DNA of 64,000 nt from the NCBI RefSeq assembly GCF_000376265.1, contig NZ_AQWU01000071.1, positions 1-64,000 of the forward strand, in the 5' to 3' direction. The notes beneath the pieces were generated by a model. That model was given only the letters and a program-made list of their open reading frames with translations. It was not told where the DNA came from and made no database searches. Numbering within the stretch: position 1 is the stretch's first letter; each line of letters starts with the position of its first letter. This DNA comes from Thermus igniterrae ATCC 700962. GTDB taxonomy: Bacteria; Deinococcota; Deinococci; Deinococcales; Thermaceae. The position numbers were made by a program, and so were the translations under genes. Positions 1 through 64,000 of this stretch are shown here, piece by piece.

Positions 1-105
1 CGGCGGCTTGCCAAGGACTACGAAGCTAACCCTCGGGTGAGCGAGGCCTGGGTGTATCTGGGCATGCTACGCTTGTTGGTGAAGCGGCTGGCTAGGGCCG
101 CGTAG
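1..105 (+). CDS. IS5-family transposase, C-terminal fragment
   Basis: Thirty-four residues in frame 1 precede a TAG stop. The stretch contains RRLAKDYEANP and SEAWVYLGMLRLLVKRLARAA-like sequence, matching the typical C-terminus of IS5-family DDE transposases (R-R-L-[AS]-K-D-Y-E, then a short amphipathic helix ending in RLAR). The gene is cut by the window edge, so the catalytic DDE residues and intactness cannot be judged. Confidence 0.7.
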   Translation, partial: RRLAKDYEANPRVSEAWVYLGMLRLLVKRLARAA

Positions 106-135
106 CTGGCCGTGGAGGACTTTTACGACAGCCTC
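1..135 (+). mobile_element. Right end of an IS5-family insertion sequence
   Basis: The window opens inside an insertion sequence. It contains the transposase C-terminus (stop at 103-105) and then a terminal inverted repeat. Read inward on the minus strand from 135, the end is GAGGCTGTCGTAAAAGTCC (117-135), which resembles the ends of IS427-group IS5 elements. The next bases outward are TAA (136-138), which could be part of the target-site duplication. The left end lies outside the window. The element is inserted in the 3' part of the minus-strand gene at 136-1077. Confidence 0.75.
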
Positions 136-1077
136 TAAGTTGCTGGCTGCACCCAGTATCCGGGGGATCAGGGGAGTACCCTCTTGAATGGAGGAAGGGG
201 GAGTCCCGCTCCAGGTTACGGTTACTGCTCCTGTGGCTAGATCCACGTTCCGAACGGTTGCCTGAACGTTGTTTACCTTGATGGTTTGCCCTGGAACCAC
301 ACCTCGAGCGTCGTTGAGAATAAGGGTATTGGTATTGCTGTCGTAGGACTTCACGCCAAACTGCACCAAGTTAACTTTAGCTCCCGGTAGAATTACATCG
401 GTCAAGCTTGGCGTAAAAGTGGGTGTGAGGCGGAGGGCATTCCCATTCTTGCTTTCCACCCTGTAGGTCCTCGGAGTACTTCCGGTGGGGATCTGCACAT
501 AGCTTCCAGGGGTGATCAGGGTGGCGTCCTGAACGTTGAGGGTAAAGCTATCGCTTTGGGGCACAGATAAGCCTGCAGTTAAGCTCACCGTAGTGACCTC
601 AAGAAGGCCGGTTGCGCTGGCGAAGTCCTGACCAATGACTTGGGCATTTCCCCTGACCTCTATGCGGGGCCTGGAGGTGAGCGCCGCAGGGATGGCCCCG
701 GCGATGCCGCAACCCACGGAGAAGGTCTGCTGCACCCGGGCCTTCGCCCCTCCAACCTCGGCAGTGGCCTGAACGGTGATGTCCCCTGCAGAGATGGGTG
801 CCGAGGAAGCCCTTCCTGGGTAGGTGTAGGTGGCGGTAAAGGCGGTCCCATCCGAGATGCGAAGGGAGTAGCTAGGTGGCGGGTTTTGACCGCACTGGAC
901 CAGCCTCGGGAAAACATCTAAGGCGCTTTCGGCTACCACGAAGGCCTGGTACGAACCCCGCTCCACCGCTCCGCCCTTGAGGGTTCCCAGCGCCATGTAG
1001 CTGGTGGCCGCAAGAAGGCTCGTGAAGACCACCATCAGGACCACCAACGTTATGGGTGTGGCGATACCCTTTCTCAT
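136..1077 (-). pseudogene. PilX-like pilus-associated membrane protein, 3' end disrupted by an IS
   Basis: The protein starts MRKGIATPITLVVLMVVF, a short basic head and one N-terminal hydrophobic helix (about residues 6-27), then an Ala/Ser-rich stretch and a long beta-rich, Thr/Val-rich extracytoplasmic part. This layout fits the PilX/minor-pilin class of type IV pilus proteins, though I recognise the family only by architecture. About 314 residues are native. After Ser-Asn-Leu the frame enters the IS terminal repeat and reads on to a stop at 67-69, adding about 22 foreign residues. The start at 1077 is preferred over an upstream ATG because it sits directly before the basic/hydrophobic signal. 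It is divergent from the thiolase. Function may be lost or altered. Confidence 0.6.
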
Positions 1078-1129
1078 CGGTCCCCATTCTGGCAGGAGGG
1101 AGGCGCTCCCGCATCCCCCAAATGGGGGA

Positions 1130-1141
1130 TATGATGGGCCC
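1130..1141 (+). promoter_or_regulatory. -10 element of the thiolase, predicted leaderless start
   Basis: TATGAT lies at 1130-1135 and the ATG follows after six bases, so transcription should begin at or next to the start codon. No Shine-Dalgarno site is present. Inference from spacing only. Confidence 0.5.
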
Positions 1142-2332
1142 ATGAAGGAGGTCTACATCGTTTCCGCGGCCAGGACCCCCATCGGCAAGTTCGGGGGGGC
1201 CCTGAAGGACGTAAGCCCCGTGGAGCTCGGGGCCCACGCCATGCGGGCGGCCCTGGAGCGGGCCGGGGTGGAGGGGAAGGACCTGGACCTGTACGTCTTC
1301 GGCAACGTGCTCCGGGCAGGGCACGGCCAGCTCCTACCCCGGCAGGCGGCCCTGAAGGCGGGCATCCCCAAGGAGGTGGACGGGTACCAGGTGGACATGG
1401 TCTGCGCCTCGGGGATGATGGCGGTCTTAAACGCCTTCCAGTTCCTGCGCACGGGGGAGGCCCATCTGGTCCTGGCGGGGGGGATGGAGTCCATGAGCCA
1501 GGCGGGCTTCTACCTCTCCCACCGGGCCAGGTGGGGGTACAAGTTCCTCATGGGCGCCCCGGAGGGCCTCCAGGACATCCTCCTGCGGGACGGGCTTTCC
1601 GACCCCTTCACCGGGGAGGCCATGGGGGAGCAGGCAGAGAGGCTGGCCCAGGACTACGGGGTGAGCCGCCAGGAGGTGGACGAGGCCGCCTTCCTCTCCC
1701 ACCGGCGGGCCTGGGAGGCCACGGAGAAGGGCCACTTCGCCCAGGAGATCGCCCCCATGGAGCTCCCTGGGAAGAGGGGGCCTGTGGTGGTGGACCGGGA
1801 CGAGGGGATCCGGCCGGAGACCACCTTGGAGTCCCTTGCAGCCCTCAGGCCCGCCTTCAAGAAGGACGGGGTGCTCACCGCGGGGAACGCCAGCCAGATC
1901 TCCGACGGGGCGGCGGCCCTCCTCCTGGCCTCGGAGGAGGCGGTGCGCCGCTTTGGCCTGAGGCCCCTGGCCCGGGTGCTGGGCGGGGCCTGGGCCGCCG
2001 GGGAGCCCTGGCGCTTCCCCGAGGCCCCCATCCCCGCGGCCAAGCGGCTTCTGGACCGGCTGGGCATGCGCCTTTCCGAATTCGGCCTCTTTGAGAACAA
2101 CGAGGCCTTCGCCCTCAACAACGTCCTCTTCAGCCGCCTTCTGGGGGTGCCCTACGAGCGCCTGAACGTCTTCGGGGGGGCGGTGGCCCTGGGCCACCCC
2201 ATCGGGGCCAGCGGGGCGCGGATCCTGGTCACCCTCCTGAACGCCCTTAGGCAGAAGGGGGAGGAGCGGGGCCTGGCGGCCATCTGCCACGGGACCGGGG
2301 GCTCCACGGCCTTCGCGGTGGAGCTGGTCTAG
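1142..2332 (+). CDS. Thiolase family protein (acetyl-CoA acetyltransferase-like)
   Basis: This 396-aa protein has thiolase features: N-terminal KEVYIVSAARTPIGKFGG, nucleophilic cysteine C88 in VCASGMMA, the ENNEAFALN segment, and GGAVALGHPIGASGAR with the catalytic histidine. It should condense or cleave acyl-CoAs in fatty-acid or acetoacetyl-CoA metabolism in the cytoplasm. The C-terminal cysteine lies in CHGTGGSTAF rather than the usual CxGGGxG, so exact substrate is uncertain. The ATG at 1142 is chosen because TATGAT ends six bases upstream and the family N-terminus begins there. It converges with the DUF503 gene, overlapping by 4 nt. Confidence 0.88.
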   Translation: MKEVYIVSAARTPIGKFGGALKDVSPVELGAHAMRAALERAGVEGKDLDLYVFGNVLRAGHGQLLPRQAALKAGIPKEVDGYQVDMVCASGMMAVLNAFQFLRTGEAHLVLAGGMESMSQAGFYLSHRARWGYKFLMGAPEGLQDILLRDGLSDPFTGEAMGEQAERLAQDYGVSRQEVDEAAFLSHRRAWEATEKGHFAQEIAPMELPGKRGPVVVDRDEGIRPETTLESLAALRPAFKKDGVLTAGNASQISDGAAALLLASEEAVRRFGLRPLARVLGGAWAAGEPWRFPEAPIPAAKRLLDRLGMRLSEFGLFENNEAFALNNVLFSRLLGVPYERLNVFGGAVALGHPIGASGARILVTLLNALRQKGEERGLAAICHGTGGSTAFAVELV

Positions 2333-2637
2333 ACCAGGCCGTCCAGCTCGAAGGCCTCGAGGCGGAACTCCTCCAGGGCCACCCGGAAGGCCCCCTGGTG
2401 GGCCAGGAAGCGGGCGGCCTCCCGGAGGGTCTCCTCCACCCAGGCGGGGTCGTTGCCCAGGAGGCTCAGGCCCACCACCTCAAACCCCCAGGCGTCCAGG
2501 CCGTAAAGCCGGGCGGCGGAGACGGGAAAGCGGGCCTTTACCCGCTCCAGGGCCGGCTTGATGAGGGCCCGCTTCTCCTTGAGGCTCCGGGCGGGGGTCT
2601 CCAGCCGGGCGGTGTAGAGGCCGAGGTAGGCTTTCAT
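2329..2637 (-). CDS. DUF503 family protein (YlxP-like)
   Basis: This 102-aa protein matches the small DUF503/YlxP family: MKAYLGLYTARLETPARSLK followed by EKRALIKPALERVKARF, a ferredoxin-like alpha-beta protein about 95 aa long. Relatives often sit near translation-factor genes, with a proposed role in ribosome or RNA maturation that is not established. It lies downstream of bamA on the same strand but behind a strong terminator, so it probably has its own promoter; the inverted repeat at 2646-2660 sits just upstream. Confidence 0.75.
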   Translation of the reverse strand: MKAYLGLYTARLETPARSLKEKRALIKPALERVKARFPVSAARLYGLDAWGFEVVGLSLLGNDPAWVEETLREAARFLAHQGAFRVALEEFRLEAFELDGLV

Positions 2638-2645
2638 CTTCCAAG

Positions 2646-2660
2646 GACGCCCCGGGCGTC
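2646..2660. repeat. Inverted repeat upstream of the DUF503 gene
   Basis: GACGCCC and GGGCGTC are perfect 7-base arms around one base, 9 bp before the DUF503 start. It could be an operator or a small hairpin in the leader. Confidence 0.35.
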
Positions 2661-2703
2661 AAGACCAGTCTGCCGGCCGGGGGGAGATTCGGCAAGCCCG
2701 GGC

Positions 2704-2742
2704 CTGAAAAACCTCGGGGGAGGGATGGACCCTCCCCCGGGC
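2704..2742 (-). terminator. Intrinsic terminator of bamA
   Basis: On the minus strand a GC-rich stem of about 11-13 bp (CCCGGGGGAGGG paired with CCCTCCCCCGAGG) is followed by TTTTT. It lies 14 bp beyond the bamA stop. Confidence 0.75.
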
Positions 2743-2755
2743 CTTAAAAAGGGGG

Positions 2756-5221
2756 CTAGAACATGGGGCCGATGCGGAAGTGGAGCCTTCCCGTGGGGCT
2801 TTCCGGGCTGAAGGCGTAGTCCAGGCGCAGGGAGGGCAGGAGGGCGCCGAAGACGTCCAGGTCCAGCTGGAAGCCGATGCCCGCTCCCCACTTGAACCCC
2901 CCGGTGTTGTCCGCCAGGCCCAGGTCGGCGAAGAGGATGCCGTAGAGGTTGGTGCCCCCCGCGGGGGAGAGGTTGAAGTTGTAGCGGTACTCCAGGCTGG
3001 AGGTGGCGAAGGAAAGCCCCCCGTACTTGCGGTCCTCGTAGCCCCGGAGGAGGAAGGCCTCGGCCCCGCCCCCGGAGAGGAAGAAGCGCTCGCTTTCCGG
3101 GGGGAAGCCCAGGAGGGTACCGGCGGAAAGCCTGAAGGCCAGGGCCTGGCGCCTTTCGCCGTCCAGGGGGAAGTAGGCCTTGCCCGTGGCCACCAGGGGC
3201 ACGAAGAAGCTCCGCCCCCCCGTGTCGGGGAGGGAGAGGCCAAGGCCGGTGGTGAGGCCTGCCTCATAGCCCCGGGTGCGGAAGCGGGGGTCGTCCACCT
3301 CCAGGTAGCTGGCCCCGGTGTCCAGGCGCAGGGTCCAGCCCGGGGTGGGGAGGAGGCCCTGGGCCGTGCCCACGCTCTTGTAGCCGGTGCCGTCGCAGTA
3401 GCGGGGGTCGGCCGGGTTGGTGATGCCGGCGTCGCAGGGGGCGTTGGGGTCCAGGGGTTCCAGGGCGTAGGCGGAGCGGCGCACGGAAAGGCCCAGGGAA
3501 AGCCGCAGGTTCTCCAGGTCCTTGGAGAGGGGCCGGGAGAGGCTGAGGGCGCCCCCGGTGCGCCTTTCCGTGTACTCCCAGCCGGTGTCGGTGGTGCCGT
3601 CAAAGAGCTTGTTGTTGCCAATGGGGGTGGAGAAGAGGCTGAAGGCGAGACCCGTGCGCACCTCCTTGAGGTCCAGGGCGTCCAAGTAGAGCCAGGGGAT
3701 GGCGTAGCTCAGGGAGAGGGAGAGGTTTTCCCGGGCCTCGTTCTGCACGAAGGCCAGGTCCACCCCCGCCTGGTGGGCCAGGCCGAAGAGGTTGGTCTCC
3801 TTGAAGGAGAGGGTGCCCGACCAGCCCTCCAGGGAGCTCCAGCCCAGGGCGGGCTGGAAGAGGCCGGTGCGGGCCTCCTTGAGGGAGAGGGCCACCACCA
3901 CCTGGTCCTCCTTCTCCCCGGGGAGGAGGCCCACCCGGGGGGGCTCGGCCAGGAGGCCGGTGGCCAGGAGGCGGGAGAGGCCCTGGCGCAGGGCGCCCAC
4001 GCTGAAGAGGCTTCCCGGCTTGGGCAACTCCCGGAGGATCACCTCCTCCTGGGTGCGGTGGCTCCCCTGCCACTCCAGGCGGTAGCCCCCGATCTTGAGC
4101 TCCACCACCTCCAGGCGGAAGACCCCCGCCTGGAAGGCGTAGCGCACGTCGGCCACCTCGTACCCCTTCTCCTGGTAGAAGCTGGCCACCCTGCGGGCGT
4201 CCTCCTGGGCCAGAAGGGGGGTGTAGACCTCCCCGGGCTTGAGGCGGAGGAGGCCTAAGAGGGTCTCCCTGGGGAAGGCGGTGTTGCCCAGCAGTTCCAC
4301 CCGCTCAATCCTCCCCCCTTCAGGGCCCACCTCCAGGCGCACCAGGACCCCTTCCCCCTCGGGGGTGAGGCTAAAGTTCACCACCCGGGAGAGCCGGCGG
4401 GAAAGGGCCTGGACGCCCTCCAGGAGGCGGTCGTAGCGCAGGTAGTCCCCGGGGCGCAGGGGGAAGTCCGTGAGGTCCAGGCCGGGGGCCTCGAGGCGAG
4501 CCACCCTGAGCTCCCGCACCCGCACCGTGAGGACCCCGCCTTCCAGGGTGCTGGCGGCGGGGTCGGGGCCGCTAAAGCGGTAGCCTGCGCCCTCGTAGCG
4601 CTGGGCCATGGCCCTCAGGGCCTCCTGGTACTTGCCGAAGTCAAAGGCCCCCTTGAGGGGCTCCAGGAGCCTCAGGAGCTCGGCCTCGGGGAGGAGGCTT
4701 ACCCCCTGGAGGCGCACCTCCTTGACCTCCAGGGCCTCCTCCACCCGGAAGGTGAGGAGCATCCGGCCCCCCTGCTCCTTGGCCTCCACCTCCACCTTGG
4801 GGGCGAAGGGGAAGCCGTTTTCCCGGTAGGCCTGGGCCAGGGCCGAGGCGGCCTCCTGGGCTCTTAGGGGGTTGTAGGTGGCCTCCTTGCCGATGGCGAA
4901 GTTTTGCTCCAGGAAGCGCAGGAGAACCTCTTGGGGAAAGGCCTTGGCCTCCACCCGCACCTCGGCGATGGCCGGGTAGGGGGTGAGGACCACCCGGAGC
5001 ACATCCCCCACCAGCCGCACCTCCACCTGCCGGAAGTAGCCCGTGGCCAGGATGGCCCGCCGGGCCTCCTCCAGGTCCTTGGGCTCGTCCCCCACGCCGA
5101 AGGGCAGGGCCGCCCGGGCCAGGGCCTGCAAAACGGGGTCTGCCCCCTCCACCACCACCTCCCGCAGGGGAGCGGCCAGGGCCAGGAGGCCCAGGAACAG
5201 GAAACCCACCAGGCGCTTCAT
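2756..5221 (-). CDS. bamA: Omp85/BamA outer-membrane protein assembly factor
   Basis: This 821-aa protein has a signal peptide (residues 1 to about 19, MKRLVGFLFLGLLALAAP), a periplasmic region (about 20-450) of repeated POTRA-like units (for example KEVRLQGVSLLPEAELLRLL and IERVELLGNTAFPRETLL), and a C-terminal beta-barrel (about 455-821) ending in phenylalanine (RLHFRIGPMF). It inserts beta-barrel proteins into the outer membrane and corresponds to the Omp85 protein known from Thermus. A loop between barrel strands has two cysteines (NAPCD and RYCDG) that could form a disulfide. The start at 5221 is fixed by TATGCT seven bases upstream and by the signal peptide; an ATG four codons upstream overlaps that -10 box. 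Confidence 0.92.
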   Translation of the reverse strand: MKRLVGFLFLGLLALAAPLREVVVEGADPVLQALARAALPFGVGDEPKDLEEARRAILATGYFRQVEVRLVGDVLRVVLTPYPAIAEVRVEAKAFPQEVLLRFLEQNFAIGKEATYNPLRAQEAASALAQAYRENGFPFAPKVEVEAKEQGGRMLLTFRVEEALEVKEVRLQGVSLLPEAELLRLLEPLKGAFDFGKYQEALRAMAQRYEGAGYRFSGPDPAASTLEGGVLTVRVRELRVARLEAPGLDLTDFPLRPGDYLRYDRLLEGVQALSRRLSRVVNFSLTPEGEGVLVRLEVGPEGGRIERVELLGNTAFPRETLLGLLRLKPGEVYTPLLAQEDARRVASFYQEKGYEVADVRYAFQAGVFRLEVVELKIGGYRLEWQGSHRTQEEVILRELPKPGSLFSVGALRQGLSRLLATGLLAEPPRVGLLPGEKEDQVVVALSLKEARTGLFQPALGWSSLEGWSGTLSFKETNLFGLAHQAGVDLAFVQNEARENLSLSLSYAIPWLYLDALDLKEVRTGLAFSLFSTPIGNNKLFDGTTDTGWEYTERRTGGALSLSRPLSKDLENLRLSLGLSVRRSAYALEPLDPNAPCDAGITNPADPRYCDGTGYKSVGTAQGLLPTPGWTLRLDTGASYLEVDDPRFRTRGYEAGLTTGLGLSLPDTGGRSFFVPLVATGKAYFPLDGERRQALAFRLSAGTLLGFPPESERFFLSGGGAEAFLLRGYEDRKYGGLSFATSSLEYRYNFNLSPAGGTNLYGILFADLGLADNTGGFKWGAGIGFQLDLDVFGALLPSLRLDYAFSPESPTGRLHFRIGPMF

Positions 5222-5275
5222 GGCGAAGAGCATAAGGGAAAGGCGTGAAGGGGCGGTGAGAGTAAAATGGCGGCC
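5222..5275. promoter_or_regulatory. Divergent leaderless promoters of bamA and punA
   Basis: For bamA (minus), TATGCT at 5229-5234 ends seven bases before the ATG. For the nucleoside phosphorylase (plus), TAAAAT at 5263-5268 ends seven bases before its ATG at 5276. Neither start has a Shine-Dalgarno site. Confidence 0.5.
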
Positions 5276-6094
5276 ATGGAGCTCTACGAGAAGATCCAAG
5301 AGGCCGTGGCCTACATCCGCTCCAAGACCGCCTTTGTTCCGGAGGTGGCCGTGGTCCTGGGCTCGGGGCTTGGGCCTTTGGCCGAGGAGGTGGAGAAGGA
5401 GGCGGAGATCCCCTACGCGGAGATTCCCCACTTCCCCCGCTCCACCGCCCCCGGGCACGCGGGGCGGCTGGTGCTGGGCCGCCTCGAGGGCAAGCGGGTC
5501 CTGGTCTACCAGGGCCGGGTCCACTACTACGAGGGCTACAGCGCCGAGGAGGTGGCCTTCCCCGTGCGGGTGGGCTTTTTCCTGGGGGCCAAGACCTTCG
5601 TGCTCACCTCGGCCGCCGGGGGCCTCAACCCCCGCTTCCACGCGGGGGGCATCATGCTCCACCTGGACTACCTGAACTTCGCCGGGGCCAACCCCCTGCG
5701 GGGCCCCAACGACGAGCGCCTCGGCCCCCGCTTCCCGGTGATGTTTGAGGCCTACGACCCGGAGCTCATCGCCCTGGCCCGCAGGGTGGCCCGCCGGCAG
5801 GACCTCCACCTCTTTGAGGGGGTCTACGCCTGGTTCATGGGGCCGGCCTTCGCCAGCCGGGCGGAGCTCAGGATGCTCCGGGAGCTGGGGGCGGACGCCA
5901 TCGGCATGTCCACCGTGCCCGAGGTCATCGCCCTGCGCCACCTGGGGGCCAGGGTGCTGGGGCTTTCCACCATCACGGACATGGCGGTGCCCGAGAGGGA
6001 GCACCACGCCACCGAGGCCGAGGTGCTGGAGGTGGCCGCCAAGACCGGCCCCCTCTTCCGCCGCCTGGTGCGGGGCATCCTGGCCGAGCTCTAA
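5276..6094 (+). CDS. punA: Purine nucleoside phosphorylase
   Basis: This 272-aa protein carries the trimeric purine nucleoside phosphorylase signature: VAVVLGSGLGPLA with the phosphate-binding serine, QGRVHYYEGY, LTSAAGGLNP, and GMSTVPEVIALRHLG followed by LSTITDMA. It cleaves purine (deoxy)ribonucleosides with phosphate in the cytoplasm for purine salvage. The LSTITDMA segment has Thr and Asp where classical mammalian-type enzymes have LITNKV, so base preference (guanosine/inosine versus adenosine) is open. The ATG at 5276 is preferred over the one at 5267, which lies inside the -10 element. yggS follows after 3 nt, suggesting an operon. Confidence 0.9.
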   Translation: MELYEKIQEAVAYIRSKTAFVPEVAVVLGSGLGPLAEEVEKEAEIPYAEIPHFPRSTAPGHAGRLVLGRLEGKRVLVYQGRVHYYEGYSAEEVAFPVRVGFFLGAKTFVLTSAAGGLNPRFHAGGIMLHLDYLNFAGANPLRGPNDERLGPRFPVMFEAYDPELIALARRVARRQDLHLFEGVYAWFMGPAFASRAELRMLRELGADAIGMSTVPEVIALRHLGARVLGLSTITDMAVPEREHHATEAEVLEVAAKTGPLFRRLVRGILAEL

Positions 6095-6097
6095 GCC

Positions 6098-6733
6098 ATG
6101 GGCCTGCCCCAGGTCCTGGAAGGCATTGCCGCGGCCTGCCGCCGGGCCGGGCGCCGGCCGGAGGAGGTGCGCCTGGTGGCCGTCACCAAGGGGCGCACCC
6201 CGGAGGAGATCCGGGAGAAGGTGCTGGCCTACGGCCCCTTTCCCCTGGGGGAAAGCCGGGTCCAGGAGGCCCTGAAGAAGATGGAGGTGCTCCAGGCCGA
6301 GTGGCACCTGGTGGGGCCTCTGCAACGCAACAAGGCCAAGTTCGCCCCCCGCTTCGCCCTCATCCACTCCCTGGACTCCCTGCGCCTGGCCGAGGCCCTG
6401 GAGCGGGTGGGGGAGCGGGAGGGGGTGCGGCTGAGGGTCCTCTTGGAGGTGAACCTGGGCCGGGAGCCCCAGAAGCACGGCTTCCTGGAGGAGGAGCTTC
6501 CCGAGGCCCTGGAGCGGGTGCGGGAGATGCCCCACCTCGAGGTCTTAGGCCTCATGACCGTGCCCCCCATGGGCCCCGAGGCGGTGGTGCGCCCCATCTT
6601 CCGCAGGCTTTCCCAGCTGGCCGACCGCTACGGCCTGCCCGAGCGTTCCATGGGCATGTCCGAGGACTTCCCCTGGGCGGTGGAGGAGGGGGCCACCCTG
6701 GTGCGGGTGGGGCGGGCCCTTTTTGTAGACTGA
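6098..6733 (+). CDS. yggS: YggS/PLPBP-family PLP-binding homeostasis protein
   Basis: This 211-aa protein is the single-domain alanine-racemase-fold family. The PLP lysine is K31 in VRLVAVTKGR, followed by LGESRVQEALKK, WHLVGPLQRNK, LLEVNLG, GLMTVPPM and the C-terminal SMGMSEDFPWAVEEGATLVRVGRALF. It binds PLP and buffers free PLP rather than catalysing a known reaction. It sits between punA and the DivIVA-like gene, an arrangement reminiscent of the ylm-divIVA cluster of Gram-positive bacteria. Confidence 0.9.
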   Translation: MGLPQVLEGIAAACRRAGRRPEEVRLVAVTKGRTPEEIREKVLAYGPFPLGESRVQEALKKMEVLQAEWHLVGPLQRNKAKFAPRFALIHSLDSLRLAEALERVGEREGVRLRVLLEVNLGREPQKHGFLEEELPEALERVREMPHLEVLGLMTVPPMGPEAVVRPIFRRLSQLADRYGLPERSMGMSEDFPWAVEEGATLVRVGRALFVD

Positions 6734-6740
6734 GGTGTCC

Positions 6741-7193
6741 ATGGACCTGACCCCCCTAGACGTGCGCTACCAGGAGTTCCCCACCGGGCTTCGCGGCTAC
6801 CAGAAGGAAGCGGTGCGCACCTACCTGGCCCAGGTGGCCGAGGTGATGGAGGGCCTCATCCGGGAGAACGAGGGCCTGCGGGAACGGCTTAAGGCCCTGG
6901 AGGAGGAGAATGCCCGCCTCAAGGAGGCCGAGGGGGAGCTGAAGCGGGCGGTGGTGGCTGCGGAGAAGATCGCCCGCGAGCTCAAGGCCCAGGCGGAGCG
7001 GGAGGCCGAGCTCATCCGGCGCGAGGCCCTGGCCGCCAAGGAGCAGGTGTTGCGGGAGGCCGCCGAGGAGCTCAAGCGCCTCCGGGGGGAGGTTGAGCGG
7101 GCCAAGCAGGAGAAGGCCCTGTTCCTGGGCCAGCTCAGGGCCCTTCTGGAGGGGTACCTGGAGGCCCTAAGGCGCCTGGAGGCGGGACCTTGA
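6741..7193 (+). CDS. DivIVA-domain coiled-coil protein
   Basis: This 150-aa protein begins MDLTPLDVRYQEFPTGLRGY, matching the short N-terminal membrane-binding DivIVA domain (LTPLDIrnkeF-type). The rest (about 28-145) is an uninterrupted coiled coil rich in Glu, Lys, Arg, Leu and Ala. DivIVA proteins mark curved membrane at poles or septa and recruit cell-division or wall proteins. The ATG at 6741 is chosen because GAGGTG (6732-6737) provides a Shine-Dalgarno site; a GTG at 6735 overlaps it. Its 3' end is antisense to the last 59 bp of the DUF218 gene. Confidence 0.8.
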   Translation: MDLTPLDVRYQEFPTGLRGYQKEAVRTYLAQVAEVMEGLIRENEGLRERLKALEEENARLKEAEGELKRAVVAAEKIARELKAQAEREAELIRREALAAKEQVLREAAEELKRLRGEVERAKQEKALFLGQLRALLEGYLEALRRLEAGP

Positions 7194-7704
7194 GGCCGTG
7201 GGGGGGCCTAAAGCCCAGGTAGAGCCAGAGGCGGTAGAGGGCCTCCCGCGCCCAGTACCCGAGGGGGTAGGCCCCGGGTACCGGGTGCCCCTCCGCCCGT
7301 AGCCCCAGGGTCCTGGCCAGGAAGAGGGCCCGGGGGAGGTGGGGGGCGTCGGTGACCAGGAGGATGCGCCCCTCTAGGTGGGGCCGGAGGAAGAGGAGGT
7401 TCTCGTAGGTGTTCTGGCTTTCCCCCTCGCAGAGGAGGGCAGAGGGGGGCACGCCCCTTTGGGCCAGGTAGCGGCATCCCACCTCGCCCTCGCTGTGGCG
7501 GTCCCCCGGGGCCCGGCCCCCGGCCACCGCCACCCTGGGGGCGAGGCCCTGGCGGTAAAGGGCTAAGGCGGCCTCCAGGCGCCGTTCCAGGGCCGGGGAG
7601 GGCCGGCCTCCGTACTGGGCCGCCCCCAGGACCACGATCCAGGCGTACCCCCCCTGGGCCTGGGCGGCCAGGAGGGCCAGGAGGAGGGCCAGAAGGCGGC
7701 GCAC
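7135..7704 (-). CDS. DUF218 (YdcF/SanA-like) envelope protein
   Basis: This 189-aa protein has an N-terminal signal or anchor (RRLLALLLALLAAQAQGG) and DUF218 motifs: IVVLGAAQYGG, ALERRLEAALALY, GDRHSEGEVGCRYLAQRGVP, ESQNTYENL and LLVTDAPHLPRALFLARTLG. SanA/YdcF relatives are implicated in envelope barrier function; the reaction is not established. The GTG start at 7704 is supported by TAGATT on the minus strand ending seven bases upstream. It is divergent from hflX and overlaps the divIVA-like gene tail to tail. Confidence 0.78.
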   Translation of the reverse strand: MRRLLALLLALLAAQAQGGYAWIVVLGAAQYGGRPSPALERRLEAALALYRQGLAPRVAVAGGRAPGDRHSEGEVGCRYLAQRGVPPSALLCEGESQNTYENLLFLRPHLEGRILLVTDAPHLPRALFLARTLGLRAEGHPVPGAYPLGYWAREALYRLWLYLGFRPPHGLKVPPPGALGPPGTPPEGP

Positions 7705-7753
7705 GCCCCCCAATCTACGCCAAAGCGCCCCTTTCTGGTATACTGAAGGGGCA
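7705..7753. promoter_or_regulatory. Divergent promoters of the DUF218 gene and hflX
   Basis: TAGATT on the minus strand (7712-7717) ends seven bases before the DUF218 GTG. TATACT on the plus strand (7739-7744) precedes hflX, whose TTG start is nine bases on, with GAAGGGG between. Confidence 0.5.
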
Positions 7754-9403
7754 TTGGAGAAGATCTTTGGCCGTACCGAGGGGCTCAAGAAGAGCGAACT
7801 GAAGAAGCTTTCCAACCTGTACCGGAGGCGGGTGCCGGCGGAGCGGGTGCTCACCCCCGAGCTGGCCCAGGTCCTGGCGGGGCTTTCCCAGGAGATCAAG
7901 CGGCCGGTGGCCCTCCTTTTGGACCGGGAGGGCCGGGTGGTGCGGGTAGGGGTGGGGGACGCCAAGGAGCTCCCCATCCCCGAGGGGGCCAGGGGGGAGT
8001 GGCGGCTTTCCGGCTTCCGCCTCCTCCACACCCACCTCTCCCCCGGGGGGCTTTCCCGCCCCGACCTCTCCGTGCTCTTCCTGAACCGACTGGACAGCCT
8101 GGCGGCCCTGGAGGTGGCGGAGGGGAAGCCCACCACCTTGCACCTGGCCTTCCTCTCCCCTCCCAAGGCCCGGGAGGAGGACTGGCGCATCCTGCCCCCC
8201 AGGCCCTACTTCCAGTACCTGGACCTGGACCACAAGGCGGAGGTGGAGGCCCTGGAGGAGGAGCTTTCCCGCCAGGCCCGGGTGCGGGAACTCCTGGACG
8301 GGAGCGGGGAGCGGGCCATTCTGGTGGGGGTGGACACCGGGGAAGGCCCGGAGGCCGAGGCCGCCTTGGGGGAGCTGGCCGAGCTCACCCGCACCGCCGG
8401 GGGGGTGCCGGTGAAGCGGGTCCTGGTCTACCGCGAGCACCTGGACCCCCGGTACCTGGTGGGCTTGGGCAAGCTGGAGGAGCTGAAGAGCCTTGCCTAC
8501 CACGAGAACGCCGCCACCCTCATCTTTGGCCTGGAGCTCACCCCCGCCCAAGCCCGGGAGATTGAGCGGGCCACGGGGCTTAAGGTCCTGGACCGGACCC
8601 AGCTCATCCTGGACATCTTTGCCCTTCACGCCAAGACCCCCGAGGCCCAGGCCCAGGTGGAGCTGGCCCAGCTCAAGTACCTCCTCCCCCGCCTGGTGGG
8701 GAAGGGGAAGGAGCTCTCCCGCCTGGGGGGTGGGATTGGCACCCGGGGCCCCGGGGAGACCAAGCTGGAGGTGGACCGCCGCCGCCTGCAGGCCCGCATC
8801 GCCCACCTCTCCCGCAAGCTGGAGGAGTACGCCAGAAGGCGGGAGGAGGCCAGGCGGCAAAGGAAGCGCCGGGGAACGCCCCTCATCGCCGTGGTGGGCT
8901 ACACCAACGCCGGCAAAACCACCCTGCTCCAGGCCCTGGCCCGGGGCGGAGAGCCGGGGGAGGACAAGCTCTTCGCCACCCTGCGCCCGCTTACCCGCCG
9001 GGGCTTTCTCCCGGGGGTGGGGGAGGTGCTCTTCACGGACACCGTGGGCTTCATCCGTCACATGCCCGAGGAACTCCTCACCGCCTTCCGGGCCACCCTG
9101 GAAGAGGTCCGGGAGGCGGACCTCCTGGTCCACGTGCTGGACGCCTCCCAGGAGGGGGCCCTGGAGCGCTACCGGGTGGTGGAGGACCTCCTCCGGGAGC
9201 TGGGCGTGGAGGCCCCGCGGGTGTTGGCCCTCTCCAAGGCGGACCGGGCCGCTCCCTTTGACCTCCAGTACCTGCGGGAGCGGCTTGGCGGGGTGGCGGT
9301 CTCGGCGGTGAAGGGCACGGGGCTTTCCGAGCTGAGGGAGGCCCTGGCCAGGGCGCTCCTGGAGACGGGGGTGCAGCCCCAGGCCTGGGCTCAGTACACG
9401 TAA
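7754..9403 (+). CDS. hflX: GTPase HflX
   Basis: This 549-aa protein is HflX. It has an N-terminal extension (about 1-190), then the HflX ribosome-binding domain with [20 protein letters not shown] and the glycine-rich [15 protein letters not shown] segment and helical linker, then a GTPase domain with G1 [10 protein letters not shown] (about 381-390), G3 DTVGF (about 429), and G4 read as SKAD where NKAD is usual. HflX splits stalled or stress-inactivated 70S ribosomes. The N-terminal extension of roughly 180 residues is longer than in E. coli HflX. The TTG start is the first codon after the -10 element and is less certain than the rest. The 3' end overlaps acyP by 13 bp. Confidence 0.9.
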
Positions 9404-9657
9404 AACCCCTTGAGGCCCGTGGCCTCGGCCCACTGCACCTCCACCTCCTCCACCCTGCTCAGGCGGGGCCCCTGCTTGAGGTGGTGCAGGAAGGCCTTTA
9501 GGTCCTCCTCGGGGCCCTCGGCCACCACCTCCACCCGGCCGTCGGGGAGGTTTTCCGCGTAGCCGGATAGCCCCAGCTCCAGGGCCTTTTTCTGGACGAA
9601 GGCCCGGTACCCCACCCCTTGCACCCTTCCCCTGACCAAGGCCACCAGGCGCCGCAT
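9391..9657 (-). CDS. acyP: Acylphosphatase
   Basis: This 88-aa protein is a full-length acylphosphatase: [23 protein letters not shown]-type N-terminus with the phosphate-binding loop and catalytic arginine in GYR, then [22 protein letters not shown] with the catalytic asparagine. It hydrolyses carboxyl-phosphate bonds. TAAAAT on the minus strand (9664-9669) ends six bases before the ATG, so the transcript should be leaderless. It converges with hflX and is divergent from tamB. Confidence 0.93.
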
Positions 9658-9716
9658 GGGGGCATTTTACGGGTCTTGCCACGCGCCTTTCATCTCCCCT
9701 GCCTATGCTTAAGGAG
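9658..9716. promoter_or_regulatory. Divergent leaderless promoters of acyP and tamB
   Basis: TAAAAT (minus, 9664-9669) precedes acyP by six bases. TATGCT (plus, 9704-9709) ends seven bases before the ATG at 9717, which is therefore preferred as the tamB start over an ATG at 9705 that lies inside the -10 box. Confidence 0.45.
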
Positions 9717-12700
9717 ATGCGGCGGGGGCTCTTCCTGCTGGGCCTTCTTGGGGCCTTTTTCCTCCTCCTGGCCTGGCCGCCCCTCCTCCGGGCTGCTCTG
9801 GAGTGGGGGCTGGCCCTGGCGGGCTTCCAGGGCCAGGTGGGGGAGGTGCGGGGCCACCTCCTCTGGGGTCTGCGCCTCCGGGAGGTGGTCCTGAAGGGCC
9901 CCGGGCTTGCCCTGGAGGCGGAGGCCCTGGACCTGGCCTATGAGCCCCTTGGCCTCCTGCGCCGGGAACTCCCCCTTGCCCTGAGCCTCAAGCGGGCCCG
10001 CATCAGGCCTACCTGGGAGGGCCTCATCCCCGAGAAGCCCGGCCCGCCTCCGGCCTTCCGCGTGGTCTTCCGCCAGCTCCGGCTGGAGGAGGTGGCCGTG
10101 GAGCTTCCCCGGGGGAAGAGGCTCTTCCTCCCCCCCTTGCGCCTGAGCCTGGTGGGGGAGAACCCCTACCGCTTCCTGGCCCGGCTCCCCGGGGGGAGCT
10201 TCCAGGGGGAGGCCAGGGCCCTGGCCCCGGACCTCTCCGCCTGGGAGGTGGGCTACCAGGGGGAGGTGCGGGGGCTTTCCTTCTTCTACGGGGGCCTGAA
10301 GGGGGGCAGGCTCTGGGGGAGCTGGCGCCTTGGGCCCGGAGGACTGGAGGGGGAGAACCGGGTGGAGGGCGGGGTGGTGGAGCTGGTGGGCTTCCTCCTC
10401 CAGGGCGTGAGGGGGGAGGTGGCCTTCCGCGAGGACCGGGTGGAGGCCAGGCTCCAGGGTCTGGGCCTCGAGGGGCCCCTCTGGGCCACGGGGGAGGTGG
10501 ACCTCAAGGCCGAGCGCTACCGCTTCCGCTTGGAGGGGCGCCCGAAGCTTCCCGCCCTGGCCCGCCACTTCCGCCTAAACCTTCCCGTGGAGGGGGACGG
10601 GGCGCTCTTCCTGGAGGGGGAGGGGTGGGCGGAGGTCCGGTTAGGGGGGCGTTTCCAGGGGGAGGGGCGTCTCCTGGGCGAGCCCTTCCGCCACCGGGGG
10701 GAGCTTGCCTTTGACCGGGTCTTCCGCCTGCAGGCGGTGGCCGAAGGGCGGCTTTTTGACCGTACCTACCGCCTGGGGGCGGAGCTTACCGGTTCCTCGT
10801 ACCGGGTGGCCCTGGAGGACAGCCTGGGAAGCCGGCTGGCCTTGAGGGGGATGGGGAGCCAGATGGCGGGCGAGGGGGTGGCGGCCTGGCCCAGGCCCCT
10901 TTCCGGTCTGGCCGAGGTGGCCTTCCAGGCCCAGGGAAGCCGCTGGCGGGCCCGGGTGCGAAGCCCTGGGGTGGGCCTTCCCTTGTTTCGTCCCCTGGAC
11001 CTCTCGGGAGAGGTCCAGGGAGAGGGGGAGCGGGTGGCGGGGCGGCTCGGCCCCCTGGCCCTTAGGGGTACCTGGGGGGACCTCCGCCTGGGCCTGGCCC
11101 CCACCCCCCTGGTGGTGGGGGCCCTGGAGGGGGAGGGGCGGCTACTTGCGGGGAGGCTTCAGGCGGAACTCCGCTACACCTCCCCTTACGCCGCCTTTCC
11201 CCTGCAGGTTTGGCAGGAGGCCGGGGGGTTTCGCCTCCTGAGCCCCCACGGGGAGGGGCGCTACCGCGGCGGGGCCTTCAGCCTCACGCTCTGGGGCCTT
11301 CCTGTCCGGGCCTTGGACGAGGTGCGCCTCTATGGCCAGGCCCTCTACCGGGAGGGGGGCCTCTCGGGGAGCCTCCTCCTGCGGGGGCGCTACCTGGAGG
11401 CCGAGGCCCGGCTGCGCCGGCTGGGGGCCGACCTTTCCGGAAGCCTCAGGACCCCCCTGGGAACCCTTCCCTTGCAGGGGAGCTACGACCCGGAGCCGGG
11501 CCTGGTCCTCCGCGCCCAGGGGCTTTCCCTCACCTACCAAAAGGCCCTCCGCCTCCAGGGGGAGGCCGCCTTGGGCCCCTGGGCCTTGCGGGCGGACCTG
11601 GGGTGGGGGCCTGGGTTCTGGGGTTGGGCGGAGGTAGGGGGTCCTTACGGGCTCAGGGGCCGGCTGGAGGGGGCTGGGGAGCGGGCGCTTCTCAGGGTTT
11701 CTGGGCCCCTGGAGGGGGAGGGGGAGGTGTACCCTGGGCTTTCCCTGGCGGGATACCTCCGGCCGCCTTTGCCCGAGGGGCTGGAGGTGCCCTCTTTGGC
11801 CTTCCGGCTGGACCGGGAGGCCCTGGAGGTCTTGGGGGTGGGGCGGGTGGCCCTGGGCGGGGGCTTTCCCTTTGCCCTTTCCTTGCCCTTCCGCTACCGG
11901 GGGGTGGAGGGGCGGCTTTGGGCGCGGGGGGACGCGGAGGGGGGCGAGGTGCGGCTTGCCACCCCCTATGGGGAGGTTGTGGCCCGGGGTCCCTGGGGGG
12001 GGCTTGGGGTGGAGGGGGAGGTGGCCCTTCCCCGGGTGGGTCCGGGGCGGGTTTCGGGGCGGCTGGACCTTTTGGCCCAGGCCTACGGGGGTGAGGTCTT
12101 CCTGGAGGGGCTGGGCCTGCGGCTGGGGTTTAGGGGGAAGGGGGCTTCGGTGCGGTTTTCGGGCCAGGCTCCGGGCCTGAGGGTGCTGGGGGGTTATGAG
12201 GAGGGTCTTTCCCTGCGGGTGCAGGCGGAGGGGTATGACCTTTCTTCCTTGGGCTTGCCCCTCAGGGCTACGGGGACCTGGGGGACTGGGGGGGGCAGGC
12301 TCCGGCTGGAGAGCCCTTACGGGGAGGCGGTTTTGCAGGGGACGGAGCTCCTGGCCGCGCGGGTAGGGGTTTCGGGGCCCTACTTCCGGGGGGAGGGGAG
12401 GGTATCCCCGGAGGGGTATACCCTCCGCCTCCAGGGGGCCTACCGCCAGGGGGGGGTGGAGGTGGTGGCTGAGGCCCATGGGGAGGGCCCTTGGGACGCT
12501 CCTGCCCTCTATGTGGCGGGGGAGGCCCGGCTGCCCTACCTGGAGCCCTTGCCCTTCCGGGGGCGGGTGTGGGCGGAGGAGGGGGTGCGCTACCGGCTGG
12601 AGGGGCCCTTGGTCCTGGAGGGGAGGGGGCTTACCTACCGGGGGCGGTTCGCCCTGCCCTTTGCCCTTTTGGGGAAGGAGGGGAGGCTGGAGGGGAGCTT

Positions 12701-15700
12701 CCGGGGGGAGGGCCTTCGGCTGGAGGGGGAGGGAGAGGGGGTCTGGGGCGGGCTTCCCTTTGCCTTCCGGGGTGGGTATGGGGGAGAAGCCTCCCTGGCC
12801 CTGGCCTACCCGGGGGGCGAGGTGAAGCTTCAGGGTGAGGCGGTGGCCTTCCGGGGGGAGGTGGCGCCCTTGGCAGGGGTTTTGGGCCTGCCCTTGCGGG
12901 GCCAGGCGGAGGGGCGGGTTTCCCTGAAGGGGGAGGGGGAGGCCAAGGCGGCCTTCTGGTACGGGAAGGAGGCCCTGGAGGCGGCCTACCGGGAGGGGAC
13001 CCTGCGGCTTTGGCTTCCGGGGCGGGGGCTGGGCCTGGCGGTGGGGGTGAGGGAGGGGGAGCTGGAGGGGCTTGGGGGGCTTTCTGGGTCGGGGCGGGTG
13101 CGCCTGGGGCCTGGGGGGAAGGGGGAGTTGGCGGGGGCCTTCCGCTACCAGGGGGTGGAGGTGGGGTTCTCTGGGCCCTTGGAGGCTCTGGCCCTGGAGG
13201 CCTGGTACCGGGAGGGGGCCTTTGGGGAGACGGTGCTCCGGGGTCGCCTGGACCTTTTGGGGCTCAAGGGGGAGGGGGAGGTGCGGCACGCTTCCTCTTG
13301 GGCGGAGGGGGAGCTTTCCTTGGGGTGGGAGGGGAGCCGGTACTGGGGGGAGGGGTGGCTTAAGGGGCTTAGGTACCTGGAGCAGGCGGGGCCCTTGCGG
13401 CTTGCGGGGGAGGGGGCCAGGGCGGAGGCGGAGTGGGGGGCGCCTTTGGCCTTTTGGGCGGCCTACGATGGGGGTTTGCGGCTTGGGGTGCGGGGTGCGG
13501 GGGAGGTGCTGGGGTTTGGGGTGCGGGCGGACCTGGGGTGGGGGCCTGGGGGGTACCAGGGGGCCCTCGAGGCCCAGGGCCGGGGCCTGCGCCTCGAGGC
13601 GGTGGGGGAGGGGCCCTTGCGCTTGCGTCTGGTGGGGGAGGGGCTTCCCGGGGAAGGGATGGCCGAGGGGGTCCTGGAAGGGCTTGCCTTGTCGGGGAAG
13701 GCCCGTTACACCCTGGGCCTGGGGGAGGCCCGGCTTGCCCTGGAGGCCGCCTTCCAGGGGACGCTTCCTCGGCTTGGGCTCCAGGGGGAGGGAGCCCTCC
13801 AGGGGGAAGGAGAGGCTTTGCCCTTCCGCTTCGCCTACCGCCACGAGGGAGGGGGGCTGGACCCCAAGACCCTCCTCCTGGAGGCGGAGGCCAAGGGGCT
13901 GGACCTGCGCCTCCAGGGGGGAAACCTCCGCCTGGTTCTGGACCGCGACCTCACCCCTTTCGGCCTTCCCCTGCGCCTTAAGGCCCAGGCAGAAGGCCCC
14001 TGGGAAGAGGGGGTGGCCCTTACCCTGGAGCGCCCGGAGGGTCGGCTTGCCGGCCGGGCCTGGATCTGGCCGCCCAGGGCCGAGCTTCAGGGGGAGGTCC
14101 TGGGGGAGGGGCTTTCCCTCCGCTACGGGGAAGGGGAGGCTACCTTGCGCTTCCTAGGCCCCCGGCTTTCCGGGGAGGCCCGGTACGGGAAGGAGCTTTC
14201 CGGGAGCCTGGCCCTGCGCTACCCCTTGCCCGGAGGGGGGGTGGCGGGGGAAGCGGACCTGAGGGCCGGCACCCTGCGCCTCTTTGGGGAAGGGGCCTGG
14301 CAGGGAGGGCTGGCGGGCCGCTTCTGCCTGCCTGCGCCCCTAGGTCCTTGCGAGGGCCTTACCGCCCAGGTGGCCGGGGGCCTGGCCTATGGGGAGGTGG
14401 CCTTCCAGGGGGGCTACCGCTACCGGGCCCCCAAGGGGTACCTGGGGGCCATCGAGGGGGAGGGGCGGCTTACCACCCCCTACGGGGCTCTTCTTCTCCG
14501 GGGAGAGGGCCCGGGGCTGGACCTCCTGGGGGAGGGGCTTCCCCTGGATGGGCGGCTGGACCTAAACCCCTTCCGCCTCGGCTACCGCTATGCGGGGGCG
14601 CTTCCCCAAGGCCTTGGAGAGCTTTTTGCCGAGGGGAGCTACCCCGGGGAGTGGCTTCGGGGCCGCTACCGCTATGGGGAGGTGGAGGTGGACCTCCAGG
14701 GCCTTCCCGGCTTCCGGCTGGCCCTGGCGGGAAGGGGGCTTCGGGGGGAGGTGGGCCCGGAGGGACTGGAGGTGTCCCTGGAGGGCTTGGCCCTTGGGCC
14801 CCTCGCCCTCTTTGGCCGGCTTGCGGGCCCCTGGCAGGAGGTGGGCCTGGTCCTGCGCCTTAAGGCCCTTGGCCGGGAAGCGGAGGCCCGGGGGACCTAC
14901 GGAAGGGAGGGCCTGCGCCTGGTCTTTTCGGGGGACCTCCAAGGAGAGGTGGCCTGGCGGGAGGGGTGGGCTGGGGAGCTCGCCTTCCGGGAGGGGCGGT
15001 TGCGCCTTTCGGGCCCTGGGGTGCCCGAGGTGTCGGGGGAGGTCCTGGGGGAGGCCGTGCGCCTGGCCTGGCCCCTTCTGGAGGTGGGAGGGGTACGGCT
15101 GGACCTCCTCACGCGGCGGGCCGAGGGGGAGGGGCAGTTGCTGGAGGCCCTTCTCCCCGGGGGGGTGGCGGTGCGGGGGGAAGGGGAGGGGCTGGCCCTG
15201 GCCTATACCCTGCCTGGAGTAGGCCTTCCCCTTCAGGGGGAGCTCCTTCTCAAGGCCCCGGCCCTCACCCTCACCAGCCCGCAAGGGGAAGGGGCCCTCC
15301 GCTATGCCGGGGGAAGGGTGGAAGGGAGCCTGGCCCTCGGCCTGGGCAGCCTCGCCCTGCGCCTTGTGGGGGAGGGAGACGGGGTGCGCCTTCTGGGAGA
15401 GCACCCTGCCTTCCCCTGGTGGGCGGCGGGGGCGGGGCGTTTGGAAGGGTGGGTGGACCTGGCGGGGAGCTACCGGGTGGGCTACCGGGCGGGGGAACAG
15501 GCCCTGGAGCTTTCGGGGAAGCTCCTGGAGGCCCGGCTCCGGGCGGAAGGGCCTTACCTCCTTGGGGAGCTTGCCTATCCTCCCAAGGGGGAGCTTCGTC
15601 TGGACCTGCCCCTACCGCCCCTGGAGAGCCGCTTCCAGGGCCGGATCCACGGAGAGGGGTATGGAGTGGAGGGGGTGCTGGAGGGCGGGGTGGGCCGGAT

Positions 15701-17774
15701 GGCGGTCAAGGGCCGTCTCCTTCCCCTTTCGGGGGAGCTCACCCTGGACCAGGCGGTTCTGGAGGACTTCCTGGGGCGCTATGCCCCTTACCTAAGGGGC
15801 CGGGTTTCCGGGCGGCTTTCCCTGGAGGGGAACCGGGCGCAGGGGGCCCTAGAAGGTAGGGTAGAGGTGGCCGGCACCACCTTGCCCCTGAGCTTTACCG
15901 CCACCCTGGGGCCAGAGGGGTTGCAGGGGGAGGGCCGGGTGGGGGAAAGCTCCTTCCGGCTGGGCCTCAGGGAGGGGCGCCTGGACTTCTCCGCCGCGCC
16001 CCGGGCCTTCCCCCTGCACCTCCTCCTGGCCGCGGTGGCCGGCCCCCTGGAGGGGGAGGCTTACTGGACGGGGGCGGTGCGCCTCCGCCTGCCCCTGGCC
16101 GACCCCTGGCAGGGGGAAGGGGTGTTGGTGGGGGAAAGCCTCCTCTTCCGCGGTGCGGGGGACGAGCTTCGGGGGCGGGCGGCCTTCCGCTATGGGGAGG
16201 GGCGGCTTTACGTGGACCACCTGCGCCTCAGTGGGCGGGGGAGCTGGGAGGGGGGCGGGTACTGGGGCCGGGAGGGGAGCGACCTCTACCTCACCCTCAA
16301 GGACACGGTTTTCACCCCGGTCCTCCAGGTGGTGCCCGCCCTCAAGCCCTACCGGCCCGAGGGCTCGGGGAGTCTCACCCTGCGCCTCCTGGGCGAGGGG
16401 TTCCAGGCAGCCTTCCAGGACTTCCGTTTCCGCCTGGGTCCGGTGGCGGGGTACCTGCCCGAGGGGCTTCTTTCCCTGAACGGGGGGGCGCGGGCTGAGG
16501 GGGAGCTCACCCTCCTGGCTCCCTTCCCGGGCCGGGCTCGGCTGGGCCTCGAGGGCCGCCTGGAGGACTTCCGGGTCACGGCCAAGGGGGCGGTTTCCCT
16601 CCCCGGCCTGAAGGAGGAGACCCCGGCGGAGGTGGCCTTCCGCTACCCGGGCTACGGGGTGGAGATCCACCTGGGGGAGGCCCAGGCCCAGGGAACCCTC
16701 TTCCCCTTGCGCCTTGCCGGGTACGGCCGCCTCCCCCTCTACTACCCCCAGTACTACCTGCAGGATGGGCTTCTGGACGTGAAGAGCTTCTTCCTCTACG
16801 AGGAGAAGGGCACCTACCACCTCACGGGCAACGCCGAGGTCCTCCGGGCTCGGCTGGCCCTGCCTGAGGCCCGCGCCCGGGACCTCACCCGCCAGGGAGT
16901 GGAGCTTGGGGAAGCCTCCCCGGCCGCCAGGTCCACCGTCCCCCTGGTCTTCGAGGGGGTGCGGGTCTACGCCGAGCGGGGGGTGCTGGTCCAGGAGAGC
17001 CTGGTCCAGGGGGAGCTTAAGGGGGAGGCCTTCCTGGGGGGCACCTACCAGGACCCCTTCCTGGCGGGGGAGGTGGGGGCCCTTTGGGGCAACTTCCGCC
17101 TTTGGGACTCGGTGTTTTCCCTGGACCCCGGGGGAAGCCTCCTGCGCTTCCGCCCCGACCGGGGCATCCTTCCCGAGTTCCTCCTGAAGGCCCAGGCGGA
17201 GAGCCGGGGGTACAAGATCACCCTCCAGGCCACCGGGGAGTTCGTGCGGGAGAACGGCCGGGTGAAGGTGCGCCTCACCCCCCAGTTCGCCTCGGAACCC
17301 CCCCTAAGCGAGCCCGAGATCTACGCCCTCCTCACCCTAGGTACCCCCGACCTGGCCAAGTTGGGCGAGACCCTGCCCCAGGCGGCCCTGGGGGCGGCCC
17401 TGGAGAACCTGGTTTTGGGCCAGCTGGAACGGGAGCTTTCCCGGGCCTTCGGGCTGGACCGCTTCCAGGTGCAGGTTCCCCTCCTCCAGGGAGGTCAGCT
17501 GGAGGACATCCGCTTTTCCATCGGCAAGTACCTGAGCCCGGAGCTCTTCTTGGGCTACCAGGTGGACCTGAGGGGGGAGCAGACCCTATCCGCCCAGTAC
17601 CGCCGGGACGGGCTCACCTTCACCCTGTTCTCCACCTTCCAGCCGGGGGACGGCCGGCTTTCCCGCCTGGCCTTCGCCCTGGGCTACGACCTCACGGAAG
17701 ACTTAGGCCTTACCCTGAGCCTCGAGGGGGCCGACACCGCCCGGTTCAGCGTGGGCGCCCTCTACCGGTGGTAG
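9717..17774 (+). CDS. tamB: Giant TamB-type (DUF490) inter-membrane protein
   Basis: This 2685-aa protein has an N-terminal membrane anchor (MRRGLFLLGLLGAFFLLLAWPP), an early EVRGHLLWGLRLREVVLKGPGLALEAEAL segment typical of AsmA/TamB proteins, a very long repetitive beta-rich middle built of Gly/Leu/Arg/Glu strands (about 250-2150), and a C-terminal TamB domain containing LGGTYQDP, GEFVRENGRVKVRLTP, YALLTLG, GQLERELSRAFGLDRFQV and FSIGKYLSPELFLGYQVDL. TamB-like proteins span the periplasm as hydrophobic-groove bridges for lipid transport or outer-membrane protein assembly. It is about twice the length of E. coli TamB, as I recall also for Deinococcus homologues. No tamA is adjacent, but bamA lies 4.5 kb upstream. 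The middle is unusually G-rich on the coding strand. Confidence 0.85.
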   Translation: MRRGLFLLGLLGAFFLLLAWPPLLRAALEWGLALAGFQGQVGEVRGHLLWGLRLREVVLKGPGLALEAEALDLAYEPLGLLRRELPLALSLKRARIRPTWEGLIPEKPGPPPAFRVVFRQLRLEEVAVELPRGKRLFLPPLRLSLVGENPYRFLARLPGGSFQGEARALAPDLSAWEVGYQGEVRGLSFFYGGLKGGRLWGSWRLGPGGLEGENRVEGGVVELVGFLLQGVRGEVAFREDRVEARLQGLGLEGPLWATGEVDLKAERYRFRLEGRPKLPALARHFRLNLPVEGDGALFLEGEGWAEVRLGGRFQGEGRLLGEPFRHRGELAFDRVFRLQAVAEGRLFDRTYRLGAELTGSSYRVALEDSLGSRLALRGMGSQMAGEGVAAWPRPLSGLAEVAFQAQGSRWRARVRSPGVGLPLFRPLDLSGEVQGEGERVAGRLGPLALRGTWGDLRLGLAPTPLVVGALEGEGRLLAGRLQAELRYTSPYAAFPLQVWQEAGGFRLLSPHGEGRYRGGAFSLTLWGLPVRALDEVRLYGQALYREGGLSGSLLLRGRYLEAEARLRRLGADLSGSLRTPLGTLPLQGSYDPEPGLVLRAQGLSLTYQKALRLQGEAALGPWALRADLGWGPGFWGWAEVGGPYGLRGRLEGAGERALLRVSGPLEGEGEVYPGLSLAGYLRPPLPEGLEVPSLAFRLDREALEVLGVGRVALGGGFPFALSLPFRYRGVEGRLWARGDAEGGEVRLATPYGEVVARGPWGGLGVEGEVALPRVGPGRVSGRLDLLAQAYGGEVFLEGLGLRLGFRGKGASVRFSGQAPGLRVLGGYEEGLSLRVQAEGYDLSSLGLPLRATGTWGTGGGRLRLESPYGEAVLQGTELLAARVGVSGPYFRGEGRVSPEGYTLRLQGAYRQGGVEVVAEAHGEGPWDAPALYVAGEARLPYLEPLPFRGRVWAEEGVRYRLEGPLVLEGRGLTYRGRFALPFALLGKEGRLEGSFRGEGLRLEGEGEGVWGGLPFAFRGGYGGEASLALAYPGGEVKLQGEAVAFRGEVAPLAGVLGLPLRGQAEGRVSLKGEGEAKAAFWYGKEALEAAYREGTLRLWLPGRGLGLAVGVREGELEGLGGLSGSGRVRLGPGGKGELAGAFRYQGVEVGFSGPLEALALEAWYREGAFGETVLRGRLDLLGLKGEGEVRHASSWAEGELSLGWEGSRYWGEGWLKGLRYLEQAGPLRLAGEGARAEAEWGAPLAFWAAYDGGLRLGVRGAGEVLGFGVRADLGWGPGGYQGALEAQGRGLRLEAVGEGPLRLRLVGEGLPGEGMAEGVLEGLALSGKARYTLGLGEARLALEAAFQGTLPRLGLQGEGALQGEGEALPFRFAYRHEGGGLDPKTLLLEAEAKGLDLRLQGGNLRLVLDRDLTPFGLPLRLKAQAEGPWEEGVALTLERPEGRLAGRAWIWPPRAELQGEVLGEGLSLRYGEGEATLRFLGPRLSGEARYGKELSGSLALRYPLPGGGVAGEADLRAGTLRLFGEGAWQGGLAGRFCLPAPLGPCEGLTAQVAGGLAYGEVAFQGGYRYRAPKGYLGAIEGEGRLTTPYGALLLRGEGPGLDLLGEGLPLDGRLDLNPFRLGYRYAGALPQGLGELFAEGSYPGEWLRGRYRYGEVEVDLQGLPGFRLALAGRGLRGEVGPEGLEVSLEGLALGPLALFGRLAGPWQEVGLVLRLKALGREAEARGTYGREGLRLVFSGDLQGEVAWREGWAGELAFREGRLRLSGPGVPEVSGEVLGEAVRLAWPLLEVGGVRLDLLTRRAEGEGQLLEALLPGGVAVRGEGEGLALAYTLPGVGLPLQGELLLKAPALTLTSPQGEGALRYAGGRVEGSLALGLGSLALRLVGEGDGVRLLGEHPAFPWWAAGAGRLEGWVDLAGSYRVGYRAGEQALELSGKLLEARLRAEGPYLLGELAYPPKGELRLDLPLPPLESRFQGRIHGEGYGVEGVLEGGVGRMAVKGRLLPLSGELTLDQAVLEDFLGRYAPYLRGRVSGRLSLEGNRAQGALEGRVEVAGTTLPLSFTATLGPEGLQGEGRVGESSFRLGLREGRLDFSAAPRAFPLHLLLAAVAGPLEGEAYWTGAVRLRLPLADPWQGEGVLVGESLLFRGAGDELRGRAAFRYGEGRLYVDHLRLSGRGSWEGGGYWGREGSDLYLTLKDTVFTPVLQVVPALKPYRPEGSGSLTLRLLGEGFQAAFQDFRFRLGPVAGYLPEGLLSLNGGARAEGELTLLAPFPGRARLGLEGRLEDFRVTAKGAVSLPGLKEETPAEVAFRYPGYGVEIHLGEAQAQGTLFPLRLAGYGRLPLYYPQYYLQDGLLDVKSFFLYEEKGTYHLTGNAEVLRARLALPEARARDLTRQGVELGEASPAARSTVPLVFEGVRVYAERGVLVQESLVQGELKGEAFLGGTYQDPFLAGEVGALWGNFRLWDSVFSLDPGGSLLRFRPDRGILPEFLLKAQAESRGYKITLQATGEFVRENGRVKVRLTPQFASEPPLSEPEIYALLTLGTPDLAKLGETLPQAALGAALENLVLGQLERELSRAFGLDRFQVQVPLLQGGQLEDIRFSIGKYLSPELFLGYQVDLRGEQTLSAQYRRDGLTFTLFSTFQPGDGRLSRLAFALGYDLTEDLGLTLSLEGADTARFSVGALYRW

Positions 17775-17786
17775 CATGGCCCAGGT

Positions 17787-18818
17787 ATGCGCGCACTGGC
17801 CAAGCTGAGTCCCGAAGAAGGCCTAACCCTGGTGGAACGTCCCCTGCCCGAGCCGGGCCCGGGAGAGATTCTGGTGCGGGTGGAAGCCGCCAGCATCTGC
17901 GGCACCGACCTGCACATCTGGAAGTGGGACGCCTGGGCCCAGGGGCGGATCCGCCCCCCCCTCGTCACCGGCCACGAGTTCAGTGGGGTGGTGGAGCGGG
18001 TGGGGCCCGGGGTAAAGCGGCCCCAGGTGGGGGACCACGTGAGCCTGGAAAGCCACATCGTCTGCCATACCTGCCCCGCCTGCCGCACGGGCAACTACCA
18101 TGTCTGCCTCCACACCGAGATCCTGGGGGTGGACCGGGACGGGGGCTTCGCCGAGTACGTGGTGGTGCCGGCGGAAAACGCTTGGGTCAACCCTAAGGAC
18201 CTGCCCTTTGAGGTGGCGGCCATCCTGGAACCCTTCGGCAACGCGGTGCACACGGTGTACGCGGGAAGCGGGGTCTCCGGCAAAAGTGTCCTCATCACCG
18301 GGGCGGGGCCCATCGGCCTCATGGCGGCCATGGTGGCCCGGGCCAGCGGGGCCGGGCCCATCCTGGTCTCCGACCCCAACCCCTACCGCCTGGCCTTCGC
18401 CAAGCCCTACGCCGACCGCCTCATCAACCCCCTGGAGGAGGACCTCCTCCAGGGGGTGCGCGAGGTGACGGGGAGCGGGGTGGAGGTGCTCCTGGAGTTT
18501 TCCGGGAACGAGAGCGCCATCCACCAGGGGCTTAAGGCCCTCATCCCCGGGGGGGAGGCCCGCATCCTGGGCATCCCCTCGGATCCCATCCGCTTTGACC
18601 TGGCGGGGGAGCTGGTGATGCGGGGGATCACCGCCTATGGCATCGCCGGCCGGCGGCTATGGCAGACCTGGATGCAGGGCACCGCCCTGGTCTACTCGGG
18701 CCGGGTGGACCTCACCCCCCTCATCACCCACCGCCTCCCCATGAGCCGCTACCGGGAGGCCTTCAGCCTCCTGGCCTCGGGCCAGGGGGTGAAGGTCATC
18801 CTGGACCCTAGGGCCTAG
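17787..18818 (+). CDS. tdh: L-threonine 3-dehydrogenase (zinc alcohol dehydrogenase family)
   Basis: This 343-aa protein is a medium-chain zinc dehydrogenase: [14 protein letters not shown] supplies catalytic Cys38, GHEFSG the His/Glu pair, [18 protein letters not shown] the four structural-zinc cysteines, and [24 protein letters not shown] the NAD-binding Rossmann loop. [15 protein letters not shown] and the [11 protein letters not shown] segment are characteristic of threonine 3-dehydrogenase, which oxidises threonine to 2-amino-3-ketobutyrate. It starts 12 bp after tamB; TAGCAT (17772-17777) could be a -10 box. A terminator follows. Confidence 0.87.
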
Positions 18819-18834
18819 GCCTCCGGGGAAATGT

Positions 18835-18866
18835 GCCCTGGCCTTCCCGCCAGGGCCTTTCCTTTG
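18835..18866 (+). terminator. Intrinsic terminator of tdh
   Basis: GCCCTGGC pairs with GCCAGGGC around CTTCCC, followed by a pyrimidine-rich tail CTTTCCTTTG. Confidence 0.6.
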
Positions 18867-18891
18867 CTAGCCTTGGCCCAAGGAGGGAAGC

Positions 18892-19953
18892 ATGCCATCC
18901 CGTAGGCAGGTCCTTGGGGGCCTTCTAGGCGTGGCCCTGGGGCGGGCCCAGGGCTTAAGGGTGGAGGAGGTGGTGGGGGGCCTCGAGGTGCCCTGGGCCC
19001 TGGCCTTTTTGCCCGAGGGGGGTTTTCTGGTGGCGGAGCGCCCCGGGCGCATCCGCCTGGTGCGGGAGGGGCGGGTTGCCACCTACGCCGAGCTAACCGT
19101 GTACGCCCGGGGGGAGTCGGGGCTATTGGGCCTGGCCCTCCACCCCCGTTTTCCCCGGGAGCCCTACCTCTACGCCTACCGCACGGTGGAGGAGGGGGGG
19201 CTTCGCAACCAGGTGGTGCGCCTGCGGCACGAGGGGAGCCGCGGGGTCCTGGACCGGGTGGTGCTGGACGGTATCCCCGCCCGGGCCCACGGCCTGCACT
19301 CTGGGGGGCGGATCGCCTTCGGCCCTGACGGCATGCTCTACGTGACCACGGGGGAGGTCTACGAGCGGGAGCTGGCCCAGGACCTGGCCTCCCTGGGGGG
19401 CAAGATCCTCCGCCTCACCCCAGAAGGGGCCCCTGCCCCCGGCAACCCCTTCCTGGGCCGTCCGGGGGCCAGGCCCGAGGTCTACAGCCTGGGCCACCGC
19501 AACCCCCAGGGCCTGGCCTGGCACCCGGAGACGGGGGAGCTTTTCGCCAGCGAGCACGGGCCCAGCGGGGAGCAGGGCTTCGGCCACGATGAGGTGAACC
19601 TCATCGTGCCCGGGGGGAACTACGGCTGGCCAAAGGTGGTGGGCCGGGGAGAGGACCCGCGCTACCTGGACCCCCTCTACTTCTGGCCCCAGGGCTTCCC
19701 CCCGGGGAACCTGGCCTTCTTCCGGGGGGCCCTCTACGTGGCCGGCCTCCGGGGCCAGGCCCTCCTGCGCCTGGAGCTTCTGGGAGGGCGGGGGAACTGG
19801 CGGGTGGGGCGGGTGGAGACGGTGCTTTCCGGCCTTGGCCGCCTGCGGGAGGTGCAGGTGGGGCCCGATGGGGCCCTTTATGTGACCACCTCCAACCGGG
19901 ACGGGCGGGGCCAGGTGCGCCCGGGGGACGACAAGGTCCTGAGGCTCCGCTAA
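18892..19953 (+). CDS. PQQ-dependent aldose (glucose/sorbosone-type) dehydrogenase
   Basis: This 353-aa protein starts MPSRRQVLGGLLGVALGRAQG, an export signal with a twin-arginine-like RR, then a six-bladed propeller of the soluble glucose/sorbosone dehydrogenase family: EVPWALAFLPEGGFLVAERPGRI, GLLGLALHPRF, HGLHSGGRIAFGPDGMLYVTTGE, GHRNPQGLAWHPETGELFASEHG and DEVNLIVPGGNYGWP. The His in HSGGR and the SLGHRNPQG segment are typical PQQ and calcium contacts. It would oxidise aldoses in the periplasm. AAGGAGGG (18880-18887) is a strong Shine-Dalgarno site. mtnA follows after 9 nt. Confidence 0.87.
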   Translation: MPSRRQVLGGLLGVALGRAQGLRVEEVVGGLEVPWALAFLPEGGFLVAERPGRIRLVREGRVATYAELTVYARGESGLLGLALHPRFPREPYLYAYRTVEEGGLRNQVVRLRHEGSRGVLDRVVLDGIPARAHGLHSGGRIAFGPDGMLYVTTGEVYERELAQDLASLGGKILRLTPEGAPAPGNPFLGRPGARPEVYSLGHRNPQGLAWHPETGELFASEHGPSGEQGFGHDEVNLIVPGGNYGWPKVVGRGEDPRYLDPLYFWPQGFPPGNLAFFRGALYVAGLRGQALLRLELLGGRGNWRVGRVETVLSGLGRLREVQVGPDGALYVTTSNRDGRGQVRPGDDKVLRLR

Positions 19954-19962
19954 GCTTGGGGC

Positions 19963-20955
19963 GTGGAGCGCCTTCTGCCCTTTCGCCTGGCTCTGGAGGA
20001 AGGGATCTTCTGGCTTTTGGACCAGCGGCGGCTGCCTCTGGAAGAGGTCTGGGTGCCGGTGCGCACCGCCCGGGAGATGGCGGAGGCCATCCGGGCCATG
20101 GTGGTGCGGGGGGCTCCGGCCATCGGGGTCTCCGCCGCCTACGGCATGGTCCTGGCCCACCTGGCCGGGGAGTCCCCTGAGGAGGCCGACCGGCACCTGA
20201 GGATGAGCCGTCCCACGGCGGTGAACCTCTTCCACGCCCTGGATCGCATGCGCCCCCACTGGGGGGACCTGGAGGGGAGCCTGCGGGAGGCCGAGGCCCT
20301 GTGGCGGGAGGTGGAGGAGACGGAAAGGGCCATCAGCCGCCACGGGGCCCGGGTCCTGAGGGGCCAGGTCCTCACCCACTGCAACACCGGCCCCCTGGCC
20401 ACGGGGGGGTACGGCACGGCCTTGGGGGCCATCCTGGAAGGCCACCGCCAGGGGCGGGTGCGCCACGTGTGGGTGGACGAGACCCGGCCCTACCTCCAGG
20501 GGGCCCGGCTCACCGCCTACGAGCTCATGAAGGCGGGGGTCCCGGCCACCCTCATCGCCGACAACATGGCGGGCTTCCTCATGGCCAGGGGGCAGGTGGA
20601 CGCGGTGATCGTGGGGGTGGACCGCATGGCCTTGAACGGTGACTTCGCCAACAAGATCGGCACCTACAGCCTGGCAGTGCTGGCCCACCACCACGGCATC
20701 CCCTTCTACGCCGCCCTGCCGCTTTCCTCCGTGGACCCCCGCCTGGAAAGCGGGGAGGGCATCCCCATAGAGGAGCGCCCGGCGGAGGAGGTGGTGCTCC
20801 TCAAGGGGGTGCGCCTGGCCCCCGAGGGCTTTCCCGCCTACCACCCGGCCTTTGACGTGACCCCCCACCGCTTCCTCACGGGGATCGTGACGGAGAAGGG
20901 GGTGCTCTACCCCCCCTTTGACGAGGCCCTGCGCCATGCCCTGGGGCTTGCTTGA
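19963..20955 (+). CDS. mtnA: S-methyl-5-thioribose-1-phosphate isomerase
   Basis: This 330-aa protein is the eIF2B-alpha-like isomerase of methionine salvage. Motifs include AIRAMVVRGAPAIGVSAAYGM, RPTAVNLFHALDRM, LTHCNTGPLATGGYGTALG with the catalytic cysteine, WVDETRPYLQGARLTAYEL and GVDRMALNGDFANKIGTYSLAVLA with the catalytic aspartate. It converts methylthioribose 1-phosphate to methylthioribulose 1-phosphate. It begins with GTG nine bases after the sugar dehydrogenase stop. Its 3' end overlaps the ComF-like gene by 20 nt. Confidence 0.93.
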   Translation: MERLLPFRLALEEGIFWLLDQRRLPLEEVWVPVRTAREMAEAIRAMVVRGAPAIGVSAAYGMVLAHLAGESPEEADRHLRMSRPTAVNLFHALDRMRPHWGDLEGSLREAEALWREVEETERAISRHGARVLRGQVLTHCNTGPLATGGYGTALGAILEGHRQGRVRHVWVDETRPYLQGARLTAYELMKAGVPATLIADNMAGFLMARGQVDAVIVGVDRMALNGDFANKIGTYSLAVLAHHHGIPFYAALPLSSVDPRLESGEGIPIEERPAEEVVLLKGVRLAPEGFPAYHPAFDVTPHRFLTGIVTEKGVLYPPFDEALRHALGLA

Positions 20956-21550
20956 GGGGCTTCTGGGCCACGCCTGCCCGGGGTGCGGGGGGCGTTTGGA
21001 CCAGCCCCTCCTCTGTACCCCTTGCCGCCGGAGTTTGCGGGCTTTTAGGGGGAAGGAGATGGTCTACCTGGGGCTTTATGGCCGGGTGGGAGGCCTGGCC
21101 CGGGCCCTCAAGTACCGGGGCCGGCTGGGGCTTGCCCGCCTTCTGGCCCCTCCCCTGGCGCAAGGGGTGCGGGAGGCGGGGTGGGCCCTCCAGGGGGTGA
21201 CCAGCGTGCCCACCCTCCTTCCCCGCCTCCTCCGGAGGGGCTATAACCCCCCGGAGGTCCTGGCCCGGGAGCTGGCCCGCGCCCTGGGGCTTCCCTACCG
21301 CCCCTTGCTCCGCCGGGGGCGCTACACCCCCAGCCAGCCCACCCGGGGCCGGGCCCGGGGCAGGCTTCCTGCCGACCTCTTCCTTCCCGTAGCCCGGGTG
21401 GAAGGGGCCTGGCTTCTGGTGGACGATGTCCTCACCAGCGGGGCCACCTTCCTAAGGGCCAGGGAGGCCCTGCTGCGGGCAGGGGCCAGCCGGGTCTACG
21501 GCGCCTTCCTGGCGGTGCGGGACCCGGGGGCCCTAGGGCCTTACGGGTAG
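20936..21550 (+). CDS. comF: ComF-family phosphoribosyltransferase-like competence protein
   Basis: This 204-aa protein has a zinc ribbon (HACPGCGGRLDQPLLCTPCRR), a middle helix-rich part with ALKYRGRLGLARLLAP, and a C-terminal PRT fold with WLLVDDVLTSGATFLRAREAL, the PRPP-binding loop. ComF/ComFC proteins are needed for DNA uptake in naturally competent bacteria, which fits Thermus. ATG at 20936 is chosen over an upstream TTG at 20918. It is translationally coupled to mtnA by overlap. Confidence 0.85.
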   Translation: MPWGLLEGLLGHACPGCGGRLDQPLLCTPCRRSLRAFRGKEMVYLGLYGRVGGLARALKYRGRLGLARLLAPPLAQGVREAGWALQGVTSVPTLLPRLLRRGYNPPEVLARELARALGLPYRPLLRRGRYTPSQPTRGRARGRLPADLFLPVARVEGAWLLVDDVLTSGATFLRAREALLRAGASRVYGAFLAVRDPGALGPYG

Positions 21551-21579
21551 GGGGCACACTCTTCCCCGGCTGAACCCCT

Positions 21580-21606
21580 ACACTGGGGCCAAGGGGGTGG
21601 GTTCCC
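21580..21606 (+). promoter_or_regulatory. Promoter and Shine-Dalgarno site of the DUF4258 gene
   Basis: TACACT (21580-21585) fits a -10 element, followed by AAGGGGGTGGG about six bases before the GTG start. Confidence 0.4.
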
Positions 21607-22005
21607 GTGAAAAAGCTGCGCCGCCTTCCCGACCTCCTGCCCCACCTGCGGGAAGGCCGCTACCGCCTGGGCCCCCACGTGGCCAAGCACATGCTCCAGG
21701 AGGGCTTCACCGAACTGGACGTCCTCCGGGCCTTGGAATGGGGGCGGGAGCTGGCCATCTACCCCGAGGACCAGCGCATGCTGGTCCTGGGCTATATGGT
21801 CTTCCCCCCGCGGCTCAAGCTTCCCCTCCACGTGGTCCTGGAGTACGCCACCCCGCGCCAGGTGGACATCGTCACCGCCTTCATCCCCAAGGAGCCCTAC
21901 CGGGTCTACTCCCGGGCCCGGCTGGCGGCCCTTTTGCGCTACGATGGGGCTCTGGAGGAGGTGCGCTGGACCAAACCCCTAAGCCTTTACCCCGCCTGGG
22001 AATAG
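21607..22005 (+). CDS. DUF4258-like protein
   Basis: This 132-aa basic protein contains HVAKHMLQEGFTELDVLRALEWGRELAIYP and LHVVLEYATPRQVDIVTAFIP, matching the DUF4258 pattern (a His-containing helix, dV..aL..G, then a beta hairpin). That domain is short, RelE-like in fold by prediction, and of unknown function. No antitoxin-like partner is adjacent, so I do not call it a toxin. Its last 19 bp overlap the fur-like gene tail to tail. Confidence 0.6.
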   Translation: MKKLRRLPDLLPHLREGRYRLGPHVAKHMLQEGFTELDVLRALEWGRELAIYPEDQRMLVLGYMVFPPRLKLPLHVVLEYATPRQVDIVTAFIPKEPYRVYSRARLAALLRYDGALEEVRWTKPLSLYPAWE

Positions 22006-22373
22006 GGAGGGGCGCACTCCGGGCAGCGGCCGTACACCGTCACCTCATGCCCCTCGGCCTGGAAGCCGGGGGGGAGGTGCTGGGGGGAGAGGTCGCAACC
22101 CAGAAGCTCGTAAACCCGTCCGCAGCGACGGCAGAGGAAGTGGTGGTGGTGGTCCCGCCCCGCGGGCTCGTAGCGGGGAGGCTCCCCGGGCAGGGCCACG
22201 GGGGCGAGGAAGCCCTCCTCCACCAGCCCCTTCAGGGTGCGGTACACGGTGGCCAGGCCCAGGGAGGGCACCTTCCTCCTGGCCAGGTCCAGGACCTCCT
22301 GGGGGGAAAGGGGGCGGCCCGCCTCCAAAAAGGCCTCCCGGATGGCCCGCCGCTGCCGGGTGGAGCGTTCCAT
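21987..22373 (-). CDS. Fur-family metalloregulator
   Basis: This 128-aa protein is a complete Fur-family repressor: winged helix (RQRRAIREAFLEAGRPLSPQEVLDLARRKVPSLGLATVYRTLKGLVEEG) and a metal/dimerisation domain with RYEPAGRDHHHHFLCRRCG and a second C-x2-C in GRCPECA, forming the structural zinc site. Whether it senses Fe, Zn, Mn or peroxide cannot be decided from sequence; the extra histidines suggest zinc or iron. TATCCT (minus, 22380-22385) ends six bases before the ATG. It is divergent from a YibE/F gene and a palindrome lies between them. Confidence 0.88.
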   Translation of the reverse strand: MERSTRQRRAIREAFLEAGRPLSPQEVLDLARRKVPSLGLATVYRTLKGLVEEGFLAPVALPGEPPRYEPAGRDHHHHFLCRRCGRVYELLGCDLSPQHLPPGFQAEGHEVTVYGRCPECAPPYSQAG

Positions 22374-22430
22374 GCCCCTAGGATAGCAACCTGAGAAGCA
22401 GTTTTCATCCTGAGGGGATAGAGTGGGGCC
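22374..22430. promoter_or_regulatory. Shared fur/yibE control region with candidate Fur-family operator
   Basis: Both genes have a -10 box six bases before ATG: TATCCT on minus (22380-22385) and TAGAGT on plus (22419-22424). Between them lies TGAGAAGCAGTTTTCA (22392-22407), an imperfect palindrome with 6-base arms (5 of 6 matching). Its spacing places it in or next to the -35 region of both promoters, as expected for a repressor controlling both. Confidence 0.5.
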
Positions 22431-23444
22431 ATGCGCTGGCTGATGTGGCTTTGCCTCGCCCTCCTTCCCGCCCTGGCCCAGGGGGAGGGGCGCTACCTGC
22501 TCGGGCGGATCCTGGCCCTGGACCCCGCACGGGGCCTGGCCCAGGTGGAGGTGGAAGGCGGGCGGCAGGAGGCCCTGTTGCCCACCGGAGGAGGGGGGTT
22601 CCGCCCAGGGGAGCGGGTGGTCCTTTACCGGGAAGGGGGGAGGCTCTACATCACCGAGCCCGACCGCATGCCCTGGTTGCTCTCCCTCCTCGGCCTCTTC
22701 GCCCTCCTGGCCGCCCTTCTGGGCCGGGGGAAAGGGGTGAGGGGGCTTCTGGGCACTTTCCTCAGCCTCCTGGTGGTGGTCTACTTCGTGGTACCCCGGG
22801 TGGCGGCGGGGGGGAACCCCCTCCTCTACGCTTTTTTGGGGAGCCTGGGCGTGCTCTTCCTCACCCTCTACTTGGTGCACGGGGTGAACCGCAAGACCAC
22901 GGCGGCCCTCCTGGGAACCCTCCTCTCCGTGGCCTTCGTGCTGGGCCTTTCTGTCCTCTTCGTGGGGGCCATGGGCTTTACCGGCATGGCCTCGGAGGAG
23001 GCCATGCTCCTCGGGCAGTGGGGCGGGGTGGACCTGGTCTCCCTGTTCCTGGCCGGGGTGGTGGTGGGGGCCCTGGGGGCCCTCACCGACGTCACCGTCA
23101 CCCAGGCGGCGGTGGTGCAGGCCCTGGCCCATGCCAACCCCCGCTTGGGCCTTTGGGAGCTCTACCGCCGGGGGATGGAGGTGGGCTACGACCACATCGG
23201 CAGCCTGGTGAACACCCTGGTCCTGGCCTACGCCGCGGGTTCCTTGCCCCTTTTCCTCCTCCTCACCAGGGACCCCACCCCCTTGCGTTTCCTCCTCAAC
23301 ACCGAGCCCTTTGCCGCGGAGGTGGCCGCCATGGTGCTGGGCTCCTTGGGCCTCCTCCTGGCGGTGCCCCTCACCACCCTGGTGGCCGCCTGGGCCTTCC
23401 GGGGGGGGAAGGGGGGGCCCCCGGAGCACGGGCATGCCCACTGA
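22431..23444 (+). CDS. YibE/F-family membrane protein
   Basis: This 337-aa protein has a signal peptide (MRWLMWLCLALLPALAQG), a small beta domain (about 20-80: GRILALDPARGLAQVEVEGGRQEAL), then about eight transmembrane helices with the YibE/F landmarks GVNRKTTAALLGTLLSV, GGVDLVSLFLAGVVVGALGALTDVTVTQ and YDHIGSLVNTLVLAYAAGSLPLFLL. The family is a proposed transporter of unknown substrate. The C-terminus ends EHGHAH, a possible metal-binding tail, and the divergent Fur-family gene suggests a metal-linked role (inference). sbcD starts 19 bp downstream. Confidence 0.82.
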   Translation: MRWLMWLCLALLPALAQGEGRYLLGRILALDPARGLAQVEVEGGRQEALLPTGGGGFRPGERVVLYREGGRLYITEPDRMPWLLSLLGLFALLAALLGRGKGVRGLLGTFLSLLVVVYFVVPRVAAGGNPLLYAFLGSLGVLFLTLYLVHGVNRKTTAALLGTLLSVAFVLGLSVLFVGAMGFTGMASEEAMLLGQWGGVDLVSLFLAGVVVGALGALTDVTVTQAAVVQALAHANPRLGLWELYRRGMEVGYDHIGSLVNTLVLAYAAGSLPLFLLLTRDPTPLRFLLNTEPFAAEVAAMVLGSLGLLLAVPLTTLVAAWAFRGGKGGPPEHGHAH

Positions 23445-23450
23445 GGGTGG

Positions 23451-23463
23451 CATAATGGGGTCC
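23451..23463 (+). promoter_or_regulatory. -10 element of sbcD, predicted leaderless GTG start
   Basis: CATAAT (23451-23456) ends seven bases before GTG at 23464. An in-frame ATG at 23455 overlaps the hexamer and is therefore unlikely to be the start. Confidence 0.5.
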
Positions 23464-24588
23464 GTGCGCCTACTCCACACCGCGGACTGGCACCTGGGCA
23501 AGGTGCTGAAGGGGGTGGACCGTACCCCGGAGATCGGGGAGGCCCTGAAGGCCTTGCTGGAGATCGTGAGGAGGGAGGGGGTGGACCTGGTCCTGGTCTC
23601 CGGGGACCTCTTTGACCGTCCCCAGCCCTCCGCCGAGGCGGAGGCCCTGGCGGTGGAGTTTTTCCTGGAGCTGAAGGCCCTGGGGGTGCCGGCCTTGGTC
23701 ATCGCCGGCAACCACGACCCCAAGGAGCGCCTCGAGGCCCTCGCCCCCCTCTTCGCCCTGGTGGGGGTAGAGGTGCGGGGCCGGCCCCTGTTTCGGGAGG
23801 AGGGCGGGGTGGTGCGGGTGGGGGGGCTGGAGGCCGCCCTGTTGCCCTTCGTCTCCGAGCGGGTCCTGGTGAAGAAGACCTTCCAGGAGGCCGAAGACCG
23901 CCACCGCTCCTACGCGGAGGCCATGCGGCGCATCCTGGGGAACCTGCAAAGCCCCCTGATGCTGGGCCACTTCGCCGTGGAGGGGGCAAGGCCGGGGGCG
24001 GGGGAGTTCGCCTTCCACCTCACGGGGAGCTACGCGGTGCCCGCCTCGGCCCTGCCCCTTGCCGCCCGCTACCTGGCCCTGGGGCACATCCACCGGCAGC
24101 AGCAGGTCTCCGAGGCTCCCGTGGCCTGGTACCCGGGAAGCCTGGTCCAGCTGGACTTCGGCGAGGGGGAGGAGGCCGAGCGGGGGGCGCTTCTGGTGGA
24201 GCTTCCCCCTTCGGGCCCTGCCCAGGTCCATCCCATCCGGGAGCGCTGGGGAAAGCCCCTCAGGACCTACCGCCTGGCCCTGGAGGAGCTGGACGGGCGG
24301 CTTGGTGAGCTGGAGCGCTTTCCCGGTTATTTGCGCCTGGTGGTGGAGGGGAGGCTGAGCCCAGAGCAAAAGGATCGGCTTTTCCGGCACCTGCCCCACC
24401 TCCTGGCCGTGGAGGCCGCGGGGGCTCTGCCGGTGGTGGAAGCGGGGGAAAGGGGGCCGGAGCTTTCCCTCCTGGAGGCCTACGGCCGCTACCTGAAGGA
24501 GCGGGGACGGGAGGAGGAGGCCCTTTTGGAGCGGCTTGAGGCGGTGTTGCGGGAGGTGGAGCTTGAGACCCTTGCGCCTGGAACTTGA
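23464..24588 (+). CDS. sbcD: Exonuclease SbcD (Mre11 homologue)
   Basis: This 374-aa protein has the Mre11/SbcD phosphoesterase motifs: LLHTADWHLGK (metal-binding Asp and His), VSGDLFDRPQP, IAGNHDPKERL, LGHFAVEGA and LGHIHRQQ. With SbcC it forms the dimanganese nuclease that trims DNA ends and cleaves hairpins. The GTG at 23464 gives MRLLHTADWHLGK, the usual family N-terminus. sbcC starts inside its 3' end, a 26-nt overlap. Confidence 0.93.
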   Translation: MRLLHTADWHLGKVLKGVDRTPEIGEALKALLEIVRREGVDLVLVSGDLFDRPQPSAEAEALAVEFFLELKALGVPALVIAGNHDPKERLEALAPLFALVGVEVRGRPLFREEGGVVRVGGLEAALLPFVSERVLVKKTFQEAEDRHRSYAEAMRRILGNLQSPLMLGHFAVEGARPGAGEFAFHLTGSYAVPASALPLAARYLALGHIHRQQQVSEAPVAWYPGSLVQLDFGEGEEAERGALLVELPPSGPAQVHPIRERWGKPLRTYRLALEELDGRLGELERFPGYLRLVVEGRLSPEQKDRLFRHLPHLLAVEAAGALPVVEAGERGPELSLLEAYGRYLKERGREEEALLERLEAVLREVELETLAPGT

Positions 24589-27442
24589 GGGCTTTGGCCC
24601 CTACCGGGAGAGGCAGGCGGTGGACTTCAGCGACGTGGAGCTCTTTGCCATTACCGGCCCCACGGGCTCGGGCAAGAGCACCCTCCTGGACGCCGTGGCC
24701 TTTGCCCTGTATGGCCTGGTGCCCCGGGTAGGGCGGAGCGTGGCCACCCTGAAGCACCCCGCCGCCAGCGAGGCCCGGGTGGCCCTCACCTTCCAGGTGG
24801 GGCAGAAGGTATACCGGGTGGAGCGGGTGCGGGGCCGGCGGAGCGAAGGGCGGCTCTTTGAGCTTTCCCCCGCGGGGGAGCGCCTGGTCCCCTCGGAGAC
24901 CCTGGAGGCCCTGAACGGCTTTCTGGAGGACCTTCTGGGCCTTTCCTACGAGGCCTTCACCCGGGCCCTCCTCCTGCCCCAGGGGGAGTTTGACCGCTTC
25001 CTCAAAGGGGAGGCCAAGGAGCGGCGGCGCATCCTCCTGGACCTATTTGAGCTTTCCCGGCTGGAGCGGGCCCGGGAGCGGGCGGCGGGGGAGCGGGCTA
25101 GGCTTTTAGAGGAGAAGGGGCGGCTTGAAGGGGAGCTCCTTGGGCTTAAGGAGGTGACCCTCGAGGCCCTGGAGGCCCGGGAGAAGGCGCTGGAGGAGGT
25201 GGCCCAGGGGGTGGCCCGCTTGGAGGAAGAGGTAAGGCGGCTGGAGAAGGGCCTAAAGGAGGCGGAGGACCTCCTGAAGCGCCTGGAGGAGCGGCACCTC
25301 CTGGAGGCCCAAAGGGCCCGCCTCCTGGGGGAGGCCTCGAGGATGGCGGCCCTGCGGGAGCGGCTGGCCAAGGCCCAGGAGGCGGAGCGCGCCCTGCCCC
25401 TTTGGGAGGACCTGCGGACCAAGGAGAAGGCCCTGGCCGCCACCCGGGAAGAGGCGGCCCGCCTGGAGGCCAAGGTGCGCGAGCTGGAGGAAAAGCGCCG
25501 CGCCCTGGCCTTTGACCCCAAGGCCCTGGAGGCCCTGCGCCAGGCCCTCCTGGAGGCCCAGGGGCTTAAGGCCCTGGAGGCCCTTTGGCGGCGGGTGGGG
25601 GTGAAGGACCACCCGGCGCCCAGGCTGGACCTGGAGGCCCTGGAGGCCCTTTTGGAGGAGGAGGGGCGCCTTAGGGAGGAGGAGGCCAGCCTGGCCGCCT
25701 GGGCGGAGGCCCTGGCCCACCTGCGGGCACGCCAAGGGGAGCTTGCCGCCCTCCAGGCGGAACTCGCCCAGCTGCAGGAGGAGGGGAGGCGGGTCCGGGA
25801 GGAGACGGAGGCCCTGGAGCGGGCCCTCAAGGGGGCCACCGCCTTCCGCCTCCGGGAGGAGCTTCGCGCCCTCGAGGCTGAGGCTGAGGCCCTGGAAGGG
25901 GAGCGGGCCCGGCTTCTGGGGGAGCTAAAGGCCTTGCGCCAGGAGGAAAGGCGGCTTGGCCTCCTGGCCTTCCACGACCTCCTGGAGCCCGGAAAGCCCT
26001 GCCCCTTGTGTGGGGGCCTGGTCCACGCCCTGCCCCCCAAGCCCAAGGGGGAGGACCTGCGGGAGCGGGTGGCGGCTCTGGAGGGGAAGGATCGGGACCT
26101 TCTCCTGCGGCTGGGAAAACTCCGCGAGCGGCGGGAGGCCCTCCTGAGGGAGGAGGCCGCCTTGGGGGCCGAGCCTTCCCCTGGGGACCCGGAGGCCCTA
26201 AAGGCCATCTTGGAGGAGAAGAAAGCCCTGCTGGAGGAGCTTCGTGGCCGCTACCGCGAGGCCTCGGGCCGGCATAAGGCCCTGGAGCGGGAGGTGGGGG
26301 AGCTGGAGGCCAAGGCGAAAAGGCTGGCCGCAGGGCGCTCGGGAGCGCCCGAGGCCCTCCTCCAGGGGGTGAGGGCCCGGCTGGCAGTCCTGCGGGAGGA
26401 GAAGGGGGCCCTGGGGGCGGGGCTTTTCCGCCACCTCATGGAGCGCACGGGGGGGCTGGGCTTGGCCGAGCACCTAGGGCGCCTCCAGGCCGCCCTCCGG
26501 GAGATGGAGAACAAGGAGGCCCAGGAGAAGCGCCTTTCCCGGGAGCTGGAGGAGGCCCAGCGGGCGCTTTCCGCCCTGGCCGCCCGCCAGGAGGAGCAGG
26601 CCAAGGCCCTGGCCGAGGCCAGGGAGCGGGTGGGGGGCCTCCTTCCCGAGGCCGAGGCCCGAGCTTCCCACCTGGCCCCCGAGGAAAAGCGGGCCCTGGA
26701 GGAACGCCTACAGGCCCACGAGAAGGAGATGGCGGAGGTGGAGGCCCGCCTCCAGGCCCTTCCTCCCCTCCCCCCCCTCTCCCTGGAGGAGGCGGAGGCC
26801 CGGGCGCGCAAGGAGCGGGAGGCCTTGGGGAAGGCCCAAGAGGCGCTTCGGGCCCTGGAGGGCCGCCGGGCGGTCCTGGAGGCGGAAAGGGAGCGGCTTC
26901 GGGAGGGCCTAAAGCGGCGGCGGGAGCTGGAGGGCCGCCTGGCAGAGGTGGCCAAGGAGGTGGGCCTTTGGGAAAAGCTGGCCCAGGACCTGCAGGCCCA
27001 CAACTTCCCCGCCTACTTGCTGGGCCTCAGGCAACGGAACCTGGTGGAGCGGGCCAACGAGCTTCTGAACACCCTCTCTGGGGGCCGGTACCGCCTGAGG
27101 GCCCTGGGGGACGAGTACCAGGTCCACGACCTGTGGCACGCGGGGGAGGCCCGCCCGGTCAAAACCCTCTCCGGAGGGGAGGGCTTCCTGGCCAGCCTCT
27201 CCCTGGCCCTGGCCCTTTCCGAGGAGCTCTCCCGGGGGCGGCTGGGGGCGCTTTTCCTGGACGAGGGCTTCGGCACCCTGGACCCCGAGACCCTGGAGCT
27301 GGTGGCGGGGGTCCTGGAAGCCCTCCCCACCCGGGGCCGCCTGGTGGGCATCGTCACCCACGTGGAGGTCCTGGCGGAGAGGCTTCCCGCCCGCCTGGTG
27401 GTGCGCAAGCACCCCACGGGGAGCCGGGTGGAGTGGGCCTAG
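24563..27442 (+). CDS. sbcC: Exonuclease subunit SbcC (Rad50 homologue)
   Basis: This 959-aa SMC-type ATPase has Walker A at residues 32-40 (GPTGSGKST), a long Glu/Leu/Arg/Ala coiled coil broken near the middle by the zinc hook CPLCGG (about residue 480), a second coiled coil, then the ABC signature TLSGGEGFLASLSLALALS and Walker B LGALFLDEGFGTLD with the D-loop. It tethers DNA and drives SbcD nuclease. The TTG start at 24563 gives MRPLRLELEGFGPYR and has GGAGG six bases upstream; no in-frame ATG exists before Walker A. Confidence 0.94.
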   Translation: MRPLRLELEGFGPYRERQAVDFSDVELFAITGPTGSGKSTLLDAVAFALYGLVPRVGRSVATLKHPAASEARVALTFQVGQKVYRVERVRGRRSEGRLFELSPAGERLVPSETLEALNGFLEDLLGLSYEAFTRALLLPQGEFDRFLKGEAKERRRILLDLFELSRLERARERAAGERARLLEEKGRLEGELLGLKEVTLEALEAREKALEEVAQGVARLEEEVRRLEKGLKEAEDLLKRLEERHLLEAQRARLLGEASRMAALRERLAKAQEAERALPLWEDLRTKEKALAATREEAARLEAKVRELEEKRRALAFDPKALEALRQALLEAQGLKALEALWRRVGVKDHPAPRLDLEALEALLEEEGRLREEEASLAAWAEALAHLRARQGELAALQAELAQLQEEGRRVREETEALERALKGATAFRLREELRALEAEAEALEGERARLLGELKALRQEERRLGLLAFHDLLEPGKPCPLCGGLVHALPPKPKGEDLRERVAALEGKDRDLLLRLGKLRERREALLREEAALGAEPSPGDPEALKAILEEKKALLEELRGRYREASGRHKALEREVGELEAKAKRLAAGRSGAPEALLQGVRARLAVLREEKGALGAGLFRHLMERTGGLGLAEHLGRLQAALREMENKEAQEKRLSRELEEAQRALSALAARQEEQAKALAEARERVGGLLPEAEARASHLAPEEKRALEERLQAHEKEMAEVEARLQALPPLPPLSLEEAEARARKEREALGKAQEALRALEGRRAVLEAERERLREGLKRRRELEGRLAEVAKEVGLWEKLAQDLQAHNFPAYLLGLRQRNLVERANELLNTLSGGRYRLRALGDEYQVHDLWHAGEARPVKTLSGGEGFLASLSLALALSEELSRGRLGALFLDEGFGTLDPETLELVAGVLEALPTRGRLVGIVTHVEVLAERLPARLVVRKHPTGSRVEWA

Positions 27443-27470
27443 CCTGGGGGCGTTTGTCCCTGGAGCCCCC

Positions 27471-27490
27471 CATACCCCTTGGGGTATGTT
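27471..27490 (+). promoter_or_regulatory. Palindrome overlapping a -10-like element upstream of the CBS gene
   Basis: CATACCCC and GGGGTATG form perfect 8-bp arms around TT (27471-27488). The right arm contains TATGTT (27485-27490), a plausible -10. The 5' leader to the GTG at 27542 would be about 45 nt, with AAGGAGGTG as Shine-Dalgarno site. Confidence 0.45.
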
Positions 27491-27541
27491 GAAGGGGCCC
27501 GGAAGGAGAATCCTTCGCGCCTTTGGGCAAGGAGGTGTGCC

Positions 27542-27919
27542 GTGAAGAAGGCCAAGGACATCATGTCCACCGAGGTGGTGATGATCCAGGGCTCGGCCAC
27601 GGTGAAGGAGGCCATCAACCTCATGAAGGAGACGGGCCTGAGGGCCTTAATCGTGGACCGGCGCAATGAGGACGACGCCTACGGCATCGTTACCGAGACG
27701 GACATCGTCTACAAGGTCATTGCCTACGGCAAGGACCCCACCACCGTCCAGGTGCACGAGATCATGACCAAACCCGTCATCCCCGTTAACCCCGACCTGG
27801 GGGTGGAGTACGTGGCCCGCCTCTTCGCCAACACCGGCATCCGCCGCGCCCCCGTCATCCAGGGGGAGGTGATGGGCATCGTCTCCGTGACGGATATCCT
27901 CCACAAAGCCGTGTTCTAG
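27542..27919 (+). CDS. Two-CBS-domain protein
   Basis: This 125-aa protein is a stand-alone pair of CBS domains: KAKDIMSTEVVMIQGSATVKEAINLMKETGLRALIV with TETDIVYKV, then VHEIMTKPVIPVNPDLGVEYVARLFANTGIRRAPVI with SVTDILHKAV. Such Bateman modules bind adenine nucleotides and regulate partner proteins; the partner is not evident here. The GTG at 27542 follows a strong AAGGAGGTG site, and the first residues are VKKAKDIMS. A strong terminator follows. Confidence 0.88.
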   Translation: MKKAKDIMSTEVVMIQGSATVKEAINLMKETGLRALIVDRRNEDDAYGIVTETDIVYKVIAYGKDPTTVQVHEIMTKPVIPVNPDLGVEYVARLFANTGIRRAPVIQGEVMGIVSVTDILHKAVF

Positions 27920-27937
27920 GGTCCAGGCTCTGGCTTA

Positions 27938-27964
27938 AGGGCGGCCTTTGGGCCGCCCTTTCTT
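27938..27964 (+). terminator. Intrinsic terminator of the CBS gene
   Basis: AAGGGCGGCC and GGCCGCCCTT form a perfect 10-bp stem around TTT(G), followed by TCTT. Confidence 0.8.
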
Positions 27965-27991
27965 GACTGGGTACAGGAAGCCTTCTAGACT
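27963..27991 (+). promoter_or_regulatory. Promoter of the pectin-acetylesterase-like gene
   Basis: TTGACT (27963-27968) and TAGACT (27986-27991) are separated by 17 bp. The start codon at 28009 is preceded by GGAGGTG, so this gene has a short conventional leader. Confidence 0.65.
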
Positions 27992-28008
27992 GGGGGCGGA
28001 GGTGAACA

Positions 28009-28998
28009 ATGCCGCGGGTTTTGGCGTTGCTTTTGCTTTTGGGCTTGGCCCTGGCCCAGGGCCTCGAGGCCTTCTGGAAGGCGGTGGAGGTGCCGGGGGG
28101 GGTCTGCGCCGATGGTTCCCCCTACCGCTTCTATGTGAGCCCCGGGGACCCCAGGAAGGTGGTCCTGGACTTTCAGGGGGGTGGGGCCTGCTGGGACGCG
28201 GCCACCTGCGCCCCCCAGAGCCAGACCTACCGCAAGCGGGTGGACGTGCAGGAGCTGTTGCTGGCCCAGGGCATCTACAACCGCCTGAGCGTGGCCAACC
28301 CCTTCTACGGCTGGACCCACGTCTTCATCCCCTACTGCACCGGGGACCTGCACGTGGGCCGGGCCACCGTGGACTACGGGGGCTTCCGGGTGCACCACCA
28401 GGGGGCCCGCAACGCCCTGGCCGCCTTGGAGTACGTGTTCCGCAACCACACGAACCCCGAGCGGGTCTTCGTCACCGGGTGTAGCGCCGGGGCCTACGGG
28501 GCGGTGTTCTGGGCGGACAAGGTCCTCTCCACCTACAAGAACGCCCAGGTGGCCGTGTGCGGGGACGCCGGGGTGGGGGTGCGCACCGAGGGCTTCCCCG
28601 GCTTTGCCCGCTGGAACCCCAGGCTCCCCGAACTCCCGGGCCTCTCCTCCAACCCCCAGGTGGCCGAGATCTACCTGGCCCTAGCCAGGGCCTTCCCCTC
28701 AGGGCGCTTTGCCCAGTACACCACGGTCCTGGACGGCACCCAGGTCTTCTTCTACGCCCTCATGAAGGGGGAGCGCTCCCCTTCCGAGGCCACGGCCCGG
28801 GAGTGGGCGGAAGGGGCCTTTAGGGCTGTTTCCGCCCCGGCCCAGGCGGAGAACTACACCTTCTACTTGGCCCCGGGGGGCCAGCACTGCATCCTGCCCC
28901 GGCCCGAGCTCTACACCCTGAGGGTGGGGGAGACCAGCTTCCTGGACTGGCTCAGGGCCCTGGCCGAGGGGAAGACACCCCCCAGGGTGCGCCCCTGA
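28009..28998 (+). CDS. Secreted pectin-acetylesterase-family hydrolase (VtpJ-like)
   Basis: This 329-aa protein has a signal peptide (MPRVLALLLLLGLALAQG) and an alpha/beta-hydrolase of the pectinacetylesterase/Notum type: VVLDFQGGGACWDAATC (oxyanion region), PYCTGDLHVG, nucleophile GCSAGAYGA (about residues 161-167), DAGVGV and the late His in GGQHCILP. Six or more cysteines suggest disulfides in the exported protein. The substrate is unknown; a bacterial pectin target is not implied. The last 47 bp overlap the 3' end of the metallopeptidase-like gene on the other strand. Confidence 0.8.
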   Translation: MPRVLALLLLLGLALAQGLEAFWKAVEVPGGVCADGSPYRFYVSPGDPRKVVLDFQGGGACWDAATCAPQSQTYRKRVDVQELLLAQGIYNRLSVANPFYGWTHVFIPYCTGDLHVGRATVDYGGFRVHHQGARNALAALEYVFRNHTNPERVFVTGCSAGAYGAVFWADKVLSTYKNAQVAVCGDAGVGVRTEGFPGFARWNPRLPELPGLSSNPQVAEIYLALARAFPSGRFAQYTTVLDGTQVFFYALMKGERSPSEATAREWAEGAFRAVSAPAQAENYTFYLAPGGQHCILPRPELYTLRVGETSFLDWLRALAEGKTPPRVRP

Positions 28999-29734
28999 GG
29001 CCGAAGGCGGCGAACCACTCCTTGAGCCCGGGGTAGAGCTCCAAGAGGAGCCGGTGCCCCTTCCGGCGGTCCAGGGGGGCCGCCTCCAGGAAGGCCCGGA
29101 GGAGGCGGTCCCCCCCTTCTTCCAGAATCTCTTCCCCCTTGAGGGTGAACTGGGCCTGGAACCAAAGGGCCCCCTTCAGGTCTCCCCGCCGCCTCTCGTA
29201 AGCGGAGAGGCTCTTCCGCTCGGGGTCTAGGCGGGCCAGGTACCGGCTCCAGGCCAGGAGGACCTCTGCCAGGTCAGGATGGGCCCGCTTCAGGCCCAGG
29301 AGGAAGAGGTAGTTGGCGAAAAACTCGTCCAGCCACCTGGCCCCTGTGCGGAGCCGCCAGGCCACCTGCAGGGCGTGGGCGTACTCGTGGCCCAGGTTGA
29401 GGTCCAGGAAGGCGGGAAGCTCCCCCGGGGGAGGCCCCAGGGGAATGAGGGCCTCCCGCAGGCGGTGGAGGAGCCTTTCCGGGTAGGTAAGGGGGGCAAA
29501 GAGGGAAAGCCCCTCGGGTCCCGTGCGCTGGAAGGGGAGGCCATAGGGGTAGGGGAGGCGGGCCCGCCAGTCCCTTTCCGACAGGACGTAAAGGGTGACC
29601 GGGGGCACGGGGGCGTAGGCGGTGTAGGCCTCCCGCAGGGCCAGGAGGTAGCCCTGCAGGGCCAGGGCCCGGCGCACACTCCCCTCGGAGGCGAAGGCGG
29701 GCAGGTGAGGGTGGGGGAGGGCCTTGAGGGGCAT
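28952..29734 (-). CDS. Putative HExxH metallopeptidase-like protein
   Basis: This 260-aa protein contains LNLGHEYAHALQVAWRLRTGARWLDEFFANYLF, a zinc-peptidase-like HExxH (H116, E117, H120) with a candidate third ligand E137 sixteen residues on, a gluzincin-like spacing. There is no signal peptide or transmembrane segment, so it is probably cytoplasmic. The remainder is not a family I can name. It begins 7 nt after the recG stop on the same strand and is probably co-transcribed with recG. Confidence 0.55.
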   Translation of the reverse strand: MPLKALPHPHLPAFASEGSVRRALALQGYLLALREAYTAYAPVPPVTLYVLSERDWRARLPYPYGLPFQRTGPEGLSLFAPLTYPERLLHRLREALIPLGPPPGELPAFLDLNLGHEYAHALQVAWRLRTGARWLDEFFANYLFLLGLKRAHPDLAEVLLAWSRYLARLDPERKSLSAYERRRGDLKGALWFQAQFTLKGEEILEEGGDRLLRAFLEAAPLDRRKGHRLLLELYPGLKEWFAAFGLRGAPWGVSSPRPGP

Positions 29735-29741
29735 CCCGCCT

Positions 29742-32045
29742 TCAGATCACCTCCCGGAACCCGATGCGCTCCGCCCGGGCCCGGAGCTCCTCCCTGAGGG
29801 CCTGGTGCTGGGGCAGGGAGAGGTCGGGGTCCAGCTCCAAAATCCGCTTGGCCAGGGCCCGGGCCCGTTCAATGATGGGGGTGTCCTCCGCCAGGTCTCC
29901 AAGCCTAAGCTCCGGGTAGCCCGACTGCCGGGTCCCCCTCAGCTCCCCGGGGCCCCGAAGCTTAAGGTCCATCTCGGCGATGTAGAAGCCGTCGGTGGAG
30001 GCCTCGAGGACCTTAAGCCGCCTCAGGGTCTTCTGGCTGGCCTCCCCGGCGATAAAGAGGGCGTAGCCCGGAAGCCCGCCCCGCCCCACCCGGCCCCTTA
30101 GCTGGTGGAGCTGGGCCAGGCCAAAGCGCTCCGCGTTTTCCACGATGATGAGGGTGGCCTTGGGGATGTCCACTCCCACCTCAATCACCGTGGTGGAGAC
30201 CAGGAGGTCAAAGGCCCCCTGGCGGAAGGCCTCCATCACCTGGTCCTTTTCCCGGGCAGGCATCCTGCCGTGGAGGAGGGCCATGCGCACCCCGGGGAGG
30301 AGGCCCTTAAGCTCCTCATAGAGGGCGGTGGCCGCCTTGAGGTCCAGCTCCTCCGCCTCCTCAATGGCCGGGGCCACCACGAAGACCTGGTGCCCTTTGC
30401 GCACCTCCTCCCGGGCGAAGGCGTAGGCCTGGAGGCGGAGGCGGTGGGGGAGGACCTTGGTCTGCACGGGGATGCGCCCCGGGGGCATCTCGTCCAGGAC
30501 GCTCACCTCCAGGTCCCCGTAGAGGGTAAGGGCCAGGGAGCGGGGGATGGGGGTGGCGGACATCACCAGCACGTCTGGAGGTGAGGAGGCCAGCTTCAGG
30601 AGGGCCCGCCGCTGCAGGACGCCGAAGCGGTGCTCCTCGTCCACCACCGCCAGGCCCAGGTCCTTAAAGCCCACCCCCTCCTGGATGAGGGCGTGGGTGC
30701 CCACGGCCACCTGGGCCTCGCCGTGGCGGAGGCGGGCCAAGGCCTCTTCCTTCTCCTTGGCGGACATGGAGCCCAAAAGGAGCTCCACCCGCACCCCCAG
30801 GGGGAAGAGGTAGCGGGTGAGGTTTTGGAAGTGCTGCTTGGCCAGGATCTCCGTGGGGGCCATGAGGGCGCCCTGGGCCCCGTTTTGGGCCGCTAGGTAG
30901 AGGGCAAAGGCGGCCACCACCGTCTTCCCCGAGCCCACATCCCCCTGGAGGAGGCGGGCCATCTGCCGCGGGCTTTGCATGTCCTTGGCGATCTCCGCCA
31001 TCACCCGCTCCTGGGCCCGGGTGAGGGGGAAGGGGAGGGCCTTGCGGAAGGCCTCCACCCAGGCCGCCTCCACCCGGAAGCTTCGGCCCAGGACCAGCCC
31101 CCCCGCCTCCAGGAGGGCCTTGAGCTCCAGGAGGAGGTACTCGTCAAACTTGAGGCGCAAAAGGGCCTGCTTCAGCGCTTCCTCGTCCTCGGGGAAGTGG
31201 ATCTGCCGCAGGGCCTCCCCGTACTCCAAAAGCCCCTCCGCCTCCCGGTAGGGGGCCAGGGGGTCGGGGAGGGGGAGGGTGAGCTCCAGGGCCCGGTGCA
31301 CCGTGCGCCGCAGGAAGGCCTGGCCCACCCCCTCCTTGGCGGGGTAGATGGGGACGATGCGGCCGGTGGAGAGGGACTCCGTGCCCTCGTCCTCAAAGTG
31401 CTCCACGAAAAGCTGCACCCCGTTCCGCCGCTGCACCCGTCCCGTGACGATCAGGGTGGCCCCCTCCTGGATCTGGGAGAGGACCCAGGGCTGGTTGAAC
31501 CAGACCAGGGTGAGCCGCCATCCCCAGGTGTCCTGGGCCTTGACCTGGACCAGCTGCATCCCCTTCTTGGGGGTGCGCAGAAGCTCCTTGGCCAGGACCT
31601 TGACCAGCAGGGTGGCCTTCTTGCCGTCCTCCAGGAAGCGCACCCCCGGAAGGGCCCGGCGGTCCTCGTAGCGGCGGGGGTAGTGGTGGAGCACGTCCCG
31701 CACCGTGTGCAGGCTGAGTTCGGTGAGCCGCTTGCGGCTTTGCGCGGGGGCCAGGAGGTGGGCGGGGTCCTGGAGGGCCAGCCGCCCCTTGGGGGGGCTG
31801 GGGGCGGGGGAAGGGGATGGGGCGCCGTCCTGCAGGAAGCGGATGGCCTCCTCCAGAAGGCGCTTCCGCTCCTCGGGGGGCTTTTCCCGGTACCCCTGGA
31901 AGAGGGCCCGCACCTGGGGGAAGGGGCGGGCCAGGTTGGCCACCAGGGCCTCGAGGCCCCCCACCACCACCCGGTCCTGGGCCCCGTCCTGGAGTTCCCG
32001 CAAAAGGGGCCTGAGGAGCCTTTCCCGGAGTTCCCCTTCCCTCAC
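29742..32045 (-). CDS. recG: ATP-dependent DNA helicase RecG
   Basis: This 767-aa protein is RecG: an N-terminal extension with a helical segment (about 1-90), the wedge OB domain (SLHTVRDVLHHYPRRYEDRR onward), helicase motifs LTRAQERVMAEI, Walker A LLQGDVGSGKTVVA, MAPTEILAKQH, GTHALIQEGV, DEEH box VVDEEHRFGVLQR, MSATPIPRSLALTLYGD, and C-terminal TTVIEVGVDIPKAT, QLRGRVGRGG. It remodels stalled replication forks and branched DNA. GTG at 32045 is chosen because TATCAT ends seven bases upstream; an ATG at 32054 overlaps that box. It is divergent from the M16 pair. Confidence 0.92.
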   Translation of the reverse strand: MREGELRERLLRPLLRELQDGAQDRVVVGGLEALVANLARPFPQVRALFQGYREKPPEERKRLLEEAIRFLQDGAPSPSPAPSPPKGRLALQDPAHLLAPAQSRKRLTELSLHTVRDVLHHYPRRYEDRRALPGVRFLEDGKKATLLVKVLAKELLRTPKKGMQLVQVKAQDTWGWRLTLVWFNQPWVLSQIQEGATLIVTGRVQRRNGVQLFVEHFEDEGTESLSTGRIVPIYPAKEGVGQAFLRRTVHRALELTLPLPDPLAPYREAEGLLEYGEALRQIHFPEDEEALKQALLRLKFDEYLLLELKALLEAGGLVLGRSFRVEAAWVEAFRKALPFPLTRAQERVMAEIAKDMQSPRQMARLLQGDVGSGKTVVAAFALYLAAQNGAQGALMAPTEILAKQHFQNLTRYLFPLGVRVELLLGSMSAKEKEEALARLRHGEAQVAVGTHALIQEGVGFKDLGLAVVDEEHRFGVLQRRALLKLASSPPDVLVMSATPIPRSLALTLYGDLEVSVLDEMPPGRIPVQTKVLPHRLRLQAYAFAREEVRKGHQVFVVAPAIEEAEELDLKAATALYEELKGLLPGVRMALLHGRMPAREKDQVMEAFRQGAFDLLVSTTVIEVGVDIPKATLIIVENAERFGLAQLHQLRGRVGRGGLPGYALFIAGEASQKTLRRLKVLEASTDGFYIAEMDLKLRGPGELRGTRQSGYPELRLGDLAEDTPIIERARALAKRILELDPDLSLPQHQALREELRARAERIGFREVI

Positions 32046-32069
32046 GCTCCCCATGATACCCTTAGGCCT
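32046..32069. promoter_or_regulatory. Overlapping divergent leaderless promoters, recG / M16 operon
   Basis: Only 24 bp separate two GTG starts. TATCAT on the minus strand (32053-32058) and TACCCT on the plus strand (32057-32062) share two base pairs, and each ends seven bases before its GTG. Confidence 0.5.
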
Positions 32070-33284
32070 GTGAGCCGCGTGGAGCGATTGCCAAATGGCC
32101 TCCTGGTGGCCCTGGAGGAGCGGGACTACCCCGGGGTAGCCTTCCACCTCCTGGTGCCCGCTGGGGCGGTGAACGAGCCCGAAGGGCTTCTGGGGGCCAG
32201 CACCCTGGAGGAAGGCTGGCTCTGGAAGGGGGCCGGGGAGCTGGACGCCAGGGGTCTGGCGGAGGCCCTGGACGCCCTGGGGGTCCGGCGGCAGAGCGGA
32301 GCCGGCCTGGAGTACTCCCTCTTTGCCGCGGCCTTTTTGCCCGAGGTCCTGGAGGAGGTTTTCCGCCTCTACGCCCTCCTCCTCACCCGGCCTGCCCTCC
32401 CCGAGGAGGGGTTTGAGGCGGTGCGCTCGGTGGCCCTGCAAAGCCTCCTCTCCCTGGAGGACCAGCCCGCGCGCAAGCTCTTTTCCGAGCTGAGGCGGCG
32501 GGTCTTCCGCTCCCCCCACGGGCGGGACCCCCTGGGAGAGGAGGAGGACCTGAGGCGGGCCACCCCCGAGGCGGTGCGGGCGGACTTCTTCCGGCGCTAC
32601 ACCCCCAGGGGGGCCATTTTGGCGGTGGCGGGGGGGGTTTCCTGGGAGGCCCTGCAGCGGGCCCTAGAGCCCCTCCTGGCCTGGGAGGGGGAGGCGCCCA
32701 CCTACCCACCCCCTCTCCTTTCCGAGCCCCACCGCTTCCACCTGGAAAGGCCCACCGCCCAGGTGCAGATCGGCCTGGCCTACCCTGACGTGGGCCCCGA
32801 GGACCCTGGGTTTTATGCCGCCCGGCTGGCCCTCGAGGTCCTCTCCGGGGGCATGTCCAGCCGGCTTTTCACCGAGGTGCGGGAGAAGCGGGGCCTGGTC
32901 TACGCCGTCTCCGCCTTCCCCGCGGGGGTGCGGGGCCAGGGCCTCCTCATGGCCTACGCGGGCACCACCAAGGAGCGGGCCCAGGAGACCCTGGAGGTGA
33001 TGCGCTCCGAGATGGAAAGGCTTTCCGAGGGGGTCACGGAGGACGAGCTCGCCCGGGCCAAGGTGGGCTTAAAGACCGCCCTGGTGATGGCCGATGAGTC
33101 CATAAGGAGCCGGGCGGCCTCCATGGCCCGCGACCTCTTCGTTTTGGGCCGGGTTCGCCCCCTTTGGGAGATTGAGAAGGCCATAGAGGAGACCAGCCTG
33201 GAGGCGGTGAACGCCTTCTTGCGCACCCACCCTTACCAGAACCCCTGGGTGGGGCTTTTGGGGGAGGTGGACCATGTTTCGTGA
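32070..33284 (+). CDS. M16-family peptidase-like subunit lacking the zinc motif
   Basis: This 404-aa protein is an M16B (PqqF/processing-peptidase-like) protein by its internal segments (RVERLPNGLLVAL, LSGGMSSRLFTEVREKRGLVYAVSAF, GTTKERAQETLEVMRSEMERL). Where active members have HxxEH it reads GLLGASTLEEGWLWKG, with no zinc-binding histidines, while the C-terminal R-x-Y region is kept. It is probably the non-catalytic partner of the next gene, as in heterodimeric M16B enzymes. GTG at 32070 is supported by TACCCT seven bases upstream. It overlaps the next gene by 11 nt. Confidence 0.85.
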   Translation: MSRVERLPNGLLVALEERDYPGVAFHLLVPAGAVNEPEGLLGASTLEEGWLWKGAGELDARGLAEALDALGVRRQSGAGLEYSLFAAAFLPEVLEEVFRLYALLLTRPALPEEGFEAVRSVALQSLLSLEDQPARKLFSELRRRVFRSPHGRDPLGEEEDLRRATPEAVRADFFRRYTPRGAILAVAGGVSWEALQRALEPLLAWEGEAPTYPPPLLSEPHRFHLERPTAQVQIGLAYPDVGPEDPGFYAARLALEVLSGGMSSRLFTEVREKRGLVYAVSAFPAGVRGQGLLMAYAGTTKERAQETLEVMRSEMERLSEGVTEDELARAKVGLKTALVMADESIRSRAASMARDLFVLGRVRPLWEIEKAIEETSLEAVNAFLRTHPYQNPWVGLLGEVDHVS

Positions 33285-34494
33285 GGCAGTACTGCAAAAT
33301 GGCCTGCGGGTGATCGCCGAGGTCCTGCCCGGGGCTCGGAGCGTGGCCCTGGGCTACTTCGTGCGCACCGGGGCCCGGGACGAGGGGGCGGGGGAAAGCG
33401 GGGTCAGCCACTTCCTGGAGCACATGGTCTTCAAGGGCCCCGAGGGGATGGACGCCCTCTCGGTGAACCTGGCCTTTGACCGCATGGGGGCCCAGTACAA
33501 CGCCTTCACCTCCGAGGAGGCCACGGTCTACTACGGGGCGGTCCTCCCGGAGTTCACCCTGCCCCTGCTGGAGCTCTTTTCCCGGCTCATGCGGCCCGCC
33601 TTACGCCCGGAGGACTTTGACACCGAGAAGCTGGTCATCCTGGAGGAGATTGCTCGCTACCAGGACCGTCCCGCCTACATGGCCTACGATTGGGCCCGGG
33701 AGCGCTTCTTCCAGGACCACCCCTTGGGGAACAGCGTCCTGGGCACGGTGGAGAGCATCCGCGCCCTAAAGCGGGAGGACATGGCCGCCTACCACGGGCG
33801 GCGCTACCTGCCCAAGAACATGGTCCTGGCCGCCACGGGCCAGGTGGACTTTGACCGCCTGGTGGCGGAGGCGGAGCGGCTCACCGCGGCCTGGCCCCAG
33901 GGGGAGGCCTCCCGAGACTATCCGCCTTTCCGCCCCCAGGTGGGGGTGGAGGTGCACCCCTACGAGAAGGCCCGGGCCCTCTACCTGGTGGGCCTTTTCC
34001 CCGGGGTTCCCTACCAGGCGGAGGAGCGCTACGCCGCCCAGGTCCTGGCCCACCTCCTGGGGGAGGAGGGGTCCGGGAGGCTCCACTTCGCCCTGGTGGA
34101 CAAGGGCCTGGCCGAGGTGGCCTCCTTCGGCCACGAGGAGGCAGACGGCCTCGGCTTCTTCCACGCCTACGCCCAAGCCGACCCTAGGCACCAGGAGGCG
34201 GTGCTTTCCACCCTCCAAGAGGAGCTGGCCCGCCTGGTGCGGGAGGGGGTGGGGGAGGAGGAGGTGGAGCGGGTCAAGACCCCCTTGGCCACCGGCCTGG
34301 TCTTCGCGGGGGAAACCCCCATGGGCCGGCTCTTCCACCTGGGCATGGAGTACCTCTACACTGGGGCCTACCGCTCCCTGGCCGAGGTGAAGGAGCGGGT
34401 GCAGCGGGTTTCCGCCCGGGAGGTGAACGCCCTTTTGGAACGGGGGCTTCTGGAGCAGGGGCTTTTCTACCTGGTGCTGCCCCATGGAGCCTAG
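33274..34494 (+). CDS. M16-family zinc peptidase, catalytic subunit
   Basis: This 406-aa protein has the inverted zinc motif HFLEH (H46, E49, H50) in [15 protein letters not shown], and the downstream [10 protein letters not shown] segment that supplies the third ligand glutamate. No signal peptide is visible, so a cytoplasmic peptide-degrading role is likely. It overlaps both neighbours (11 nt upstream and 11 nt with the transporter), indicating translational coupling with the inactive subunit. Confidence 0.9.
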
Positions 34495-35344
34495 GGCCTT
34501 AGGGGCTGCCCTCCTCACCATCCTCTTCTGGGCCAGCGCCTTCGCGGGGATTCGCGCGGGCCTCCAGGGGTTTTCCCCAGGCCACCTGGTCCTCCTGCGC
34601 TTTTTGGTGGCGGGGGGTATCCTCCTCCTCTACGCTTGGCGCAAGGGTCTGCGGCTGCCTAGGGTTCGGGATTTGCCCGGGCTTTTCCTCCTGGGGTTTT
34701 TGGGCATCACCGTCTACCACCTGGCCCTAGCCTATGGGGAGCTCACGGTGAGCGCGGGGGCGGCCAGCCTCCTCATCGCCACGGGGCCGGTGTTCACCGC
34801 CCTCCTCTCCTACCTCCTTCTGGGGGAGCGGCTTCGGCCCCTGGGGGTCTTGGGCTTTGCCCTGGCCCTTGGGGGTTCCCTCCTCATCGCCTTTGGGGAG
34901 GGGGGCGGGGTGGCCCTGACCCCGGGGGCTTTTTTGGTCCTGCTTTCCGCCCTTTCCACCTCCTTTTACTTCGTCTTGCAGAAGCCCTTTTTCGCCCGCT
35001 ACCGCAGCGAGGAGATGACGGTCTACACCTTAGTCCTGGGCACCCTGCCCCTCCTCTTCTTCCTGCCGGGCCTGGGGGAGGCGGTGCGGGAGGCGCCCAG
35101 GCCGGCACTTTTGGCCACCCTCTACCTGGGGGTCTTCCCCGGGGCCTTGGCCTACCTCACCTGGACCTACGCCCTTTCCCGCACCCCCACCGCCCGCCTG
35201 GCCTCCTTCCTCTACCTTTCCCCGGTCCTGGCCATCCTCCTGGCCTACCTGTGGCTGGGGGAGGTGCCTTCGCCCCTCTCCCTGGCCGGGGGCGGCCTGG
35301 CCCTCTTGGGCGTGGGGCTTGTGAACCTGCGGGGCGTAAAATAG
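34484..35344 (+). CDS. EamA/DMT-family transporter
   Basis: This 286-aa membrane protein has ten predicted helices in two EamA repeats ([45 protein letters not shown]), including the [22 protein letters not shown] and [23 protein letters not shown] landmarks at each repeat end. It likely exports or imports small metabolites; the substrate cannot be inferred. It is the third gene of the M16 operon. Confidence 0.88.
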
Positions 35345-35358
35345 CCCCGGGGTGCCTT

Positions 35359-36231
35359 ATGGAAGTGAAGACCATCGGCGTGGTGGGCGCGGGGCAGATG
35401 GGTTCGGGCATCGCCCAGGTGGCGGCCCAGGCAGGGTACCAGGTGGTCTTGGTGGACGTGGCCGAGGCCTTCTTAGAAAGGGGCCTCGGTACCATCCGCC
35501 GCTCTTTGGGGAAGTTCCTGGAGAAGGGGCGGATATCCCAGGAGGACCACGATGCCGCCCTGGCCCGCATCCGCACCAGCCTGGACCTCGAGGCCCTCAA
35601 GGATACCGACCTGGTGGTGGAGGCCATCGTGGAGGACGAAGGGGAGAAGCGCCGCCTGTTTGAGCGGCTGGGAGCCCTGGTCAAGCCGGAGGCCATCCTG
35701 GCCTCCAACACCTCCTCCATCCCCATCACCGCCCTGGCCCGCTACTCAGGCCGGCCCGAGCGCTTCATCGGCATGCACTTCTTCAACCCCGTCCCCCTCA
35801 TGGCCCTGGTGGAGGTGATCCGGGGGGAGCTCACCGCGGAGACCACCCGGGAGGTGGTGGTGGCGGTGGCCAAGCGGATGGGGAAGACCCCCCTCGAGGT
35901 CCAGGACTATCCCGGCTTCGTTTCCAACCGGCTCCTCATGCCCATGATCAACGAGGCCATTGAGGCCCTGCGGGAGGGTGTGGCCACCAAGGAGGCCATT
36001 GACGGGGTCATGCGCCTGGGGATGAACCACCCCATGGGCCCCCTGGAGCTGGCGGACTTCATCGGCCTGGACACCTGCCTGGCCATCATGGAGGTCCTCC
36101 ACCGGGGGTTTGGGGACGACAAGTACCGCCCCTCCCCCCTCCTGCGGCGCATGGTCCAGGCGGGGCTTCTTGGCCGCAAGACGGGACGGGGGTTCTACAC
36201 CTACGACGAGAAGGGGAACAAGGTGGGCTGA
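35359..36231 (+). CDS. hbd: 3-hydroxyacyl/3-hydroxybutyryl-CoA dehydrogenase
   Basis: This 290-aa protein starts [23 protein letters not shown] (NAD-binding GxGxxG), with [28 protein letters not shown], catalytic His in [17 protein letters not shown], and the [18 protein letters not shown] and [13 protein letters not shown] helical domain. It oxidises (S)-3-hydroxyacyl-CoA in fatty-acid or poly/acetoacetyl-CoA metabolism, and would cooperate with the enoyl-CoA hydratase (50901-51662) and thiolase (1142-2332). The ATG at 35359 is used; TAAAAT (35336-35341) could be its -10 box, giving a short leader. Confidence 0.92.
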
Positions 36232-36302
36232 AAAGACCCCGCTCTGCGGGCCTGGCCAGGGGCCGGGGGCGTTTCTCCCTGGAAGCCCTTCCACCCCGGG
36301 GG

Positions 36303-36314
36303 TATACTGGGGTC
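36303..36314 (+). promoter_or_regulatory. -10 element of malQ, predicted leaderless start
   Basis: TATACT (36303-36308) ends six bases before the ATG. The upstream 36232-36302 gap holds GC-rich short hairpins after hbd but no clear terminator T-run. Confidence 0.5.
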
Positions 36315-37817
36315 ATGGAGCTTCCCCGCGCATACGGCCTCCTGCTCCACCCCACCAGCCTTCCCGGCCCCTACGGGGTGGGGGTCCTGGGGGAGGAGGC
36401 CCGGGCCTTCCTGCACCTCCTGAAGGAGGCAGGGGGGCGGTACTGGCAGGTGCTTCCCCTGGGCCCCACGGGCTACGGGGACTCCCCGTACCAGTCCTTC
36501 AGCGCCTTCGCCGGCAACCCCTACCTCCTGGACCTGAGGCCCCTGGCCCAGGCCGGCTACCTCGCCCTGCAGGACCCCGGCTTCCCCGAGGGCCGGGTGG
36601 ATTACGGCTGGCTCTACGCCTGGAAGTGGCCGGCCCTCCGGGAGGCCTTCCGGGGCTTTATGGCCAAGGCCCCCAAGGAGGAGCGGGAGGCCTTCGCCCG
36701 CTTCCAGGAGGAGGAGGCCCGCTGGCTTGGGGACTATGCCCTCTTCATGGCCCTCAAGGCCCATCACGGCGGGCTTCCCTGGAACCAGTGGCCCCTGCCC
36801 CTGCGCCTGCGGGAAGCAAAGGCCCTCAGGCAGGCCGAGGCCGCCTTGGCCGAGGAGGTGGCCTTCCACGCCTGGACCCAGTGGCTCTTCTTCCGGCAGT
36901 GGGGGGCCCTGAAGGCCGAGGCCGAGGCCTTGGGCCTGCAGGTGATCGGGGACATGCCCATCTTCGTGGCCGAGGACTCCGCCGAGGTCTGGGCCCACCC
37001 GGAGTGGTTCCACCTGGACGGGGAAGGGCGGCCCACGGTGGTGGCCGGGGTACCCCCGGACTACTTCTCGGAGACGGGGCAGCGCTGGGGAAACCCCCTC
37101 TACCGCTGGGAGGTCCTGGAGAGGGAGGGGTTTTCCTTCTGGGTGGAGCGCCTGGGGAAGGCCCTGGAGCTCTTCCACCTGGTGCGCATAGACCACTTCC
37201 GGGGGTTTGAGGCCTACTGGGAGATCCCCGCCACCTGTCCCACCGCGGTGGAGGGGCGCTGGGTGAAGGCCCCGGGAGAGCGGCTTTTCCAGCGGATCCA
37301 GGAGGTCTTCGGCCGGATACCCATCCTGGCTGAGGATCTGGGGGTCATCACCCCGGAGGTGGAGGCCCTGCGGGACCGCTTTGCGCTACCTGGGATGAAG
37401 GTTCTCCAGTTCGCCTTTGATGGCGGGATGGAAAACCCCTTCCTGCCCCACAACTACCCCGCCCACGGCCGGGTGGTGGTTTACACCGGCACCCACGACA
37501 ACGACACCACCCTGGGCTGGTACCGCACCGCCACCCCCCATGAGCGGGCCTTCCTGGGGCGCTACCTGGCGGAGTGGGGGATTGGCTTCGCCCGGGAGGA
37601 GGAGGTTCCCTGGGCCCTCATGGCCCTGGGAATGCGCTCGGTGGCCCGGCTTGCGGTTTTCCCCGTGCAGGACGTGCTGGCCCTGGGCTCCGAGGCCCGG
37701 ATGAACTACCCTGGAAGGCCCTCCGGGAACTGGACCTGGCGGCTTCGGCCCGGGGAGTTGCAGGAGGAGCACGGAAAGAGGCTTCGGGCCATGGCCGAGG
37801 CCACGGGAAGGCTTTAA
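36315..37817 (+). CDS. malQ: 4-alpha-glucanotransferase (amylomaltase)
   Basis: This 500-aa glycoside-hydrolase family 77 enzyme shows PRAYGLLLHPTSLPGPYGVG, WQVLPLGPTGYGDSPYQSFSAFAGN, VIGDMPIFVAEDSAEVWAH, nucleophile D293 in VRIDHFRGFEAYW, acid/base E340 in ILAEDLGVITPEV, and THDNDTTLGW with the transition-state stabiliser. It transfers alpha-1,4-glucan segments and makes large cyclic glucans in glycogen/maltodextrin metabolism. Length and catalytic numbering equal those of T. thermophilus amylomaltase. It converges on sucD across a shared terminator. Confidence 0.96.
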   Translation: MELPRAYGLLLHPTSLPGPYGVGVLGEEARAFLHLLKEAGGRYWQVLPLGPTGYGDSPYQSFSAFAGNPYLLDLRPLAQAGYLALQDPGFPEGRVDYGWLYAWKWPALREAFRGFMAKAPKEEREAFARFQEEEARWLGDYALFMALKAHHGGLPWNQWPLPLRLREAKALRQAEAALAEEVAFHAWTQWLFFRQWGALKAEAEALGLQVIGDMPIFVAEDSAEVWAHPEWFHLDGEGRPTVVAGVPPDYFSETGQRWGNPLYRWEVLEREGFSFWVERLGKALELFHLVRIDHFRGFEAYWEIPATCPTAVEGRWVKAPGERLFQRIQEVFGRIPILAEDLGVITPEVEALRDRFALPGMKVLQFAFDGGMENPFLPHNYPAHGRVVVYTGTHDNDTTLGWYRTATPHERAFLGRYLAEWGIGFAREEEVPWALMALGMRSVARLAVFPVQDVLALGSEARMNYPGRPSGNWTWRLRPGELQEEHGKRLRAMAEATGRL

Positions 37818-37842
37818 AAAAAGCCCCGGTTTTCCGGGGCCT
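37816..37842. terminator. Bidirectional terminator between malQ and sucD
   Basis: GCCCCGG and CCGGGGC pair around TTTT. Seven A residues precede the stem, so on the minus strand it ends in a T-run downstream of sucD; it also closes malQ on the plus strand. Confidence 0.8.
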
Positions 37843-37859
37843 TCCAGGCTCCTGGGCGG

Positions 37860-38722
<863 letters not shown>

Positions 38723-38726
<4 letters not shown>

Positions 38727-39859
38727 GCCGCACCTCCCACCATGGCCACGATGGCCTTGGCCGCCTCAATGGACGTGGGGTACATGTAGATGGGCTTCCC
38801 CTCCAGGAGCTTCTTGGCCTCCTCCTCGGCGGTGCCCGCCACCCGCATGACCACCGGCTTGGTGAGGAGCCCCTCCTCCAGGGCCCGGATCACCCCCTTG
38901 GCCACCTCGTCCGCCCGGGTGATGCCGCCGAAGATGTTGATGAAGACCCCCTTGACGTCGGGGTCCTTGAGGACCACCTTGAGGGCGTTGTAGACCACGT
39001 CGGCCTTGGCGCCCCCCCCGATGTCCAGGAAGTTGGCGGGCTTACCCCCCACCCGGTTCACCAGGTCCAGGGTGTACATGACGAGGCCCGCCCCGTTGCC
39101 GATGATGCCGATGTTGCCCTGGAGCTTCACGTAGGCGAAGCCGTAGTTGCTGGCCTCCACCTCCAGGGGGTGCTCGGCCTCAATCTCCCTGAGCTCGGCC
39201 AGGTCAGGGTGGCGGAAAAGGGCGTTGTCGTCCAGGACGATCTTGGCGTCGGCGGCCACGATGTTCCCCTCCGCGGTCACCACCAGGGGGTTGATCTCGG
39301 CGATGGAGGCGTCCACCCCCTCGTAGGCCCGGTAGAGGGCCACCAGCACCTGGGCCAGCTTGTTGAGGTTGCCCTCCAGCCCTGCCCGCTTCACCATCTC
39401 CCGGGCCTCAAAGGGCCGGAGGCCCTTGTGGGGGTCAATCCAGAACTTGTGGATGGCCTCGGGGCGCTCGGCGGCCACCTCCTCAATGTCCACGCCCCCC
39501 TCCTTGGAGAGCATGAGGACCACCCGCTTCTGGGCCCGGTCCAGGATCAGGCCAGCGTAGTACTCCTTGGCGATGTCCACCGCCTCGGCCACCAGGACCT
39601 TCTTCACCGTGAGGCCCTTGATGTTCATGCCCAGGATGGCCTGGGCCTTCTCGTAGGCCTCCTGGGGGCTGTCCGCCAGCTTCACCCCGCCCGCCTTGCC
39701 TCTGCCGCCCACGTGCACCTGGGCCTTGATGACCACCCGCTTACCGAACTCCTCGGCGATCCGCTTCGCCTCGTCCGGGGTGTAGGCCACCTTGCCGGGC
39801 GGCACCGGCACCCCGTAGCGGGCCAGGATCTCCTTGGCTTGATACTCGTGCAGGTTCAA
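38723..39859 (-). CDS. sucC: Succinate-CoA ligase, beta subunit
   Basis: This 378-aa ATP-grasp protein begins [20 protein letters not shown] and contains [49 protein letters not shown] and [11 protein letters not shown]. It carries the nucleotide site of the ligase. The TTG start at 39859 is supported by the family N-terminus, the 378-aa length and AAGGAGG upstream. The leader hairpin is described separately. Confidence 0.95.
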
Positions 39860-39899
39860 GCTCCACCTCCTTGGCCGGCCAAGGCCGAGGGGCATTATA
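39860..39899 (-). promoter_or_regulatory. sucCD promoter and leader hairpin over the Shine-Dalgarno site
   Basis: On the minus strand TATAAT (39894-39899) is a consensus -10. The leader contains the perfect 16-bp palindrome CCTTGGCCGGCCAAGG (39869-39884), whose 3' arm includes the first bases of the AAGGAGG ribosome-binding site of sucC. Folding would occlude that site. Confidence 0.55.
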
Positions 39900-39951
39900 C
39901 CCTTCTCCCCGGAGGCTCAGGGGAGTAGGCTGGGGGGGAAAGGAGGCCCGT

Positions 39952-40560
39952 ATGGCCGAGGGGAAAAGCGGGTGGGCCCTGGGGCTGGCCCTCCTCCTCC
40001 TGGGGGGGCTACTCCTTTTGCAGAACCTGGGGGTGGCCGTGGGGCGGCTCCTTCTGGGCCTAGTCTTCCTGGGGGGCGGGGGGGGCTTTGTGGCGGCCTT
40101 CCTGCAGGATCGGGCTCTCTGGTGGGCCTTGATCCCTGGGCTGGGCCTCGCGGGGCTTGGGGTAGCCCTCCTCGTGGGGGAGGGACCGGGGAGTGGGGCC
40201 TTCTTCCTCCTGGGGCTGGGAGCAGGCTTTTTGGGGGTCTTTCTGGTCAGGCGGGAGCACTGGTGGGCCCTGATCCCCGGAGGGGTTCTCCTCTCCCTGG
40301 CCCTGGTGGCCCTGGTGGAGGGTGTCTTTGGGCTACAGGCCGGGTGGCTTCTCTTCCTGGGCCTGGCCCTCACCTTTGGCCTCCTCTACCTTTTGGGGCA
40401 GCGCTGGGCCCTTTGGCCTGTCCTGGGGGTGCTGGTGCTCCTGGCCTTGGCCGCCGAGCCCCTGCGGGGGGTTCTGGCCTACGGCTTTCCCCTGGCCTTG
40501 ATCCTGGTGGGAGGGTACCTGCTCTGGCGGGGGCTGGTGCCGGGTAAGGGCCGGACCTAG
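39952..40560 (+). CDS. Polytopic membrane protein with tandem hydrophobic repeats
   Basis: This 202-aa protein is almost wholly hydrophobic, with about eight helices built as repeats: GWALGLALLLLGGLLLLQNLG, then ALWWALIPGLGLAGLGVALL and HWWALIPGGVLLSLALVAL. The first unit resembles the LiaI/LiaF-like transmembrane module, but function is unknown. AAGGAGG lies five bases before the ATG, and TAGGCT (39926-39931) could be a -10 box. It is divergent from sucCD and its stop overlaps the PIN-domain gene by 4 bp. Confidence 0.65.
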   Translation: MAEGKSGWALGLALLLLGGLLLLQNLGVAVGRLLLGLVFLGGGGGFVAAFLQDRALWWALIPGLGLAGLGVALLVGEGPGSGAFFLLGLGAGFLGVFLVRREHWWALIPGGVLLSLALVALVEGVFGLQAGWLLFLGLALTFGLLYLLGQRWALWPVLGVLVLLALAAEPLRGVLAYGFPLALILVGGYLLWRGLVPGKGRT

Positions 40561-41564
40561 GCTTCCACCGCGGGCCGGGCGAAGAAGAGGCGGCCCACCT
40601 GGGTCTGGATGGCCTGGGTGATGACCACTTCGATCTCCTGGCCACGGTAGCGGATGCCCCCGTCCACCACCACCATGGAGCCGTCCTCCAGGTACCCCAC
40701 CCCCTGGTGGGGCTCCTTGCCTTCCTTCATCACCAAAAGCTTAAGGGTGTCCCCCACCTGGAGCTGGGGGCGGAGGGCCTGGGCCAGGGCCTGGACGGAA
40801 AGGGCCTTGACCCCGTAGATGCGGGCCATCTGCAGGAGGGCGAGGTCGTTGGTGACGAGGGCCGCCCCCAGTTCCCGGGCCAGGAAGAGGAGCTTTTCGT
40901 CCACGCTCTCCCCCTTGGGGGTCTCCTCCAGGACCTGGAGGTCCAGAAGCTCCTTCAGCCGTTCCAGGGCCTCGAGGCCCCGCCTCCCCTTGGCCCGCTT
41001 CAGGGGGTCTTGGCTGTCGGCAAAGTGCTGGAGTTCCTTGAGCACGAAGTGGGGCACGTAGAGGGGGCCTTCCAGGAAGCCCGTGGCCGCCACCTCGGCC
41101 AGGCGGCCGTCCACCAGGACGCTGGTGTCCAGCACCTTGCCCCCCTCGGGCCGCCTGCTCTCCCGGGGCAGGCGCAGGTACTCCTTGTAGCCCAGGGCCA
41201 GGTAGGAGAAGAGGGCCACCAGGAAGAGGGCCAGGAGGAGGCTGTGGTAGGGAGCAAACCCCGGGATCTGGGCCAGCAGGCTGGTGAGCAGCACGGTGAG
41301 GAGGAGGCCCAAGGTGGTGCCCAGGGTGAGGGCCACCGGCACCTCGGGGGGAAGCTCCCGCAGGCGGCGTAGCTCTTTGGCCAGGAGGGCCTCCAGCCTG
41401 GGGGCCAGGAGGACCCCGGAGAGGAAGCCCGCCAGCACCAGGTAGAGGCGGTTTAGGGAGAGGAGGCCGGCGGACTGGGGAAGCAGGCCCCATCCCTCCA
41501 GGACCACCGCCAGCTGGTAGCCCAGGAAGGCGAAGAGGAGGTAGAGGAGGAAGCGCCCGTTCAT
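40557..41564 (-). CDS. YacL-type membrane-anchored PIN-TRAM protein
   Basis: This 335-aa protein has four N-terminal helices (about 1-135), a PIN nuclease domain ([47 protein letters not shown] with the acidic metal residues), and a C-terminal TRAM RNA-binding domain ([35 protein letters not shown]). The family is conserved in Gram-positives and Thermus, usually beside radA and clpC as here; it is a predicted membrane-bound ribonuclease. It overlaps radA by 4 nt. Confidence 0.87.
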
Positions 41565-42829
41565 CCCAGGTACCGCTCCACCGCCTCGGAAAGCCCCCGG
41601 GTGTTCCCGGGGTGCAGGAAGCGGCCAAACCCTGCCCGCTCCCCCTCCCTAAGCCTGCGCTCCAACCCGGCCACGCTCCGCACCTCGCCCAGGAGGCCCA
41701 CCTCCCCCACCACGGCCAGGTCGGGGGGAAGGGGGCGGCCCACCACCGCAGAATACACCGCCAGGGCCACGGCCAGGTCCAGCCCGGGGTCCAGCACCCT
41801 CAGCCCCCCCGCCAGGTTCACGTAGACGTCCAAGGTGGCCAGGGAAAGCCCAAGCCGCCTCTCCAGCACCGCCAGCACCATGTCCACCCGCCGCCCGTCC
41901 AGCCCCTGCACCACCCGCCGGGGGGCGGGGAAGGGGGTCTTGGCCGCCAGGGCCTGGACCTCTAGGGCCAGGGCCCGCTCCCCGGCCAGGGCCAGGGCGA
42001 TGGCGCTTCCCGGCACCCCCAAGGGCCTTTCCAGGAGAAAGGCCTCCGAGGGGTTTTTCACCTCCAAAAGCCCCGCCTCCTCCATGCGGAAGACCCCCAG
42101 CTCCCCCACGGGGCCGAAGCGGTTCTTGGCGCTCCTCAGGACCCGGTAGACCCCGGCGGTCTCCAGGTAGAGGGTGGCGTCCACCGCGTGCTCCACGCTC
42201 TTGGGGCCGGCCACCACCCCCTCCTTGGTCACGTGCCCTACCAGGACCACCGCGGTGCCCGTTTCCTTGGCCAAGCGCACTAAGGCGGCGGTGGCCTCCC
42301 GCACCGCCACCAGGCTCCCCGGGGTGGCCCCGGCCTCCAGGGACTGCACGGAGTCCACGAAGAGCACCTCGGGGGGGGATCCCTCCAGGAGGGAAAGGAG
42401 GGCCTCGAGGCGGGTCTCCCGCACCAGGAGGAGGTCCTTCACCCCCAGGCGCCGGGCCCTTAGCTTGATCTGGGCGGGGGACTCCTCCCCGGCCACGTAG
42501 TAAACCCCGGGCATGCGCTTGGCCATTTCCAGGAGGAGGGTGCTCTTGCCCACTCCGGGCTCCCCCCCGAGGAGAACCACCTCCCCGGGCACAAACCCGC
42601 CCCCCAGCACCCGGTCTACTTCGGCAAGCCCTGAGGAAAGGCGCCGTTCCTCCCTTTCGTCCACTTGGGCCAGGGAGAGGAGGGCCGCCGGCCTAGGCTG
42701 GGCCTGAGGCTTGGGGGGGTCGGGGGCTACCTCCTGGAAGCTGCCCCAGGCTCCGCACCCGGGGCACCGTCCTAGGAACTTGGGGGTGCGGTAGCCGCAC
42801 TCCACGCAGCGGTAGCTGGCCTTGGGCAT
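41561..42829 (-). CDS. radA: DNA repair protein RadA (Sms)
   Basis: This 422-aa protein has the N-terminal zinc finger ([21 protein letters not shown]), a RecA-like core with Walker [18 protein letters not shown], the RadA-specific [16 protein letters not shown] motif, and a C-terminal Lon-like domain ([23 protein letters not shown]). It promotes branch migration in recombination and transformation. It is the second gene of the clpC-radA-yacL operon, 10 nt after clpC. Confidence 0.95.
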
Positions 42830-42839
42830 GGGCGCTGGC

Positions 42840-45044
42840 CTACACCAAGAACTCCTCCACCTCGTGGAAGGCCAGGCGCCCGTCCTCCACGCTCACGTAA
42901 AGCTGCCCCGTGGGCTTTTTCAGAAGGGCCAGGGAGAGGGGGTCTTCGATGCGCTCCCGGATGACCCCACGGATGGCCCGGGCGCTCCCCGTCTTGGGGG
43001 CCTGGTCCACCACGAAGCGGGCCACCTCCGGGGCGAAGGTTACCGTGATGTCCCGCCCCTTGAGCTCTTTCTGGATTTCCTCCAGCATGAGCCGGGCCAC
43101 CTGCACCAGCTCCTCCTCCGTGAGGGGCCGGAAGCGGATGACCTCGTCCAGCCGGTCCAGGAACTCCGGGGTGAAGAGGGCCTTCAGGGGGCTTTCCGTG
43201 TCCACCTCCCGGCTGGTGAAGCCGATGGCCGGCCCCACGTTGTAGCCGGTGTTGGAGGTCATGATCAGGATCACCCGGCGGAAGTCCACGGTGCGCCCCA
43301 TGCCGTCGGTGAGGCGGCCCTCGTCCAGGACCTGGAGGAAGGTGTTGTAGACGTCGGGGTGGGCCTTCTCAATCTCGTCCAGGAGGACCACGCTGAAGGG
43401 CTGGCGCCGCACGGCCTCCGTGAGGCGGCCTCCTTGCTCGTAGCCCACGTAACCCGGAGGGGCCCCAATCAGCTTGGAGATGGAGTGGGGCTCCTGGAAC
43501 TCCGACATGTCAAAGCGGATGAGGGCCCGTTCCGAACCGAAGAGGACCTCGGCCAGGGCCTTGGCCAGCTGGGTCTTGCCCACCCCGCTTTGGCCCACGA
43601 AGAGGAAGCTGGCCGCCACCCGGGTCCGGCCTCCCAGGCCCACCCGGGCCCGCCGGAGGGCGTTGGCCAGGGCGCGGATGGCCTCCTCCTGGCCCACCAC
43701 CCGCTTTTTGAGCTCCTCCTCCAGGTGCATGAGCTTCTCGTCGTCCTTGTCGTCCACGTAGACCCCACCCCAGGAGTCCACCACCGCCTCAATGTCTTCC
43801 CGGGTCACCATGGGGGTGCCATCCTCCTCCTCGGCCACGGGCAGGCCCAAGGAGGCGTTGAGGCGCACCCGGCTCGCCGCCTCGTCAATGAGGTCAATGG
43901 CCTTGTCGGGGAAGTTGCGCCCAGGGAGGGAGCGGATGCCGATCTTCACCGAAAGCTCCAGGATTTCGTCGGGGATGATGACCCCGTGGTGGGCCTCGTA
44001 GCGGGGACGGAGGCCCTTGAGGATCTCCAGGGTTTCCTCCGGGGAAGGTTCCAGGACGATCACCGGCTGGAAGCGGCGCTCCAAGGCGGCGTCCTTCTCA
44101 ATGTAGCGGTGGTACTCCCCGGTGGTGGTGGCCCCGATCACCTGGATCTCCCCCCTGGCCAGGGCGGGCTTGAGGATGTTGGCGGCGTCCAGGGTACCCT
44201 CGGCCCCCCCGGCCCCAATCAGGGTGTGGAGCTCGTCTATGAAGGCGATGACCTTGGCGTTTTTAAGCTCCTCAATGATCTGGCGCAGGCGTTCCTCAAA
44301 CTCCCCCCGGTACTTGGTGCCCGCCACCACCCCCGCCAGGTCAATGGCCACCACCCGGGCCCCCCGCAGGATGGGGGGCACCCGACCCTCCACGATGGCC
44401 TGGGCCAGCCCCTCCACGATGGCGGTCTTGCCCACCCCGGGGTCGCCGATGAGCACGGGGTTGTTCTTGGTGCGCCGGGCCAGAATCTGGATGACCCGGT
44501 TGATCTCCTCCTGGCGGCCGATTACCGGGTCCAGCTTGCCCTCCCGGGCCTCCTTGGTGAGGTCGCGGCCGTACTCGTCCAGGAAGGGGGTATTCACCGG
44601 CTTCTCCCGCTCCCGCCCCTCGGCCATGGCCAGGATGCGCCAGCGGATGGCGTCCACATCCTTGGCGAAGTGGGTGAGGATGCGGTAGGCGATGCCGTCC
44701 CCCTCGCGGATGATGCCCAGGAGGATGTGTTCGGTACCGATGACGGGCGCGCCCATGTTGCGGGCCTCGGCGCTGGCCAGCTCCATGACCCGCCGGGCCC
44801 TGGGGGTGATGGCGGGGGGCTCGCCGGTGCGGCTCCCCTCGCCCCGGCCCACCAGCTCCTCCACCATGCGGCGCATGGCCTCGAGGCTCGCCCCGTACTC
44901 CTGGAGGATGCGGGCCGCCGTGCCCCCCTCGCGCATCAGGCCCAGGAGGAGGTGCTCTGGGCCGATCATGGAGTGGCCTAAGCGGCTCCCCTCCTCCCTT
45001 GCGTAGTGAAAGACCAGCCTGGCGCGATCGTCGTACCTGTTCAT
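42840..45044 (-). CDS. clpC: ClpC/ClpA-type AAA+ unfoldase without a middle domain
   Basis: This 734-aa protein has two Clp N-terminal repeats (about 1-140), D1 with Walker [15 protein letters not shown], and D2 with Walker [15 protein letters not shown] and Walker [14 protein letters not shown]. An IGF tripeptide in [10 protein letters not shown] is positioned like the ClpP-docking loop, so it should feed ClpP. Between D1 and D2 only about 15 residues ([15 protein letters not shown]) precede [16 protein letters not shown], where ClpC proteins carry a coiled-coil M-domain; the architecture is thus ClpA-like. The sensor-2 region reads GSARAIR instead of GARPLRR. A GAGGGGAGC Shine-Dalgarno site precedes ATG. 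Confidence 0.9.
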
Positions 45045-45067
45045 GCTCCCCTCTACCTCACATTCTA
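45045..45067 (-). promoter_or_regulatory. clpC promoter -10 and Shine-Dalgarno site
   Basis: TAGAAT on the minus strand (45062-45067) is followed by a short leader with GAGGGGAGC next to the ATG. No CtsR-type direct repeat is visible upstream. Confidence 0.45.
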
Positions 45068-45143
45068 GCCTAAGCCCCGCCCCTTGGGGGATTTGCGCCC
45101 CCGCTCACCTTAAAGGGCTTTGGGCGTGGCGCTTCCCCTGTCC

Positions 45144-45191
45144 TGTAATATGCCCTTTAACCGGGGGCCTCGGCCCCCCTGGGGAGGAACG
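45144..45191 (+). promoter_or_regulatory. glyS promoter and leader hairpin
   Basis: TGTAATAT (45144-45151) gives a -10 element. The leader, about 35 nt, holds GGGGGCC (45163-45169) and GGCCCCC (45172-45178), a perfect 7-bp stem with a two-base loop, directly followed by the GGGGAGGA ribosome-binding site. Confidence 0.5.
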
Positions 45192-46712
<1,521 letters not shown>

Positions 46713-46739
46713 GATGAAGCCTACCCAGGCCCTGAAGGG

Positions 46740-46756
46740 GCCCTAGGTCCTAGGGC
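46740..46756 (+). repeat. Perfect inverted repeat upstream of asd
   Basis: GCCCTAGG and CCTAGGGC are perfect 8-base arms around a single T, 32 bp before the asd ATG. No T-run follows, so it looks more like an operator or leader element than a terminator. Confidence 0.45.
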
Positions 46757-46788
46757 ATCTAAGGGTGAGGCTTTTCCAAGGAGGAGAG

Positions 46789-47784
46789 ATGAGGGTTGCG
46801 GTGGTTGGGGCCACGGGGGCCGTGGGGCGGGAAATCCTGAAGGTCCTCGAGGCCCGGAACTTTCCCCTTTCCCAGCTTAGGCTTTACGCTTCCCCTCGTT
46901 CCGCGGGGGTCCGGCTTCCCTTTAGGGGGGAGGAGCTTCCGGTGGAGCCCCTGCCCGAGGGGCCCCTGCCCGCGGACCTGGTCCTGGCCAGCGCCGGGGG
47001 GAGCCTCTCCAAGGCCCTGGCTCCGGTCTGGGTGGCCGGGGGGGCCCTGGTGGTGGACAACTCCAGCGCCTGGCGCTACGAGCCCCACGTGCCCCTGGTG
47101 GTGCCCGAGGTGAACCGGGAGGCCATCTTCCGCCACCAGGGCCTCATCGCCAACCCCAACTGCACCACCGCCATCCTGGCCATGGCCCTCTGGCCCCTGC
47201 ACCGGGCCTTCGGGGCCAAGCGGGTGATCGTGGCCACCTACCAGGCCGCCTCCGGAGCCGGGGCCAAGGGCATGGAGGAGCTTTTGCACGAGACCCACCG
47301 CTTCCTCCACGGGGAGACCCCCAGGGCGGAGGTCTTCGCCCACCCCCTCCCCTTCAACGTGGTACCCCACATAGATGCTTTCCAGGAAAACGGCTACACC
47401 CGGGAGGAGATGAAGGTGGTGTGGGAGACCCACAAGATCTTCGGGGACTCCTCCCTCAAGATCAGCGCCACCGCGGTGCGGGTGCCCACCCTCAGGGCCC
47501 ACGCGGAGGCGGTGAGCGTGGAGTTTGCGCGTCCCGTCACCCCGGAGGCCGCCCGGGAGGTCCTGGCCCAGGCCCCGGGGGTGGAGGTGGTGGACGAACC
47601 CCAGGCCAGGCGCTACCCCATGCCCCTCACCGCCAGCGGCAAGTGGGCGGTGGAGGTGGGCCGCATCCGTCAGAGCCTGGCCTTTGAGAACGGCCTGGAC
47701 TTCTTCGTGGTGGGGGACCAGCTCCTCAAGGGGGCGGCCCTCAACGCGGTGCAGATCGCCGAGGAATGGCTTAAGGGACCCTGA
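46789..47784 (+). CDS. asd: Aspartate-semialdehyde dehydrogenase
   Basis: This 331-aa enzyme has [26 protein letters not shown] (NADP loop), DNSSAWRY, nucleophile Cys in IANPNCTTA, and [17 protein letters not shown]. It reduces aspartyl phosphate to aspartate semialdehyde for lysine, threonine and methionine synthesis. The ATG at 46789 follows AAGGAGGAG; an upstream ATG eight codons earlier would destroy the Rossmann start. It converges with tlyA, the stops overlapping by 14 bp. Confidence 0.95.
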
Positions 47785-48478
47785 GCCAGAGCCAGTACTC
47801 CCGGTTGCCCTCCTTGCCCGGGAGGGGGCTTTCCTTCTCGCCCAGCACCTGGAAGCCAAGCGCCAGGGCCTTCTCCTTAACCCGCCTCAGGGCTTCCTGC
47901 CTCAGGGTCTCGTCCCGCACCACCCCCTTGTGGGCCCCAGGCCAGAGCTCAAACTGCGGCTTGACCAGCACCAGGGCCTCTCCCCCCGGCCTCAGGAGCT
48001 CGCGGGCCTTGGGCAGGAGGAGGGTGGAGGAGATGAAGGCGACGTCCATCACCCAGAGGTCCACGGGCTCGGGCAGGACCAGGGTGCGGGCGTCCTGCTC
48101 CTCTAAGGAGACCACCCGGGGGTCCTGGCGCAAGGAGGGGTGGAGCTGGTCCTTGCCCACGTCCACCGCGTAGACCCGCCGGGCGCCCCGCTCCAGGAGC
48201 ACCTGGGTGAAGCCCCCGGTGCTGGCCCCGATGTCCGCGCACACCCTGCCCGCCACCTCCAGGGGAAAGGCCTCGAGGGCCCCCAGGAGCTTGTAGGCCC
48301 CGCGGCCCACGTAGCGCTCCTGGGCCAGAAGCTCCACCGTTGCCCCCTCGGGTACGGGGAAGGCGGGCTTCTGCACCACCTGGCCCTCCACCCGCACCAG
48401 GCCCTGGCGGATGAGGCGCTGGGCCTTTTCCCGGCTTTCCGCCAGGCCCCTTTCCACCAGGTACCGGTCCAGCCGCAC
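47771..48478 (-). CDS. tlyA: TlyA-family rRNA 2'-O-methyltransferase / hemolysin
   Basis: This 235-aa protein has an N-terminal S4 RNA-binding domain ([30 protein letters not shown]) and an FtsJ-like methyltransferase ([57 protein letters not shown]). TlyA proteins methylate ribosomal RNA ribose at 16S and/or 23S sites. GTG at 48478 is selected because CATAAT on the minus strand (48485-48490) ends six bases upstream and the S4 domain begins there. Confidence 0.88.
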
Positions 48479-48496
48479 GAGGGTATTATGCCTCTC
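48479..48496. promoter_or_regulatory. Overlapping divergent leaderless promoters, tlyA / 48497 gene
   Basis: Just 18 bp separate two GTG starts. CATAAT on minus (48485-48490) and TATTAT on plus (48484-48489) occupy the same bases; they end six and seven bases from their starts. Confidence 0.5.
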
Positions 48497-48808
48497 GTGG
48501 AGCCCGACCTTTCGGGGGACTGGTACATCCTGGAGGGGGAGCCGGGGGAACACCTGGTGATGGAGGCCCTGGGGCGGCGGCTTTCCGGCCTCTGGACCCA
48601 GGAGGCCCTGGCCCAGGCCTTTTTGGCCCGCCACCCGGACCTGGGGATGCGGGTGGCCCGCCTGGAGAGCCGGGCCCTCAAGGAGGCCTTTTTGCGGGCC
48701 CTCTCCTTGCTTGGGGTGGAGGCGGTGCTGGTGGACTACCAGCCGGGGGTCCACCAGGCCCCCATGGCCAAGGTGGAGGATCTGCTAGAGGAGGTGCGGC
48801 GTGCGTAA
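48497..48808 (+). CDS. Small conserved-looking protein of unknown function
   Basis: This 103-aa acidic protein (MEPDLSGDWYILEGEPGEHLV..., GLEA-type helix pattern with QEALAQAFLARHPDLGMRVARLESRALKEAFLRALSLLGVEAVLVDYQPG) is not a family I recognise. It has an alpha/beta pattern and no membrane segment. The GTG start is supported by TATTAT seven bases upstream; an ATG at 48488 overlaps that box. Normal codon use and tight coupling to the next gene (8-nt overlap) support it as a real gene. Confidence 0.65.
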   Translation: MEPDLSGDWYILEGEPGEHLVMEALGRRLSGLWTQEALAQAFLARHPDLGMRVARLESRALKEAFLRALSLLGVEAVLVDYQPGVHQAPMAKVEDLLEEVRRA

Positions 48809-49225
48809 GGCCATGGCGTTCTTGGCGGTGGTTTTGGCCCTTGGTCTGGCCCAGCGGCTGGAGGTGAGCGGGGGAAGTCCCTTCGGGGTGCAGGGCGGGG
48901 TCCGCCTGGCCCTGGTGCCCTTCCTGGTGGACGCCCGGGTCTACGGGGGGGTGGGCCTCGAGGCCCTGGGAGCAGGGGCCGACCTCCTCCTCAGGGTCCC
49001 CCTCACCGACCTCTACCTGGGCCTGGGGGCCTTCTACGGCACCGGCCCCGCCCTGAGCCTGCCCCAGGACGCCCGGGGGCAGGGGGGCGTGCGGGGGGTC
49101 CTGGGCACCTGGCTCAACCTCCCCCTGCCCCTCCTCGGGGCCTACCTGGAGGTTTACCCCACCTACTACCTGCGCCCCACCCCCAGCCTCGGGATGGGGG
49201 CGGCCCTGGGGGTGAGCCTGGGGCT

Positions 49226-49229
<4 letters not shown>
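48801..49229 (+). CDS. Predicted small outer-membrane beta-barrel protein
   Basis: This 142-aa protein has a signal peptide (MRKAMAFLAVVLALGLAQ) and then alternating hydrophobic beta strands with many Gly and aromatic residues (YGGVGLEALGAGADLLLRVPLTDLYLGLGAFYG, YLEVYPTYYLRPTPSLGMGAALGVSLGL). The pattern fits a short outer-membrane barrel or barrel fragment; no named family is evident. GAGGAGGTG lies just before the GTG start. It overlaps the 48497 gene and converges with glnS, so the two may be an operon. Confidence 0.6.
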
Positions 49230-50872
<1,643 letters not shown>

Positions 50873-50884
50873 AAGAAGAGTCTA
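50873..50884 (-). promoter_or_regulatory. -10 element of glnS, predicted leaderless start
   Basis: TAGACT (minus, 50879-50884) lies between the enoyl-CoA hydratase stop and glnS, six bases from the ATG, giving glnS its own promoter. Confidence 0.5.
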
Positions 50885-50900
50885 GGGCAAGGGCAGGGGT

Positions 50901-51662
50901 CTAGAACCTGGGCGGGCGCTTCTCAAAGAAGGCCCGGATCCCCTCCTTCAGGTCCCCCGTCTCCCGCACCCAGGCGTTGGCCAAGGCAGCCAGGCGGAAG
51001 CCGTCCTCCAGGCCCATCCCCGGCAGGCTCAGGAGGAGTTCCTTGGTGAGGCGCAAGGAGGTGGGGGCATTCTTTGCCACCTCCTCCGCCAGGGCCAGGG
51101 CCTCCTCCAGGGCCTTGCCCGGTGCGGAAACCCGGTTGACCAGGCCCAGAGCCTTGGCCTCCTCCGCCCCCAGGAGCCTCCCGGTGAGGAGGAGGTCCTT
51201 GGCCACCTTCTCCCCCACGGCCCGCACCAGGATTACCGAGACCAAGGCGGCCACGAAGCCGATCTTGACCTCGGTGTAGCCCAGTTTGGCCTCGGGGTCC
51301 ATCACCACCAGGTCGCAGGCGGTGGCCAGGCCGGCCCCTCCGGCCACCGCGGGGCCGTTCACCGCCGCCACCGTGGGCTTGGGAAAGGTGTAGAGGCGGT
51401 GGAAGAGGCCCATGAGGGAAAGGGAATGGCGGTAGTTTTCCTCCGCCCCCTGTTCCGTAACCCTTTCCAAGAAGGCCAGGTCTGCCCCGGCGCTGAAGGC
51501 CTTGCCCCGGCCGGTGAGCACCACGGCCCGGGCCTCGGGGTCCTTCTCCGCCTCCTCCAGGGCAGAAAGCAGCCCGGCCACCATCTCCGGGGAGAGGGGG
51601 TTACGGCGCTCGGGGTCGCTCAGGAAGACCCTGTAGATGCGGCCTCGTTCCACCTGGACCAT
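50901..51662 (-). CDS. Enoyl-CoA hydratase/isomerase family protein
   Basis: This 253-aa crotonase has the oxyanion-hole segments GKAFSAGADLAFL and NGPAVAGGAGLATACDLVV, and the EVKIGFVAALVSVILVRAVG region. The usual catalytic acids are GxxE-type: here TEVKIGF supplies Glu. It would hydrate enoyl-CoAs in beta-oxidation; the exact substrate is open. TACAAT on the minus strand (51669-51674) ends six bases before the ATG. It is divergent from infC and 28 nt upstream of glnS. Confidence 0.88.
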   Translation of the reverse strand: MVQVERGRIYRVFLSDPERRNPLSPEMVAGLLSALEEAEKDPEARAVVLTGRGKAFSAGADLAFLERVTEQGAEENYRHSLSLMGLFHRLYTFPKPTVAAVNGPAVAGGAGLATACDLVVMDPEAKLGYTEVKIGFVAALVSVILVRAVGEKVAKDLLLTGRLLGAEEAKALGLVNRVSAPGKALEEALALAEEVAKNAPTSLRLTKELLLSLPGMGLEDGFRLAALANAWVRETGDLKEGIRAFFEKRPPRF

Positions 51663-51699
51663 GCTCCCATTGTACCTGGGGGATTTTTCCTGCTAGACT
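51663..51699. promoter_or_regulatory. Divergent promoters of the enoyl-CoA hydratase and infC
   Basis: TACAAT (minus, 51669-51674) is the -10 of the hydratase; on the plus strand TTGTAC (51670-51675) could be a -35 and TAGACT (51694-51699) the -10 of infC, 18 bp apart. The hydratase -10 and infC -35 overlap. Confidence 0.5.
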
Positions 51700-51704
51700 G
51701 CCCT

Positions 51705-51753
51705 TAGCCCGCAAACCGGAGGTTCAAGGCCTGCGGGCTAGGAGGTGGTGTAG
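51705..51753 (+). promoter_or_regulatory. infC leader stem-loop and ribosome-binding site
   Basis: TAGCCCGCA (51705-51713) and TGCGGGCTA (51732-51740) form a perfect 9-bp stem; inside it AACC and GGTT form a second small hairpin. GGAGGTG (51741-51747) follows at once and is spaced six bases from the AUA start. This is a candidate for IF3 or ribosomal-protein feedback. Confidence 0.5.
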
Positions 51754-52269
51754 ATAAAGGAGTACCTGGTTAACGAGCGGATCCGTGCGCGGCAGGTGAG
51801 GGTTATCGGTTCCGATGGGCAGCAGCTTGGCATCATGGACACCCGGGAGGCCTTGCGCCTGGCCCAGGAGCAGGACCTGGACCTGGTGCTGGTGGGCCCC
51901 ACCGCCGACCCCCCTGTGGCCCGCATCATGGACTACTCCAAGTGGCGCTACGAGCAGCAGGTGGCGGAGAAGGAGGCCCGGAAGAAGGCCAAGCGCACCG
52001 AGGTAAAGTCCATCAAGTTCCGGGTCAAGATTGACCACCACGACTATCAGACCAAGCTGAACCATATCAAACGCTTCCTGGAGGAGGGTCACAAGGTCAA
52101 GGTCACCATCATGTTCCGGGGGCGGGAGATGAGCCACCCTGAGCTGGGGGAAAAGCTCCTGGAGCGGGTGGCCGAGGACCTGAAGGGCCTGGCGGTGGTG
52201 GAGATGAAGCCCGAGCTTTTGGGCCGGGACATGAACATGCTCCTGGCCCCGGCCAAGGTTTCCGCCTAG
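51754..52269 (+). CDS. infC: Translation initiation factor IF-3, AUA start codon
   Basis: This 171-aa protein reads (M)[25 protein letters not shown] and continues through [48 protein letters not shown] and DMNMLLAP, a complete IF3 of the length known for T. thermophilus. The first codon is ATA at 51754: a TAG stop lies immediately upstream in frame, and the next ATG or GTG would remove the conserved N-terminus. Unusual start codons in infC let IF3 discriminate against its own start and thereby autoregulate. GGAGGTG is well spaced. It leads rpmI-rplT. Confidence 0.95.
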
Positions 52270-52289
52270 ACCTTTTGTACCCCCTTTGG

Positions 52290-52358
52290 TATAGTGGGAG
52301 GGCTTTGGGGAGCTCCCAAGACCCCCTGGCGGGGCGCTTCCCAAAGGGAGGAAAGACC
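52290..52358 (+). promoter_or_regulatory. Internal promoter and structured leader of rpmI
   Basis: GGTATAGT contains TATAGT (52290-52295). CTTTGGGGAGC (52303-52313) and GCTTCCCAAAG (52336-52346) pair over 11 bp with one G-U, with an inner CCCC/GGGG hairpin; GGGAGG (52346-52351) follows as ribosome-binding site. This resembles leaders through which L20 represses its operon in other bacteria (inference). Confidence 0.5.
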
Positions 52359-52556
52359 ATGCCGAAGATGAAGACCCACAAGGGCGCCAAGAAGCGGGTG
52401 AAGGTGACCGCTTCGGGCAAGGTGGTGGCCATGAAGACCGGCAAGCGGCACCTGAACTGGCACAAGTCGGGGGCGGAGATCCGCCAGAAGGGGCGGAAGT
52501 TCACCCTGGCCGAGCCTGAGGCGGAGCGCATCAAGCTCCTCCTGCCCTACGCCTGA
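52359..52556 (+). CDS. rpmI: 50S ribosomal protein L35
   Basis: This 65-aa basic protein begins [21 protein letters not shown] and ends with [21 protein letters not shown], the full L35 family. It is incorporated into the large subunit and sits in the conserved infC-rpmI-rplT order. GGGAGGAAAG lies before the ATG. Confidence 0.97.
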
Positions 52557-52567
52557 GGAGGTAGAGG

Positions 52568-52924
52568 ATGCCGCGCGCCAAGACCGGTGTCGTCCGCCGC
52601 AGGAAGCACAAGAAGATCCTCAAGCTGGCCAAGGGGTACTGGGGCCTGCGCTCCAAGAGCGTGCGCAAGGCCCGGGAGACCCTCTTTGCCGCCGGCAACT
52701 ACGCCTACGCCCACCGCAAGCGCAAGAAGCGGGACTTCCGCAAGCTCTGGATCGTGCGCATCAACGCCGCCTGCCGCCAGCACGGGATCAATTACTCCTC
52801 CTTCATGGACGGGCTGAAGAAGGCGGGGGTGGCGCTGGACCGCAAGGTCCTGGCGGACCTGGCGGTGCGGGAGCCCCAGGCCTTTGCCCTGCTGGTGGAG
52901 AAGGCCAAGGCGGCCCGAGCCTAA
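52568..52924 (+). CDS. rplT: 50S ribosomal protein L20
   Basis: This 118-aa protein shows [26 protein letters not shown], the extended basic N-terminus, and [34 protein letters not shown]. It is an early 23S-rRNA-binding assembly protein that commonly autoregulates its operon. GAGGTAGAGG precedes the ATG and a strong terminator follows. Confidence 0.98.
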
Positions 52925-52930
52925 CCCAAG

Positions 52931-52975
52931 ACCAGGCGCCCGGCCCGGGAAGAACCCGAGGGGCGCCTGGTTTTG
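52931..52975 (+). terminator. Intrinsic terminator of infC-rpmI-rplT
   Basis: ACCAGGCGCC (52931-52940) and GGCGCCTGGT (52962-52971) form a perfect 10-bp stem with an inner CCCGGG region, followed by TTTG. Confidence 0.85.
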
Positions 52976-52983
52976 CCTACCCC

Positions 52984-53448
52984 ATGCTGGCCGAGCTCTA
53001 CGTGGTCCTGGTGGCCGCCCTGCCCGTGGTGGAGCTCCGGGGGGCCATCCCCCTGGGGGTTGCCCTGGGCCTGGCCCCGTGGAAGGCCTTTCTCCTCTCC
53101 CTCCTGGGGAACCTCCTGGTGGCCCCCCTGGCCCTAGCCCTGCTGCCCTGGGCGGTGAGGGCGCTCACCCGTTTTCCCCTCCTGGCCCGGGCCTGGGAGG
53201 CCCTCGAGGCCCGGGTGCGCCTCAGGGGGGAGGAGCAGGTGCAACGCCTGGGCGCCCTGGGCCTTTTCCTCTTCGTGGCCGTCCCCCTGCCGGGCACTGG
53301 GGCCTGGAGCGGGGCGGTGCTGGCGGTGGTCCTGGGCCTTAGGCGGCGCTATGCCCTCTTGGCCATCTCCCTGGGGGTTCTGGCCGCCGGGTTCATCGTC
53401 CTCCTCCTCACCGGGGGGGCGGTGGCCGGGCTAAACTACCTGCGATGA
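52984..53448 (+). CDS. PF06695-type small membrane protein (putative small multidrug export family)
   Basis: This 154-aa protein has four to five helices and the family landmarks ALPVVELRGAIPLGVALGL, LLGNLLVAPLALALLPW and VAVPLPGTGAWSGAVLAVVLGL, with a basic loop RRR. The family name is from annotation practice; its actual function is unknown. It follows the rplT terminator closely and overlaps the fusion gene by 4 nt (ATGA), implying co-translation. Confidence 0.78.
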   Translation: MLAELYVVLVAALPVVELRGAIPLGVALGLAPWKAFLLSLLGNLLVAPLALALLPWAVRALTRFPLLARAWEALEARVRLRGEEQVQRLGALGLFLFVAVPLPGTGAWSGAVLAVVLGLRRRYALLAISLGVLAAGFIVLLLTGGAVAGLNYLR

Positions 53449-55106
53449 CGGCCTTGCTCCTTCCCCTGGCCTACCTCTTGGGGGCCCTGCCCCTGGGCTA
53501 CTGGCTGGCACGGCGCAAGGGGGTGGACCTGCGCACGGCCAGCCCCTATACCCTGGGGCTGGAAAGCGCCCTGAAGCGTCTGGGCCTGGGCCTCACCCTC
53601 CTGGCCTTCCTCCTGGACTTCCTCAAGGGCTACCTCCCCCTCCTCCTGGGCCGGGCCCTGGGGCTTGGCCTGCCCGAGCTTTGGGCCCTGGGGGTGGCGG
53701 TCTACCTGGGCCACCTCTACCCCCTCTTCTTCCGCGACCCCTGGCCCCTCAGGGCCAAGGGGGCTGGGGTCTTGCTGGGGGTTCTGGCGGGGCTTCCCCT
53801 GCCCCCGGCCCTGGGCATGGTGCCCCTGGCCCTGGGCCTGGCCCTTTACGCCCTTACCGGCTACGCCTCCTTGGGGGCCTTGGGGATTCCCCTGGGGCTT
53901 TTGGGGGTGGCCCTTTGGGGGGGGCTGGCCCCGGCCGCGCTTCCTTGGGCCTTTCTCCTCTTCGCCCTGGCTCTTTGGCGGTACAAGGAGAACCTGGGGC
54001 GCATCCTGGAGGGCACGGAGCCCAGGCTGGGAAGCCCCCTGCCCCTTCCCTCGGCCAGGCAGGTGGTCTGCGCCTTCCTCATCCACCCCCTCACCGTGGA
54101 GGACTTCTGGCAGAGCCCCCGTTTCCGCTGGGCCAGGCCCCTGGTGCGCCTGGGCCTTCTGAAGGAGGCCTGGATAGAGCGCCTGGCAGAGTTCTTCCGC
54201 CCCATGAAGGTGGGGGAGGTGCGGGGGGTGAGGACAGCGGACGGGCGGGAAATCCTCTGCCACCTCATCTCCGCTCCCCTTCTGCCCCACCAGATCAAGG
54301 GAAAGCCCGAGCTGGCGGTGCGGCGGGCCATCCAGGGGGCCAGGCTGGCCCGGGAGCTGGGGGCCACGGTGGTGGGCCTGGGGGCCTTCTGGAGCGTGGT
54401 GGGGGACAAGGGCCGGGCGGTGCAGGAGGCGGTGCCGGACATAGAGGTGACCAACGGGGGGGCCTACACCGCGGGCACGGTGAAGGCGGCCATTCCCGCC
54501 ATCCTGGCCCACTTCGCCCAAGGGGGCAAGGACCTGCGCCAGACCACCGCGGCGGTGGTGGGGGCCAACGGGGTGGTGGCCTTCGGGATTGCCCGGCAGA
54601 TTGCCCCCTATGTGGGCCGCCTCATCCTGGTGGGGCGGGACCTGGCCCGGCTGGAACGGGCGGCGGAGAGCCTGCGGAAGAACCTGGAGCGCAAGGGCCA
54701 GGCCCCCGAGGTGGTGGTCACCACCGAGGTGGGGGCCATCCGGGAGGCCGACCTGGTCTTCACCGCCACCAGCGACCCCAATCCCGTCATCTATCCCGAG
54801 CACGTGAAGCCCGGGGCCTGGATCTACGATGAGGGGGTGCCCCCGGACGTCCACCCCTCGGTGGGCGCGGTGCCCGGGGTGCGGGTCATCCCCGGGGGGG
54901 TGGTGCGCCTTCCCGGGGAGGCCCGGGCCACCCTGGACCTGCACTTCGGCGCCCCCAACCAGGTGCCCGCCTGCCTGGCGGAGACCATGATCCTGGCCGC
55001 GGAGGAGGCCTTTGACCGCAAGAGCCTGGGGGGAGAGGTGAAGGGGGAGAACATCCAGTTCTTCGTGGAGCGGGCGGAGGCCCTGGGGTTTAGGGTGGTG
55101 GAGTAG
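53445..55106 (+). CDS. Fusion: PlsY-like acyltransferase domain plus acyl-ACP-reductase-like dehydrogenase
   Basis: This 553-aa protein joins two families. Residues 1 to about 195 are a six- to seven-helix PlsY-like membrane domain: YLLGALPLGYWLAR, FLLDFLKGYLP, YLGHLYPLFF and WRYKENLGRILEGTE (PlsY motif 3). The G3P-binding motif GSGNxGxTN is replaced by ASPYTLGLESALK, and GGKGVAT by RAKGAGVLLG. Residues about 205-553 resemble cyanobacterial acyl-ACP reductase/COG5322: CAFLIHPLTVEDFW, TVVGLGAFWSVVGDKG, VTNGGAYTAGTVKA, Rossmann loop VVGANGVVAFGIARQI (372-387) and Cys510 in ACLAETMILAAE. One continuous frame, no frameshift needed. It may couple acyl reduction with acyl transfer in lipid synthesis (inference). 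Confidence 0.75.
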   Translation: MTALLLPLAYLLGALPLGYWLARRKGVDLRTASPYTLGLESALKRLGLGLTLLAFLLDFLKGYLPLLLGRALGLGLPELWALGVAVYLGHLYPLFFRDPWPLRAKGAGVLLGVLAGLPLPPALGMVPLALGLALYALTGYASLGALGIPLGLLGVALWGGLAPAALPWAFLLFALALWRYKENLGRILEGTEPRLGSPLPLPSARQVVCAFLIHPLTVEDFWQSPRFRWARPLVRLGLLKEAWIERLAEFFRPMKVGEVRGVRTADGREILCHLISAPLLPHQIKGKPELAVRRAIQGARLARELGATVVGLGAFWSVVGDKGRAVQEAVPDIEVTNGGAYTAGTVKAAIPAILAHFAQGGKDLRQTTAAVVGANGVVAFGIARQIAPYVGRLILVGRDLARLERAAESLRKNLERKGQAPEVVVTTEVGAIREADLVFTATSDPNPVIYPEHVKPGAWIYDEGVPPDVHPSVGAVPGVRVIPGGVVRLPGEARATLDLHFGAPNQVPACLAETMILAAEEAFDRKSLGGEVKGENIQFFVERAEALGFRVVE

Positions 55107-55771
55107 TGTGGCTCCTCCTTTCCCCCACGGCCCTCGAGGCCCCCTTCCTCCGCGGTGAGCCCTTCACCTTCCTGGGCCGCAGGGGGCTTCGGGGCAGGGG
55201 CTTCGTCTACCTGGAGACGGGGGTGGGCAAGGTGAACGCCGCCCTCACCCTGGCCCTTTGGGCGGCCCAGCACCCCGTGGAGCGGGCCCTCCTCTTCGGC
55301 ATCGCCGGGGCCTACCCGGGCCTGGAGGTCCCCCTGGGGGGGGCGGTCCTGGTGGCCGAGGAGGTGGAGGCCGACCTGGGGCTTCGGGAGGGCCTGGAGC
55401 CCCTGGGGTTTCCTGCCCTGACCCTGGGGGGGGTGGCCTACTACAACCGCTTCCCCCTGGACCCCGGGCTCACCGGAGCCCTTTCCCGGGCCCTGGACCT
55501 TCCCCAGGTGGTGGGCCTCACCCGGGACCTGGTCTCGGAAAGCCTCGAGGAGGCCCAGGCCCTTGCCCAGCGCTTCGGCGCCCAGGTGGAGAACATGGAG
55601 GGAGCGGCCTTTGCCCGGGTCTGCCTGCTCCTGGGCATCCCGGGGGCGGAGCTGAGGGCCATCTCCAACCCCGCCGGGGTGAGAGACAAGGCGGCCTGGC
55701 GCATGGGTGAGGCCCTGCGCACCCTGAGGGTTCTGGTCCAGGCCCTCCTGGAAAAAACAACGGGGCCCTGA
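55106..55771 (+). CDS. mqnB: Futalosine hydrolase
   Basis: This 221-aa nucleoside-hydrolase-fold protein has ETGVGKVNAALTLALWA, LFGIAGAYPGLEVPLGGAVLVAEEVEADLG, and QVENMEGAAFARVCLLLGIPGAELRAISNPAGVRD. It cleaves futalosine to dehypoxanthine futalosine in the alternative menaquinone pathway, for which the Thermus enzyme is a reference. GTG shares one base with the preceding stop, so it is coupled to the fusion gene. It converges with sodA. Confidence 0.92.
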   Translation: MWLLLSPTALEAPFLRGEPFTFLGRRGLRGRGFVYLETGVGKVNAALTLALWAAQHPVERALLFGIAGAYPGLEVPLGGAVLVAEEVEADLGLREGLEPLGFPALTLGGVAYYNRFPLDPGLTGALSRALDLPQVVGLTRDLVSESLEEAQALAQRFGAQVENMEGAAFARVCLLLGIPGAELRAISNPAGVRDKAAWRMGEALRTLRVLVQALLEKTTGP

Positions 55772-55780
55772 AGGGCCCCG
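55755..55780 (-). terminator. Terminator of sodA (also closing mqnB)
   Basis: GGGGCCC and GGGCCCC pair around TGAA (55762-55779). On the minus strand the stem is followed by GTTGTTTTTT, a clear terminator for sodA; the mqnB stop is in the loop. Confidence 0.8.
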
Positions 55781-55797
55781 GGGGCTTCCAGAGGCCT

Positions 55798-56412
55798 TTA
55801 GGCCCCCCGGAAGATCTCCTCCGCCACCTCCCAGTTCAGCACGTTCCAGATGGCCTGGAGGTAGTCTGCCCGGCGGTTTTGGTACTTCAGGTAGTAGGCG
55901 TGCTCCCACACGTCAATGCCCACGATGGGGGTGAAGCCCTCCATGACCGGGTTGTCCTGGTTGGCGGTGGAGAACACGTGGAGCTTACCGAAGGGGTCCT
56001 TGGCCAGCCAGGCCCAGCCGGAGCCGAAGCGGCCCATGGCCGCCTGGGTGAGCTTCTCCTTCAGGGCCGGGAAGCCCCCAAGCTGCTCGTCAATGGCCTT
56101 CTTCAGCTCCCCCACGGGCTCCTTGGCCCCTCCCGGCGTGAGGAGGCGCCAGAAGAGGCTGTGGTTCAGGTGGCCGCCCCCGTTGTTGCGCACCGCGGTC
56201 TGGATATCCGCGGGCAGGGCGGCCAGGTGGCGCAGTAGCACCTCCACCTCTACCCCCTGCAGGTAGGGGTGCTTTTCCAGGGCCGCGTTCAGGTTGGTCA
56301 CGTAGGCCCCGTGGTGCTTCTGGTGGTGGATCTCCATGGTCTTGGCGTCAATGTGGGGCTCGAGGGCCTCGTAGGCATAGCCCAGCTCCGGTAGCTTGAA
56401 AGGATACGGCAT
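55798..56412 (-). CDS. sodA: Manganese superoxide dismutase
   Basis: This 204-aa protein matches the T. thermophilus MnSOD in length and sequence pattern: [20 protein letters not shown], metal His in [26 protein letters not shown], and [21 protein letters not shown] with Asp and His ligands. It disproportionates superoxide. TATAGT (minus, 56432-56437) and GGGAGGTGAGG precede the ATG, so the mRNA has a short conventional leader. Confidence 0.97.
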
Positions 56413-56437
56413 ACCTCACCTCCCAACCCCCACTATA
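56413..56437 (-). promoter_or_regulatory. sodA -10 element and ribosome-binding site
   Basis: TATAGT (56432-56437, minus) followed by GTTGGGAGGTGAGG before the ATG. Confidence 0.5.
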
Positions 56438-56479
56438 CGGGCCCCCTGCCCCCTGGAGGTGGATGCCCTCACAAAGAAG

Positions 56480-56503
56480 GGCCCCCCAAGAAGGGGGGCT
56501 TTG
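56480..56503 (-). terminator. Intrinsic terminator of fumC
   Basis: On the minus strand GCCCCCC pairs with GGGGGGC around TTCTT (56481-56499), followed by CCTTCTTTGT. Confidence 0.75.
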
Positions 56504-56516
56504 GGGCCGGGGGCCT

Positions 56517-57917
56517 TCAGGCCCCCTCGTGGGGCTTGGCCAGGCGCATGGGCACCACGATGCGGTCAAACTCCTCCTCGCTCAGGTAGCCCAGCTCCAG
56601 GGCCGCCTGCTTCAGGGACTTCCTCTCCTTGATGGCCTTCTTCACGATCTCTGCCGCCCGGTCGTAGCCGATGGCCTTGTTGAGGGCGGTGGCCAGCATG
56701 GGGTTCTTGTCCAGGTGTTCCTGGATGCGCTCCAGGTTGGGTTCAATCCCCTTGGCCAGGTGCTCGTTGAAAGACTCCATGGCGTCGGCCAGCAGGTTGA
56801 TGGACTCCAAGACCGCGTCCACCATCACCGGCTTGTAGACGTTGAGCTGGAAGTTGCCCTGGCTGCCGGCGAAGGCCACGGTCTGGTCGTTGCCGAAGAC
56901 CCGGACCACCACCATGGTGAGGGCCTCCACCTGGGTGGGGTTGACCTTCCCCGGCATAATGGAGCTTCCCGGCTCGTTGGCGGGGATGAAGATCTCCCCA
57001 ATGCCCCCGTAGGGCCCCGAGGCCAGCCAGCGCACGTCGTTGCCCATCTTCATGAGGGCCCCGGCCAGGGTGCGCAAGGAGGCCGAGACCTGCACCAGCT
57101 CGTCGTGGGCCGCCAGGGCGGCGAAGCGGTTTTCCGCCACCCGGAAGGGAAGGCCGGTCTCCTCGGCCAGGTACCGGGCCACCAGCTCCCCGAAGCGGGG
57201 GTGGGCGTTCAGGCCCGTGCCCACCGCCGTCCCCCCGATGGCCAGGTGGTAGAGGCCCTTCTCCGCCTCCTTCACCATGCCCAGGGTGTTCCTGAGCTGG
57301 GCCGCCCAGCTTCCCACCTCCTGGCCCAAGGTGATGGGCACGGCGTCCATGAGGTGGGTGCGGCCGATTTTCACGATGGTGTCAAAGGCTTGGGCCTTCT
57401 CCTCGAGGGTCTGCAGGAGGCCTTCCGCCGCCGGGTAAAGCCTCCGGTGCAGGCTCAGGGCCACGGCCACGTACATGGCGGTGGGGAAGGTATCGTTGGA
57501 GCTCTGGCCCCGGTTCACGTGGTCGTTGGGGTGCACGTGCTTGGAGCCCAGGGGATGGCCCAAAAGCTCCGAGGCCCGGTTGGCCAGGACCTCGTTCACG
57601 TTCATGTTGGTCTGGGTGCCCGAGCCCGTCTGGAAGACCACCAGGGGGAAGTGGTCATCCAGCTTGCCTTGGACCACCTCCTCCGCCGCTTGCATGATGG
57701 CCCGGGCGATGTCCTCAGGAAGCTCCCCCAGCTCCAGGTTGGCCCGGGCCGCGGCCTTCTTCAGAAGGCCATACGCTCGGATGACCTCCGTGGGCATGCG
57801 GAAGCGCCCGGCGCCGATGCGAAAGTGCTCCAAAGAGCGCTGGGTCTGCGCCCCCCAGTAGCGGTCCGCCGGCACCCTGACCTCGCCCATGGTGTCCCGT
57901 TCAATCCGGTACTCCAT
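56517..57917 (-). CDS. fumC: Fumarate hydratase, class II
   Basis: This 466-aa enzyme has [47 protein letters not shown], the [21 protein letters not shown] site, IGRTHLMDA, and the signature [17 protein letters not shown] with catalytic Ser. It interconverts fumarate and malate in the TCA cycle, as an oxygen-stable, iron-free tetramer. GGAGGTG precedes the ATG; TAAAAT (minus, 57936-57941) overlaps the terC stop and may be its promoter. Confidence 0.97.
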
Positions 57918-57941
57918 ACCGCACCTCCGGACCCGATTTTA
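57918..57941 (-). promoter_or_regulatory. fumC promoter within the terC stop region
   Basis: TAAAAT (57936-57941, minus) includes the terC stop codon TAA; GGAGGTG follows and the ATG is at 57917. Confidence 0.4.
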
Positions 57942-58682
57942 CGCCTCCTCCTCGTAGGGGTCGTGGAGCTTCACCGGCTTGCCCCGAAGCCCCGAGCGCA
58001 GGTTCAGCCACTCCACGAAAACGGCGAAGCCCATGGCGAAGTACACGTAGCCCTTGGGGATGTGCACCCCACTGCCCTCGGCCACCAGGGTGAAGCCCAC
58101 CAGGAGGAGGAAGGAAAGGGCCAGCATCTTCACCGTGGGGTGCTGGTTCACGAAGGCATAGATGGCCTTGGAGGCCAGGAGCATCACCGCCACGGAGATG
58201 AGGATGGCGGCCACCATCACCGGCACGAAGCGGGTGAGGCCCACCGCGGTGATCACTGAGTCTATGGAGAAGACGATGTCCAGAAGGAGCACCTGGCCGA
58301 TCACCGAGGCGAAGCTGGGGGCCACACGGCGCACGGCATGGCCGGACTCCCCCTCCAGCTTCTCGTGGATCTCCTTCACGGACTTATAGATGAGGAAAAG
58401 CCCCCCAGCGATGAGCACCAAGTCCTTGCCCGTGACCTCGTGGCCCAGGAGGGCGAAGAGGGGCTTCTTGAGGGTCATGATCCAGGCGATGGAAAGGAGG
58501 AAGAGGATGCGGGTGACCGCGGCCAGGCTGATGCCCAGCACCCGGGCCCGGTCCTGCTCCTCCTTGGGGAGCTTGGAGGCCAGGATGCTGATGAAGATCA
58601 CGTTGTCCACGCCCAGGACCACCTCCAGCACCGTGAGGGTGATGAGGGCGATCCAGACCTCGGGGTTGGTGAGCCACTCCAT
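57939..58682 (-). CDS. TerC-family membrane protein
   Basis: This 247-aa protein has seven helices and TerC landmarks: LTVLEVVLGVDNVIFISILASKLP, LVLIAGGLFLIYKSVKEIHEKL, and LLLDIVFSIDSVITAVGL, with paired aspartates in the membrane (VDN and IDS). Family members affect metal (Mn) efflux or metalation of exported proteins; tellurite resistance is not implied. TAAACT on the minus strand (58690-58695) ends seven bases before the ATG. It lies upstream of fumC. Confidence 0.88.
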   Translation of the reverse strand: MEWLTNPEVWIALITLTVLEVVLGVDNVIFISILASKLPKEEQDRARVLGISLAAVTRILFLLSIAWIMTLKKPLFALLGHEVTGKDLVLIAGGLFLIYKSVKEIHEKLEGESGHAVRRVAPSFASVIGQVLLLDIVFSIDSVITAVGLTRFVPVMVAAILISVAVMLLASKAIYAFVNQHPTVKMLALSFLLLVGFTLVAEGSGVHIPKGYVYFAMGFAVFVEWLNLRSGLRGKPVKLHDPYEEEA

Positions 58683-58718
58683 GGGAAAGAGTTTACAAGT
58701 ACCGGTAGACTGGGGGGG
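58683..58718. promoter_or_regulatory. Divergent leaderless promoters of terC and ypdA
   Basis: TAAACT (minus, 58690-58695) and TAGACT (plus, 58706-58711) each end seven bases before their ATGs; the plus-strand gap is seven G residues. Confidence 0.5.
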
Positions 58719-59714
58719 ATGGTGGACGTGCTGGTGGTGGGGGCGGGGCCGGTGGGGCTTTGCGCGGCCCTGTGGGCTAAGCGCCTCGGCCTTTCCCACC
58801 TGGTGCTGGAGCGGGGCACGGTGGCCGAGACGGTTTACCGCTTCCCCCGGGAGATGGTCTTCTTCTCCGAGGCCAGGAACCTGGAGATCGGGGGGCACCC
58901 CCTGGTCTCCCAGGGCCCCAAGCCCACCCGCCGCGAGGCCCTCCTCTACTACCAGAGGGTGGCCGAGCGGGAGGGGATCAACGTCCGCACCTACACCGAG
59001 GTGGTGGGGATTGCGGGGCAGGAGGGAGGCTTTGGGGTTCTGGCCCGAAGCCGCAAGGGGGAGGAGGTTTTTTCCGCCCGCTACGTGGTGGTGGCCACGG
59101 GCTACTTTGCTAACCCCAACCGCCTTGGGGTGCCGGGGGAGGAGCTTCCCCACGTCTTCCACCGCTATGAGGAGGCCGCTCCCTTCTTCGGGCGCAAGGT
59201 GGCGGTGGTGGGGGGGAGCAACTCCGCGGTGGAGGCGGCCTTGGACCTCTACCGGGGTGGGGCCCAGGTGGTTTTGGTGCACCGGGGGGCCCGGGTGCGG
59301 CCCAGCGTCAAGTACTGGCTCCTCCCCGACTTTGAGAACCGGGTAAAGGAGGGCCGGATAGGGGCGGTGATGGAGGCCAGGGTGAAGGCCATCACCCCGG
59401 AGGGGCTATGGCTTTCCCGCCCCGGGGGGGAGGAGTTTCTGGAGGTGGACTTCGTCCTGGTCCTCATCGGCTACCGGGCGGAGGACCGGCTTCTTAAGGA
59501 GGCGGGGGTGGCCTACGAGGGGGAGAAGCCCTGGCTTTCCCCGGAGTGGGAGACCTCGGTGCCGGGCCTCTTCGCCGTGGGCTCCTGCGCCTATGGCCCC
59601 GATACCCGCTCCGTCTTCATAGAAAACGGTCGGGAGCACGCGGAGAGGGCCCTCAGGGCCATTGCCCGCCGGCTTAACCCCTTGACACGGGAAGCACCCC
59701 CCCGCTATCCTTAG
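58719..59714 (+). CDS. ypdA: YpdA-type flavin disulfide reductase (putative bacillithiol disulfide reductase)
   Basis: This 331-aa protein has two dinucleotide-binding loops: FAD site VDVLVVGAGPVGLCAALWAKRLG at the N-terminus, and NADPH site KVAVVGGSNSAVEAALDLYRGG. It also has ARYVVVATGYFANPNRLGVPGEELP and the late PGLFAVGSCAYGPDT with the FAD-ribityl Asp. It lacks the CxxC of thioredoxin reductases, as do YpdA/Bdr proteins that reduce bacillithiol disulfide. Thermus is reported to make bacillithiol, which fits. The N-terminus is fixed by TAGACT seven bases upstream. Confidence 0.85.
   Translation: MVDVLVVGAGPVGLCAALWAKRLGLSHLVLERGTVAETVYRFPREMVFFSEARNLEIGGHPLVSQGPKPTRREALLYYQRVAEREGINVRTYTEVVGIAGQEGGFGVLARSRKGEEVFSARYVVVATGYFANPNRLGVPGEELPHVFHRYEEAAPFFGRKVAVVGGSNSAVEAALDLYRGGAQVVLVHRGARVRPSVKYWLLPDFENRVKEGRIGAVMEARVKAITPEGLWLSRPGGEEFLEVDFVLVLIGYRAEDRLLKEAGVAYEGEKPWLSPEWETSVPGLFAVGSCAYGPDTRSVFIENGREHAERALRAIARRLNPLTREAPPRYP
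59682..59711 (+). promoter_or_regulatory. Promoter of the ilv operon
   Basis: TTGACA (59682-59687) is a consensus -35, TATCCT (59706-59711) the -10, 18 bp apart. Transcription should begin near 59718, just before the leader peptide ATG. The -35 lies inside the ypdA 3' end. Confidence 0.65.
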
Positions 59715-59721
59715 CGGCAAG

Positions 59722-59790
59722 ATGCGTTCCGTGCTCGCCCTATCCCTAGCCCTGGTCCTAATCGTAGGGCCAGCGGGGGGTAGGGTGTAG
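59722..59790 (+). CDS. ilvL: Branched-chain amino acid leader peptide
   Basis: A 22-codon frame encodes a peptide with five Leu, four Val and one Ile, including the run Leu-Ala-Leu-Val-Leu-Ile-Val (residues 9-15). Three of five Leu codons are CTA, a codon seldom used in the surrounding genes, and GTA and ATC occur beside them, which would stall ribosomes when charged Leu, Val or Ile tRNA is low. It lies between a consensus promoter and an intrinsic terminator upstream of ilvB, the classical attenuator arrangement. No Shine-Dalgarno site is evident; it may start leaderless. Not an annotated family I can match by sequence. Confidence 0.7.
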   Translation: MRSVLALSLALVLIVGPAGGRV

Positions 59791-59841
59791 CGTTTTCGGC
59801 GCATCCATAAACCCCCCGGAAAACCCGGGGGGTTTCCGTTT
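59775..59841 (+). promoter_or_regulatory. ilv attenuator: antiterminator and terminator hairpins
   Basis: The terminator stem AAACCCCCCGG (59809-59819) pairs perfectly with CCGGGGGGTTT (59825-59835) and is followed by CCGTTT. GGGGGGT (59775-59781), inside the last leader codons, can pair with ACCCCCC (59811-59817) to form a competing antiterminator. CCCTA (59744-59748) and TAGGG (59781-59785) could pair as the 1:2 hairpin that frees the terminator. Confidence 0.65.
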
Positions 59842-59852
59842 AGGAGGGGGCC

Positions 59853-61541
59853 ATGAAGGGAGCAGAGGTGCTTTTGAAGGCGCTGGAGCGGGAGGGGGTG
59901 GAGGTGATCTTCGGCCATCCTGGCGGGGCCATCATGCCCACCTACGATGCCCTCTACGACAGCAAGATCCGCCACATCCTGGTGCGGCACGAGCAGGGCG
60001 GTGTCCACGCGGCCACCGCCTACGCCCGGGCCAGCGGCCGGGTGGGGGTGGTGATGGCCACCAGCGGCCCCGGGGCCCTGAACCTGGTCACGGGCCTGGC
60101 GGATGCCCTCATGGACTCCACCCCCGTGGTGGCCATCACCGGGAACGTGCCCCGGGCCCTGATCGGCACGGACGCCTTCCAGGAGGCGGACGTCACCGGG
60201 GTCACCATGCCCATCACCAAGCACAACTACCTGGTGCAGGACGTGAACGACCTGCCCCGGGTGGTGCGGGAGGCCTTCCACATCGCGGCCACCGGGAGGC
60301 CCGGCCCCGTGCTCATTGACATTCCCAAGGACGTGCAGCTTTCGGAGTTCACCGGGAGCTTTGAGGTGGAGCTGGACCTTCCCGGCTACAAGCCCACCCT
60401 GAAGGGCCATCCCAAGCAGATTGAGCGGGCCCTGGACGCCCTGGAGAAGGCGGAAAGGCCCATCCTCATGGTGGGAGGCGGGGCGCAACACGCCCACGGG
60501 GAGCTCCTGGCCTTTGCCGAGCGCACGGGGTTGCCCGTCATCACCACCCTCATGGGCCTGGGGGCCTTCCCCGGGAACCATCCCTTGTGGCTGGGCATGC
60601 CGGGCATGCACGGCACCGTGGCCGCCAACCGGGCCATCCACCATGCGGACGTCATCCTGGCCATCGGCCTGCGCTTTGACGACCGGGTCACGGGTAAGGT
60701 CTCCCGCTTTGCCCCCCACGCCCACACCATCATCCACGTGGACATTGACCCGGCGGAGATCGGCAAGGTGGTGCGCACCCACATCCCCATCGTGGGGGAC
60801 GCCCGCCAGGTCCTGCGGGAGATGCTCAAAGGGGCCAAGCCCCTGCGGCTGGCCACCTGGTGGCGGGAGCTGGAGGAGTGGCGCACCCGCTACCCCTTGC
60901 GCTGGAAGCCCCGGCCCCACCTGCAGAGCCAGGAGGTGATCCGCGCCTTCGCCGAGGCCACGGGAGGGCATGCCATCGTCACCACCGGGGTGGGGCAGCA
61001 CCAGATGTTCGCCGCCCAGTTCTTCCCCGTGACCCGGCCCCGGAGCTTCCTCACCAGCGGCGGCCTGGGCACCATGGGGGTGGGGTTGCCCTTCGCCATC
61101 GGGGCCAAGGTGGCCCGGCCGGAGGAGCTGGTCATTGACTTTGACGGGGACGGCTCCTTCCAGATGACCCTGCAGGAGCTGGCCACCCTGGTGAAGTACA
61201 AGCTGGACGTGAAGGTGGTGGTCCTCAACAACGGCTACCTGGGCATGGTGCGGCAGTGGCAGGACCTCTTCCACGCCAAGCGCTACTCCGAGGTCTACCT
61301 GGCGGACTCCAACCCCGATTTCGCCCGGCTGGCCGAGGCCTACGGCATCCGGGGGGTGAAGGTGGAGCGCAAGGAGGACCTGATGAAGGGGGTGGAGGCG
61401 GTCCTTTCCGCGGACGGCCCGGTGGTGGCGGAGTTTAAGGTGTACCACGAGGAGGGGGTCTTCCCCATGATTCCCGCCGGAGGGGCGGCGGAGGACATGA
61501 TCATTGAACACCCTGCGGAAAAGGAGGAGGTGGAGGCGTGA
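59853..61541 (+). CDS. ilvB: Acetolactate synthase, large subunit
   Basis: This 562-aa ThDP enzyme shows GAEVLLKALEREGVEVIFGHPGG, the ThDP glutamate in RHEQGG, GPGALNLVTGLADA, FQEADVTGVTMPITKHNYLV, the FAD/central domain with GLRFDDRVTG, and the ThDP/Mg motif DGDGSFQMTLQELATLVKYKLDVKVVVLNN. It makes acetolactate and acetohydroxybutyrate in valine, leucine and isoleucine synthesis. AGGAGGGGG precedes the ATG, just past the attenuator. ilvN overlaps by 4 nt. Confidence 0.97.
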   Translation: MKGAEVLLKALEREGVEVIFGHPGGAIMPTYDALYDSKIRHILVRHEQGGVHAATAYARASGRVGVVMATSGPGALNLVTGLADALMDSTPVVAITGNVPRALIGTDAFQEADVTGVTMPITKHNYLVQDVNDLPRVVREAFHIAATGRPGPVLIDIPKDVQLSEFTGSFEVELDLPGYKPTLKGHPKQIERALDALEKAERPILMVGGGAQHAHGELLAFAERTGLPVITTLMGLGAFPGNHPLWLGMPGMHGTVAANRAIHHADVILAIGLRFDDRVTGKVSRFAPHAHTIIHVDIDPAEIGKVVRTHIPIVGDARQVLREMLKGAKPLRLATWWRELEEWRTRYPLRWKPRPHLQSQEVIRAFAEATGGHAIVTTGVGQHQMFAAQFFPVTRPRSFLTSGGLGTMGVGLPFAIGAKVARPEELVIDFDGDGSFQMTLQELATLVKYKLDVKVVVLNNGYLGMVRQWQDLFHAKRYSEVYLADSNPDFARLAEAYGIRGVKVERKEDLMKGVEAVLSADGPVVAEFKVYHEEGVFPMIPAGGAAEDMIIEHPAEKEEVEA

Positions 61542-62050
61542 GGCACGTGATCTCCGTGCTGGTGCAGGACCATCCCCGGGTGCTGAACCGCATCACCAGC
61601 CTGTTTGCCCGGAGGGGTTTCAACCTGGAGAGCCTGGCGGTGGGCACCACCCACGTGCCGGGGCTTTCCCGCATCAGCCTGGTGGTCTCCGGGGACGACC
61701 ACACCCTGGAGCAGGTGGAGAAGCAGCTCAACCGGCTCATTGAGGTCCTGAAGGTCACGGACCACTCCGAGCCCCACGTGGAGCGGGAGCTTTGCCTGGT
61801 GAAGGTGCACGTGGCCGGGGTGGAGGAGCGCCTGGCCATCAAGGACATCCAGGAGGCCTTCCGGGCCAGGGTGGTGGACGTGGCCCAGAAGAGCCTGATC
61901 CTGGAGCTCACCGGGGATTCGGGGAAGGTGGGTTCCTTCATTGAGGCCCTGAGGCCTTTTGGGATCCTCGAGGTCATGCGCACCGGGGCCGTGGCCATGA
62001 GCCGGGGCGAGAGGACCCTTAAGGTCAGGGAAAAACGGGAGGCGGTATGA
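61538..62050 (+). CDS. ilvN: Acetolactate synthase, small regulatory subunit
   Basis: This 170-aa protein has an N-terminal ACT domain ([32 protein letters not shown], with the valine-binding region) and a C-terminal ACT-like domain ([46 protein letters not shown]). It confers valine feedback and activates IlvB. GTG start overlaps the ilvB stop. Confidence 0.96.
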
Positions 62051-63060
62051 AGATCTACTACGAGCACGATGCGGACCTAGGCTTCATCCTCGGCAAGAAG
62101 GTAGCGGTCTTGGGCTTCGGCTCCCAGGGGCACGCCCACGCCCTGAACCTGAAGGAGTCGGGGGTGGACGTGCGGGTAGGCCTGAGGCCCGGTTCCAAGA
62201 GCTTCGCCAAGGCGGAGGCGGCGGGGCTCCGCGTGCTTTCCGTGGCCGAGGCGGTGCGGGAGGCGGACGTGGTCATGGTCCTTCTCCCCGACGAGGCCCA
62301 GGGGCGGGTCTACCGGGAGGAGATTGAGCCCAACCTGAGGGAAGGGGCGGCTTTGGCCTTCGCCCACGGCTTCAACATCCACTTCGGCCAGATCAAGCCC
62401 AGGCGGGACCTGGACGTCTGGATGGTGGCCCCCAAGGGGCCCGGCCACCTGGTCCGGAGCGAGTACCAAAGGGGGAGCGGGGTGCCCGCCCTGGTGGCGG
62501 TGCACCAGGACGCCTCGGGGAGCGCCTTCCCCACCGCCTTGGCCTACGCCAAGGCCATCGGGGCTGCCCGGGCCGGGGTCATCGCCACCACCTTCAAGGA
62601 CGAGACGGAAACCGACCTCTTCGGGGAGCAGGCGGTGCTCTGCGGGGGGCTTACCCGGCTCATCCAGGCGGGGTTTGAGACCCTGGTGGAGGCGGGGTAC
62701 CCGCCGGAGATGGCCTACTTTGAAACCGTGCACGAGGTGAAGCTCATCGTGGACCTCATCTACGAGGCGGGCTTCGCCGGGATGCGCTACTCCATCTCCA
62801 ACACCGCCGAGTACGGGGACTACACCCGGGGCGAGGTGGCGGTGCCGGTGGAGGAGACCAAGCGGCGCATGCGGGAAATCCTCCGGCAGATCCAGACCGG
62901 GGAGTTCGCCCGGGAATGGATGCTGGAGAACCAGGTGGGCCAGCCCGTCCTCGAGGCCAACCGCAAGCGCTGGAAGGCCCATCCCATTGAGGAGGTGGGG
63001 GCGAGGCTTCGGGCCATGATGCCCTTCCTCAGGGCCAGGGTATTGGAGGAAGTCGGGTAA
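62047..63060 (+). CDS. ilvC: Ketol-acid reductoisomerase, class I
   Basis: This 337-aa enzyme has [38 protein letters not shown] (NADPH loop), [39 protein letters not shown], and the knotted C-terminal domain with [18 protein letters not shown] and SNTAEYGD carrying metal ligands. It isomerises and reduces acetolactate. ATGA overlap with ilvN. Length is class I. Confidence 0.98.
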
Positions 63061-63062
63061 CG

Positions 63063-63090
63063 AAGGGCCCCCCTTGGGGGGCCCTTTTCT
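63063..63090 (+). terminator. Terminator or attenuator between ilvC and leuA
   Basis: AAGGGCCCCCC and GGGGGGCCCTT form a perfect 11-bp stem around TT, continuing into TTCT. It stands only 16 bp before the leuA ATG, and no clear leuA promoter is visible between, so read-through may set leuA level. Confidence 0.75.
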
Positions 63091-63105
63091 GCAAAGGGGG
63101 GAACG

Positions 63106-64000
63106 ATGGAGCGGCACATCCGAATCTTTGACACCACGCTTAGGGACGGCGAGCAGAGCCCAGGGGTGGCGCTTTCCTTGGACCAGAAGCTGGAAATCGC
63201 CCATGCCCTGGCCCGGCTCAACGTGGACATCATTGAGGCGGGCTTTCCCGTATCCGGGCCTTTGGAGTTTGAGGCGGTGCGGCGCATCGCCACGGAGGTA
63301 AAGGGCCCCATCATCGCCGCCTTGGCCCGCACCCACACCCTGGACATTGACCAGGCGGCCAAGGCCTTGGAGAAGGCGGAAAAGCCAAGGATTCACGTCT
63401 TCACCTCCGCCTCCAAGATCCACCTGGAGTACATGCTGAAGAAGACGGAGGAGGAGGTCTTGGAGATGGCGGACCAAATGGTCCGCTACGCCCGCCGCTA
63501 CGTGGACGACGTGGAGTTTTCCGCCCAGGACGTGATGCGGGCGGACTGGGACTTCGTGAAGCGGCTTTACGAGGTGGCCATAGAGGCGGGGGCCACCACC
63601 ATCAACATCCCCGACACCACGGGCTACGGCACGCCTGGGGAGTACGGGGCCCTCATCCGCCGCATCCGCGACGAGGTGGTGCGGGGGCGGGATGTCATCA
63701 TCTCCACCCACACCCACGACGACCTGGGCCTCGCCGTGGCCAACGCCCTGGCCGGCGTGGAGAACGGGGCGGGGCAGGTGGAGTGCACCATCAACGGCAT
63801 TGGGGAGCGGGCGGGGAACACCTCCTTGGAGGAGGTGGTCATGGCGCTCTACGTGCGCCGGGACTGGTACAAGGCCTACACCCAGATCAACACCCGGGAG
63901 ATCTACCGGGTTTCCCGCCTGGTGGAGCGCTACACGGGGATGCCCGTCCCCCCCAACAAGGCCATCGTGGGGGACAACGCCTTCGCCCACGAGTCCGGCA
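63106..64000 (+). CDS. leuA: 2-isopropylmalate synthase (N-terminal part, cut by window end)
   Basis: The visible 298 residues are the catalytic TIM barrel of the DRE-TIM family: [39 protein letters not shown]-like region, [11 protein letters not shown]-type [68 protein letters not shown]. The Cys-less C-terminal allosteric domain lies outside the window. Long 2-isopropylmalate synthase fits the ilv context better than homocitrate or citramalate synthase. GGGGGGAAC precedes the ATG. Confidence 0.92.

Follow-up and report, generated by a model that had tools for sequence, protein, structure and literature searches.

The window in our study was a stretch of 64,000 nucleotides from the 2.2 Mb genome of Thermus igniterrae ATCC 700962, and all of the features described here lie on its + strand. 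The fumarase encoded in the window was closest to PDB entry 1vdk (E = 3e-273), the enzyme of Thermus thermophilus. The operon begins with ilvB, encoding the acetolactate synthase large subunit (59853–61541, TIGR00118), preceded by the Shine-Dalgarno sequence AGGAGG (59842–59847). It is followed by ilvN, encoding the acetolactate synthase small subunit (61538–62050, TIGR00119), ilvC, encoding ketol-acid reductoisomerase (62047–63060, TIGR00465), and leuA, encoding 2-isopropylmalate synthase (63106–64000, running beyond the window to 64662, TIGR00973). The gap between ilvC and leuA was 45 nucleotides. A citramalate synthase gene (TIGR00977) begins at 65202, 540 nucleotides after leuA (L091:107-3783), which places an extra isoleucine route nearby.

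Upstream of ilvB, the gene of a YpdA-type oxidoreductase (ypdA-like) ends at 59714. A sigma-70-type promoter, TTGACA-18-TATCCT, was found at 59682–59711, with the -35 hexamer at 59682–59687 and the -10 hexamer at 59706–59711. It has a spacer of 18 nucleotides and matched the consensus at 10 of 12 positions, against 0.0 equivalent sites in shuffled sequence, in agreement with the consensus promoter of the first-pass annotation. The promoter sits within the final codons of the ypdA-like gene (59682–59714), and its -10 hexamer abuts the stop codon of that gene. The distance from the -35 hexamer to the leader start was 39–40 nucleotides in every Thermaceae locus sampled. From the end of the -10 hexamer to the leader AUG there were 10 nucleotides in Thermus and about 8 in the family f5. 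The order-wide distance of 36–41 nucleotides from promoter to start, taken with standard promoter geometry, points to a 5' UTR of 0–4 nucleotides, and in the window it would be about 3 nucleotides (AAG, 59719–59721). By this geometry, the ilv leader mRNA of Thermus would be essentially leaderless. The leader of C. glutamicum ilvBNC provides a precedent, where transcription starts one nucleotide 5' of the leader start codon (PMC11857589).

The leader peptide ORF MRSVLALSLALVLIVGPAGGRV (59722–59790) contained 22 codons and a stop codon. Its control codons were CTA7, CTA9, CTG11, GTC12, CTA13, ATC14, and GTA15, and codons 4–15 contained nine Leu, Val or Ile codons (P = 4e-4). CTA made up 2.0% of the Leu codons across the 42 predicted genes of the window, and against this usage the presence of at least three CTA among the five Leu codons of the leader has P = 8e-5. 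Both the 22-codon leader rich in Leu, Val and Ile and the three rare CTA codons, as claimed at first pass, were found at the locus, which has a short translatable ORF with control codons for the product of the operon. In the leaders of Thermaceae, CTA accounted for 147 of 236 Leu codons against 2% in the window genes, and GTA for 74 of 176 Val codons against 3.8%. An alignment across Thermus had been proposed as a check of the leader; in all 26 usable genomes the 22-codon frame was intact, CTA7, CTA9, CTA13, ATC14, GTA15 and the UAG stop codon were invariant, and both the terminator and the antiterminator pairings were kept, with codons 3, 4, and 6 freely variable. Meiothermus and its neighbours contained a different leader peptide (e.g., MLLPSSLILTVVGLVITGPRGDLV), with CTA, GTA, and ATT codons retained. 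As CTA is retained in Meiothermus although strand 2 there lacks the complementary UAGGG, the rare codon is not explained by pairing alone.

The wider survey placed ilvB in 50 genomes at the family level and looked for it in 111 genomes across the order, and the upstream DNA was examined at 90 loci. The loci sampled belong to five families of one order; searches at class and phylum level yielded the same order only, without Deinococcus. In 88 of the 90 loci, spread over the five families, a leader ORF was found that begins 36–41 nucleotides downstream of the first -35 base. The exceptions were L046, which had no upstream sequence, and L050, a poor assembly. L050 comes from Thermus, with 65% completeness and 620 contigs, and has single-base deletions in the leader and an ilvB that is also broken, most likely through sequencing or assembly error. 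The design of leader, antiterminator and terminator reached Meiothermus and four other families, and the attenuator is apparently an ancient trait of the order of Thermus. The f5 genera L070 and L072–L076 contained leaders poorer in Leu, Val, and Ile, so that the attenuator there may be decaying or altered; most of these leaders retained complementarity to the start codon just 3' of the leader stop, e.g., GTGAACCG:CGGTTCAC. The leader candidate of L089 (family f2), MWWTVGLLGSLRGIRR, contains Trp and is poor in branched-chain amino acids (BCAA), and a GGGTCTG in it matches CAGACC 3' of the stop codon. The candidate may belong to another kind of regulator, or its start may be wrongly assigned.

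The putative terminator hairpin was found at 59809–59835, with a short U-rich tail to about 59841. Its stem, formed by AAACCCCCCGG (59809–59819) and CCGGGGGGTTT (59825–59835) around the loop AAAAC, was a perfect, GC-rich and conserved stem of 11 bp, with an energy of -21.5 kcal/mol. The perfect stem just 5' of ilvB that the first reading of the sequence had described was thus present, but the U-tract 3' of it is weak in Thermus (TTTCCGTTT), because of which a generic consensus terminator scan missed the hairpin; Meiothermus contained T-runs. The 139-nucleotide leader RNA folded at -76.3 kcal/mol, with z = -4.6 against shuffled sequence.

An antiterminator pair GGGGGGT/ACCCCCC had also been claimed. 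The pair is real, but it is only half of an extended antiterminator of 14 bp, P2 (59774–59818), which is about twice the length first given. In P2, 59774–59781 pairs with 59811–59818, and the distal half is formed by GGGTGT (59783–59788) with GCATCC (59801–59806). A separate hairpin GGTGT-GCATC was rejected as a candidate, as it is this distal half. The energy of P2 was -25.0 kcal/mol, and its own strands paired better than dinucleotide-shuffled ones (p = 0.015). P2 and the terminator exclude each other. Pairing of own strands was compared with pairing of strands swapped between genera, using one sequence per genus from 26 genera in five draws. The own pairing was found to be -23.5 to -24.0 kcal/mol and the swapped pairing -19.4 to -19.8 kcal/mol, with p = 5e-5, the smallest possible value, in all five draws. 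Clear compensation between lineages was seen, for example, in GAGGGTCGC:GCGACCCTC versus GGGGGTCGC:GCGACCCCC. The excess of own over swapped pairing was also significant within f4 and within f2 and f3 together. Within the non-Thermus Thermaceae there was no such excess (p = 0.95), because the near-identical C and G runs are interchangeable. A protector (anti-antiterminator) hairpin, P1, was found at 59733–59791, where leader codons 5–9 pair with the GGGGGGUAGGGUG segment. P1 encloses an apical hairpin that spans the control codons, and in folding it forms in the leader alone.

A further helix, P0 (59721–59805), pairs the start codon region GATGCGTT (59721–59728) with GGCGCATC (59798–59805), a segment that doubles as half of the antiterminator. 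When 47 Thermaceae sequences were folded with RNAalifold, the program, unprompted, joined the leader start (GATGC) to the GCATC 5' of the terminator. P0 was GATGCGC:GCGCATC in Thermus and GATGCCGC:GCGGCATC in the genus g14. In g2 it was GGTG:CACC, matching the GTG start codon there, and the variants in f5 were GTGAACCG:CGGTTCAC and TGAGCTG:CGGCTCA. Across 28 genera the own strands of P0 paired better than swapped strands (p = 5e-5 to 2e-4, permutation), as they did within f4 (p = 0.0015), non-Thermus Thermaceae (p = 0.007) and f5 (p = 0.03). When only the eight genera of f1 and f4 were used, p varied between 0.007 and 0.21 with the draw. Within Thermus no excess was found (p = 0.84), because P0 hardly varies there. 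P0 was rejected as a universal element, as no significant helix was found in L029 or in several genera of f5 and f3. P0 was spotted by eye ahead of the testing and the permutations leave some shared ancestry, for which reason we grade the start-codon helix as likely, rather than proven, in Thermus and g14.

The effect of ribosome position was studied in a folding model, in which the transcript was cut at the end of the 5' arm of the terminator and a ribosome footprint was imposed. The model leaves out kinetics, and the codon at which it switches depends on the footprint that was chosen, of which only the downstream edge was varied. Over the 26 Thermus sequences, the mean predicted probability of the antiterminator was 0.83–0.88 with the A-site at codons 3–14, whereas it was 0.04–0.06 at codons 15–23 and 0.05 without a ribosome. 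The leader of the window behaved in the same way at 65 °C. In this model, the outcome is set by the position of the ribosome on the leader. In other families the modelled ON window likewise stopped close to where the BCAA run ends, and over 26 genera 97 of 118 dense Leu, Val, and Ile codons were inside the predicted ON window. The mean P(ON) in these genera was 0.63 for BCAA codons and 0.51 for other codons, a modest difference, since in the model every early stall leads to antitermination. Masking the 5' strand of P1 switched the model ON. Masking the P0 strand alone raised the P(ON) of the empty leader from about 0.0–0.2 to 0.3–0.9 in most of the Thermus and g14 cases tried; L024 and L028 were unaffected. 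The predicted default of the empty leader was OFF in Thermus and mixed in Meiothermus (P 0.0–0.8). At the f3 loci L086–L088 and L090, the empty leader was predicted to antiterminate (P 0.75–1.0), opposite to Thermus, and these leaders appear to be without an effective protector hairpin.

We conclude that the locus is, with high probability, a ribosome-mediated transcription attenuator of the ilvB-ilvN-ilvC-leuA operon. This reading draws on the parts present in the sequence, their conservation, the covariation of the pairings and the predicted folding; for the Thermus leader we infer the stalling, the termination, the start site and the response to amino acids. The first-pass annotation had assigned the attenuator to ilvBNC; its attenuator reading is supported, but the operon also includes leuA, and this explains the Leu bias of the leader. 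In the proposed mechanism, RNA polymerase would initiate about 3 nucleotides 5' of the leader AUG, and the ribosome would load directly on the near-5'-terminal start codon. When charged Leu, Val or Ile tRNA is scarce, the ribosome would stall in codons 7–14 and cover the 5' strand of P1. The GGGGGGUAGGGUGU strand would then be free to pair with GCAUCC...ACCCCCCG, forming P2, and transcription would continue into ilvB. When the amino acids are ample, the ribosome would reach codon 15 or further and block P2, so that the CCCCCC strand would pair with the downstream GGGGGG and transcription would end near 59835–59841. Without a ribosome, P1 and P0 (the start codon with GGCGCATC) would keep both antiterminator strands apart, making the default state off.

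The position of the hairpin between two genes, the overlap of the promoter with the 3' end of the ypdA-like gene, and the commonness of perfect intergenic hairpins would also suit a hairpin that acts only as a constitutive terminator, insulating ilvB from this upstream gene, with the short ORF being incidental. However, the promoter lies 5' of the hairpin, so an insulator would cut its own transcripts, and the leader frame, the rare codons, the promoter spacing, and an antiterminator covarying with the terminator strand were kept across five families. We consider the insulator very unlikely. Control of the hairpin by a ligand-binding riboswitch, a T-box or a protein-binding leader, without reading of leader translation, is likewise very unlikely. 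In some Firmicutes, ilvB is controlled by a ppGpp riboswitch (PMC10272879), and the Thermus leader is structured, as its z of -4.6 indicates, but none of 4227 Rfam families reached the gathering threshold anywhere in the window, and a riboswitch or other Rfam family was rejected. Moreover, what is most conserved in the leader is a frame that can be translated and contains rare BCAA codons, a feature that an aptamer could do without.

The leader could also be mainly a translation-dependent on/off gate, which responds to the overall capacity of ribosomes or of initiation and has little amino acid specificity. The model antiterminates for any stall at codons 3–14, BCAA or not, and P0 covers the leader start codon. 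In Streptomyces coelicolor ilvB, regulation was unaffected when the candidate regulatory codons were replaced (PMC1262725), so that a leader of similar appearance does not necessarily act in the way proposed here. Against such a gate, CTA, ATC, and GTA were strongly enriched and invariant in the leader, and across genera most of the BCAA codons fell within the predicted ON window; we give the gate a small chance of being correct. Within the preferred reading of an amino acid-responsive attenuator, we tentatively suggest that the leaderless start codon is itself a part of the switch, with GGCGCATC pairing either with the start codon (OFF) or with the region of the leader stop codon (ON). The P0 OFF state might then block new ribosomes and withhold half of the antiterminator. 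We hold this start-codon switch as a whole somewhat less probable than not.

The attenuators of ilv, leu, and trp in the enteric bacteria Escherichia coli and Salmonella contain control codons in the leader and work by protector, antiterminator and terminator, and the Thermus leader has the same four-segment logic. The enteric leaders contain a 5' UTR with a ribosome-binding site, whereas the Thermus start codon would lie within about 4 nucleotides of the 5' end, and the U-tract of the Thermus terminator is weak, unlike that of the enteric attenuators. A trp attenuator was reportedly described early in T. thermophilus. The C. glutamicum ilvBNC leader (ilvB-II motif) shares with Thermus the start of the operon, a short BCAA-rich leader and the terminator, antiterminator, and anti-antiterminator, and its initiation site is covered by the H1 hairpin (PMC11857589; PMC10272879), as that of Thermus would be by the P0 lock. 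However, H1 is a local hairpin, whereas the Thermus lock uses a segment 3' of the leader stop that is also half of the antiterminator. C. glutamicum belongs to a different phylum, and the likeness drawn here is one of design. In Mycobacterium tuberculosis, the ilvB1 attenuator has a uORF with LVVI control codons, a premature transcript and a BCAA-responsive terminator before ilvB1NC (PMC13236596). The uORF with BCAA control codons is shared with Thermus, as is a terminator, putative in Thermus, but the ilvB1 leader is 166 nucleotides long and backed by SEnd-seq and reporters, whereas the Thermus case comes from sequence analysis. A start-codon helix such as P0 is not mentioned in the passages on ilvB1 that were compared. 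The ilvB-OMG and Leptospira ilvB RNA motifs are likewise structured ilvB leaders, which were reinterpreted as uORF attenuators (PMC10272879); no Rfam model matched the window at gathering score.

In the open-access literature, no earlier description of this leader in Thermus or Deinococcota was found. The mechanism is classical, and the start-codon helix would be a probable twist on it. Our study extends ribosome-mediated BCAA attenuation, described for other phyla, to the Thermus lineage, and provides a compact, thermophilic and, by its promoter geometry, leaderless attenuator. The RNA polymerase and ribosomes of Thermus are standard structural models, and therefore their coupling could be studied directly on a natural leaderless leader. 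If the start-codon switch is true, the attenuator would sense leaderless initiation besides tRNA charging, and lineages would differ in the default of the empty leader, which would be OFF in Thermus and ON in f3. The start-codon helix makes the regulation of leaderless initiation testable.
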